Notes under the pieces: model-generated
What the model was told of the DNA's origin: nothing
The model's database searches: none
What the model saw: only the letters and a program-made list of their open reading frames with translations
Program-made: the position numbers and the translations under genes
Origin: a virus
IMG/VR virus record: IMGVR_UViG_3300042453_003626
Span: 1-27,687 of that record
Strand: one strand, 5' to 3'
DNA: 27,687 bases
In this document: piece after piece, positions 1 to 27,687 of the stretch
Layout of the letters: each line of letters opens with the position of its first letter
How positions within the stretch are numbered: position 1 is the first letter of the stretch

Positions 1-63
1 TTAGTAACAAGCACTGGCTTTGGCGCTAACATACAATATACCGTAAGTACACTTTCTTTCTAA
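1..63 (+). CDS. C-terminal end of an unidentified upstream protein (partial)
   Basis: Frame 1 is open from the window edge to TAA at 61-63 and encodes the last 20 residues, ending FGANIQYTVSTLSF. The short spacing to the next ATG (68) and the same orientation suggest the same transcription unit. The beta-rich, Gly/Ser/Thr-containing end would fit a virion protein, but this is too little sequence to name one. Confidence 0.5.
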   Translation, partial: LVTSTGFGANIQYTVSTLSF

Positions 64-67
64 TATT

Positions 68-514
68 ATGTGGAATCTATTACCTAGCGAAAGGCTTCGC
101 TATTGGCATGATTTTCGTAAAAAAATTAGCACACTAACACGTGATGATGCGTTAAAAGAAACACATCATCTATGGTGTTATGCTCCTTTTGTTTCGAATT
201 ATCTGACTACCGATCAAGTAGCAAATTGGCCAGATCCATGGGAATTAATAAATGACAATTACTACTGTGATCTTGCAAAAGCGTTGGGCATGGTATATAC
301 ACTTTATTTGTCTGATCATGCAATAGAAAGCACCATTAAAATTTACAGTCATAAAATTTCAAAAGACCAATATAATTTAGTCTGGATCGATGGAGGAAAA
401 TATGTTCTTAATTACCTCCACGATGAGATTATAAATAAAAAACAACTCAGTGATGAACTTGATTTTGTAAAATCAATTACTATCAAAGATTTAAAATTAG
501 ATAAAATACGTTAA
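68..514 (+). CDS. Conserved phage protein of unknown function (148 aa)
   Basis: A soluble 148-residue protein with no signal peptide or membrane segment. It has aromatic-rich stretches: an N-terminal WHDFRKKI helix, a central AP-F-SNYL region, and a WPDPWELI motif near residue 55 followed by CDLAKALGMVYTLYL. From memory, the WPxPWELI plus CxLAxxLxMxYTL pattern recurs in hypothetical proteins of T4-like cyanophages and pelagiphages; no function is known to me. It starts four bases after the upstream stop with no strong Shine-Dalgarno, and ends ten bases before nrdA, so it is probably co-transcribed with the RNR operon. The call rests on length, spacing and the remembered motif. Confidence 0.75.
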   Translation: MWNLLPSERLRYWHDFRKKISTLTRDDALKETHHLWCYAPFVSNYLTTDQVANWPDPWELINDNYYCDLAKALGMVYTLYLSDHAIESTIKIYSHKISKDQYNLVWIDGGKYVLNYLHDEIINKKQLSDELDFVKSITIKDLKLDKIR

Positions 515-524
515 GAGAAAAAAT

Positions 525-2048
525 ATGTCGCACATTAAAGTTAAAAAACGTAATGGCAAAATAGAGCCATTGACGCTAGAAAAATGGCAAAATCAAATAT
601 CAAAAATTTGCCAGGGAATATCAGATGTTAGTCAATCAATGATTGAAATCAAAGCACAGCCACACTTTTATGATGGTATTACTACAAGAGAAATAGATAA
701 TATCACCTTAAGAGCATGTGTGGATCTAATAGATATCGAAAGTAACCCAGATATTGGTCATGTAAACTATCAATACGTAGCAGGTAGACAACGTGTTAGT
801 ATGTTACGCAAAGACGTATATGGATCCTATACGCCACCAAGACTATATGAAATAGTTAAAAAGAATGTTGAAGTTGGACTGTATACACATGAACTACTAG
901 AATGGTATACCGAAGAAGAATGGAATAAGATGGACGCTATGATCGATCATAGCAAAGATGAACTTTATAGTTATGCAGCAATTGAACAATTAGTTGAAAA
1001 ATATCTTGTCAAGAATCGTACAACTAAACAGATTTATGAAACACCACAAGTTAGATATATGATAGCTGCCGCCACTGTTTTTCATCGTGAGGAACCACAA
1101 TCAGCTAGAATGCGTTACATAAAGGAATATTACAATGCCGCCTCTGATGGTTTATTTACCCTTGCTACTCCTGTGCTTGCTGGTCTCGGCACTCCTACCA
1201 AGCAGTTTAGCAGTTGTGTTCTTATTAGGAGTGATGATGATCTTGATAGTATATTTGCTAGTGGCGAAATGATGGCCAAATATGCCAGTAAACGTGCTGG
1301 CATTGGTCTTGAAATCGGTCGCGTCAGACCGTTAGGTGCGCCTATCAGAAAGGGTGAAATACTACATACTGGATTAGTTCCTTTCTTGAAGAAATGGTTC
1401 AGCGATTTACGCAGTTGCAGTCAGGGCGGAATCAGAAATGCAAGTGCAACCATTACCTATCCCATTTGGCACTATCAATTTGAAGACCTAATCGTTCTTA
1501 AGAATAATCAAGGTACCGATGAAACTAGAGTACGTCATTTAGACTATAACGTAGTACTCAGTGGACTATTCTTAAGGCGATTTAAAAACAAAGAGAATAT
1601 TACATTCTTTGATCCGAATGAGGTTCCTGATCTTTATGAAGCATATTATCGTGATATTGCTTTGTTTGATCATTTGTATGTTCAATATGAAAAGAGAACC
1701 GATCTTCGTAAGAAGACTATGAATGCTGAAGATGTTTTCAAGGGAGGTATACTGAAGGAACGTACTGATACAGGAAGAATTTACATTACCTTTATTGACA
1801 ATGTACAGAAACAAGGACCATTTGATACTAAACTGTATCCCATCTATCAGAGTAATCTGTGTCAGGAAATTCTTCTTCCCACAAAACCATTCAAATCGTT
1901 GGATGACGAAGGTGAATTTAAATTGACGTTAGATACTGGTCAAATAATAACTTTGCCTGGGCAGCACAAAGTAAGATTAAAAAACGGTACTCAAAAGAAG
2001 GTACGAGAATTAACTGAAAATGATGATATAGAGGATTTACTTATGTAA
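525..2048 (+). CDS. nrdA: Ribonucleotide reductase class I large subunit, N-terminal piece (split NrdA)
   Basis: N-terminal two-thirds of the catalytic subunit that reduces ribonucleoside diphosphates to deoxy forms. Residues 5-95 match the ATP-cone (KKRNGKIEPLTLEKW; HFYDGITTREI). The barrel follows, with C231 in QFSSCVLI (E. coli C225) and the SNLCQEI active site (N444, C446 thiyl position, E448). Recognisable NrdA sequence ends at TKPFKSLDDE (about residue 461), just before the second redox cysteine, which is on the next piece (2889-3857). Residues 463-507 are foreign to NrdA. They read like the second half of an N-intein (KLTLDTGQIIT, a His, then KKVRELTENDDI), but without the catalytic Cys1 block. 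Splicing therefore looks impossible and the enzyme is probably assembled from two polypeptides, as described for Aeromonas phage Aeh1. Weak SD (AGAGAAAAA) before ATG 525. Confidence 0.95.
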   Translation: MSHIKVKKRNGKIEPLTLEKWQNQISKICQGISDVSQSMIEIKAQPHFYDGITTREIDNITLRACVDLIDIESNPDIGHVNYQYVAGRQRVSMLRKDVYGSYTPPRLYEIVKKNVEVGLYTHELLEWYTEEEWNKMDAMIDHSKDELYSYAAIEQLVEKYLVKNRTTKQIYETPQVRYMIAAATVFHREEPQSARMRYIKEYYNAASDGLFTLATPVLAGLGTPTKQFSSCVLIRSDDDLDSIFASGEMMAKYASKRAGIGLEIGRVRPLGAPIRKGEILHTGLVPFLKKWFSDLRSCSQGGIRNASATITYPIWHYQFEDLIVLKNNQGTDETRVRHLDYNVVLSGLFLRRFKNKENITFFDPNEVPDLYEAYYRDIALFDHLYVQYEKRTDLRKKTMNAEDVFKGGILKERTDTGRIYITFIDNVQKQGPFDTKLYPIYQSNLCQEILLPTKPFKSLDDEGEFKLTLDTGQIITLPGQHKVRLKNGTQKKVRELTENDDIEDLLM

Positions 2049-2072
2049 TTTAATTCATCCCAGTGTATATAG

Positions 2073-2080
2073 CATAAATA
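2073..2080 (+). promoter_or_regulatory. Putative late-type promoter before the GIY-YIG gene
   Basis: CATAAATA, one mismatch from the T4 late promoter TATAAATA, lies in the 54-base gap between the first nrdA piece and the endonuclease gene. An AAAGGAG ribosome-binding site follows at about 2087-2093. This would let the endonuclease be expressed independently of nrdA. The assignment rests on sequence similarity only. Confidence 0.4.
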
Positions 2081-2102
2081 CTTCATAAAGGAGTAATATT
2101 CT

Positions 2103-2879
2103 ATGAAATACGCTGGATTTATTTATGAATGGACAAACATGAAAACAGGTTCTAAATATTTAGGAAGTCACAAAGGAACTGTTGACGATGGATATATTGG
2201 TAGTGGTAAAGCTTTTTTAAAAGCGTTAAAAAGACATGGAGTTTCTTCTTTTACCAGAGAAATTTTAGAATTTGTTGAGCATGAAACGGATATTTTTAAA
2301 AGAGAACAGTATTACTTAGACGAACGTCAATGTGCTACAAGCAGAAAATACTATAACATAAGTCCAACAGCGGGTGGCGGAGACAGTGGTGCTGGCGATA
2401 AAATAAGTAAAACTAACAAATTATTATTTGCTACTGGAAAAAGAGTTGCAAGAAAGGGTATACCACTTTCAAAAGAACAAAAAGAAAAGCTATGCGATGA
2501 GTGGCTAGTTGTTTTTCCAGATGGTCAAGAAATTATAATTAAAAACATGCTTGAATTTTGTAAACAACATAATCTAAATCCTTCTCGAATGAGTTCTATT
2601 GCTAGAGGAGAAAAAGCTGGTCATCATAAAGGATACAAATGTAAAAAACTAACAAATAATCGCAACGTTAAATACGAGTATAAAGAATATAGATATAAAT
2701 CAGACGAAGAGAAGAAAAAAATCAATAGCGATGCGGTAAAAAAAGCAAAAGAATTAAATGCTACTCCGAAAATTGAATACGATGGGATTGTTTACACCAG
2801 TTTGATTAAGGCGATTGAAGCAACTGGATTGAGTAGATATCTGTTGATAAAAAATGGCAAACTTTTGAGAAATAATTAA
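2103..2879 (+). CDS. GIY-YIG homing endonuclease between the nrdA pieces
   Basis: Free-standing mobile endonuclease of 258 aa. The GIY-YIG domain spans about residues 4-95: GFIY with Y8, KYLG with Y19, the GYIGSGKAFLKAL segment typical of phage enzymes, Glu68 in FKREQYY and N85 in YYNISPTAGGG. The C-terminal half has two NUMOD-like DNA-binding segments: about 140-185 (LEFCKQHNLNPSRMSSIARG, then KGYKC) and 226-256 (IEYDGIVYTSLIKAIEATGLS). Its own SD (AAAGGAG) and late-type promoter mark it as an independent gene rather than a translational fusion. Sitting exactly at the nrdA break, it probably cuts nrdA alleles lacking the insertion and spreads by homing; the break itself protects its own genome. 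T-even mobE is an HNH enzyme at a related place, so this is a different endonuclease family at a similar site. Confidence 0.93.
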   Translation: MKYAGFIYEWTNMKTGSKYLGSHKGTVDDGYIGSGKAFLKALKRHGVSSFTREILEFVEHETDIFKREQYYLDERQCATSRKYYNISPTAGGGDSGAGDKISKTNKLLFATGKRVARKGIPLSKEQKEKLCDEWLVVFPDGQEIIIKNMLEFCKQHNLNPSRMSSIARGEKAGHHKGYKCKKLTNNRNVKYEYKEYRYKSDEEKKKINSDAVKKAKELNATPKIEYDGIVYTSLIKAIEATGLSRYLLIKNGKLLRNN

Positions 2880-2888
2880 GGTATAAAA

Positions 2889-3857
2889 ATGAAAATAATT
2901 AAAAAAGAAACTATAAGAGAATCAGGAAAAGTGGCACTTTGTACTCTAGGAAGTATCAATTGGGGTTCATTCCGTAATCCAGAGGACATGCGCCGTGCAT
3001 GTAGAATTCTTGCTCGTAGTCTTAACAACATTTTGGACTATCAAGATTTCTTAAGTATTCAAAGCAAGTTGAGTAATGAAGAGATTCGTCCTTTGGGTAT
3101 TGGTGTAACTAATCTAGCTTATTGGCACGCTAAGCGTGGACTAAAATATGGTGAGAGGGAAGCTCTTGCTGAAGTTAAATCATGGATGGAACATCAGGCA
3201 TACTATCTAACAGAGGTAGCAGTAGAGCTGGCCAAAGAACGTGGAAAATGTTTACATAGTGATGAAATGCGTTATGGGCAAGGCATTTTCCCATGGGAAT
3301 TACGTGCAGAAGGTGTTAATGAACTTACTGATTTTACACCAGAATTAGATTGGGAAAATCTAAGAACTGAAATGAAAACTCATGGTGTTCGTAATGGCAC
3401 ATTGATGGCTATTGCACCAGTTGAATCTAGTTCAGTGGTTATCAATAGTACTAACGGCATAGAGTTGCCCATGAGTTTAATTACTACTAAAGAAAGTAAA
3501 GCTGGTAGTTTTACTCAAGTTGTTCCAGAATATCAAAAGCTGAAGAGCAAGTATCAATTAATGTGGGAACAAAAAGATTGTATAGATTATCTAAAAACGG
3601 CGGCGGTGTTGGCAGCATATGTTGATCAAAGTATTAGCACAAATACATTCTATTCTCCAAAACATTTCGCAGATAAGAAAGTTCCAGCTACACTAATTGC
3701 AAAGAACATAATGCTTGCTCAAAAGTTTGGATTGAAAACTCTGTATTATAGTTTGATTGATAAATCAGGCACAAAGATAAGTGTTGAACAACCTAACACA
3801 ATAACTGTTCAAGAAGAAAAAATAAACGAGGAATACTGCGAAAGCTGTGTTCTCTAA
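2889..3857 (+). CDS. nrdA: Ribonucleotide reductase class I large subunit, C-terminal piece (split NrdA)
   Basis: C-terminal third of NrdA. From residue 13 it aligns directly to E. coli NrdA: GKVALCTLGSINWG carries C18 (E. coli C462, second active-site redox cysteine), then LLDYQDF-type sequence, IRPLGIGVTNLAYW, THGVRNGTLMAIAPVESSS, ATNGIE-type STNGIELP, DQSISTNTFY and KTLYY with Y286/Y287 (radical-transfer tyrosines Y730/Y731). It ends with the shuttle cysteines C317/C320 in YCESCVL, which glutaredoxin (4985-5245) would re-reduce. Residues 1-12 (MKIIKKETIRES) do not belong to NrdA and resemble the start of a C-intein. The C-intein core and the terminal His-Asn are absent, so no splicing is expected. 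Eleven bases separate the stop from nrdB, so translation is probably coupled. Confidence 0.95.
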   Translation: MKIIKKETIRESGKVALCTLGSINWGSFRNPEDMRRACRILARSLNNILDYQDFLSIQSKLSNEEIRPLGIGVTNLAYWHAKRGLKYGEREALAEVKSWMEHQAYYLTEVAVELAKERGKCLHSDEMRYGQGIFPWELRAEGVNELTDFTPELDWENLRTEMKTHGVRNGTLMAIAPVESSSVVINSTNGIELPMSLITTKESKAGSFTQVVPEYQKLKSKYQLMWEQKDCIDYLKTAAVLAAYVDQSISTNTFYSPKHFADKKVPATLIAKNIMLAQKFGLKTLYYSLIDKSGTKISVEQPNTITVQEEKINEEYCESCVL

Positions 3858-3868
3858 GGAAAATAAAA

Positions 3869-4972
3869 ATGAGTAAGGAACAATATAATTTATCTACTAA
3901 TCCCAACTATTTACGCCGACGAATGTTTTTAGATGGCACAGTAACAGTTCAACGATTTGAGGAATTTAGGTATTCTAAAATTGCTAATTATGAAACTACT
4001 GCACGTGGTTTCTTTTGGGTACCAGAAGAAATCAGTTTAACTAAAGATGCCGGCGATTTTAAAACAGCAAGTGACACCGTAAAACATATCTTTACTAGTA
4101 ATCTATTACGTCAAACTGCATTAGACAGTTTGCAAGGCCGTGGTCCCACACAAATCTTTACACCTGTTGTTAGTGTGCCAGAACTAGAAACGCTAATGTT
4201 TAATTGGGGATTCTTTGAATCTAATATTCACAGTCGCAGTTATAGTCACATCATACGTAATATCTATAATGTTCCAAAAGAAGTTTTCAATACTATCCAT
4301 GATACAAAAGAAATCGTGGATATGGCTAGTAGTGTTGGTAAGTACTATGATAACTTACACAGATTAAACTGTATCAAAGAAATAGATGATGACCCAAATA
4401 ACTGCCCAGAAGAATCGCACATCAAGGCAATTTGGTTAGCATTAAATGCCAGCTATGCACTAGAGGCCTTTAGATTTATGGTAAGTTTTGCAACTAGCCT
4501 TGCAATGGTTGAAAACAAGATTTTTATTGGTAATGGAAACATTATTAGTCTTATTCTGCAAGATGAAATACTGCATAAGGAATGGACTGCTTATATTATC
4601 AATACTGTAGTAAAAGACGATCCACGTTTTGCCAAAGCAAAGGTAGAATGTGAGGCAGAAGTTTATGCCTTATACATGGATGTTATTCGTGAAGAAAAAG
4701 CATGGGCGGATTATCTATTTAAGAAAGGTCCAGTCATTGGACTTAATGCTCAAATCCTAAAAGATTTCGTAGATTATACCGCGTTCAATGCGTTGAAAGA
4801 AATTGGAATCAAATATACTGAAAGTTCACCAAAAAGCACTCCTATACCATGGTTCAATAAGCATAGTGATGTTAGCAAAAAACAAACGGCATTACAGGAA
4901 AATGAATCAACTAACTATGTCATTGGTATTATGAGTGATAATATTGTTTATGATGATTTGCCATCAATTTAA
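3869..4972 (+). CDS. nrdB: Ribonucleotide reductase class I small subunit
   Basis: Radical-generating dimetal subunit, 367 aa, partner of the two NrdA pieces. Ligands read by comparison with E. coli NrdB: D86 in TALDSLQGR, E117 and H121 in FFESNIHSRSY, E199 in YALEAFRF, E233 and H236 in QDEILHKEW. The radical tyrosine is Y125 (HSRSY), so this is a tyrosyl-radical type. One oddity: the first Glu and His are four apart (E-S-N-I-H) where E. coli and T4 have three (E-T-I-H). D86 to E117 keeps the normal spacing, so one residue is inserted in the metal-ligand helix. A good SD (AAGGAAAAT) precedes ATG 3869. Twelve bases separate it from glutaredoxin. Confidence 0.97.
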   Translation: MSKEQYNLSTNPNYLRRRMFLDGTVTVQRFEEFRYSKIANYETTARGFFWVPEEISLTKDAGDFKTASDTVKHIFTSNLLRQTALDSLQGRGPTQIFTPVVSVPELETLMFNWGFFESNIHSRSYSHIIRNIYNVPKEVFNTIHDTKEIVDMASSVGKYYDNLHRLNCIKEIDDDPNNCPEESHIKAIWLALNASYALEAFRFMVSFATSLAMVENKIFIGNGNIISLILQDEILHKEWTAYIINTVVKDDPRFAKAKVECEAEVYALYMDVIREEKAWADYLFKKGPVIGLNAQILKDFVDYTAFNALKEIGIKYTESSPKSTPIPWFNKHSDVSKKQTALQENESTNYVIGIMSDNIVYDDLPSI

Positions 4973-4984
4973 AAAGGAAAGCAA

Positions 4985-5245
4985 ATGTTAAAGGTTTATT
5001 CAAAAGACAACTGTACCTATTGTGTGCAGGCAAAAAAGTTATTAGAAAGTAAAAATATTGAGTATGCAGAAGTACGAGTTGATCTAGATCCAAGTGCTAG
5101 AGAATTCGTAATGTCGCGTGGACATAGAACTGTGCCACAAATATACTTAGATGATACATTATTCGTTGAAGGTGGTTTTCAAGGTCTAATGAAATTGTCT
5201 GATCAAGAACTAAAGGAAAAATTGAATGTTAGTATCAAAGAATAA
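4985..5245 (+). CDS. Glutaredoxin
   Basis: Compact 86-residue thioredoxin-fold reductant. The active site C10-T-Y-C13 follows the first beta strand (MLKVYSKDN). The cis-proline motif TVPQIY is at about residues 49-54, and a GG turn (VEGGFQGL) forms the glutathione-binding side. Directly downstream of nrdB, it most likely reduces the C-terminal shuttle cysteines of the second NrdA piece, as phage NrdC and bacterial Grx do. SD AAAAGGAAA before ATG 4985. Its 3' end overlaps the next gene by 20 bases. Confidence 0.95.
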   Translation: MLKVYSKDNCTYCVQAKKLLESKNIEYAEVRVDLDPSAREFVMSRGHRTVPQIYLDDTLFVEGGFQGLMKLSDQELKEKLNVSIKE

Positions 5246-5543
5246 GAGTTATGATGCAGGTGATATTGTTAGTTTTAAGTTAGTTAACGGTGATGAAATC
5301 GTTGCTAAGATTGTTGAAGAGGACATGATGAGCTTTCGTGTAAATCGTCCGTGTACATTGATTCCTAGTGCGCAGGGATTAGGTTTTATGCAAAGCATGT
5401 TTGCCGCGGACATAAATAAAGATATAGAGCTTAGAAAAGATCACATAATGATGCATGCACCTGTTATCAAACAAATGTCTGATCATTACGTTCAAACAAC
5501 AACAGGTATTCAGCCTGTTTCTAAGGGCTCACTAATTATGTGA
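5226..5543 (+). CDS. Small Lsm-like conserved phage protein
   Basis: 105 residues. The N-terminal half (about 9-45: YDAGDIVSFKLVNGDEIVAKI and FRVNRPCTLI) has the strand pattern of an Sm/Lsm-like barrel: G-D-I-V-x-F-K-L, a GDEIVAKI turn-strand, then a basic strand. From memory, similar proteins with a QGLGxMxSMF segment and ATTGI near the end are common in T4-like marine phages, with no experimental role. It may act as an RNA chaperone or a structural barrel; I cannot decide. The start at 5226 overlaps glutaredoxin by 20 bases. It is supported by AAGGA nine bases upstream and by the absence of another in-frame ATG before the conserved region. Confidence 0.75.
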   Translation: MLVSKNKSYDAGDIVSFKLVNGDEIVAKIVEEDMMSFRVNRPCTLIPSAQGLGFMQSMFAADINKDIELRKDHIMMHAPVIKQMSDHYVQTTTGIQPVSKGSLIM

Positions 5544-5551
5544 GGTAAATG

Positions 5552-5893
5552 ATGTCTGGAGTGGCAAGAGTTGGAGATAGATTAGGACCAGGTGGTATTT
5601 TAACAGCACCGTTTAGTCCTGACGTAACAGTAAATGATCGTCCCGTGGCCTTATTAGGCTGTGTATATACTGCACATACTTGTTGTGGCAAGAAAGGATG
5701 TCCACCATCACACTGTTTTGGCCCTACTTTCACTATTCCAGCAGGAGTTACCGTAAATGGTTTGCCGCCTATAGTAAAAGGTAGTCGTGGACTATGTGGA
5801 CATAAAGTCGAATCTGCTAGTGAGAATGTTATTGTAGTGCAAGACGGACTAATAGGCATGGTAGGTGGTAAAATTTTAGATAAAGTGTTTTAA
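5552..5893 (+). CDS. PAAR-motif spike-tip protein
   Basis: 113-residue cone-forming PAAR protein expected to cap the baseplate central spike (T4 gp5.4-like). It opens with MSGVARVGD and a PAAR-like repeat pattern: GGILTAPFSPDVTVNDRPVAL, later FTIPAGVTVNGLPPIVKGSR and SASENVIV. The middle and end hold Cys/His positions (AHTCCGKKGC, PSHCFG, LCGHK) suited to the metal bound at PAAR tips. Two ATGs are adjacent (5549 and 5552); I chose 5552 because the GAGGT at 5542-5546 then has a workable five-base spacing. Upstream stop TGA overlaps this SD. It is followed by two long proteins that probably belong to the same baseplate or tail assembly. Confidence 0.85.
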   Translation: MSGVARVGDRLGPGGILTAPFSPDVTVNDRPVALLGCVYTAHTCCGKKGCPPSHCFGPTFTIPAGVTVNGLPPIVKGSRGLCGHKVESASENVIVVQDGLIGMVGGKILDKVF

Positions 5894-5895
5894 TA

Positions 5896-6477
5896 ATGAC
5901 TACGCCAGCTCAATATGCTATAAATCGTCCTACGTTAGAAGTTGGTGGACTAAGTCCATTACAATTAGCATTAACGTACTATATGAACGAAGCACTTCAA
6001 GTGCCATTCGCTGTAAACACTGATTTCGTTGCTGCGATAAAAACATACAGTGATAGTGGAGTAGTAATTCCTAGTGATTTGGGTTTAGATGGCACTGCAA
6101 TTATCGCAGATGGTCCGTTAGTAAAAATGATCCGTCGTGCCGAGAATTGTGGTCCGTTAGAGATTGAGCGATATGAACAAATTACCATAGGCAATCGTAC
6201 TGATTTATTACCTAATGCGTGGGAATACGGTGAGGCAACTATTCGTGGAGGATCAATCAGTGCTGGCGGTGGTGGTCCATGGGGTACTGGTGGACTAGCA
6301 AGTGCATTTCCTGGCCCATGTAATGCTGTTGATCGTCCACCTAATTTGATTGTTGGCGGATATTTTGATGCATATAGTACAGGAGATAGCATAGCTGTTG
6401 TACCAGGTTCAGATGTAAATTCAAGCGCACTTAATACTACTGAAGGTGCAGTTGGCGCAAATGATAACGTTGGGTAA
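5896..6477 (+). CDS. Probable virion protein next to the spike gene (unknown)
   Basis: 193 residues, no family recognised. The N-terminal 90 residues look globular (NRPTLEVGGLSPLQLALTYYM; AIKTYSDSGVVIPSDLGLDG). Around residue 120 comes a glycine run (RGGSISAGGGGPWGTGG) and a Pro-rich stretch, then GGYFDAYSTGDSIAVVPGSD and a flexible Asn/Ser/Gly tail. It begins two bases after the PAAR stop with no SD, so it is translationally coupled, and ends three bases before the next gene. This position suggests a baseplate or spike-associated protein (inference only). Confidence 0.72.
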   Translation: MTTPAQYAINRPTLEVGGLSPLQLALTYYMNEALQVPFAVNTDFVAAIKTYSDSGVVIPSDLGLDGTAIIADGPLVKMIRRAENCGPLEIERYEQITIGNRTDLLPNAWEYGEATIRGGSISAGGGGPWGTGGLASAFPGPCNAVDRPPNLIVGGYFDAYSTGDSIAVVPGSDVNSSALNTTEGAVGANDNVG

Positions 6478-6480
6478 TTT

Positions 6481-8214
6481 ATGACAAATGGTGTAACCAT
6501 TGAAGGAATTTCATACAAGGGACCAGTTTTAGGAGCCACTGAAGCTGATCCTCTGATAGGCGCATTTGCATGTAGCGATGAACTACTGCCTCCAAATCCA
6601 AATATACCAACATCAACTGGACTTTTTATCGGTTCATTGTCAGCACATGGTAATATTGTTGCAATGACCGTTAATTCTGGTGCATATAATTATGTAGACA
6701 ATAATGGCTTTATAGCATTAAAACCTTTTCTTACAGGATATATGCGTGAATATTGGCGTGATCCCACAAAATTAAGTCTAGGAATAGATACAGCAATTCC
6801 CGCACTCACTGGTGTTGTACCATCTTCAATAACGTCAATCACTGGTAATTTACTATACTACATTGATCTTCAAATAACACGTCTTACGGGAAATAACTTC
6901 GTTGATAATTTTTCTTTCATCAATATTTTCAATCAGGTATTGAATTGGGTTTCAACTTCAAATAATTATCTAGTTGCACTTAAAACCAGTGAAGACAAAT
7001 CATTACAGTATTTTGGCAGTACAAACTACTCAGAATTATTGAGTCAGGGCTTCAGTCAATACAAAAATAGTGTAGCACTACGTCAATCTTTGCTTAATAT
7101 TGGACGCATAGTAACCGAAATTAATGAAGGTTATTTTGGCACATCTAATAGTATTGCAAATATAATGTTACGATTAGGTCTAGGCAATATTGGTAATTTA
7201 ACATCAAAATTATCAGTCGCTGGCATAAATGTAGATAACATCTATAATGAAAATTATACTCAACAGATTAGTGCAATACTACAAACTATAACTGCACCAA
7301 GTGATCTTAATACCATACAACAGGTTTTAAAAACTACAGTACGTAATTTAACTTCACCGCTTGATTATACTAGTCTTGAAAAAACAAGTGGTGTTCAAAA
7401 TGATAGTCCATTTCAAAGCTTAGCAGATTTTGGCAAAGATATAAAGAATAAATCGCCATTTTTAGCAGTAGAAACTGGTCGTGAATTAGTTGAAGCAATT
7501 GATTTGGTATTAAATGAAGTTACTAGCAATGTATTAGCGTTAAGTGCTGAAGGTAAATTATTACCACAAGAAATAATTAATCAATTGCGTTCATATTTAC
7601 CAGTTGGTGTAAATAATGGTCCCGTAACGATGATAGATGTCATAGGTATGTGCAGTGGTTATTTAACTAATGATTTTAGAATAGTAAATGAAAATCTACT
7701 ATACATAGAACAATCCGCATATGGTCCTCAATTACATGCTGCACTACGTGATATAGCAATAAAATTCAAAGCATACAAGAGTGTGCCCTCCTCTGCTGAT
7801 GCAGAGGGACAAGTAGTAACCAATAACTTTTTTGAAAATCAAGCTTACTTAACCAGTTTAGCTACATATAAAAATTTAGTAGATTCTATAGCGGCGGATC
7901 CACAATTTGCACCTTATGTTGAAAAATGTAATGCTGCATATCTTAGAATTTGCGAGGCAACCGCTAGAGAATCTATTAATTTTGGTAAAGCTAATTTCAG
8001 TACAGAGATTTTTAGAGAAAACAGCCTTATATATTCATTCGTAGATAGTTTGCCATCATATGCGACTGATACGCAAAACATAGCTAGTGATACATTGTTA
8101 TACAATATGTTGCAGAGAAATCAGGCAGGTGATATAGCCAAATCCATACTAAATTTGTACAAAAATAACCAAACTTTGGGAAATGTAGGAGTAAAAATCA
8201 CAGGAATTGTGTGA
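6481..8214 (+). CDS. Large probable virion protein of unknown function (577 aa)
   Basis: 577 residues. The first 100 are compact and Gly/Pro-rich (ITIEGISYKG-like start, ADPLIGAFACSDELLPPNPN). After about residue 130 it becomes mostly helical with many Asn/Ser/Leu positions (NIGRIVTEINEGYFG, SLADFGKDIKNKSPFL, LLYIEQSAYGPQLHAALRDI). No signal peptide or clear membrane segment. Length, helical Asn-rich composition and the tandem arrangement behind PAAR and the 193-aa protein suggest a tail or baseplate component, possibly cargo carried by the spike; no motif supports a specific enzyme. A GC-rich 7-bp hairpin lies inside the gene at 7790-7807, and the last codons sit in a terminator-like inverted repeat. 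Confidence 0.75.
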   Translation: MTNGVTIEGISYKGPVLGATEADPLIGAFACSDELLPPNPNIPTSTGLFIGSLSAHGNIVAMTVNSGAYNYVDNNGFIALKPFLTGYMREYWRDPTKLSLGIDTAIPALTGVVPSSITSITGNLLYYIDLQITRLTGNNFVDNFSFINIFNQVLNWVSTSNNYLVALKTSEDKSLQYFGSTNYSELLSQGFSQYKNSVALRQSLLNIGRIVTEINEGYFGTSNSIANIMLRLGLGNIGNLTSKLSVAGINVDNIYNENYTQQISAILQTITAPSDLNTIQQVLKTTVRNLTSPLDYTSLEKTSGVQNDSPFQSLADFGKDIKNKSPFLAVETGRELVEAIDLVLNEVTSNVLALSAEGKLLPQEIINQLRSYLPVGVNNGPVTMIDVIGMCSGYLTNDFRIVNENLLYIEQSAYGPQLHAALRDIAIKFKAYKSVPSSADAEGQVVTNNFFENQAYLTSLATYKNLVDSIAADPQFAPYVEKCNAAYLRICEATARESINFGKANFSTEIFRENSLIYSFVDSLPSYATDTQNIASDTLLYNMLQRNQAGDIAKSILNLYKNNQTLGNVGVKITGIV

Positions 8215-8218
8215 TTTT
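8194..8218 (+). terminator. Inverted repeat at end of the 577-aa gene (probable terminator)
   Basis: AAAATCACA (8194-8202), 7-base loop, TGTGATTTT (8210-8218): a perfect 9-bp stem ending in four T, overlapping the TGA stop (8212-8214). A new promoter follows within 15 bases, which fits the boundary between the putative virion block and the lysin block. The T tract is within the stem, so termination may be partial. Confidence 0.55.
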
Positions 8219-8228
8219 ATCTCACTTG

Positions 8229-8237
8229 TGTTATAAT
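8229..8237 (+). promoter_or_regulatory. Extended -10 sigma70-type promoter before the lysin gene
   Basis: TG-T-TATAAT is a perfect extended -10 (TG 8229-8230, TATAAT 8232-8237). No good -35 is visible at the usual distance. CTCAC (8221-8225) and GTGAG (8238-8242) flank the -10 as a short inverted repeat, which could be an operator. SD AGGAGGA lies about ten bases before the ATG at 8266. Confidence 0.6.
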
Positions 8238-8265
8238 GTGAGCATCCTACCAGGAGGAAGTGTAA

Positions 8266-8817
8266 ATGATTGGCAAAAAAATACGTAGATATGCATACAA
8301 AAGCGCAATTTTGGTCGCGGCGCTATCATTTTTATTTGGCTTAGACTATGCAATCAAAGAATGGCATAATCAAGATGTTGCAAAAATGCAAATAACTAAC
8401 AATTCTCTACGCGAACTGGATTGTTTAACAAAAAACATACATTGGGAATCCCGTGGTGAACCACTGGCTGGTAAAATAGCTGTAGCACAAGTTACCTTAA
8501 ATCGTGTAGCAGATGGTCGTTTTGGTGATGACGTTTGCAGTGTAGTGTATCAGAAAACAAATATAGCGCAGCGTCTTGTATGTCAATTTAGTTGGGTGTG
8601 TGAGAACAATATCAAAAAAGCATCTATATCACCTAAAGACTATGAAGAAAGTTTTGACGTAGCTAAGAAAGTATTTTTTGAAAATTGGAAGCTAAGTCAT
8701 CTAGAAAACGCACTCTACTTTCATGCTGATTATGTCAGACCAAAGTGGAATAAAGAGCGTGTTGCAAAAATAGGTAAACACATTTTTTACAAAGAACGTG
8801 AAGGGAAAAACAAATGA
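8266..8817 (+). CDS. SleB/CwlJ-type cell-wall hydrolase with N-terminal membrane segment (probable endolysin)
   Basis: 183 residues. A basic start (MIGKKIRRYAYK) precedes a hydrophobic segment at about 14-30 (AILVAALSFLFGLDYAI), a signal anchor or uncleaved export signal. The Hydrolase_2 (SleB) domain follows: IHWESRGEPLAGKIAVAQVTLNRV with the conserved Glu, then GDDVCSVVYQ, CQFSWVC and ALYFHADYV. SleB-like enzymes cut peptidoglycan glycan strands. Membrane attachment plus three domain cysteines suggests action in the periplasm, perhaps as a signal-anchor-release lysin that works without a large holin; that is inference. It has its own promoter and a strong SD (CAGGAGGAAG). It overlaps the next gene by ATGA. 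Confidence 0.88.
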   Translation: MIGKKIRRYAYKSAILVAALSFLFGLDYAIKEWHNQDVAKMQITNNSLRELDCLTKNIHWESRGEPLAGKIAVAQVTLNRVADGRFGDDVCSVVYQKTNIAQRLVCQFSWVCENNIKKASISPKDYEESFDVAKKVFFENWKLSHLENALYFHADYVRPKWNKERVAKIGKHIFYKEREGKNK

Positions 8818-9032
8818 AGAATACTACACTCAAAGAAATAGATGAAGTCACCGAGGATGATTTTCTAGATGAGTTAGATTTAGAAGATTTTGTGTTTGTA
8901 ATTGATCGTGAAGGTAATCTTAAAAATTTAATATTGCCAGAAAATTATGAATCTATGACAATACCTGATGAAATAAGTACACTGCTTCAAATGTATGGCC
9001 TTTCGGTCTGGAACTTAAATTCAATTCATTAA
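8814..9032 (+). CDS. Small acidic protein of unknown function (72 aa)
   Basis: Very acidic 72-residue protein. The first 35 residues are rich in Asp/Glu (EIDEVTEDDFLDELDLEDF), followed by FVIDREGNLKNLILPENYE, a beta-hairpin-like segment, and LLQMYGLSVWN. Its ATG overlaps the lysin stop (ATGA), so the two are coupled. Acidic small phage proteins often act as DNA mimics or adaptors, but nothing here identifies a partner. Confidence 0.7.
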   Translation: MKNTTLKEIDEVTEDDFLDELDLEDFVFVIDREGNLKNLILPENYESMTIPDEISTLLQMYGLSVWNLNSIH

Positions 9033-9049
9033 ATACAAATTTTCTAAAA

Positions 9050-9394
9050 ATGAGCACTACTTACTTACTGTCTTGGGACATGTATGGTCTTGAGGTATGC
9101 ATAAATGTTACTGAAATGGAACACAACAGAATTCTAGATATTCTGTCCGATAAATCTACGTCAAACAATAACCAAGTGCCACTGAATGCATTAATATTAC
9201 GGGCAAAGTTTAATCCTCAACGTCATTACGAAATCTATATGATAGATGTAGATGATAGTATTTCCAAAGCTGATTTAGTTGATTTTTTCAAGGAAACACC
9301 ACAGGCAGCAGCAGACTTAGTTCGTTCACGTGGGCAAAAAATATACTCAGATCGTAAGACTAAATCAGAAAAAAACATGGTAGTAATTGAATAA
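9050..9394 (+). CDS. Conserved phage protein of unknown function (114 aa)
   Basis: 114 residues with a YLLSWDMYGLEVCINVT start, a central NALILRAKFNPQRHYEIYMIDVDDSI segment and a helical DFFKETPQAAADLVRSRG part before a polar tail. From memory, a YxLSWDxxGLE start with an alternating strand pattern recurs in T4-like marine phages as an unannotated protein. No SD is visible at ATG 9050. There are no catalytic motifs. Confidence 0.72.
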   Translation: MSTTYLLSWDMYGLEVCINVTEMEHNRILDILSDKSTSNNNQVPLNALILRAKFNPQRHYEIYMIDVDDSISKADLVDFFKETPQAAADLVRSRGQKIYSDRKTKSEKNMVVIE

Positions 9395-9398
9395 TCAG

Positions 9399-9406
9399 AA
9401 TAAATA
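9399..9406 (+). promoter_or_regulatory. Putative late-type promoter before the membrane protein
   Basis: AATAAATA (one mismatch from T4 late TATAAATA) ends four bases before ATG 9411. If transcription starts six to seven bases downstream, as in T4, the message would start at about the start codon. No SD is present, which would fit a leaderless or upstream-read message. Confidence 0.3.
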
Positions 9407-9410
9407 GTAC

Positions 9411-10847
9411 ATGATATTTGGATATTTTGTTTTTGCTGTTGCTATTGCAATTAGTATAGTCGCGGCGTATTATAGCATTGTCGGTTTAACTGCTATATTT
9501 GCTGCTGCTACAATACCTATTGTAATAATGGGAGTAGTATTAGAAATTGGAAAAATAACGGCAGCACTGTGGCTTAAATTAAATTGGCATCGTGCTAGTT
9601 TAGTTTATAAATTATATCTAGTGCCCGCCGTTAGCATTTTAATGCTACTTACTAGTATGGGAATTTTTGGCTTTTTAAGTAAAGCCCATTTAGATCAAGC
9701 TGTACCTTCAACCAACGTTGCCGCTCAAGTTGCGTTATTAGATGAAAAAATTAATCTAGAGAAGGAGAATATAAATGTCTCACGTAAAGCACTACAACAA
9801 CTTGATAAAACAGTTGATGAAACTATTGCTCGATCCTCTAGTGAAGAAGGAGTCACCCGTGCCGCAAATTTACGTAGAACTCAGCAAGCCGAACGCAGAA
9901 GATTGCAGGCTGATATTGAGAACGCACAGAATAACATATCTAAATACACCGAAGAACGACAACCATTAGCTACACAGTTGCGATCACTTGAGGCAGAAGT
10001 TGGTCCTATTAAGTATATTGCCGCACTAATTTATGGTGATACCATAGATAATACACTGCTTGAAAATGCAGTTCGAATAGTAATATTAATTATCGTAGCA
10101 GTATTTGATCCACTAGCACTTATACTAATAATTGCCGCGCAACAAAGTATTAGATGGGCGACAATCGAAGCAGAAGAAAAACTTAAAACTTTAAATACTG
10201 CTAGTGAAATTGTTCATGTAAACAAAGCAGAAGATTCAGATAACAAAATTGCCGAAACACAAACGCAAACTATTCAAGTTGAAACTGAAAATAAAGTAGA
10301 AGAAAACTTATCTGAGACTGTATCTACGAAAGTATATAACCCAGAAAAATTTCCATACTTAAATAAATTTAGTCATTTTAAAGATATCAAGCCATTTGTT
10401 TATAAAGAAAAAGAAAATAATTTTGAGATATCCGAAACAGTAAATACTGTAGTTGTGGACGTTGCACCAAAAGATACAAAAATACCAGAAACAGCAGAAC
10501 GTTACAAAGCACCAATGCCAATTGTACCTGAAACTTTAAATGTTCGTAGAACTAAAACACCCGAAATAAATGTAAGAACTGATTTTGGTATTGCTTTTCC
10601 AGTCACAGCTAATAAAGGAGATAGTTTTTTACGTGTTGATACCTATCCAAATAAATTGTACAAATACAATGGCACTAAGTGGATACAAATTGATAAATCA
10701 CAGTCAGATAGTCATAGTTATGATGAGAAATATATTGATTTCTTAATCGAAAAAATATCTACTGGCGAATATGACATCGAACACTTAAGTAACATAGAAC
10801 AAGACTTAATCGCAAATAAATTAAAGAGTAACAATGAAAACACCTGA
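9411..10847 (+). CDS. Phage membrane protein with coiled coil and cytoplasmic C-terminal tail (478 aa)
   Basis: Two or three hydrophobic segments at about 3-50 (FVFAVAIAISIVAAYYSIVG; FAAATIPIVIMGVVLEIG) and one at about 70-90 (VPAVSILMLLTSMGIFGFL). A charged coiled coil follows at about 105-200 (LLDEKINLEKENINVSRKAL; RRTQQAERRRLQADIENAQ). A final hydrophobic segment at about 220-245 (VRIVILIIVAVFDPLALIL) is followed by a long polar region. A conserved-looking end (FGIAFPVTANKGDSFLRVD; YNGTKWIQIDKSQS; SNIEQDLI) closes the protein. T4-like marine phages carry similar proteins; their role is unknown to me. Infection-time membrane remodelling or exclusion is possible. It overlaps the glycosyltransferase by 14 bases. 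Confidence 0.8.
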   Translation: MIFGYFVFAVAIAISIVAAYYSIVGLTAIFAAATIPIVIMGVVLEIGKITAALWLKLNWHRASLVYKLYLVPAVSILMLLTSMGIFGFLSKAHLDQAVPSTNVAAQVALLDEKINLEKENINVSRKALQQLDKTVDETIARSSSEEGVTRAANLRRTQQAERRRLQADIENAQNNISKYTEERQPLATQLRSLEAEVGPIKYIAALIYGDTIDNTLLENAVRIVILIIVAVFDPLALILIIAAQQSIRWATIEAEEKLKTLNTASEIVHVNKAEDSDNKIAETQTQTIQVETENKVEENLSETVSTKVYNPEKFPYLNKFSHFKDIKPFVYKEKENNFEISETVNTVVVDVAPKDTKIPETAERYKAPMPIVPETLNVRRTKTPEINVRTDFGIAFPVTANKGDSFLRVDTYPNKLYKYNGTKWIQIDKSQSDSHSYDEKYIDFLIEKISTGEYDIEHLSNIEQDLIANKLKSNNENT

Positions 10848-11550
10848 AATTTCAATAATATTGCCTACCAGAAAAAGAACAAAAACACTAATTAATAGTT
10901 TAAATAGCTTACTTGCTGCTGCAAAAGATACTTCAAGAATAGAAATTCTAATCGCATACGATGATGACGATGATGAAAGTAAACAATTTTTTGCAAAAAC
11001 ATGGGGCGATTATATTGTTCAATGTAATGCTACTAGTAAGATATTTGAAACTCCTAGATATGGCTATCTAAAATTAAACAGATATGTAAACTTTTTAGGT
11101 AGAAATGCTAGTGGTCGATGGATTATGTTTTGGAACGATGATGCATTGATGTTAACAGATAATTGGGACGATGAAGTCGTAAAACATAATGATTGGTTTG
11201 GATTATTGCGCATGCCGTGTGTAAATCAAAATCACCCATTCGCATTATTTCCTATAATACCACGTGAGTGGATTGACTTTTTTGGTTGTATTAGTCCAGT
11301 TACACATAGTGATTGGTGGATATTCCATGTTGCAAGTGTTGCTGGTAGAATTCAAAATATCCCCGTTGAAGTTTATCATGATCGTGCTGATATTTCGGGC
11401 GGTAACAATGACGAGACTTATCGAGAACAAAGTTATGCTGCCGATGGCAGAGATTCAAATAATCCAGATGATTATGCACATCATGATAGACAACTTGATT
11501 TAATAAACTGGATAAATCAATTAAAGGAAAGAGTTCAAAATGAGCAGTGA
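10834..11550 (+). CDS. GT-A family (GT2-like) glycosyltransferase
   Basis: 238 residues with a nucleotide-sugar-binding start, ISIILPTRKRTKTL (6-19), then IEILIAYDDDDDES (37-49) and an acidic WNDDALM (100-106) in the position of the metal-binding DxD. The second half (THSDWWIFHVASVAGR; YHDRADISGG) could form the acceptor site. The domain is short for GT2, as is usual for phage versions. It overlaps both neighbours (14 bases upstream, 11 downstream), linking it to the methyltransferase. Likely roles are modification of a virion protein, host surface glycan, or DNA base; the sequence does not choose between these. Confidence 0.82.
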   Translation: MKTPEISIILPTRKRTKTLINSLNSLLAAAKDTSRIEILIAYDDDDDESKQFFAKTWGDYIVQCNATSKIFETPRYGYLKLNRYVNFLGRNASGRWIMFWNDDALMLTDNWDDEVVKHNDWFGLLRMPCVNQNHPFALFPIIPREWIDFFGCISPVTHSDWWIFHVASVAGRIQNIPVEVYHDRADISGGNNDETYREQSYAADGRDSNNPDDYAHHDRQLDLINWINQLKERVQNEQ

Positions 11551-12322
11551 ATTGCTTAATAACATCAAAGATTACTGGAATCGTCGTCCATGTAACATAC
11601 GTCATAGTAACAAAGAACTAGGTTCTAAAGAATATTTCGATGAAGTAGAACACAGGCGTTATTTCAATGAACCACATAACTACAGATTTGCAGAATTTCA
11701 TAAATGGAAAAATCTTAAAGTATTAGAAATAGGTTGTGGCATTGGCACTGACGCAGTGAACTTTGCCAGAGCCGGTGCAGATTACACTGGTATAGACATC
11801 AGTGGCGAAAGTATTGCATTAGCAAAACGTAGATTTGAAGTATATAACTTGAATGGTAGATTTATCGAATGTAATGCAGAATCAATAGATAGTGTATTGC
11901 AAGAGAATGAAAAGTTTGATTTAATTTATAGTTTTGGGGTAATACATCATTCACCTAATCCAGAAAAAATTATCTACAATCTTCCTAAATATATGCATAA
12001 AGCTTCCGTTGCAAAAGTAATGTTGTATGCTAAGCATAGTTGGAAAAATATACTCATCGAAGGTGGAGTAGAACAACCAGAAGCGCAATCAAATTGCCCA
12101 CGGGCAGAAACATATACCATTGATGATGTAAAAAAGATGTTTGCATATGCTCGTTTTTCTGATGTTCAAGTTGAGCAGGATTTTATTTTCAAATATAACA
12201 CTGAAAAATATATACAAAAAGAATATGTTGTTGAACCTTGGTTCGAATCAATGTCTCCAGAGATGTTCAAAATTATGGAACAAAATTTGGGATGGCATCT
12301 ACTAATTAACGCAAAACTATGA
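11540..12322 (+). CDS. Class I SAM-dependent methyltransferase
   Basis: 260 residues. Motif I VLEIGCGIGTD (61-71), the acidic loop GADYTGIDIS, motif IV-like FDLIYSFGVIHHSPNP and a C-terminal substrate-binding region. The fold and the HHSPNP sequence resemble UbiE/small-molecule and glycan methyltransferases rather than DNA methylases (no N/DPPY or PC catalytic motif). It overlaps the glycosyltransferase by 11 bases. SD AAAGGAAAGAG supports ATG 11540. It may act on the sugar or molecule handled by the glycosyltransferase (inference). Confidence 0.88.
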   Translation: MSSELLNNIKDYWNRRPCNIRHSNKELGSKEYFDEVEHRRYFNEPHNYRFAEFHKWKNLKVLEIGCGIGTDAVNFARAGADYTGIDISGESIALAKRRFEVYNLNGRFIECNAESIDSVLQENEKFDLIYSFGVIHHSPNPEKIIYNLPKYMHKASVAKVMLYAKHSWKNILIEGGVEQPEAQSNCPRAETYTIDDVKKMFAYARFSDVQVEQDFIFKYNTEKYIQKEYVVEPWFESMSPEMFKIMEQNLGWHLLINAKL

Positions 12323-12591
12323 CTAGATTTTTTACTCCACCAGATGTAGATTTTGATAGATCGATATCAAAAGTTTTTATTAGAAATTGTCCTTGGACTG
12401 ATGAACAATTAACTAACTTAGTTGATCAGTTAGGTGATAAAAGATACGACATTTATATCTATCGTAATGATATGAATGATATTCAATGGGCAGAGGGAAT
12501 TCGTACTCATGCCAAAAAAATTTATGATTGGAAACATTATAAAGAAATGCAACCCGAAGAACTTTTAAGGAAAATTGATGATGACTTCTGA
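12319..12591 (+). CDS. Small conserved phage protein (90 aa)
   Basis: 90 residues, ATGA-coupled to the methyltransferase. It has a VFIRNCPWTDEQLTNLVDQL segment, then YDIYIYRNDMNDIQWAEGIR and YDWKHYKEM, an alpha/beta pattern with many aromatic residues. No recognised domain. Its end overlaps the bS21 start region. Confidence 0.7.
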   Translation: MTRFFTPPDVDFDRSISKVFIRNCPWTDEQLTNLVDQLGDKRYDIYIYRNDMNDIQWAEGIRTHAKKIYDWKHYKEMQPEELLRKIDDDF

Positions 12592-12823
12592 ATTTAGACG
12601 CCCACAGATTAATGGTAATAAAGTATTTGTCAAAGATGACAATATAGAAAAAGCCATGCGTAAATTCAAAAAGAAGGTTAATGACAGTGGCATACTACAA
12701 ACACTAAAAGATAAAGAATTTTACGAAAAACCAACTACGGTCCGTAAAAGAGCCAAATCTGCTGCCATAAATCGCTGGAATAGAAAACTTGCAGAACAAC
12801 AATTACCAAAAAAGTTGTTTTAA
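12578..12823 (+). CDS. rpsU: Phage-encoded ribosomal protein bS21
   Basis: 81 residues matching bacterial S21 nearly end to end: VKDDNIEKAMRKFKKKV, then EFYEKPTTVRKRAKSAA (the bS21 signature EFYEKPTTxRKRAK), then an Arg/Lys-rich helix ending LPKKLF. bS21 sits on the 30S platform near the 16S 3' end and helps mRNA engagement. Phage copies are known (for example pelagiphage HTVC008M) and may replace the host protein. AAGGA at 12567-12571 gives six bases to ATG 12578 and nine to ATG 12581; either could be the start. A TTG at 12575 is less likely. It overlaps the previous gene by 14 bases. Confidence 0.93.
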   Translation: MMTSEFRRPQINGNKVFVKDDNIEKAMRKFKKKVNDSGILQTLKDKEFYEKPTTVRKRAKSAAINRWNRKLAEQQLPKKLF

Positions 12824-12837
12824 TTTATAAGTTCGTG

Positions 12838-12845
12838 TATAAATA
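12838..12845 (+). promoter_or_regulatory. Consensus T4-type late promoter before Hsp20
   Basis: TATAAATA, identical to the T4 late consensus, in the 89-base gap after bS21. A leader of about 60 bases would follow, containing a short inverted repeat (GTAGA/TCTAC, about 12852-12875), then AAAGGAGA just before ATG 12913. Confidence 0.65.
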
Positions 12846-12912
12846 CATATGTAGATGCTCAGTATGAGGTCTACTTTTAAAGTCATAACTTGCTTAATGA
12901 AAGGAGAACAAT

Positions 12913-13356
12913 ATGACACAATATGGAATTAACACACTAGATTTGCCTTCTCTATCACGCCATGCCATTGGGTTTGAGCGTATGATTCATGATTTAAATC
13001 GAACATTCGCCAGCATTCGCGGGAATGAAAACTATCCACCGTATAATGTAATTCGTGTTGATGATACACATTACACTATCGAGTTGGCAGTTGCTGGATT
13101 TGAAGAAAATGAATTAGACGTTGAACTAACCGATCGTGTATTAGTGATTACGGGCGAACGCAATACTAAAGGTGATTCTATTGGCTATGTTCACAAGGGC
13201 ATTAGTACAAGAGATTTTACCAGAAGTTTTACTTTAGCAGACAATGTTGAAGTAAAATTAGCCAGTGTGAAGAATGGAATTCTTAGTGTTGATTTGGAAT
13301 TAATAGTTCCAGAAGAACAACGTCCTAAGAAAATCGCAATTACTTTTAGTAAGTAA
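12913..13356 (+). CDS. Small heat-shock protein (Hsp20/IbpA type)
   Basis: 147 residues, ATP-independent holdase. Short N-terminal arm (LPSLSRHAIGFERMI), then the alpha-crystallin domain: YNVIRVDDTHYTIELAVAGF, ENELDVELTDRVLVITGER, a DFTRSFTLAD loop and the NGILSVDLEL signature, and an IAI (IxI) motif in KKIAITF near the C-terminus. Hsp20 is common in T4-like aquatic phages and may stabilise assembling virion proteins. It has its own late promoter and strong SD, and a terminator follows the stop directly, so it is a one-gene late unit. Confidence 0.96.
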   Translation: MTQYGINTLDLPSLSRHAIGFERMIHDLNRTFASIRGNENYPPYNVIRVDDTHYTIELAVAGFEENELDVELTDRVLVITGERNTKGDSIGYVHKGISTRDFTRSFTLADNVEVKLASVKNGILSVDLELIVPEEQRPKKIAITFSK

Positions 13357-13364
13357 TTAATCAC

Positions 13365-13386
13365 GGGGGAATAAAATTCCCCCTTT
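13365..13386 (+). terminator. Intrinsic terminator after hsp20
   Basis: GGGGGAAT (13365-13372), AAA loop, ATTCCCCC (13376-13383), then TTT: a perfect 8-bp GC-rich stem in an otherwise AT-rich region, seven bases after the hsp20 stop. It separates hsp20 from clpS. Confidence 0.85.
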
Positions 13387-13408
13387 AACATCTTATTCGA
13401 TAAATTTT

Positions 13409-13723
13409 ATGACTGAAATTGCAGATGTAAAGCCTATTGTAAAATCAAAATCAAAAACAGGACTTCAAGAACCTTCAAAATACAATGTCATATACATTAA
13501 TGATGACATCACCACAGTTAACTTTGTTGTCGAATCATTGGTAGTAATTTTTAACTATGACAGGCTAGATGCTGAAACAATGGCAAGGAAAATCAATGAC
13601 GATGGTTCAGGCATAGTAGCAACACTACCATACGAAATGGCCGAACAGAAAGGTTATGAAGTAACCGTACTAGCTAGAAACAATGGATATCCATTAATAG
13701 TCAAACTCGAATCAGAGGGTTAA
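13409..13723 (+). CDS. clpS: ClpS-like N-degron adaptor with altered pocket
   Basis: 104 residues aligning without gaps to E. coli ClpS over the core: SKYNVIYINDD (N31, D32, D33 = E. coli N34, D35, D36), FVVESL, FNYD, then the MAEQKGYEVTVLA region and the basic-strand end. ClpS delivers proteins with N-terminal Leu, Phe, Trp or Tyr to ClpAP. The phage copy keeps N31/D32, but E. coli Met40 (specificity gate) is V37 and His66 (alpha-amino binding) is N63. Its N-degron choice may be changed, or it may block the host adaptor. A short basic N-terminal tail is kept, as needed to engage ClpA. No clear SD; four bases from the exonuclease gene. Confidence 0.88.
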   Translation: MTEIADVKPIVKSKSKTGLQEPSKYNVIYINDDITTVNFVVESLVVIFNYDRLDAETMARKINDDGSGIVATLPYEMAEQKGYEVTVLARNNGYPLIVKLESEG

Positions 13724-13726
13724 TTC

Positions 13727-14260
13727 ATGGCCGATTTAATGATAGATATAGAAACATTAAGCATTAAGCCAAATGCGGTGGTTCTAACTTTAGGTGCCGT
13801 ACAATTTGATCCATTTAGTCGTGTTGAGACTTTTTTCTCTGAAACATATTTCAGATTTGACATTGAAGAACAACTTGATTTGGGCAGAGATGTTAACGAA
13901 GACACCATAGCTTGGTGGGGTAAACAATCAGACGAATCAAGACTTGAAGCATTAACTGATGAAAATCGTGTTAAATTTAGTGAATATTGTCCTACACTAA
14001 CTAAACTAGTTGTAAATTCAAAGCGAGTATGGGCACAAGGACCCACATTTGATATGTGTATACTTGAAAATCTTTACAGACAAAAAGAAACACCTATTCC
14101 ATGGCAATATTATAATGTGCGAGATAGCAGGACATTGCTGCAAGCATTAGGTGATAGTAGAAATGCCGGTGCGAAAGCACATAATGCATTAGAAGACTGT
14201 AAAGAACAAATTCGTGCTATTAAACGAGTTGTATCAAAGTTTGGATTAACTACATTATGA
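13727..14260 (+). CDS. DEDDh 3'-5' exonuclease (DexA-like)
   Basis: 177 residues of the DnaQ-like fold. Exo I is LMIDIETLS (D7, E9), Exo II is GPTFDMCIL (D109), Exo III is H152-NALED157 (DEDDh type). The AWWGKQSDESR segment (about 62-72) is shared with T4 DexA and related phage/bacterial RNase T-like exonucleases. It probably degrades DNA or RNA 3' ends. It is coupled to the next gene by ATGA. Which nucleic acid is cut cannot be read from sequence. Confidence 0.9.
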   Translation: MADLMIDIETLSIKPNAVVLTLGAVQFDPFSRVETFFSETYFRFDIEEQLDLGRDVNEDTIAWWGKQSDESRLEALTDENRVKFSEYCPTLTKLVVNSKRVWAQGPTFDMCILENLYRQKETPIPWQYYNVRDSRTLLQALGDSRNAGAKAHNALEDCKEQIRAIKRVVSKFGLTTL

Positions 14261-14559
14261 ACATAATTATTGGCGAAGTCGCTGCCGAAAAGCTAAAAGA
14301 AAATTATACAGTGTTAGAACTTGAAACTTTTAAATTAAAAGACAGCAACGTTAAAACATATTGTGTGGTAACTAACATACCTTTTGATGAATTGCCAGAA
14401 CTAGAAAATCTTAAAAAACTACATCAATCTTTTATTGACGCCTATAATAATGGCGAATATCAATTTTGTGATGATGTTATTGAATACTTACGTGGCAAAT
14501 TCGGTGGCGAATTGGATACATTTTATAATACAATTTTTGATAAAATTGTTTCAAAGTAG
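14257..14559 (+). CDS. Small conserved phage protein (100 aa)
   Basis: 100 residues, ATGA overlap with the exonuclease. Beta start (MNIIIGEVAAEKL), an ELETFKLKDSNVKTYCVVTN beta-hairpin, then a helical half (LKKLHQSFIDAYNNGEYQFC; LRGKFGGELDTFYN). No recognised family. The coupling suggests a shared task with the exonuclease. Confidence 0.72.
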   Translation: MNIIIGEVAAEKLKENYTVLELETFKLKDSNVKTYCVVTNIPFDELPELENLKKLHQSFIDAYNNGEYQFCDDVIEYLRGKFGGELDTFYNTIFDKIVSK

Positions 14560-14564
14560 CAACT

Positions 14565-14582
14565 TTGTCACAGGATTGTCAC
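14565..14582 (+). promoter_or_regulatory. Pho box upstream of pstS
   Basis: Two exact 7-bp direct repeats TTGTCAC (14565-14571, 14576-14582) separated by four bases (AGGA): the PhoB box arrangement (7+4+7). The second half-site of the E. coli phoA box is also TTGTCAC. A -10 candidate is TTAAAT (14593-14598, ten bases after the box) or TATGAT (14588-14593). SD AAGGAG 14615-14620. Host PhoB would turn on the phage pstS under phosphate limitation. Confidence 0.78.
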
Positions 14583-14629
14583 ACAACTATGATTAAATAT
14601 CATTGTTAACTAACAAGGAGAATATCATA

Positions 14630-15643
14630 GTGAAGAAGTTAATTACATTTATTATAGCAGCATTTACTGCCACAGTTACATATGCGGCTGATATCACAGG
14701 TGCTGGTGCTACGTTTCCATATCCAATTTATGCCAAGTGGGCAGAGGCGTATAAGAAAGAATCTGGCGTTGGCTTAAACTATCAAAGCATTGGTAGCAGT
14801 GGTGGCGTCAGACAGATAAATGCTGGCACCGTTACTTTTGGTGCTACCGATGCACCTGTAAAAGGTGAAGACTTGGACAAATTAGGCCAAATTCAATTTC
14901 CTGCTATCATAGGCGGCACAGTACCAATTGTAAACTTAGATGGTTTCAAGCCAGGTGAACTGCGTATTACTGGTCCAGTGTTGGCTGAAGTTTTTATGGG
15001 CACCATTACAAAGTGGAATGATCAAAAATTAGTTGCACTCAATCCAGGCAAACGTTTGCCTGATCAAAGCATCACTGTAGTACATCGTGCAGATGGTAGT
15101 GGCACTACATTCAATTGGACAGATTATCTTACCGTAGTAAGTCCAGATTGGGCACAACGTGTAGGTCGTGGTGCAGCAGTTAAATGGCCAGCAACAAGTA
15201 GCGTAGGTGGAAAAGGCAATGAAGGTGTTGCTGCAAACGTTACCCGCATCAAAGGTAGCATTGGTTATGTAGAGTATGCCTATGTAAAGAAAAACAATCT
15301 GGTGTTTATGCAACTACAAAATCGTAGCGGTCGTTGGGTAAGCCCAGATGATATCACCTTTGCGGCTGCTGCCGATGGTGCTGACTGGTTTAGTGTACCT
15401 GGCATGGGATTAAGTATTGTTAATCAACCAAATCCAAATGCATGGCCCGTATCTAGTGCAAGTTTCATCATAATGTATAAAAACCCAAAAGACAAAGAAC
15501 AAAGTGCTGATGTTATTAAGTTCTTTGACTGGGCTTTTAAGAATGGCAAGAATCTTGCTCTAGAGTTAGATTATGTGCCACTGCCAGATACATTGACTAA
15601 TCAAATACGTCAACGTGTTTGGACACAAATCAATAACAAATAA
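14630..15643 (+). CDS. pstS: Periplasmic phosphate-binding protein PstS
   Basis: 337 residues from GTG 14630, chosen because AAGGAG (14615-14620) is nine bases upstream and the result is a clean signal peptide (KKLITFIIAAFTATVTYA, cut before ADITGAGATFP). Phosphate-binding features: GAGATFPYPIYAKW, YQSIGSSGGVRQI, FGATDAPV, RADGSGTTF and GKGNEGVAA. It supplies the host PstCAB transporter and raises phosphate uptake during infection. PstS is a known auxiliary gene of aquatic phages. The sequence is close to betaproteobacterial PstS from memory. It is flanked by a Pho box and a terminator, so it is a single-gene regulon member. Confidence 0.97.
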   Translation: MKKLITFIIAAFTATVTYAADITGAGATFPYPIYAKWAEAYKKESGVGLNYQSIGSSGGVRQINAGTVTFGATDAPVKGEDLDKLGQIQFPAIIGGTVPIVNLDGFKPGELRITGPVLAEVFMGTITKWNDQKLVALNPGKRLPDQSITVVHRADGSGTTFNWTDYLTVVSPDWAQRVGRGAAVKWPATSSVGGKGNEGVAANVTRIKGSIGYVEYAYVKKNNLVFMQLQNRSGRWVSPDDITFAAAADGADWFSVPGMGLSIVNQPNPNAWPVSSASFIIMYKNPKDKEQSADVIKFFDWAFKNGKNLALELDYVPLPDTLTNQIRQRVWTQINNK

Positions 15644-15658
15644 ATCGACCTCAACGAT

Positions 15659-15685
15659 TTGGAGGTGCTGGAATTCGTAACCAGC
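15659..15685 (+). other. tRNA-Leu-like 5' half fragment
   Basis: TTGGAGG then TG, CTG, an 11-base loop GAATTCGTAAC, CAG, C: the same layout as acceptor 5' strand, bases 8-9, D-stem and D-loop of a tRNA-Leu (typical D region GTGGAATTGGTAGACAC). One of the two conserved D-loop Gs is changed (GG to CG), and the rest of a tRNA is absent; the terminator stem takes its place. It could be a decayed tRNA or just a stem-loop in the 3' UTR (TGCTGG/CCAGCA, 6 bp). Confidence 0.35.
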
Positions 15686-15687
15686 AG

Positions 15688-15714
15688 ATAGGATCACAAT
15701 GTGATCCTATTTTT
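15688..15714 (+). terminator. Intrinsic terminator after pstS
   Basis: ATAGGATCAC (15688-15697), AAT loop, GTGATCCTAT (15701-15710), followed by TTTT: perfect 10-bp stem, classical form. It isolates the pstS unit from the next gene. Confidence 0.9.
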
Positions 15715-15721
15715 ATTTCTA

Positions 15722-15729
15722 CATAAATA
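15722..15729 (+). promoter_or_regulatory. Putative late-type promoter before the nucleotidyltransferase
   Basis: CATAAATA directly after the pstS terminator, five bases before ATG 15735. With T4-like spacing the transcript would begin at or next to the ATG, so this gene may have a leaderless message. No SD is seen. Confidence 0.45.
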
Positions 15730-15734
15730 TATGA

Positions 15735-16727
15735 ATGAAAATACGTGAAATAATATTAGAAGGTGGATGGGCTAGCAGCAAAACACAAAGCACAGTTCTT
15801 ACTCCTGGATTGCTACAACGAGTTGTACAACATTTAACATCAGAAATTCAGCCAAAACTAAATGCATGGTTTAAATCTAACAACATAGAGCCTATACAAT
15901 TTGGCAATCCAGTAGGCAGTGGCACATACTATCAAAGACATTTACAAACACAGCCAGACAAGCAGTATGGTGATATAGATATACAGTTTATTATCCCTAG
16001 ATTATCTGACAAATCCACAAATGAGAATAGAAAGTTTTATTACGATTTAATCAAGCAATATGGTGATGCTAGTGGAGCATTTGAAACAGAAAATGGTAAA
16101 AACATCATAGTCAACATTGGCAGCGATGATTATGTGCAAATAGATTTGGTAAGTTTGTTTAGTAATCTAGTAGACTGGAGTTCAATTTTGACTCCGCCAG
16201 AAGGCGTTAAAGGAGTATTGAGTGCAAGTCTATATTCAGCACTAGCAGAGGCACTAAACTTAAGTATCAGTGATTTAGGTATTCAATTAAAAGTATCTAA
16301 TGGTAAAATAGTTCCATTTTCAAAACAAAAAGATGTAGAAACCTTAAATGTAACGACAAATCGTAAAGCGTGGGCTGTAGATTTAGTAAGATTTTTCAAG
16401 TGTAGAGAAATTGATCCACTACTTGAAAAATATCCCGGCATGGGCGATGAAATCACTATAGAACAACTCATAGGCTCAATAGTTGGCATTGCAAGAACGT
16501 TAGAGCTAAATGAAAAATTATCAATAACTGGACTAAATTATTCTAGTGCTGCCGAATTGATAACTACAATTAAAAACATTTACTTAAGTAAAATTGACAA
16601 AGTTATTAATTCAAGTAAATTTGATAAAGCAACCACACCTGAAGCTCAAGCTTTAGCGGAAAAAACTAAAAAAGTTTTGTATAACGGTAGTAGAGCTATT
16701 GCAAATTCATTTGACAATAAAATGTAA
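15735..16727 (+). CDS. Polymerase-beta-type nucleotidyltransferase with capsid-targeting-like N-terminus
   Basis: 330 residues. The nucleotidyltransferase core shows NPVGSGTYYQRHL (G61-S62-G63), then YGDIDIQF with D80/D82, and a third acidic residue D137 in VQIDLV, the hGS...DxD...D triad of the superfamily. C-terminal helices (about 200-300) may form the acceptor-binding part. The N-terminus MKIREIILE followed by GGWAS resembles T4 capsid-targeting sequences (MKxxxEFIxE, cut by the gp21 prohead protease after Glu). It may therefore be packaged in the head and injected (inference). Substrate unknown: it could nucleotidylate tRNA, protein or nucleotide. It is behind a late-type promoter and ends 22 bases before a secreted protein. 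Confidence 0.8.
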   Translation: MKIREIILEGGWASSKTQSTVLTPGLLQRVVQHLTSEIQPKLNAWFKSNNIEPIQFGNPVGSGTYYQRHLQTQPDKQYGDIDIQFIIPRLSDKSTNENRKFYYDLIKQYGDASGAFETENGKNIIVNIGSDDYVQIDLVSLFSNLVDWSSILTPPEGVKGVLSASLYSALAEALNLSISDLGIQLKVSNGKIVPFSKQKDVETLNVTTNRKAWAVDLVRFFKCREIDPLLEKYPGMGDEITIEQLIGSIVGIARTLELNEKLSITGLNYSSAAELITTIKNIYLSKIDKVINSSKFDKATTPEAQALAEKTKKVLYNGSRAIANSFDNKM

Positions 16728-16749
16728 CACACCTTTATAAGGAAATAAA

Positions 16750-17067
16750 ATGAAAAAAACAATTACAGCAATTGCTATACTACTAGCAACGTCTATGTCG
16801 TCTATTGCCCAAACCAAAGTAGAAAAGTCAGTTATTTGTTTTGAAACAAAAAAACTATTTGAGCTACTAATGAAGAGGTATGGTGAGCATCCTGTATTTT
16901 TAGGACAGCTTGATGACGAGGTGGCGAAGAAACTAAAATACAGTGTTGTTGTACTATACAATCCACTAGAAGATACATTTTCAATAGTGGAATTTAACGA
17001 AGGTAGAGCATGTTTACTTTCGACTGGAAATTCTGTAGAATTTTCAATGCCGAAGCCTATAAATTAA
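16750..17067 (+). CDS. Secreted small protein, paralogue 1 (105 aa)
   Basis: Signal peptide MKKTITAIAILLATSMSSIAQ, cut near AQ-TKVEK. The mature part shares an ordered pattern with the protein at 17131-17511: VIC, K-F/L-E-LLM, P-V-F-L, VVVLYNP-ED-FSI, FNE-ACLL-TGN-VEF. Two cysteines (VIC and ACLL) are conserved in both and could form a disulfide in the periplasm. No known family. SD AAGGAAA precedes the ATG. Confidence 0.82.
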   Translation: MKKTITAIAILLATSMSSIAQTKVEKSVICFETKKLFELLMKRYGEHPVFLGQLDDEVAKKLKYSVVVLYNPLEDTFSIVEFNEGRACLLSTGNSVEFSMPKPIN

Positions 17068-17071
17068 AAAT

Positions 17072-17100
17072 TTGACACTAACTAACAAAACTGCTATACT
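17072..17100 (+). promoter_or_regulatory. Strong sigma70-type promoter
   Basis: TTGACA (17072-17077), 17-base spacer, TGc extended -10 and TATACT (17095-17100). This is near consensus and would give a leader of about 24 bases before ATG 17131, with SD TTGGAG. It lies between the two secreted paralogues, so the second can be expressed alone. Confidence 0.8.
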
Positions 17101-17130
17101 GAAATTCCTAAAATAGTTGGAGTTTTGTAA

Positions 17131-17511
17131 ATGAAAAAGTTTGTTATCTCGATTAGCTTGTTGATGATCGCGGGTGTGGCATTTGCACAACAAAAATCGG
17201 GGTCTAACAAAACATGGCAATTGACTCATAAAGTCATATGTGACACGCCCGAAAAAATGTTTCATCGATACATGGAGTTTCTGGCTCAACGTCCCATTTT
17301 TTTAGCTAACGCAAGCCCAACACTTTCTCTTTCAAAGAAAATTCCTGCTGGTGGAATCATTGTGCTTTACAATAAGAATAAGGATCGCTTCTCAATATTT
17401 CAGTTCAACGAAAACGCTGCTTGTTTGCTTGCTCAAGGAAATACAGTTGAATTTGGCAATGAGGTTGATTTTGATCCTGAAATTCTAAATCAAATTCGTG
17501 AACAAAAATAA
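17131..17511 (+). CDS. Secreted small protein, paralogue 2 (126 aa)
   Basis: Signal peptide MKKFVISISLLMIAGVAFA, cut before QQKSG. Mature pattern as in its neighbour: HKVICDTPEKMFHRYMEF, RPIFLANASP, GGIIVLYNKNKDRFSIFQF, NENAACLLAQGNTVEFG. It has an extra acidic tail (DFDPEILNQIREQK). The pair arose by duplication and has diverged strongly. It is under its own strong promoter, so probably early. Role unknown; the location suggests an envelope target. Confidence 0.82.
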   Translation: MKKFVISISLLMIAGVAFAQQKSGSNKTWQLTHKVICDTPEKMFHRYMEFLAQRPIFLANASPTLSLSKKIPAGGIIVLYNKNKDRFSIFQFNENAACLLAQGNTVEFGNEVDFDPEILNQIREQK

Positions 17512-17516
17512 ATATC

Positions 17517-17544
17517 TTGTATATGCTTTTACTGCATATATAAT
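17517..17544 (+). promoter_or_regulatory. Sigma70-type promoter with inverted repeat
   Basis: TTGTAT (17517-17522), 16-base spacer, TATAAT (17539-17544). TATATGC (17520-17526) and GCATATA (17534-17540) form a 7-bp inverted repeat across the spacer, a possible operator. AATAAATA (17507-17514), at the end of the previous gene, is a weak late-type candidate. Drives the dehydrogenase gene. Confidence 0.6.
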
Positions 17545-17569
17545 ACTGTATTACATTTAAAGGGTGAAC

Positions 17570-18820
17570 ATGATCAAAAGAGAAAAAATAGGATTTATTG
17601 GTATTGGAAAATTAGGACTTGATTGTGCAGAAGTCATGGCCGAACGTCATGAAGTTCGTGGCTATGACATTGTTCCACGTACAAGTTCTACAGTAAAAGT
17701 ATGCGATATTGCAGAATTAGTTAGTGAAAGTGATTGGATTTTTATTGCTGTTCCAACACCACACACAGAAGGATATGATGGTTCTGTGCCCAGTAGTCAT
17801 ATGCCACCTAAAGACTTCGGTCACGATGCAGTTATTGATGCTATCAATAAAATCAACACATATGCAACTACTACAAAGAAAGTTGTATTAATTAGCACGG
17901 TACTACCAGGCACAACACGTAAACATTTTGTTTCACTATTAGATAGTAAACATCTGTTCTTATACAATCCATACTTAATTGCCATGGGCAGTGTAAAGTG
18001 GGATATGGCAAACCCAGAGATGGTCATTATTGGTACTGAAGACGGTAGCATTACCGGTGTAGCGGGTGAACTTATTAATCTGTATAAGACTATCATGCAG
18101 AATGATCCACGGTACGAAGTTGGTACCTGGGACGAGTGTGAGGCCATTAAGATTTTCTACAATACATTCATCAGTGCAAAAGTTGGTCTGGTGAATATGA
18201 TTCAAGACTTTGCTATGCGTATTGGTAATATCAATGTAGATGTTGTAACGAATGCTCTAGCACGTAGTACCATGCGAATCATGGGACCAAAGTATATGAC
18301 TGCTGGTATGGGCGACGCTGGTGCATGTCATCCACGTGATAATATTGCTCTGCGTTGGCTAGCGCAAGAATATAACTTAGGTTATGATTTGTTTGATACT
18401 GTAATGCATGCCCGTGAGATTCAAGCAAAAAATCTTGCAGCATTTTTAGCTAGTGTTGCTAGTCAAAATAGTTTACCGATTGCAATTCATGGCAAAGCTT
18501 ATAAGCCAGATGTGCCTTACTGTATTGGCAGTTATTCTACTCTTGTAGGATTTTATCTTAAAGAAATGGGATTTGCAGTAAAGTATCTAGATCCATTAGC
18601 AGATGATCCAGCTGATGTAGTTGAAAAGCTTGAAGGGCCACATGTATTACTATGGGCACACGATAGGCAAATTACCTATGAATATACGGGCGAACAAACC
18701 AAGACGCAGCCTTATTGTGAAATCCCTGCTTCTTCCGTTATTGTTGATCCATGGCGTAAGTTAGTATCAACTGATAGCATCAAAGTTATACATTACGGTA
18801 ATACCAGACACACTGGTTGA
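17570..18820 (+). CDS. UDP-glucose/GDP-mannose dehydrogenase family enzyme
   Basis: 416 residues, NAD-dependent oxidation of a nucleotide sugar to the uronic acid. The Rossmann start KIGFIGIGKLGLDCA holds GxGxxG. The family features follow: IAVPTP (59-64), NPEMVIIG, FYNTFISAKVGLVN (K204, N209) and GACHPRDN with the catalytic C253, then the C-terminal domain (IAIHGKAYKPDVPY; YLDPLA). Start ATG 17570 is preferred over GTG 17564 because AAAGGG (17559-17564) then has correct spacing. It probably supplies sugar precursors for glycosyl transfer or reshapes host surface polysaccharide; the exact sugar is unknown. Such dehydrogenases occur in other aquatic phages. Confidence 0.92.
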   Translation: MIKREKIGFIGIGKLGLDCAEVMAERHEVRGYDIVPRTSSTVKVCDIAELVSESDWIFIAVPTPHTEGYDGSVPSSHMPPKDFGHDAVIDAINKINTYATTTKKVVLISTVLPGTTRKHFVSLLDSKHLFLYNPYLIAMGSVKWDMANPEMVIIGTEDGSITGVAGELINLYKTIMQNDPRYEVGTWDECEAIKIFYNTFISAKVGLVNMIQDFAMRIGNINVDVVTNALARSTMRIMGPKYMTAGMGDAGACHPRDNIALRWLAQEYNLGYDLFDTVMHAREIQAKNLAAFLASVASQNSLPIAIHGKAYKPDVPYCIGSYSTLVGFYLKEMGFAVKYLDPLADDPADVVEKLEGPHVLLWAHDRQITYEYTGEQTKTQPYCEIPASSVIVDPWRKLVSTDSIKVIHYGNTRHTG

Positions 18821-18836
18821 TTTTTACTATGAGTTA

Positions 18837-18863
18837 CATAAATATTACTAAAATGGTAATATT
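18837..18863 (+). promoter_or_regulatory. Late-type promoter and leader hairpin
   Basis: CATAAATA (18837-18844) overlaps the first arm of an 8-bp inverted repeat: AATATTAC (18841-18848), 7-base loop, GTAATATT (18856-18863), ending three bases before ATG 18866. In RNA it could hide the start region or protect the 5' end. No SD is seen. Confidence 0.45.
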
Positions 18864-18865
18864 TT

Positions 18866-19582
18866 ATGAACAATTTTGCACAGTATAATCTTGAGATTTT
18901 CAATGCTTTTTGCGCCCATCAGAAAAAACAGGACATAATTGATAAGAAAAAACATATTATAGAATCGGTTGAAGACTACTATAATAAAGTATCTGACACC
19001 TATCTTTTTATTGGGTTTAATCCAGCAATCATAGACATGCATCGTAATAAAAAAATCTATGTTTGTGAAATTGATACAGTAATTGATAGGTGGTTTACCG
19101 ATAATGATATAAACGTTACCGTAGTTAATTCGCTTGATAAACATTATGATTGTGTAATAGCAACTGAAGAATATTTGACATTTGTTAACGATGAAGCCGA
19201 GCAATTGAACAAAATTAAATTACTATGTGATTTAAGCAATGAAATGCTGATTACTACCGTAAAAGATTATAAGAATCAAGATTTCAAAGAACGTGAATAT
19301 AGTCAGCCAGCGGTAATACGAAATAATGAACTTATGGCATATGTTGAAATGCATGATTGGTCACATCACGATAGAAATGCATGGAAATCTTATCTATACA
19401 AGCTAGAAAAATTAAATTCTGCTTGTTTGGGAGAATGGAATAGACGTACACTGTATTTCAAACAATTTGCCAAATTTGCATATGACAACGGTGCTAGTGA
19501 TTTTCTTGTACATAAAAACATCATGTATAAGAGCATATTGAAGAAAAATTATGAACATGTAATTAGTGTTAGATTCGAATGA
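18866..19582 (+). CDS. Conserved phage protein, possible degenerate methyltransferase fold (238 aa)
   Basis: 238 residues. The middle reads like a Rossmann sheet: TYLFIGFNPAII (residues about 47-58), KKIYVCEIDTVIDRW, VTVVNSLDKHYDCVIATEEYLTF, NEMLITTVKDYKNQDF. This resembles SAM-methyltransferase order, but the glycine-rich motif I (GxGxG) is missing, replaced by GFNP. The end (HDWSHHDRNAWKSYLYKL; WNRRTLYFKQFAKFAYDNG) is rich in aromatic residues and may be a conserved surface. I recall similar unannotated proteins in T4-like marine phages. ATGA coupling to the first FxLRW-like gene joins it to the array. Confidence 0.75.
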   Translation: MNNFAQYNLEIFNAFCAHQKKQDIIDKKKHIIESVEDYYNKVSDTYLFIGFNPAIIDMHRNKKIYVCEIDTVIDRWFTDNDINVTVVNSLDKHYDCVIATEEYLTFVNDEAEQLNKIKLLCDLSNEMLITTVKDYKNQDFKEREYSQPAVIRNNELMAYVEMHDWSHHDRNAWKSYLYKLEKLNSACLGEWNRRTLYFKQFAKFAYDNGASDFLVHKNIMYKSILKKNYEHVISVRFE

Positions 19583-19887
19583 CAAATGCAACGAAATTAG
19601 ATCGCAGACATACTGGATATGGACATTTTACATACTATGTTAAACCAAGGGTCAGTTATCTAGAGTATAACAACAAGCAAACTTTCTATGAATGGAGAGA
19701 CTGGTGTTGGGAAACATGGGGCTCAAGTAAAGAGATAGATGAATGGCTAAGCGACATCAGATCACGAACGCTAGTAAAATCAGTATCACATAATGAGCAT
19801 TGGGTTTGGCAGAATGATGAACATTCCTGTAGAATATTTCTCAGAACTGATGCTGAATTAGCATTATTTTTACTTAAGTGGAAATAA
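19579..19887 (+). CDS. Array member 0: divergent FxLLKW-ending protein (102 aa)
   Basis: First and most divergent member of the downstream family. It has the W-C-x-E helix (WRDWCWETWG), a polar insert, and the closing block VWQNDEHS...IFLRTDAELALFLLKWK; the family end FxLRWS appears here as FLLKWK. It has many Trp residues. Start ATG 19579 overlaps the previous stop (ATGA). Its last codons are TTA CTT AAG TGG AAA TAA, without the SD-like codons used in the coupled members, as expected because the next gene has its own promoter. Confidence 0.75.
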   Translation: MTNATKLDRRHTGYGHFTYYVKPRVSYLEYNNKQTFYEWRDWCWETWGSSKEIDEWLSDIRSRTLVKSVSHNEHWVWQNDEHSCRIFLRTDAELALFLLKWK

Positions 19888-19914
19888 AGTAAAAATCCGA
19901 TTTTACACATTTAG

Positions 19915-19944
19915 TTGACATAAATTATTTTCTAATGTTAGAAT
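19915..19944 (+). promoter_or_regulatory. Strong sigma70-type promoter of the array
   Basis: TTGACA (19915-19920), 18-base spacer, TGt extended -10 with TAGAAT (19939-19944). One of the best promoters in the window. Transcription would start about 20 bases before ATG 19971 and run through the overlapped array genes to about 22326. Confidence 0.82.
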
Positions 19945-19963
19945 AGAAAATAAATTCAATGTA

Positions 19964-19979
19964 ATTTGACATGTCAAAT
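19964..19979. repeat. 16-bp perfect palindrome over the first array start codon
   Basis: ATTTGACATGTCAAAT is a perfect 16-bp palindrome whose centre CATG contains the ATG of member 1 (19971). It lies about 20 bases after the -10, the right place for a dimeric repressor operator. As RNA, it could fold only weakly because it has no loop. Confidence 0.6.
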
Positions 19980-20192
19980 ACAGTAAAATTAAAACATGAC
20001 CTTACGTATGAGCAAGAACGTTGGCTGACAGAAAATATCGGCCCTAAACTTTATCATCTTCATTACAAATACGGCGGCGCAGGCTGGCATGTAGTTCGTG
20101 ATTTTGACTCAAAGTACTCAAAGAGTTTTAATCACTATATTAGTTTCGAGGACGAACAAATAGCAACATTGTTTATTTTGAGGTGGCTATGA
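19971..20192 (+). CDS. Array member 1: FxLRW-family protein (73 aa)
   Basis: Shows the family plan clearly. An N-terminal helix with a W-L/C-x-E-x-x-G core (ERWLTENIGP) is followed by a variable middle (YHLHYKYGGAGWHVVRDF) and the constant C-terminal block (HYISFEDEQIATLFILRWL): strand, F-x-[DN]E-x-D/x-A, helix F-x-L-R-W. No known domain is recognised. It is the first gene after the strong promoter and palindrome. The last codons, TTG AGG TGG CTA TGA, also hold the SD and part of the start of member 2. Confidence 0.85.
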   Translation: MSNTVKLKHDLTYEQERWLTENIGPKLYHLHYKYGGAGWHVVRDFDSKYSKSFNHYISFEDEQIATLFILRWL

Positions 20193-20386
20193 GAGTTCAT
20201 GATTTTGGACTTGGTAAAACACTCATCTATAGATATAGAGTGGATATTCCTCGAGAGAATACAACTTCAATGGAAATTGTAGGAAAATGGTTAGAGGAAA
20301 ATAATATACAATGTTCACTAATTCCAGGACACGTTTTCTTTAGAAATGAGCAAGATGCTATGATGTTTATTTTGAGGTGGTCATGA
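20189..20386 (+). CDS. Array member 2: FxLRWS protein (65 aa)
   Basis: Start ATG 20189 overlaps the previous TGA; the GTG at 20183 lies inside the SD and is unlikely to be used. Basic N-terminus (MRVHDFGLGKTLIYRYRVD), then MEIVGKWLEENNI, the W-L-E-E helix, and the end VFFRNEQDAMMFILRWS. A short middle makes this close to the minimal form of the family. Confidence 0.84.
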   Translation: MRVHDFGLGKTLIYRYRVDIPRENTTSMEIVGKWLEENNIQCSLIPGHVFFRNEQDAMMFILRWS

Positions 20387-20601
20387 AGACTATAAATTTG
20401 GGAACTATAGAAGCCATCTTTAGTCGTGATGATCCACAATATACGTGGTGTGAGCAACATATTGGCAAAGGTGCATATTTTGATAGCAGAGCGTTTTGGG
20501 ATCCTGAAGTGATGTGGTGTGTTGAGCGAAGTCATGGAAACATTTATTTTACTTTTCGCAACGATGAACATGCTACGTTGTTTATATTGAGGTGGTCATG
20601 A
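20383..20601 (+). CDS. Array member 3: FxLRWS protein (72 aa)
   Basis: Start ATG 20383 in the TCATGA overlap. It carries two W-C helices (YTWCEQHIG and VMWCVERSHG) and the end YFTFRNDEHATLFILRWS. The second W-C motif may reflect internal duplication of the helix. Coupled to member 4. Confidence 0.84.
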   Translation: MKTINLGTIEAIFSRDDPQYTWCEQHIGKGAYFDSRAFWDPEVMWCVERSHGNIYFTFRNDEHATLFILRWS

Positions 20602-20870
20602 AAAAAGACTGCATAGGTGATTTTGTTCAAACATGGAGAGATTGGGATAATACTCAGCACAATAATTGTCCTATGTGGCATACTAGATTTGCCGAGGCAG
20701 GCTATTATCGTGCAATTGCTTCTGAGGCATCTACTCGCTATCGTTGGCGTGCCCTGCTAGTATGGTGTCACGAACAATTCGGAGGTGATCACTATTTTTG
20801 GTCGGGAGATAATATCTTTTGGTTTGAATCTGAACAGAATGCTGTGTGGTTTGCATTGAGGTGGTCATGA
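20598..20870 (+). CDS. Array member 4: FxLRWS protein (90 aa)
   Basis: Start ATG 20598. The N-terminal 40 residues (MKKDCIGDFVQTWRDWDN; CPMWHTRFAEAGYYRA) are specific to this copy. Then LLVWCHEQFGGDHYFW and the end FWFESEQNAVWFALRWS. It has twelve Trp, an unusual share. Overlaps member 5. Confidence 0.84.
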   Translation: MKKDCIGDFVQTWRDWDNTQHNNCPMWHTRFAEAGYYRAIASEASTRYRWRALLVWCHEQFGGDHYFWSGDNIFWFESEQNAVWFALRWS

Positions 20871-21058
20871 GTTACATTTTTTACTCACCTATTTCTAAAC
20901 CGATTCTGAAAACAGAAGAAATGTTAAAGTTTGCTAAAGCAAATTGTCCTAGTTATATTACAAATGATTTAGAAGTGCGTGGTCAAAATAATTGGTATTA
21001 CCGTTTTTACTTCGGTAATGAGAAAGACTATATTGTATTTGTATTGAGGTGGTCATAA
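20867..21058 (+). CDS. Array member 5: FxLRWS protein (63 aa)
   Basis: Start ATG 20867, seven codons into the longer open frame, chosen because the junction SD and ATGA overlap match the other members. The helix position has EEMLKFAKANCPS instead of W-C. End: RFYFGNEKDYIVFVLRWS. It stops with TAA, and member 6 begins one base back (TAATG). Confidence 0.82.
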   Translation: MSYIFYSPISKPILKTEEMLKFAKANCPSYITNDLEVRGQNNWYYRFYFGNEKDYIVFVLRWS

Positions 21059-21465
21059 TGTTAAAACTAATACAGAAACAATATCGTGAGTGGCGAGAAC
21101 GTCGTTTTCTAGCAGCACATGGTTGCGAAACTAGAGAACAATATGATTACAGATACGATCCGGGTATCAATCGTCGTGCTAATAGAGTAAAAGATTTTTA
21201 CCATGGGTATCCATATGTATATTGTTTTACTGATCATAGGCATCTAATTTATTATTGGGATCTAGGATATGATGGCACTTTTGAACTCAGAAAGTGGTGT
21301 GAGGGAAATTGCACTGATAAGTACAGATTTGATTTTCATCGTGTCTTAAAAACGCCAAGTACATCAAATGAATGGGCAATAAATGAAATTGGTGGAGGAG
21401 ATTATATTTTCTTTGCCTGCAAAAATCCAAAAGATTACACTTTGTTTTTGTTGAGGTGGTCATGA
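21058..21465 (+). CDS. Array member 6: long FxLRWS protein (135 aa)
   Basis: The longest member. An added N-terminal region of about 70 residues is basic and aromatic (KLIQKQYREWRERRFLAAHG; GYPYVYCFTDHRHLIYYWDL). Then LRKWCEGNCTDKYRFDF and the end YIFFACKNPKDYTLFLLRWS. Start ATG 21058 follows the TAATG overlap. The extra part may be a separate module fused before the common domain. Confidence 0.83.
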   Translation: MLKLIQKQYREWRERRFLAAHGCETREQYDYRYDPGINRRANRVKDFYHGYPYVYCFTDHRHLIYYWDLGYDGTFELRKWCEGNCTDKYRFDFHRVLKTPSTSNEWAINEIGGGDYIFFACKNPKDYTLFLLRWS

Positions 21466-21806
21466 GTAATGTACTTATTCCTTTAATAAGAGTCCTTTAT
21501 CCTACATTAATTGCTCAACAAATAGTAGGAGTTCAACCTATGACAGGTGTTTTACATACTGACTATTTGCTTGATATAAAATTTGAATATCATGTTCACC
21601 CGCGATATAAATTTTCTAGAAAATGGCATATAGGTGAAGCAAAATCAGTCGTGGATAAAACTGTCGTAGTAGAATGGTGCGAACTACATTTTGGACCACA
21701 CCCAAAAAATCCAGATGCATGGTGTCGTTGGTATAGATATTCAACATCAAAATTTTACTTCAGAGACGAAAAAGATTACACATTGTTTTTGTTGAGGTGG
21801 TCATGA
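21462..21806 (+). CDS. Array member 7: FxLRWS protein (114 aa)
   Basis: Start ATG 21462 in the TCATGA overlap. A hydrophobic N-terminal region (NVLIPLIRVLYPTLIAQQIVG) is unlike the other members. Then VVVEWCELHFGPHPKN, AWCRWYRYS and the end FYFRDEKDYTLFLLRWS. The last 17 residues are nearly the same as in members 6 and 8, suggesting these three are the youngest duplicates. Confidence 0.84.
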   Translation: MSNVLIPLIRVLYPTLIAQQIVGVQPMTGVLHTDYLLDIKFEYHVHPRYKFSRKWHIGEAKSVVDKTVVVEWCELHFGPHPKNPDAWCRWYRYSTSKFYFRDEKDYTLFLLRWS

Positions 21807-22117
21807 ACATAATAAAAAATCAAATTAATGTTAAACCCCGCATGATTTCGGCCAAATGGACTTTAGAAGAACTTGAAGAACTTAATATAGATAAAGAATT
21901 TTCTAAAATTCTACAGGAACAAATAGACTGGGAGATACTTGTTGAAAGTCGAATTCTTCACGGAGGATGGCACAAGGTCACATTATCTAAATTTGATAGA
22001 TCAGAGGTTGAAGCATGGTGTAAGGAACATATTTGCGGAGAGTATGAATCACGTGGTTCTACTTGGGTGTTTAAAGAAGAAAAAGATTACATATTGTTTT
22101 TGTTGAGGTGGTCATGA
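21803..22117 (+). CDS. Array member 8: FxLRWS protein (104 aa)
   Basis: Start ATG 21803. Charged N-terminal helix (WTLEELEELNIDKEFSKIL), then EVEAWCKEHICGEYESRGS and the end WVFKEEKDYILFLLRWS. The typical junction leads into member 9. Confidence 0.84.
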   Translation: MNIIKNQINVKPRMISAKWTLEELEELNIDKEFSKILQEQIDWEILVESRILHGGWHKVTLSKFDRSEVEAWCKEHICGEYESRGSTWVFKEEKDYILFLLRWS

Positions 22118-22326
22118 TTGATATAGAATTCAACAAATTACATCAAGGTATTATTAAGAGTGGTGTCGATATTAATAAAATTGGTCAGTGGTTAGACGAA
22201 CATATGCCTAATCCACCATTACCAGAAGTTCAACGATGGACTATAGGATATAGTACAGATGGTAGAGTTGGATTAAGATTTGATGACGAAAGAGACGCTA
22301 CTGTTTTTTTGTTGAGATGGTCATAG
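22114..22326 (+). CDS. Array member 9: FxLRWS protein, end of coupled block (70 aa)
   Basis: Start ATG 22114. Helix KIGQWLDEHMPNPPLPEVQ, then GYSTDGRVGLRFDDERDATVFLLRWS. The final codons are TTG AGA TGG TCA TAG. Arg is now AGA, which weakens the SD (GAGATGG), and TCATAG carries no overlapping usable start. The next gene is 72 bases away. The peptide end stays LRWS. The gap 22327-22398 has only a 5-bp stem (CTTGT/ACAAG). Confidence 0.84.
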   Translation: MIDIEFNKLHQGIIKSGVDINKIGQWLDEHMPNPPLPEVQRWTIGYSTDGRVGLRFDDERDATVFLLRWS

Positions 22327-22398
22327 TAAACTTGTAAGAAACAAGAACTTCTGCCAAAATTAAAGTACGATTCAAATCTTTTTTGCTGTCTGAAAATT

Positions 22399-22632
22399 AT
22401 GCCATACCAGTTTCAAACACATTCTGACATTGATGAAGTCGCAAATTGGCTGATAGAAAATATTGGCAAACAAATCTATATCAATAGTTGCAACGTACCG
22501 TTTCAAAAGCGCACACTAGCTGGTCTTGGTGCAGGTTGGCGAATTCTTCCGTACGGTGTAGGTACAGGAATTCATTTTATTGAGATAGATGATCAAAAAA
22601 TATACACATTAGCAATGTTACGATGGAGTTAA
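22399..22632 (+). CDS. Array member 10: uncoupled FxLRWS-like protein (77 aa)
   Basis: Helix EVANWLIENIGKQIY closely resembles member 1. Middle GLGAGWRILPYGVGTG, end HFIEIDDQKIYTLAMLRWS. The last codons, TTA CGA TGG AGT TAA, share only TGG with the coupled members but give the same L-R-W-S peptide. No SD before ATG 22399. Confidence 0.8.
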   Translation: MPYQFQTHSDIDEVANWLIENIGKQIYINSCNVPFQKRTLAGLGAGWRILPYGVGTGIHFIEIDDQKIYTLAMLRWS

Positions 22633-22639
22633 AATAATT

Positions 22640-22867
22640 ATGCCAATAGTAAAATGTTCTCCTGCTGATTTAAATCATCAAGTTCATGTATCAGATAAAC
22701 CTAATATCGCTGGCGACACAGTTTCTTGGTTATACAAAAATATGCCAGAAAATATAGCTTGGACATATTTTGGATTAGTAGACTTTAAATATCATGTCTA
22801 TTATTTTGGTAACAAATATCATGCTGAAAAATTCAGTCAACAGTTTAATGGTATAATTCAATCATAA
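22640..22867 (+). CDS. Array member 11: degenerate relative (75 aa)
   Basis: Has the W-L helix (DTVSWLYKNMPEN) and a strand-helix end (YHVYYFGNKYHAEKFSQQF) that matches FxNExxAxxF of the family, but LRWS is replaced by FNGIIQS. It is probably a diverged member that lost the terminal motif. Begins seven bases after member 10. Confidence 0.65.
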   Translation: MPIVKCSPADLNHQVHVSDKPNIAGDTVSWLYKNMPENIAWTYFGLVDFKYHVYYFGNKYHAEKFSQQFNGIIQS

Positions 22868-22880
22868 ACATACTACACAA

Positions 22881-23285
22881 ATGAACAATTTAGAAGTTAA
22901 AAACAATTTGCAATTACAGCAATTTAAAAGTAAGTATACTGCTCAAATTAGAGTAAGCAGTTATAAAGTAGAAAAATATGATCCGTATCAATATGATCAA
23001 CCATATCGGTACGATGATCTTCATTTAGCAAAACGTTCATATTATGAGCCTGCAGTAGATATTACTTTATCTGAAAGTAGTTTTAATTTATTATTAGAAC
23101 ATACACATTATGTCTATGAATTAGGAAAAATGTGTGGATTAGAACCTAAAAATATATACTTAGAGTTATGTTACGCCTATCGAGCAACGACTGATCTTCT
23201 AAAAGAAGAAGTAATTCGTAAAAATAATCCATCAGTACAACTAGCCTACGAACATTATCAAATGTTACTAAACTTAGCAAAGTGA
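22881..23285 (+). CDS. Unknown protein, mostly helical (134 aa)
   Basis: 134 residues rich in Tyr. YRYDDLHLAKRSYYEPAVDI precedes a helical C-terminal half (SFNLLLEHTHYVYELGKMCG; PSVQLAYEHYQMLLNLAK). No recognised family or catalytic motif. No SD. It belongs to the small-gene block after the array. Confidence 0.68.
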   Translation: MNNLEVKNNLQLQQFKSKYTAQIRVSSYKVEKYDPYQYDQPYRYDDLHLAKRSYYEPAVDITLSESSFNLLLEHTHYVYELGKMCGLEPKNIYLELCYAYRATTDLLKEEVIRKNNPSVQLAYEHYQMLLNLAK

Positions 23286-23289
23286 AATT

Positions 23290-23604
23290 ATGAGAACACC
23301 ACAAGAAAAAGCAAAAAGCACACTACGTAGACATCGTGATGAAGTTGCTATCAAAAAGCAAACTAAAATTGCAAAACAACAAAACCACGGTGATCCACAA
23401 AACAACAAAGATTTGAAGAATCCACATAGATTCAATAAACGTCATGCTATGGACTGCGGCAATCCACAATGCGGTTTATGTGGCAATCCTAGAAAAGTAA
23501 GCAAAGATAAATTAACAAATCAAGAAAAAAAACTATTTCAAAACGTTGATGCACAAAACAATCGTCATAGTAATGGATCTCAAACATCGAAAGATACAGA
23601 ATGA
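23290..23604 (+). CDS. Small basic protein with Cys-rich knuckle (104 aa)
   Basis: Basic and polar (Lys, Asn, Gln, His). A short motif HAMDCGNPQCGLCGNPRK (about residues 52-70) gives C-x4-C-x2-C plus a nearby His, which could bind zinc. Phage and bacterial proteins with an HxMDCGNPxCxxCGNPRK-like motif exist from memory; function unknown. ATGA-coupled to the next gene. Confidence 0.7.
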   Translation: MRTPQEKAKSTLRRHRDEVAIKKQTKIAKQQNHGDPQNNKDLKNPHRFNKRHAMDCGNPQCGLCGNPRKVSKDKLTNQEKKLFQNVDAQNNRHSNGSQTSKDTE

Positions 23605-23846
23605 AAGAATCACCTACCCACAATGATATTTTAGGCAAAGAAGTAAATGTAGAAGATATTGTTGCCTTCTCTCATCACAATCAATTAAAAATTGGTAAAG
23701 TTATTAAATTGAATCCTAAAATGTTAAAAATCAAAGAGTTCAGAAAAAATCGTTCTTGGGGCGGTGGAGAATATAACATTTACTCTAGTGAAACTGTGAT
23801 TATTCCTGGAGCCGATGCAATCATCTATATCTTACAACACACTTGA
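23601..23846 (+). CDS. Small beta-barrel-like protein (81 aa)
   Basis: 81 residues. NVEDIVAFSHHNQLKIGKVIKLNPKMLKIKEF looks like an SH3/KOW-type barrel (D-x-V-A-F, G-K-V, then a basic strand), followed by NIYSSETVIIPG. It could bind RNA or a protein tail; no family is assigned. ATGA overlap with the preceding Cys-knuckle gene. Confidence 0.68.
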   Translation: MKESPTHNDILGKEVNVEDIVAFSHHNQLKIGKVIKLNPKMLKIKEFRKNRSWGGGEYNIYSSETVIIPGADAIIYILQHT

Positions 23847-23871
23847 CGCTAATAAAAAGTCATGCTACAAT
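23843..23871 (+). promoter_or_regulatory. Strong sigma70-type promoter of uvdE
   Basis: TTGACG (23843-23848), 17-base spacer, TGc extended -10 and TACAAT (23866-23871). Same design as the promoters at 17072 and 19915. It starts inside the previous stop region and gives a leader of about 25 bases with no SD before ATG 23904. Confidence 0.75.
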
Positions 23872-23903
23872 ACTGTGTGTTTCACTCTAACAAATATTAG
23901 ATT

Positions 23904-24944
23904 ATGTTTAATAACGCTGTACGTAGGCTAGGCTTTGCATGCAAATTGATTGATAATCCATCTCAAATGGACAGTATCAAGCCTAAAGATGAATGCAAGA
24001 AGTACAACACAGGTACTACCACAGTCGCATGGCTGAATCGACAGAGTGTGTCCGCTGCCGAAGATAAGTTGTGGACACTTATGAAGGACAATATTGAAAG
24101 TCTACGACTGTTGGTAGGTAAGGTAGGCACATTTGAGCCTTCACTTCGTATGGCTCGCCTATCAAGTGAAGTTTTGCCCGTGTATACTGAACCTAAGTGG
24201 CGATATTTCTACAAGCAAAGTGATGTTATCGCATATGCTGAACGGCATTTTGCCACTGTAGGTCAACTTGCCCGTGATCTGGATGTTCGGCTATCATTTC
24301 ATCCAGGACAATTCTGTGTTCTTGGCAGTGACCGTGAGGAAATAGTAAATAGTAGTATAGAGGAGTTTGAATATCATGCAGACATGGCCCGTTGGATGGG
24401 GTTCGGTAAGCAGTTTCAAGACTACAAAATCAATGTACACATTGCGGGTAGAGCCGGTGCAGAAGGCGTCAGGCGCAGCTATGCAAAACTATCACCAGAA
24501 GCCCGTAATACAATTACCATTGAAAATGAAGAAATAAGTCATGGACTTGATACTTGTTTAACTCTTAGTGATTTACTGCCTATTGTGCTAGACATACATC
24601 ACAATTGGGTACGAGAAGGAGAATACATTGAAACTACTGATTCGCGTGTTAAACGTGTTGTTGATAGCTGGCGCGGCGTTAGGCCTGTTATACATTACAG
24701 TGTTAGTCGGGAAGATTATCTTGCTGGCCACCCCAATAATGTCCGTCCCTCCCGTGATGCGTTAATTTCTGGTGGTCTAAACAAACAGCAACTACGAGCC
24801 CACAGTGATTTTTATCACAATCGTGCGGTTAACGAGTGGGCTGTAAGTTTTCTTGAACTATCAGACATTATGGCAGAGTCAAAAGCAAAAAACCTTGCCA
24901 GTTTTGAATTAGCAAAACAAGCAAAAGAATTAGGCTTTCTTTGA
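23904..24944 (+). CDS. uvdE: UV damage endonuclease UvdE
   Basis: 346 residues, TIM-barrel repair enzyme that nicks DNA 5' of UV photoproducts. Start LGFACKLI, then AWLNRQSVS, FEPSLRMARLSSEVLP, the metal-binding series LSFHPGQF, NVHIAGRAG, TIENEEIS, LDIHHNW and VIHYSVSRE, the order expected of UvdE/UvsE. A phage copy would repair UV damage in surface-water conditions. Codon use seems richer in G+C than in the array genes, which could mean a later acquisition; I have not calculated this. Its 3' end overlaps the minus-strand gene by 15 bases. Confidence 0.95.
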   Translation: MFNNAVRRLGFACKLIDNPSQMDSIKPKDECKKYNTGTTTVAWLNRQSVSAAEDKLWTLMKDNIESLRLLVGKVGTFEPSLRMARLSSEVLPVYTEPKWRYFYKQSDVIAYAERHFATVGQLARDLDVRLSFHPGQFCVLGSDREEIVNSSIEEFEYHADMARWMGFGKQFQDYKINVHIAGRAGAEGVRRSYAKLSPEARNTITIENEEISHGLDTCLTLSDLLPIVLDIHHNWVREGEYIETTDSRVKRVVDSWRGVRPVIHYSVSREDYLAGHPNNVRPSRDALISGGLNKQQLRAHSDFYHNRAVNEWAVSFLELSDIMAESKAKNLASFELAKQAKELGFL

Positions 24945-25379
24945 ACGCTTGGTTGTTTTTGTTTCTGTAGCTTTTGCTTTTTTGGTTGACCCAGTATCAG
25001 TCTTTATTGTCTTAGGCTTAGATGCTTTCTTTGCTGTAGGCTTTTTAGCTGGTGTTTCAACTACAACTGTATTCTTAACTGCATCTACAACGGTAACCGT
25101 AACGGTATCAGCTAATGGCTCAGGCACAGGAATTACTTTTTGTTCAACAACTGGTTCAGCAACAGGAGTTACTTTTTGTTCAACAACTGGTTCAGCTACA
25201 GGAGTTACTTTTTGTTCAACAACTGGAGCCGGCGTCTTTTCTACAACTGGTGGTAAATCGTTGACGGGTTCAACTTTTTCCAAAACAGTTTTAGATTCTT
25301 CAACGTCCTGACGCTTATTCAGTACCCAATATACACCAGCAAAAATTGCTGCAACTGCGATAAAAATAACTAACTCCAT
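24930..25379 (-). CDS. Membrane-anchored Pro/Val repeat protein with Lys-rich tail (149 aa)
   Basis: The only convincing minus-strand gene. One N-terminal membrane segment (MELVIFIAVAAIFAGVYWVL), then a charged linker. Three repeats of about 12 residues follow (VVEQKVTPVAEP), like the stiff Pro-rich spacer of TonB. A Lys/Ala/Thr-rich tail (KKPTAKKASKPKTIKTDTG...) resembles histone H1. The tail could bind nucleic acid or peptidoglycan. SD AAGGAG and a perfect late promoter lie upstream on the minus strand. Composition is low-complexity, so homology claims would be unsafe. Confidence 0.78.
   Translation of the reverse strand: MELVIFIAVAAIFAGVYWVLNKRQDVEESKTVLEKVEPVNDLPPVVEKTPAPVVEQKVTPVAEPVVEQKVTPVAEPVVEQKVIPVPEPLADTVTVTVVDAVKNTVVVETPAKKPTAKKASKPKTIKTDTGSTKKAKATETKTTKRSKKA
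25117..25224. repeat. Three 36-bp tandem repeats inside the minus-strand gene
   Basis: Three consecutive 36-bp units (25117, 25153, 25189), nearly identical, coding for V-V-E-Q-K-V-T/I-P-V-A/P-E-P on the minus strand. The period equals 12 codons, so copy number can change without shifting the frame. Confidence 0.85.
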
Positions 25380-25404
25380 GATAACTCCTTAAAAGATTGT
25401 GGAG

Positions 25405-25412
25405 TATTTATA
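25405..25412 (-). promoter_or_regulatory. Consensus late promoter on the minus strand
   Basis: TATAAATA on the minus strand (TATTTATA on the plus strand), followed on that strand by AAGGAG (plus CTCCTT 25385-25390) before ATG 25379. The intergenic stretch 25380-25486 thus fires both ways. On the plus strand an AGGAGGT (25415-25420) precedes only a four-codon frame, ATG 25424 to TAA 25438. Confidence 0.7.
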
Positions 25413-25454
25413 CAGGAGGTAATATGCAAAAAAATTAATTTCAAATCAGAGTTG

Positions 25455-25463
25455 TGCTATAAT
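25455..25463 (+). promoter_or_regulatory. Extended -10 promoter for the 74-aa gene
   Basis: TGc-TATAAT (TATAAT at 25458-25463). A weak -35, TTAATT, is at 25435-25440 with a 17-base spacer. SD CAGGAGT lies about eight bases before ATG 25487. Confidence 0.6.
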
Positions 25464-25486
25464 CTATTTTTTACAGGAGTCCCTTC

Positions 25487-25711
25487 ATGCCAATCGTTAA
25501 AGAAACTGATCGTTTTACTCTAGAAGAAAAAATTATGAACTGTTGGAGAGTTATTGATGATCTTAAAACATTAGGAAATGTGTATGACAGAGAGCATACT
25601 GAAGATGAGATTCTTAATATTCTCATAGGTATTACCGATCTTTATGATCAACGTTTTAATGAATTATTTGATACATTTGAAGAATGCATTGAACGAGGAG
25701 TTATCAAATGA
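25487..25711 (+). CDS. Small acidic helical protein (74 aa)
   Basis: 74 residues, helical and acidic: FTLEEKIMNCWRVIDDLKTL, HTEDEILNILIGITDLYDQR, FNELFDTFEECIERG. No family recognised. It may act as a dimeric adaptor. Preceded by its own promoter and SD; coupled by ATGA to the next gene. Confidence 0.75.
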   Translation: MPIVKETDRFTLEEKIMNCWRVIDDLKTLGNVYDREHTEDEILNILIGITDLYDQRFNELFDTFEECIERGVIK

Positions 25712-25896
25712 ACAGGGATGAAAAAGAATTCTTGGGCCTGATTTCTGATATGATGATCATGCCACGCCATGAATTCGACCGAAACATTGATTTTTTAAGA
25801 GAGTGTGTTTCATTGGCCATATGTAATAAAATGAACAGTATGGAAAATGAAATCACAAACTTTGACGCTGCAAAATCTATTCTGAAAAACTTTTAA
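25708..25896 (+). CDS. Small helical protein (62 aa)
   Basis: 62 residues, ATGA overlap. DEKEFLGLISDMMIMPRHEF and NIDFLRECVSLAICNKMNSM form a helical, partly hydrophobic protein. Probably works with the preceding 74-aa product. Function unknown. Confidence 0.7.
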   Translation: MNRDEKEFLGLISDMMIMPRHEFDRNIDFLRECVSLAICNKMNSMENEITNFDAAKSILKNF

Positions 25897-25907
25897 GGAA
25901 CACATAT

Positions 25908-26060
25908 ATGTATACACTAGAACATGCTGCAAATGACGCTATTTTTGTCCTACAACTAAACACACAGGACGCAATCAAGTATGTAGTCAAACATTCGTTT
26001 GTCACACCTAAGCTGGCGTCAGAAGCTATTGGCAAAACATTAAAGTGGTATAAGAAGTAA
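25908..26060 (+). CDS. Small protein (50 aa)
   Basis: A 50-residue frame with a clear SD (AAGGAA 25895-25900, seven bases before ATG 25908), directly behind the two preceding genes. Helical: YTLEHAANDAIFVLQLNTQD, AIKYVVKHSFVTPKLASEAI, ending KTLKWYKK. Position, SD and codon pattern support a real gene. Confidence 0.6.
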   Translation: MYTLEHAANDAIFVLQLNTQDAIKYVVKHSFVTPKLASEAIGKTLKWYKK

Positions 26061-26067
26061 GTAACAA

Positions 26068-26075
26068 GATAAATA
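26068..26075 (+). promoter_or_regulatory. Putative late-type promoter before the SNase gene
   Basis: GATAAATA, one mismatch from TATAAATA, 20 bases before ATG 26096, with SD TTGGAG between. A weak call on its own. Confidence 0.35.
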
Positions 26076-26095
26076 TTACTTTAATTGGAGTTTCC

Positions 26096-26539
26096 ATGCG
26101 AGTAATATTTTTTCTATTAGCTTTTTTACCAGGACTACTATTTGCACAATCAGCAAAAGAAAATCGTGGCGTTACCTATGACGTAGTTATAACGAGAGTT
26201 GTTGACGGCGACACCGTGGCATTTCGTGCAGATTGGTTACCTGAACCACTAAAAAAGGAGTTGAGCATCAGAGTTTTTGGCGTTGATACTCCAGAAAAAG
26301 GACATCGTGCAAAATGCCCACAGGAAGCACAACGTGGTGAACAAGCTACTGCTTTTACCAAGCAAGTGGTAAGTTCTGCAAAAAAACGACAAATAGTGCT
26401 TATGGACTGGGATAAATACGGTGGTCGCGTATTAGGATCAATAATACTCGATGGCGTTGATTTACGAACTGAGTTGATTCGCAATGGCTTTGCAGTTCCG
26501 TATTTTGGAGATAAAAAAGAGCATGACTGGTGTAAATAA
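26096..26539 (+). CDS. Secreted staphylococcal-nuclease-like endonuclease
   Basis: 147 residues. Signal peptide MRVIFFLLAFLPGLLFA, cut before QSAKEN. The SNase barrel holds the calcium/catalytic set: VVDGDT (D37, D39), R59, then VDTPEKG (D64, E67) and DKYGGR (R111), matching SNase D21, R35, D40, E43 and R87. An extra cysteine pair, C74/C146, could form a periplasmic disulfide. It cuts DNA or RNA with calcium. In the periplasm it might clear host or superinfecting DNA. Follows a late-type promoter. Confidence 0.92.
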   Translation: MRVIFFLLAFLPGLLFAQSAKENRGVTYDVVITRVVDGDTVAFRADWLPEPLKKELSIRVFGVDTPEKGHRAKCPQEAQRGEQATAFTKQVVSSAKKRQIVLMDWDKYGGRVLGSIILDGVDLRTELIRNGFAVPYFGDKKEHDWCK

Positions 26540-26569
26540 TCTATTAACGCCAGTGTGGCATCCTAAAAT

Positions 26570-26659
26570 GTGAGCATTGTGGTATTTTATGTAGTCTCGG
26601 GAATCATAATCGCTGGCATGATTACAATTGTCGTCACAAAAAGACTTATTAACTGTTGA
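26570..26659 (+). CDS. Possible tiny membrane protein (29 aa)
   Basis: GTG-start frame coding for a short hydrophobic peptide: SIVVFYVVSGIIIAGMITIVV then TKRLINC, a plausible single membrane span with a basic end. No SD is visible. The stop overlaps the next start (TGATG), which supports translation of both. It lies in a 256-base stretch (26540-26795) with no larger gene. Confidence 0.35.
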   Translation: MSIVVFYVVSGIIIAGMITIVVTKRLINC

Positions 26660-26748
26660 TGGTTTCGCCAGAGAATATTACGGAGAAGCTAAAACCAGTT
26701 GGTGTTAATACCATACTTACTACTATACAAAGGTCACCGTTAAGGTGA
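26659..26748 (+). CDS. Possible tiny protein ending in the terminator (29 aa)
   Basis: ATG overlaps the preceding TGA. Frame reads VSPENITEKLKPVGVNTIL then TTIQRSPLR and stops inside the terminator stem. Could be real or chance; coupling is the only support. Confidence 0.28.
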   Translation: MVSPENITEKLKPVGVNTILTTIQRSPLR

Positions 26749-26755
26749 CCTTTTT
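26729..26755 (+). terminator. Intrinsic terminator before the amidoligase-like gene
   Basis: AAAGGTCACC (26729-26738), loop GTTAA, GGTGACCTTT (26744-26753), continuing in a T tract to 26755 (TTTTT then ATTTTT). A perfect 10-bp stem, the strongest form in the window. Confidence 0.92.
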
Positions 26756-26795
26756 ATTTTTGGCTAAATATTAAATATCTTCTTAAAATTTAAAT

Positions 26796-27686
26796 ATGAG
26801 AGCAGTAGAATTTACCAAATCCAAAATAGCAGAGAGTGTTGATTCATTATTTGAAATCAACATGAGCCCTAAAAATCTAGAACGTCTGATTGCAGATATC
26901 CCAGGAGCCAGAGTAGGCATGGAATTTGAAATGATAGTTCCTGGCATCGGTAGTCCTGATAATGATGATGATTTTGAATCTGAACCAGATATGGATATGG
27001 ATGAAAGAGTATATGATATTAGTGATGTTGTAAGTTTTTTTGAAAACGGAGACATGAATTCACGTAGAGATATTCGCAGACTTAGAGAAGAGTTAGAAGA
27101 AAAGTTTAATGAATGGATAATGGAAAAATCAGATGAAATATGGGCGCGTGATCGTAGAGAAATTGTAAGTGACTACATTGCAAATAACGATCTAGAATCA
27201 GAAAAAGAAGAAGATGAAGATTTTGATGAATTCTTAGATAGAAAGTTGGAAGACGACGATTTTGTTAATGAAGTTCGTAGTGAATGGCAAGATGAACAAT
27301 ACGGCGAATTTGATCAACGTGATTTTTTGAGGGATCAAGGATGGAGATCTGCGGGTGATGTATATGACGAATACAATGGCACTATTGAATGGCCATACTG
27401 GACTGAAGCGCCAGAGAGTGGTGGTGGTAGTATAAATGCAGATGTCATAGTAGACGATTTTGGCCGAACATTAGGGGTCAAGGTCAATTATTCATCGAAA
27501 TATCACGGAGGTTTGAAATCTAAGGATGCCTGGCGCATTGAGCCAGATAGCAGTATTGAATCGTTTGACAATGACGATGGTGGTCTAGAATTTATTACAC
27601 CTGATGGTGGATTGTCGCTAGATGAAATGATCACTAAAATGGAAGAAGTACGAGCATGGGCGCTAGCTAATGGCTGTTACCAATAG
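26796..27686 (+). CDS. Amidoligase-like phage protein, apparently cut short by a frameshift
   Basis: 296 residues as read. MRAVEFTKSKIAES, then VGMEFEMIVPG (about 40-50), fitting the E-x-E strand that starts amidoligase (ATP-grasp-like COOH-NH2 ligase) domains. A long acidic helical insert follows (about 60-170), then DWRIEPD-type DAWRIEPDSSIE and GGLEFITPDGG, the second active-site strand, and MEEVRAWALANGCYQ before TAG 27684. Relatives continue GCYTNxSTGLHxNxS from memory; re-reading two bases back gives T-N-S exactly. The gene is therefore likely truncated or frameshifted at the edge of the window. The N-terminus may be a capsid-targeting sequence. Confidence 0.65.
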   Translation: MRAVEFTKSKIAESVDSLFEINMSPKNLERLIADIPGARVGMEFEMIVPGIGSPDNDDDFESEPDMDMDERVYDISDVVSFFENGDMNSRRDIRRLREELEEKFNEWIMEKSDEIWARDRREIVSDYIANNDLESEKEEDEDFDEFLDRKLEDDDFVNEVRSEWQDEQYGEFDQRDFLRDQGWRSAGDVYDEYNGTIEWPYWTEAPESGGGSINADVIVDDFGRTLGVKVNYSSKYHGGLKSKDAWRIEPDSSIESFDNDDGGLEFITPDGGLSLDEMITKMEEVRAWALANGCYQ

Positions 27687-27687
27687 T

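Follow-up and report, generated by a model that had tools for sequence, protein, structure and literature searches.

A virus sequence of 27,687 nucleotides (IMG/VR record IMGVR_UViG_3300042453_003626, positions 1 to 27,687; hereafter the window, meaning the whole stretch analysed) carries a run of small genes whose products differ at the front and agree at the end, which raises the question of what such a set of proteins does. The initial annotation described a tandem array of about twelve paralogues. The array is genuine, but it comprises eleven genes (19579-22632) with a common C-terminal domain ending in FxLRWS. Their ORFs are 63-135 aa long and have the architecture originally described, i.e., a helix with the motif W-[CL]-x-E, then a middle that varies, then F-x-L-R-W-S at the end:

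19579..19887, + strand: m0, 102 aa, diverged, ends LLKWK, upstream of the promoter
19971..20192, + strand: m1, 73 aa, leave-one-out E 5e-11
20189..20386, + strand: m2, 65 aa, ATG overlapping the m1 stop, found by leave-one-out HMM
20383..20601, + strand: m3, 72 aa, found by leave-one-out HMM
20598..20870, + strand: m4, 90 aa, KKDCIGDF... subfamily, which other arrays share as orthologues
20867..21058, + strand: m5, 63 aa, SYITND subfamily, found by leave-one-out HMM
21058..21465, + strand: m6, 135 aa, REWRERRFLAAHGC...YHGYPYVYCF subfamily, found by leave-one-out HMM
21462..21806, + strand: m7, 114 aa, gp23-A module plus constant domain (HMM, AF2)
21803..22117, + strand: m8, 104 aa, gp23-B module plus constant domain (HMM, AF2)
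22114..22326, + strand: m9, 70 aa, last coupled gene, ends TTG AGA TGG TCA TAG
22399..22632, + strand: m10, 77 aa, uncoupled, LRWS encoded as TTA CGA TGG AGT

We define the FxLRWS array family in this analysis by a constant b-a-b-b-a domain and an F-x-L-[RK]-W end. In leave-one-out HMM searches (Z=300), the E-values were 3e-6 to 5e-12 for m1-m3 and m5-m10, whereas m4 was recovered weakly (E 0.006). On its own, m0 was not significant (E 17); we keep it as a member because its orthologue in the related array L135 shares its RHTGY...WCWETFG body and ends in FVLRWS. The twelfth proposed member, m11 (22640-22867), was rejected, as it lacks the FxLRWS end, scores E 3.5 and falls outside the 11 profile matches.

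AlphaFold predicts the same b-a-b-b-a constant domain in m7 and m8, and hhalign joins the two classes at 97.3% (E 2.4e-11). Unrelated folds, which the initial annotation had named as evidence against a family, did not appear in the two members predicted.

21606..21803, + strand: constant b-a-b-b-a domain of m7 (aa 49-114), AF2 pLDDT about 90

The domain has no credible match in Pfam, NCBIfam or PHROGs. A Foldseek search of the PDB for the fold gave no match at E<1, RRM, ferredoxin-like and KH-like folds included, and the best VIA match in the PDB (Z 4.9) lies under that tool's meaningful level. Against BFVD, however, the m7 model matched A0A6J5L6V8, A0A6J7WGD3 and others with Foldseek probability 1.0. 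Going by the predicted structures, these uncultured Caudovirales proteins most likely belong to the same family as m7, although they are uncharacterised, with neither function nor array on record. The initial proposal of a family maintained by duplicating and diversifying, its end held constant while its targeting part varies, fits this picture of one fold with exchangeable N-terminal modules.

The middles do vary, as first described, but the N-terminal parts of m7 and m8 are recognisable as segments of gp23, the major capsid protein:

21462..21584, + strand: gp23-A module of m7 (aa 1-41), resembles the gp23 N-arm / Gol region
21803..21964, + strand: gp23-B module of m8 (aa 1-54), long helix at 17-54 (gp23 match, AF2 helix)

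The gp23-A module of m7 matches Pfam PF07068 (E 8.3e-6), phrog_138 (1.9e-5) and the gp23 of a related genome, G025 (1.3e-8). Across m7 and its relatives, gp23 homology reaches Pfam E-values of 8e-6 to 1e-14 and is seen in 14/40 class members; against PF07068, m7 scores 25.9 bits and the relatives 35-55 bits against a curated cut-off of 24.4 bits, with only 28-90 positions matched. The gp23-A modules align to T4 gp23 residues 94-135 (PDB 6uzc; E 1.5e-5), which we take to be the region containing Gol; the corresponding helix in m7 has an AF2 pLDDT of only about 65. The gp23-B module of m8 matches weakly by itself (gp23 of G025, E 7.6e-4), and in class members L128/L130 it reaches a Pfam E of 1.4e-8; a gp23-C segment occurs in relatives (E 7.9e-4). 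In whole-proteome searches, gp23 stood out first, followed by NrdA and gp41, and a reversed control of the gp23 search gave no match better than 0.002. Modules of the gp23 type occur in several C-terminal classes on at least 20 contigs, and the order of A and B differs between arrays. We rejected array members as capsid proteins, since at 63-135 aa they hold gp23 segments only and no full-length HK97-fold; full-length gp23 is encoded separately in the genomes that carry the arrays.

Homologous arrays, which we searched for with the junction 15-mer and class alignments, are present in dozens of uncultured T4-like jumbo phages. There, members of the m7 class (class 7) bear segments of gp23, a peptide of the NrdA active site, or a P-loop like that of helicases. 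The match to NrdA is short, covering 15-20 residues at the radical-cysteine loop of class I NrdA (SNLCxEIxLPT / ALCTLG), with best E-values of 0.0012-0.002 (phrog_3987 at 0.0012, in one member), and the P-loop match is weaker (E 0.016 or worse). Unlike class I NrdA, these modules come without the reductase barrel, and the peptide is nearly always altered to NLCKEI, K replacing the residue after the cysteine. NLCKEIxLP occurs on 19 viral contigs, always in class-7 type genes and never in an NrdA; an exact-pattern scan of viral NrdAs found K after the cysteine in none, and the carriers' own NrdAs have C/T/A/V/Q at that position. With no catalytic barrel and only the short active-site loop match, the relatives bearing NrdA modules were rejected as ribonucleotide reductases. 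Most array members have no recognisable imitation, and the N-terminus is short or plain in 13/58 class-7 genes; mimicry is thus not something that the constant domain does by itself.

The initial annotation had also placed related FxLxW ends in other T4-like phages. This did not hold up by tblastn: m6 and an NrdA-bearing member had no match among 50,697 phage records, m7 matched gp23 alone and no array protein among phage isolates, and a P-loop-bearing member gave weak helicase matches only. Profiles did find the family in one isolate, Sinorhizobium phage Phosso, with 24 matches at E<=0.1 (best 1.6e-8) to small FKL[RT]W-ended proteins. One of these (113923-114303; XYS97328.1) begins with a gp23 C-terminal segment, i.e., gp23-C (E 6.6e-6). 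The Phosso proteins differ in lying in short runs scattered over a 469 kb genome and in ending FKLRW rather than FxLRWS, and a scan of that genome for the NLCxEI pattern found none. In Atu_ph07, the m7-class profile had no match, the broader A1 profile gave marginal matches only (best 0.005), and a regular expression for FxLRW ends found none in the first 400 kb.

Judged by their substitution pattern, gp23-A modules are under protein-level constraint: dN/dS is 0.21-0.24, against 0.15-0.24 in the middle of the constant domain of the same genes, for genes picked by motif and with saturated synonymous sites. In the NLCKEI modules the DNA is freely synonymous (pS 0.82). Modules share 47-50% nucleotide identity with the carrier's own gene, the longest shared word in the region being 6-7 nt (G019), and modules as recent copies of the carrier's genes were rejected on this lack of DNA-level similarity. 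At the protein level, a module is 32-39% identical to its carrier's own gp23 over 38 residues (G019), whereas gp23s of that clade are at least 84% identical to one another; over the gp23s compared, gp23-A is roughly 30-70% identical.

What might such proteins do? Our tentative answer, which we consider possible rather than probable, is that the array is an operon of small two-part effectors, with m7/m8-type members acting by peptide mimicry. Each protein consists of the constant b-a-b-b-a domain and fixed FxLRWS tail with its own variable part in front. The module would bind whatever recognises the imitated segment (gp23 for m7 and m8; in other phages gp23, the active site of NrdA, or a P-loop of helicase type), and the constant domain would be a holder or a common effector part. 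The earlier suggestion that the variable part chooses targets fits this scheme, but the recognisable parts imitate segments of core phage proteins, not arbitrary host proteins. The further proposal, that coupled arrays present altered core-protein segments (capsid Gol region, capsid helix, RNR active site, helicase P-loop) on one scaffold as decoys or antagonists of host factors or immune sensors that recognise them, is slightly more doubtful. Literature searches, including jumbo-phage papers by term, turned up no account of the motif, the arrays or the fusions. The recurrence of the pattern in many uncultured phages, and in part in one cultured phage, hints at a form of molecular mimicry not described before.

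Bacterial immunity that recognises phage capsid proteins includes Lit, CapRel and capsid-sensing TIR systems, and the exclusion protease Lit senses the Gol segment of T4 gp23. Gol is a 29-residue segment of gp23 that binds domains II and III of EF-Tu and inhibits its GTPase (PMC3014915). The gp23-A modules appear, from their alignment, to cover the region holding Gol, although here the segment sits on an unrelated 60-75 aa domain in a small non-structural protein. Because the matching T4 segment binds EF-Tu and is sensed by Lit, m7 could act on EF-Tu, as a takeover protein, or occupy a capsid-sensing defence, as a decoy; a Gol-type interaction is the best-supported candidate for m7. One Gol-type partner has no power to explain the NrdA and P-loop modules. 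If true, the mimicry reading would mean a new way of interfering when core phage proteins are recognised, or a new route to host takeover via EF-Tu. For the large group of short jumbo-phage genes that lack annotation, the family supplies a concrete hypothesis, and Phosso, a cultured phage with one gp23-bearing member, makes it testable.

It is also conceivable, though unlikely, that the modules are weapons against co-infecting relatives, i.e., dominant-negative pieces of rival T4-like phages' gp23, NrdA and helicase that leave the carrier unharmed because its own proteins differ. The modules do match the gp23 family while diverging from the carrier's gp23, as the G019 identities show, and NLCKEI is unlike the carriers' NrdA; however, long independent evolution would equally give such differences, and neither an RNR active-site loop nor a P-loop is an obvious interference surface. 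That the modules instead regulate how the carrier assembles its capsid, makes nucleotides and replicates, competing with gp23, NrdA or gp41 for phage partners, strikes us as decidedly unlikely: every imitated protein is a core protein present in these phages' genomes, but the modules lie at some distance from the carrier's versions, and module-free class-7 genes exist.

Recombination scrap, with fragments of conserved genes landing by chance before small genes and being tolerated, would account for chimeric joins of short pieces from several donors and for the varying A/B order. It is already disfavoured and quite improbable, as the modules lack DNA similarity to the own gene, have low dN/dS and recur as the same few segments rather than as random parts of long genes. 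A role at the DNA level, e.g., as decoys for homing-endonuclease or intein targets, is suggested by the standing of nrdA and P-loop genes as classical targets of homing; the nrdA of the window is itself split by a GIY-YIG gene directly after SNLCQEILLPTKP, next to its NLCQEI motif. Module DNA, however, is freely synonymous and does not resemble the genes that it would mimic, and we regard this role as very improbable.

The promoter and the gene junctions lie as follows:

19915..19944, + strand: sigma-70-like promoter TTGACA-18-TAGAAT, extended -10 (consensus match only)
20372..20386, + strand: example junction TTGAGGTGGTCATGA, combining C-terminal L-R-W-S, Shine-Dalgarno and next ATG
20587, 20856, 21451, 21792 and 22103, + strand: further TTGAGGTGGTCATGA junctions, identical 15-mer

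The promoter, which the initial annotation ranked among the window's best, matches the consensus at 11/12 positions with an extended TG and is the best in its region, where promoter-like sites are no more frequent than in shuffles; it would serve m1 onward, since m0 precedes it. At most junctions, the L-R-W-S codons (TTG AGG TGG TCA) double as the Shine-Dalgarno sequence of the next, ATGA-overlapping gene. The genes are thereby translationally coupled, and new members can be added at identical junctions. The 15-mer occurs six times in the window and never in 100 shuffles, and the AGG codon is present in 295/362 coupled gene ends against 21/51 other ends (p 5e-9; background 3.8%). The ends, initially called nearly identical, are therefore partly DNA-driven, and m0 departs from them altogether. 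Still, the idea, also named in the initial annotation as a refuting outcome, that the constant end is a mere by-product of junction DNA carrying a ribosome-binding site is contradicted and scarcely tenable, for all the repeated 15-mer and AGG excess: m10 and many other uncoupled genes retain L-[RK]-W with different codons, m1, m3, m6, m7, m8 and m10 remain similar without their last five residues, and m7 and m8 share a predicted fold. Because the protein motif persists in other codons where no gene follows, DNA and protein are both selected at LRWS. Codons that double as the next ribosome-binding site are a quantifiable overlapping constraint, whatever the function of the proteins.

The tandem family that the initial annotation put at about twelve paralogues is present, but it has eleven members:

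19579-22632, + strand: eleven small ORFs, m0-m10, numbered in gene order

In a leave-one-out test, m1-m3 and m5-m10 were strongly recovered and m4 weakly, m0 was recovered solely via an orthologue in another contig, and the ORF after m10 (m11, 22640-22867) was rejected as a member, having no match. The proposed strong promoter holds for m1, which has a good match to the consensus ahead of it, but not for m0. At other loci (L020, L067, L108, L077, L100 and more) the arrays hold as many as 18 genes with FxLRW ends. They contain many conserved subfamilies, including SYITND, GPRWSVTDN..GTWxCFWAG and WPYKxxVNSD, whose N-terminal parts have no source with a recognisable match.

Genes m1 to m9 are chained, each next ATG overlapping the preceding stop codon, and at most of these junctions TTG AGG TGG TCA (L-R-W-S) stands directly ahead of the overlap. 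The 15-mer TTGAGGTGGTCATGA has six copies in the window and none in 100 shuffles. At loci picked without use of the junction sequence, plus the window, the end Arg codon is AGG in 295/362 genes that overlap or abut the next start and in 21/51 that do not (Fisher p 5e-9), against a 3.8% share of all Arg codons in a related genome. This codon bias indicates that AGG-TGG is under selection as a Shine-Dalgarno. The motif is more than junction DNA, since m10 writes LRWS as TTA CGA TGG AGT and so retains it where the Shine-Dalgarno role is unneeded, which indicates that the protein end is also selected.

The end closes a C-terminal constant domain, which follows a variable N-terminal module. Rather than unrelated folds, AlphaFold models of m7 and m8, made with 40 and 11 sequences respectively, share strand-helix-strand-strand-helix over the last 50-60 residues (pLDDT about 90 or more), and profiles of the two classes match (97.3%, E 2.4e-11). 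Comparison with PDB structures gave no usable match, no curated family was found to cover the domain, and the viral predicted structures matching the fold are unnamed proteins of uncultured phages.

Residues 3-30 of m7 match gp23, the T4-like major capsid protein (8.3e-6 in Pfam, better than the curated cut-off, and 1.9e-5 to the PHROG major head protein). When the family was compared with every ORF in a related phage contig of 184 kb, its strong matches fell almost exclusively on gp23 (top 2e-11), with m7 at 1.3e-8 and m8 at 7.6e-4 on a different gp23 segment; reversed sequences gave nothing better than 0.002. Three segments recur across arrays:

gp23-A (m7), profile 2-60: N-arm
gp23-B (m8), profile 132-227: long helix in the m8 model
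gp23-C, profile 301-354

They occur in at least 20 contigs on several distinct C-terminal classes, A and B frequently together in one array. We regard the array anatomy and the gp23 homology as secure. The N-arm is nearly invariant in all eleven full gp23s checked from array-bearing contigs.

A search with the m7-class constant domain alone returned 79 loci, whose 58 distinct genes were sorted by regular expressions: gp23-A is found in 18 and gp23-C in 10 (one carries both), and 23 have the active-site peptide NLCxEI of NrdA, the ribonucleotide reductase large subunit, in many cases together with a P-loop. In 13 the N-terminus is short or plain. When 47 modules were compared with the 515 ORFs of a 364 kb contig (G019), most had one of three top partners: gp23, NrdA or the gp41 helicase. 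Scores for gp23 far exceed those of shuffles; because several NrdA and P-loop scores do not, sequence support is moderate for the NrdA identity and weak for the P-loop. The NrdA reading is strengthened by an exact scan, which variants would escape: of 2.9 million viral contigs, 19 contain NLCKEIxLP, every case in the m7 class and none in an NrdA. In the NrdAs that array-bearing phages encode, the K position of NLCKEI is filled by C, T, A, V or Q. We regard imitation of NrdA as likely. G019 also has a separate small ORF (201807-202199, - strand) beginning MKTFIDIESGGFKAGEMLIMQARRTGKS, immediately upstream of an NLCKEI/YYAPYIP member, as though the P-loop module had a gene to itself.

Our favoured hypothesis is peptide mimicry, in which the module would engage whatever recognises the imitated core-protein segment and the constant domain would hold the module. 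One gp23-A segment aligned to T4 gp23 residues 94-135 (E 1.5e-5), which we take to include the Gol region. Gol is a stretch of 29 gp23 residues that binds domains II and III of EF-Tu, inhibiting the EF-Tu GTPase and allowing cleavage by Lit (PMC3014915). By analogy, EF-Tu or a Lit-like sensor is the sole precedent-based candidate for a partner of m7. The main rivals to mimicry are that the proteins interfere with co-infecting relatives or that they regulate the carrier's own proteins.

The modules were rejected as recent copies of the carrier's own genes: in G019, residue identity between the A modules and the phage's own gp23 segment is only 32-39% and nucleotide identity 47-50%, with no common word longer than 7 nt in the region, whereas gp23s of its own clade are at least 84% identical in residues. 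Inside gp23-A modules dN/dS is 0.21-0.24, close to that of the mid constant domain of the same genes, for genes picked by motif, with non-independent pairs and saturated synonymous sites. This divergence and low dN/dS speak for an old, protein-level function, and they make neutral scrap and DNA-level decoys disfavoured accounts of the modules.

Judged by gp23, the isolate closest to the array-bearing phages is Phosso, a Sinorhizobium phage whose gp23 is 69% identical to one of the eleven. The window-family profile has 24 matches in Phosso, mostly ending FKL[RT]W, whereas the window array ends FxLRWS; the match at 113923-114303 begins with a gp23-C segment (6.6e-6). A second Phosso ORF (about 182280-182546, L342), whose deposited gene start lies downstream of the segment, has the gp23-A segment RVMPQIMAHNIVGVSPMAAPKGNIFQM on an unrelated protein that lacks an FxLRW end; reuse of the capsid segment thus extends beyond the array family.

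Elsewhere in the window, nrdA (525-3857) is interrupted immediately after SNLCQEILLPTKPFKSLDDEGEF by a Hint-like tail with a stop, and an insertion at this position is also present in contig G043 (L288/L291). The tail is followed by:

2103-2879: GIY-YIG homing endonuclease gene, inside the split nrdA
2889-3857: remaining nrdA part

Two neighbouring small paralogues (16750-17511; 105 and 126 aa) have signal-peptide-like starts and look secreted. By reading only, we noted a ClpS-like adaptor (13409-13723), a DnaQ/DexA-like exonuclease (13727-14260) and, within 12913-15643 and 23904-24944, Hsp20-like, PstS-like phosphate-binding and UV-damage endonuclease-like proteins.
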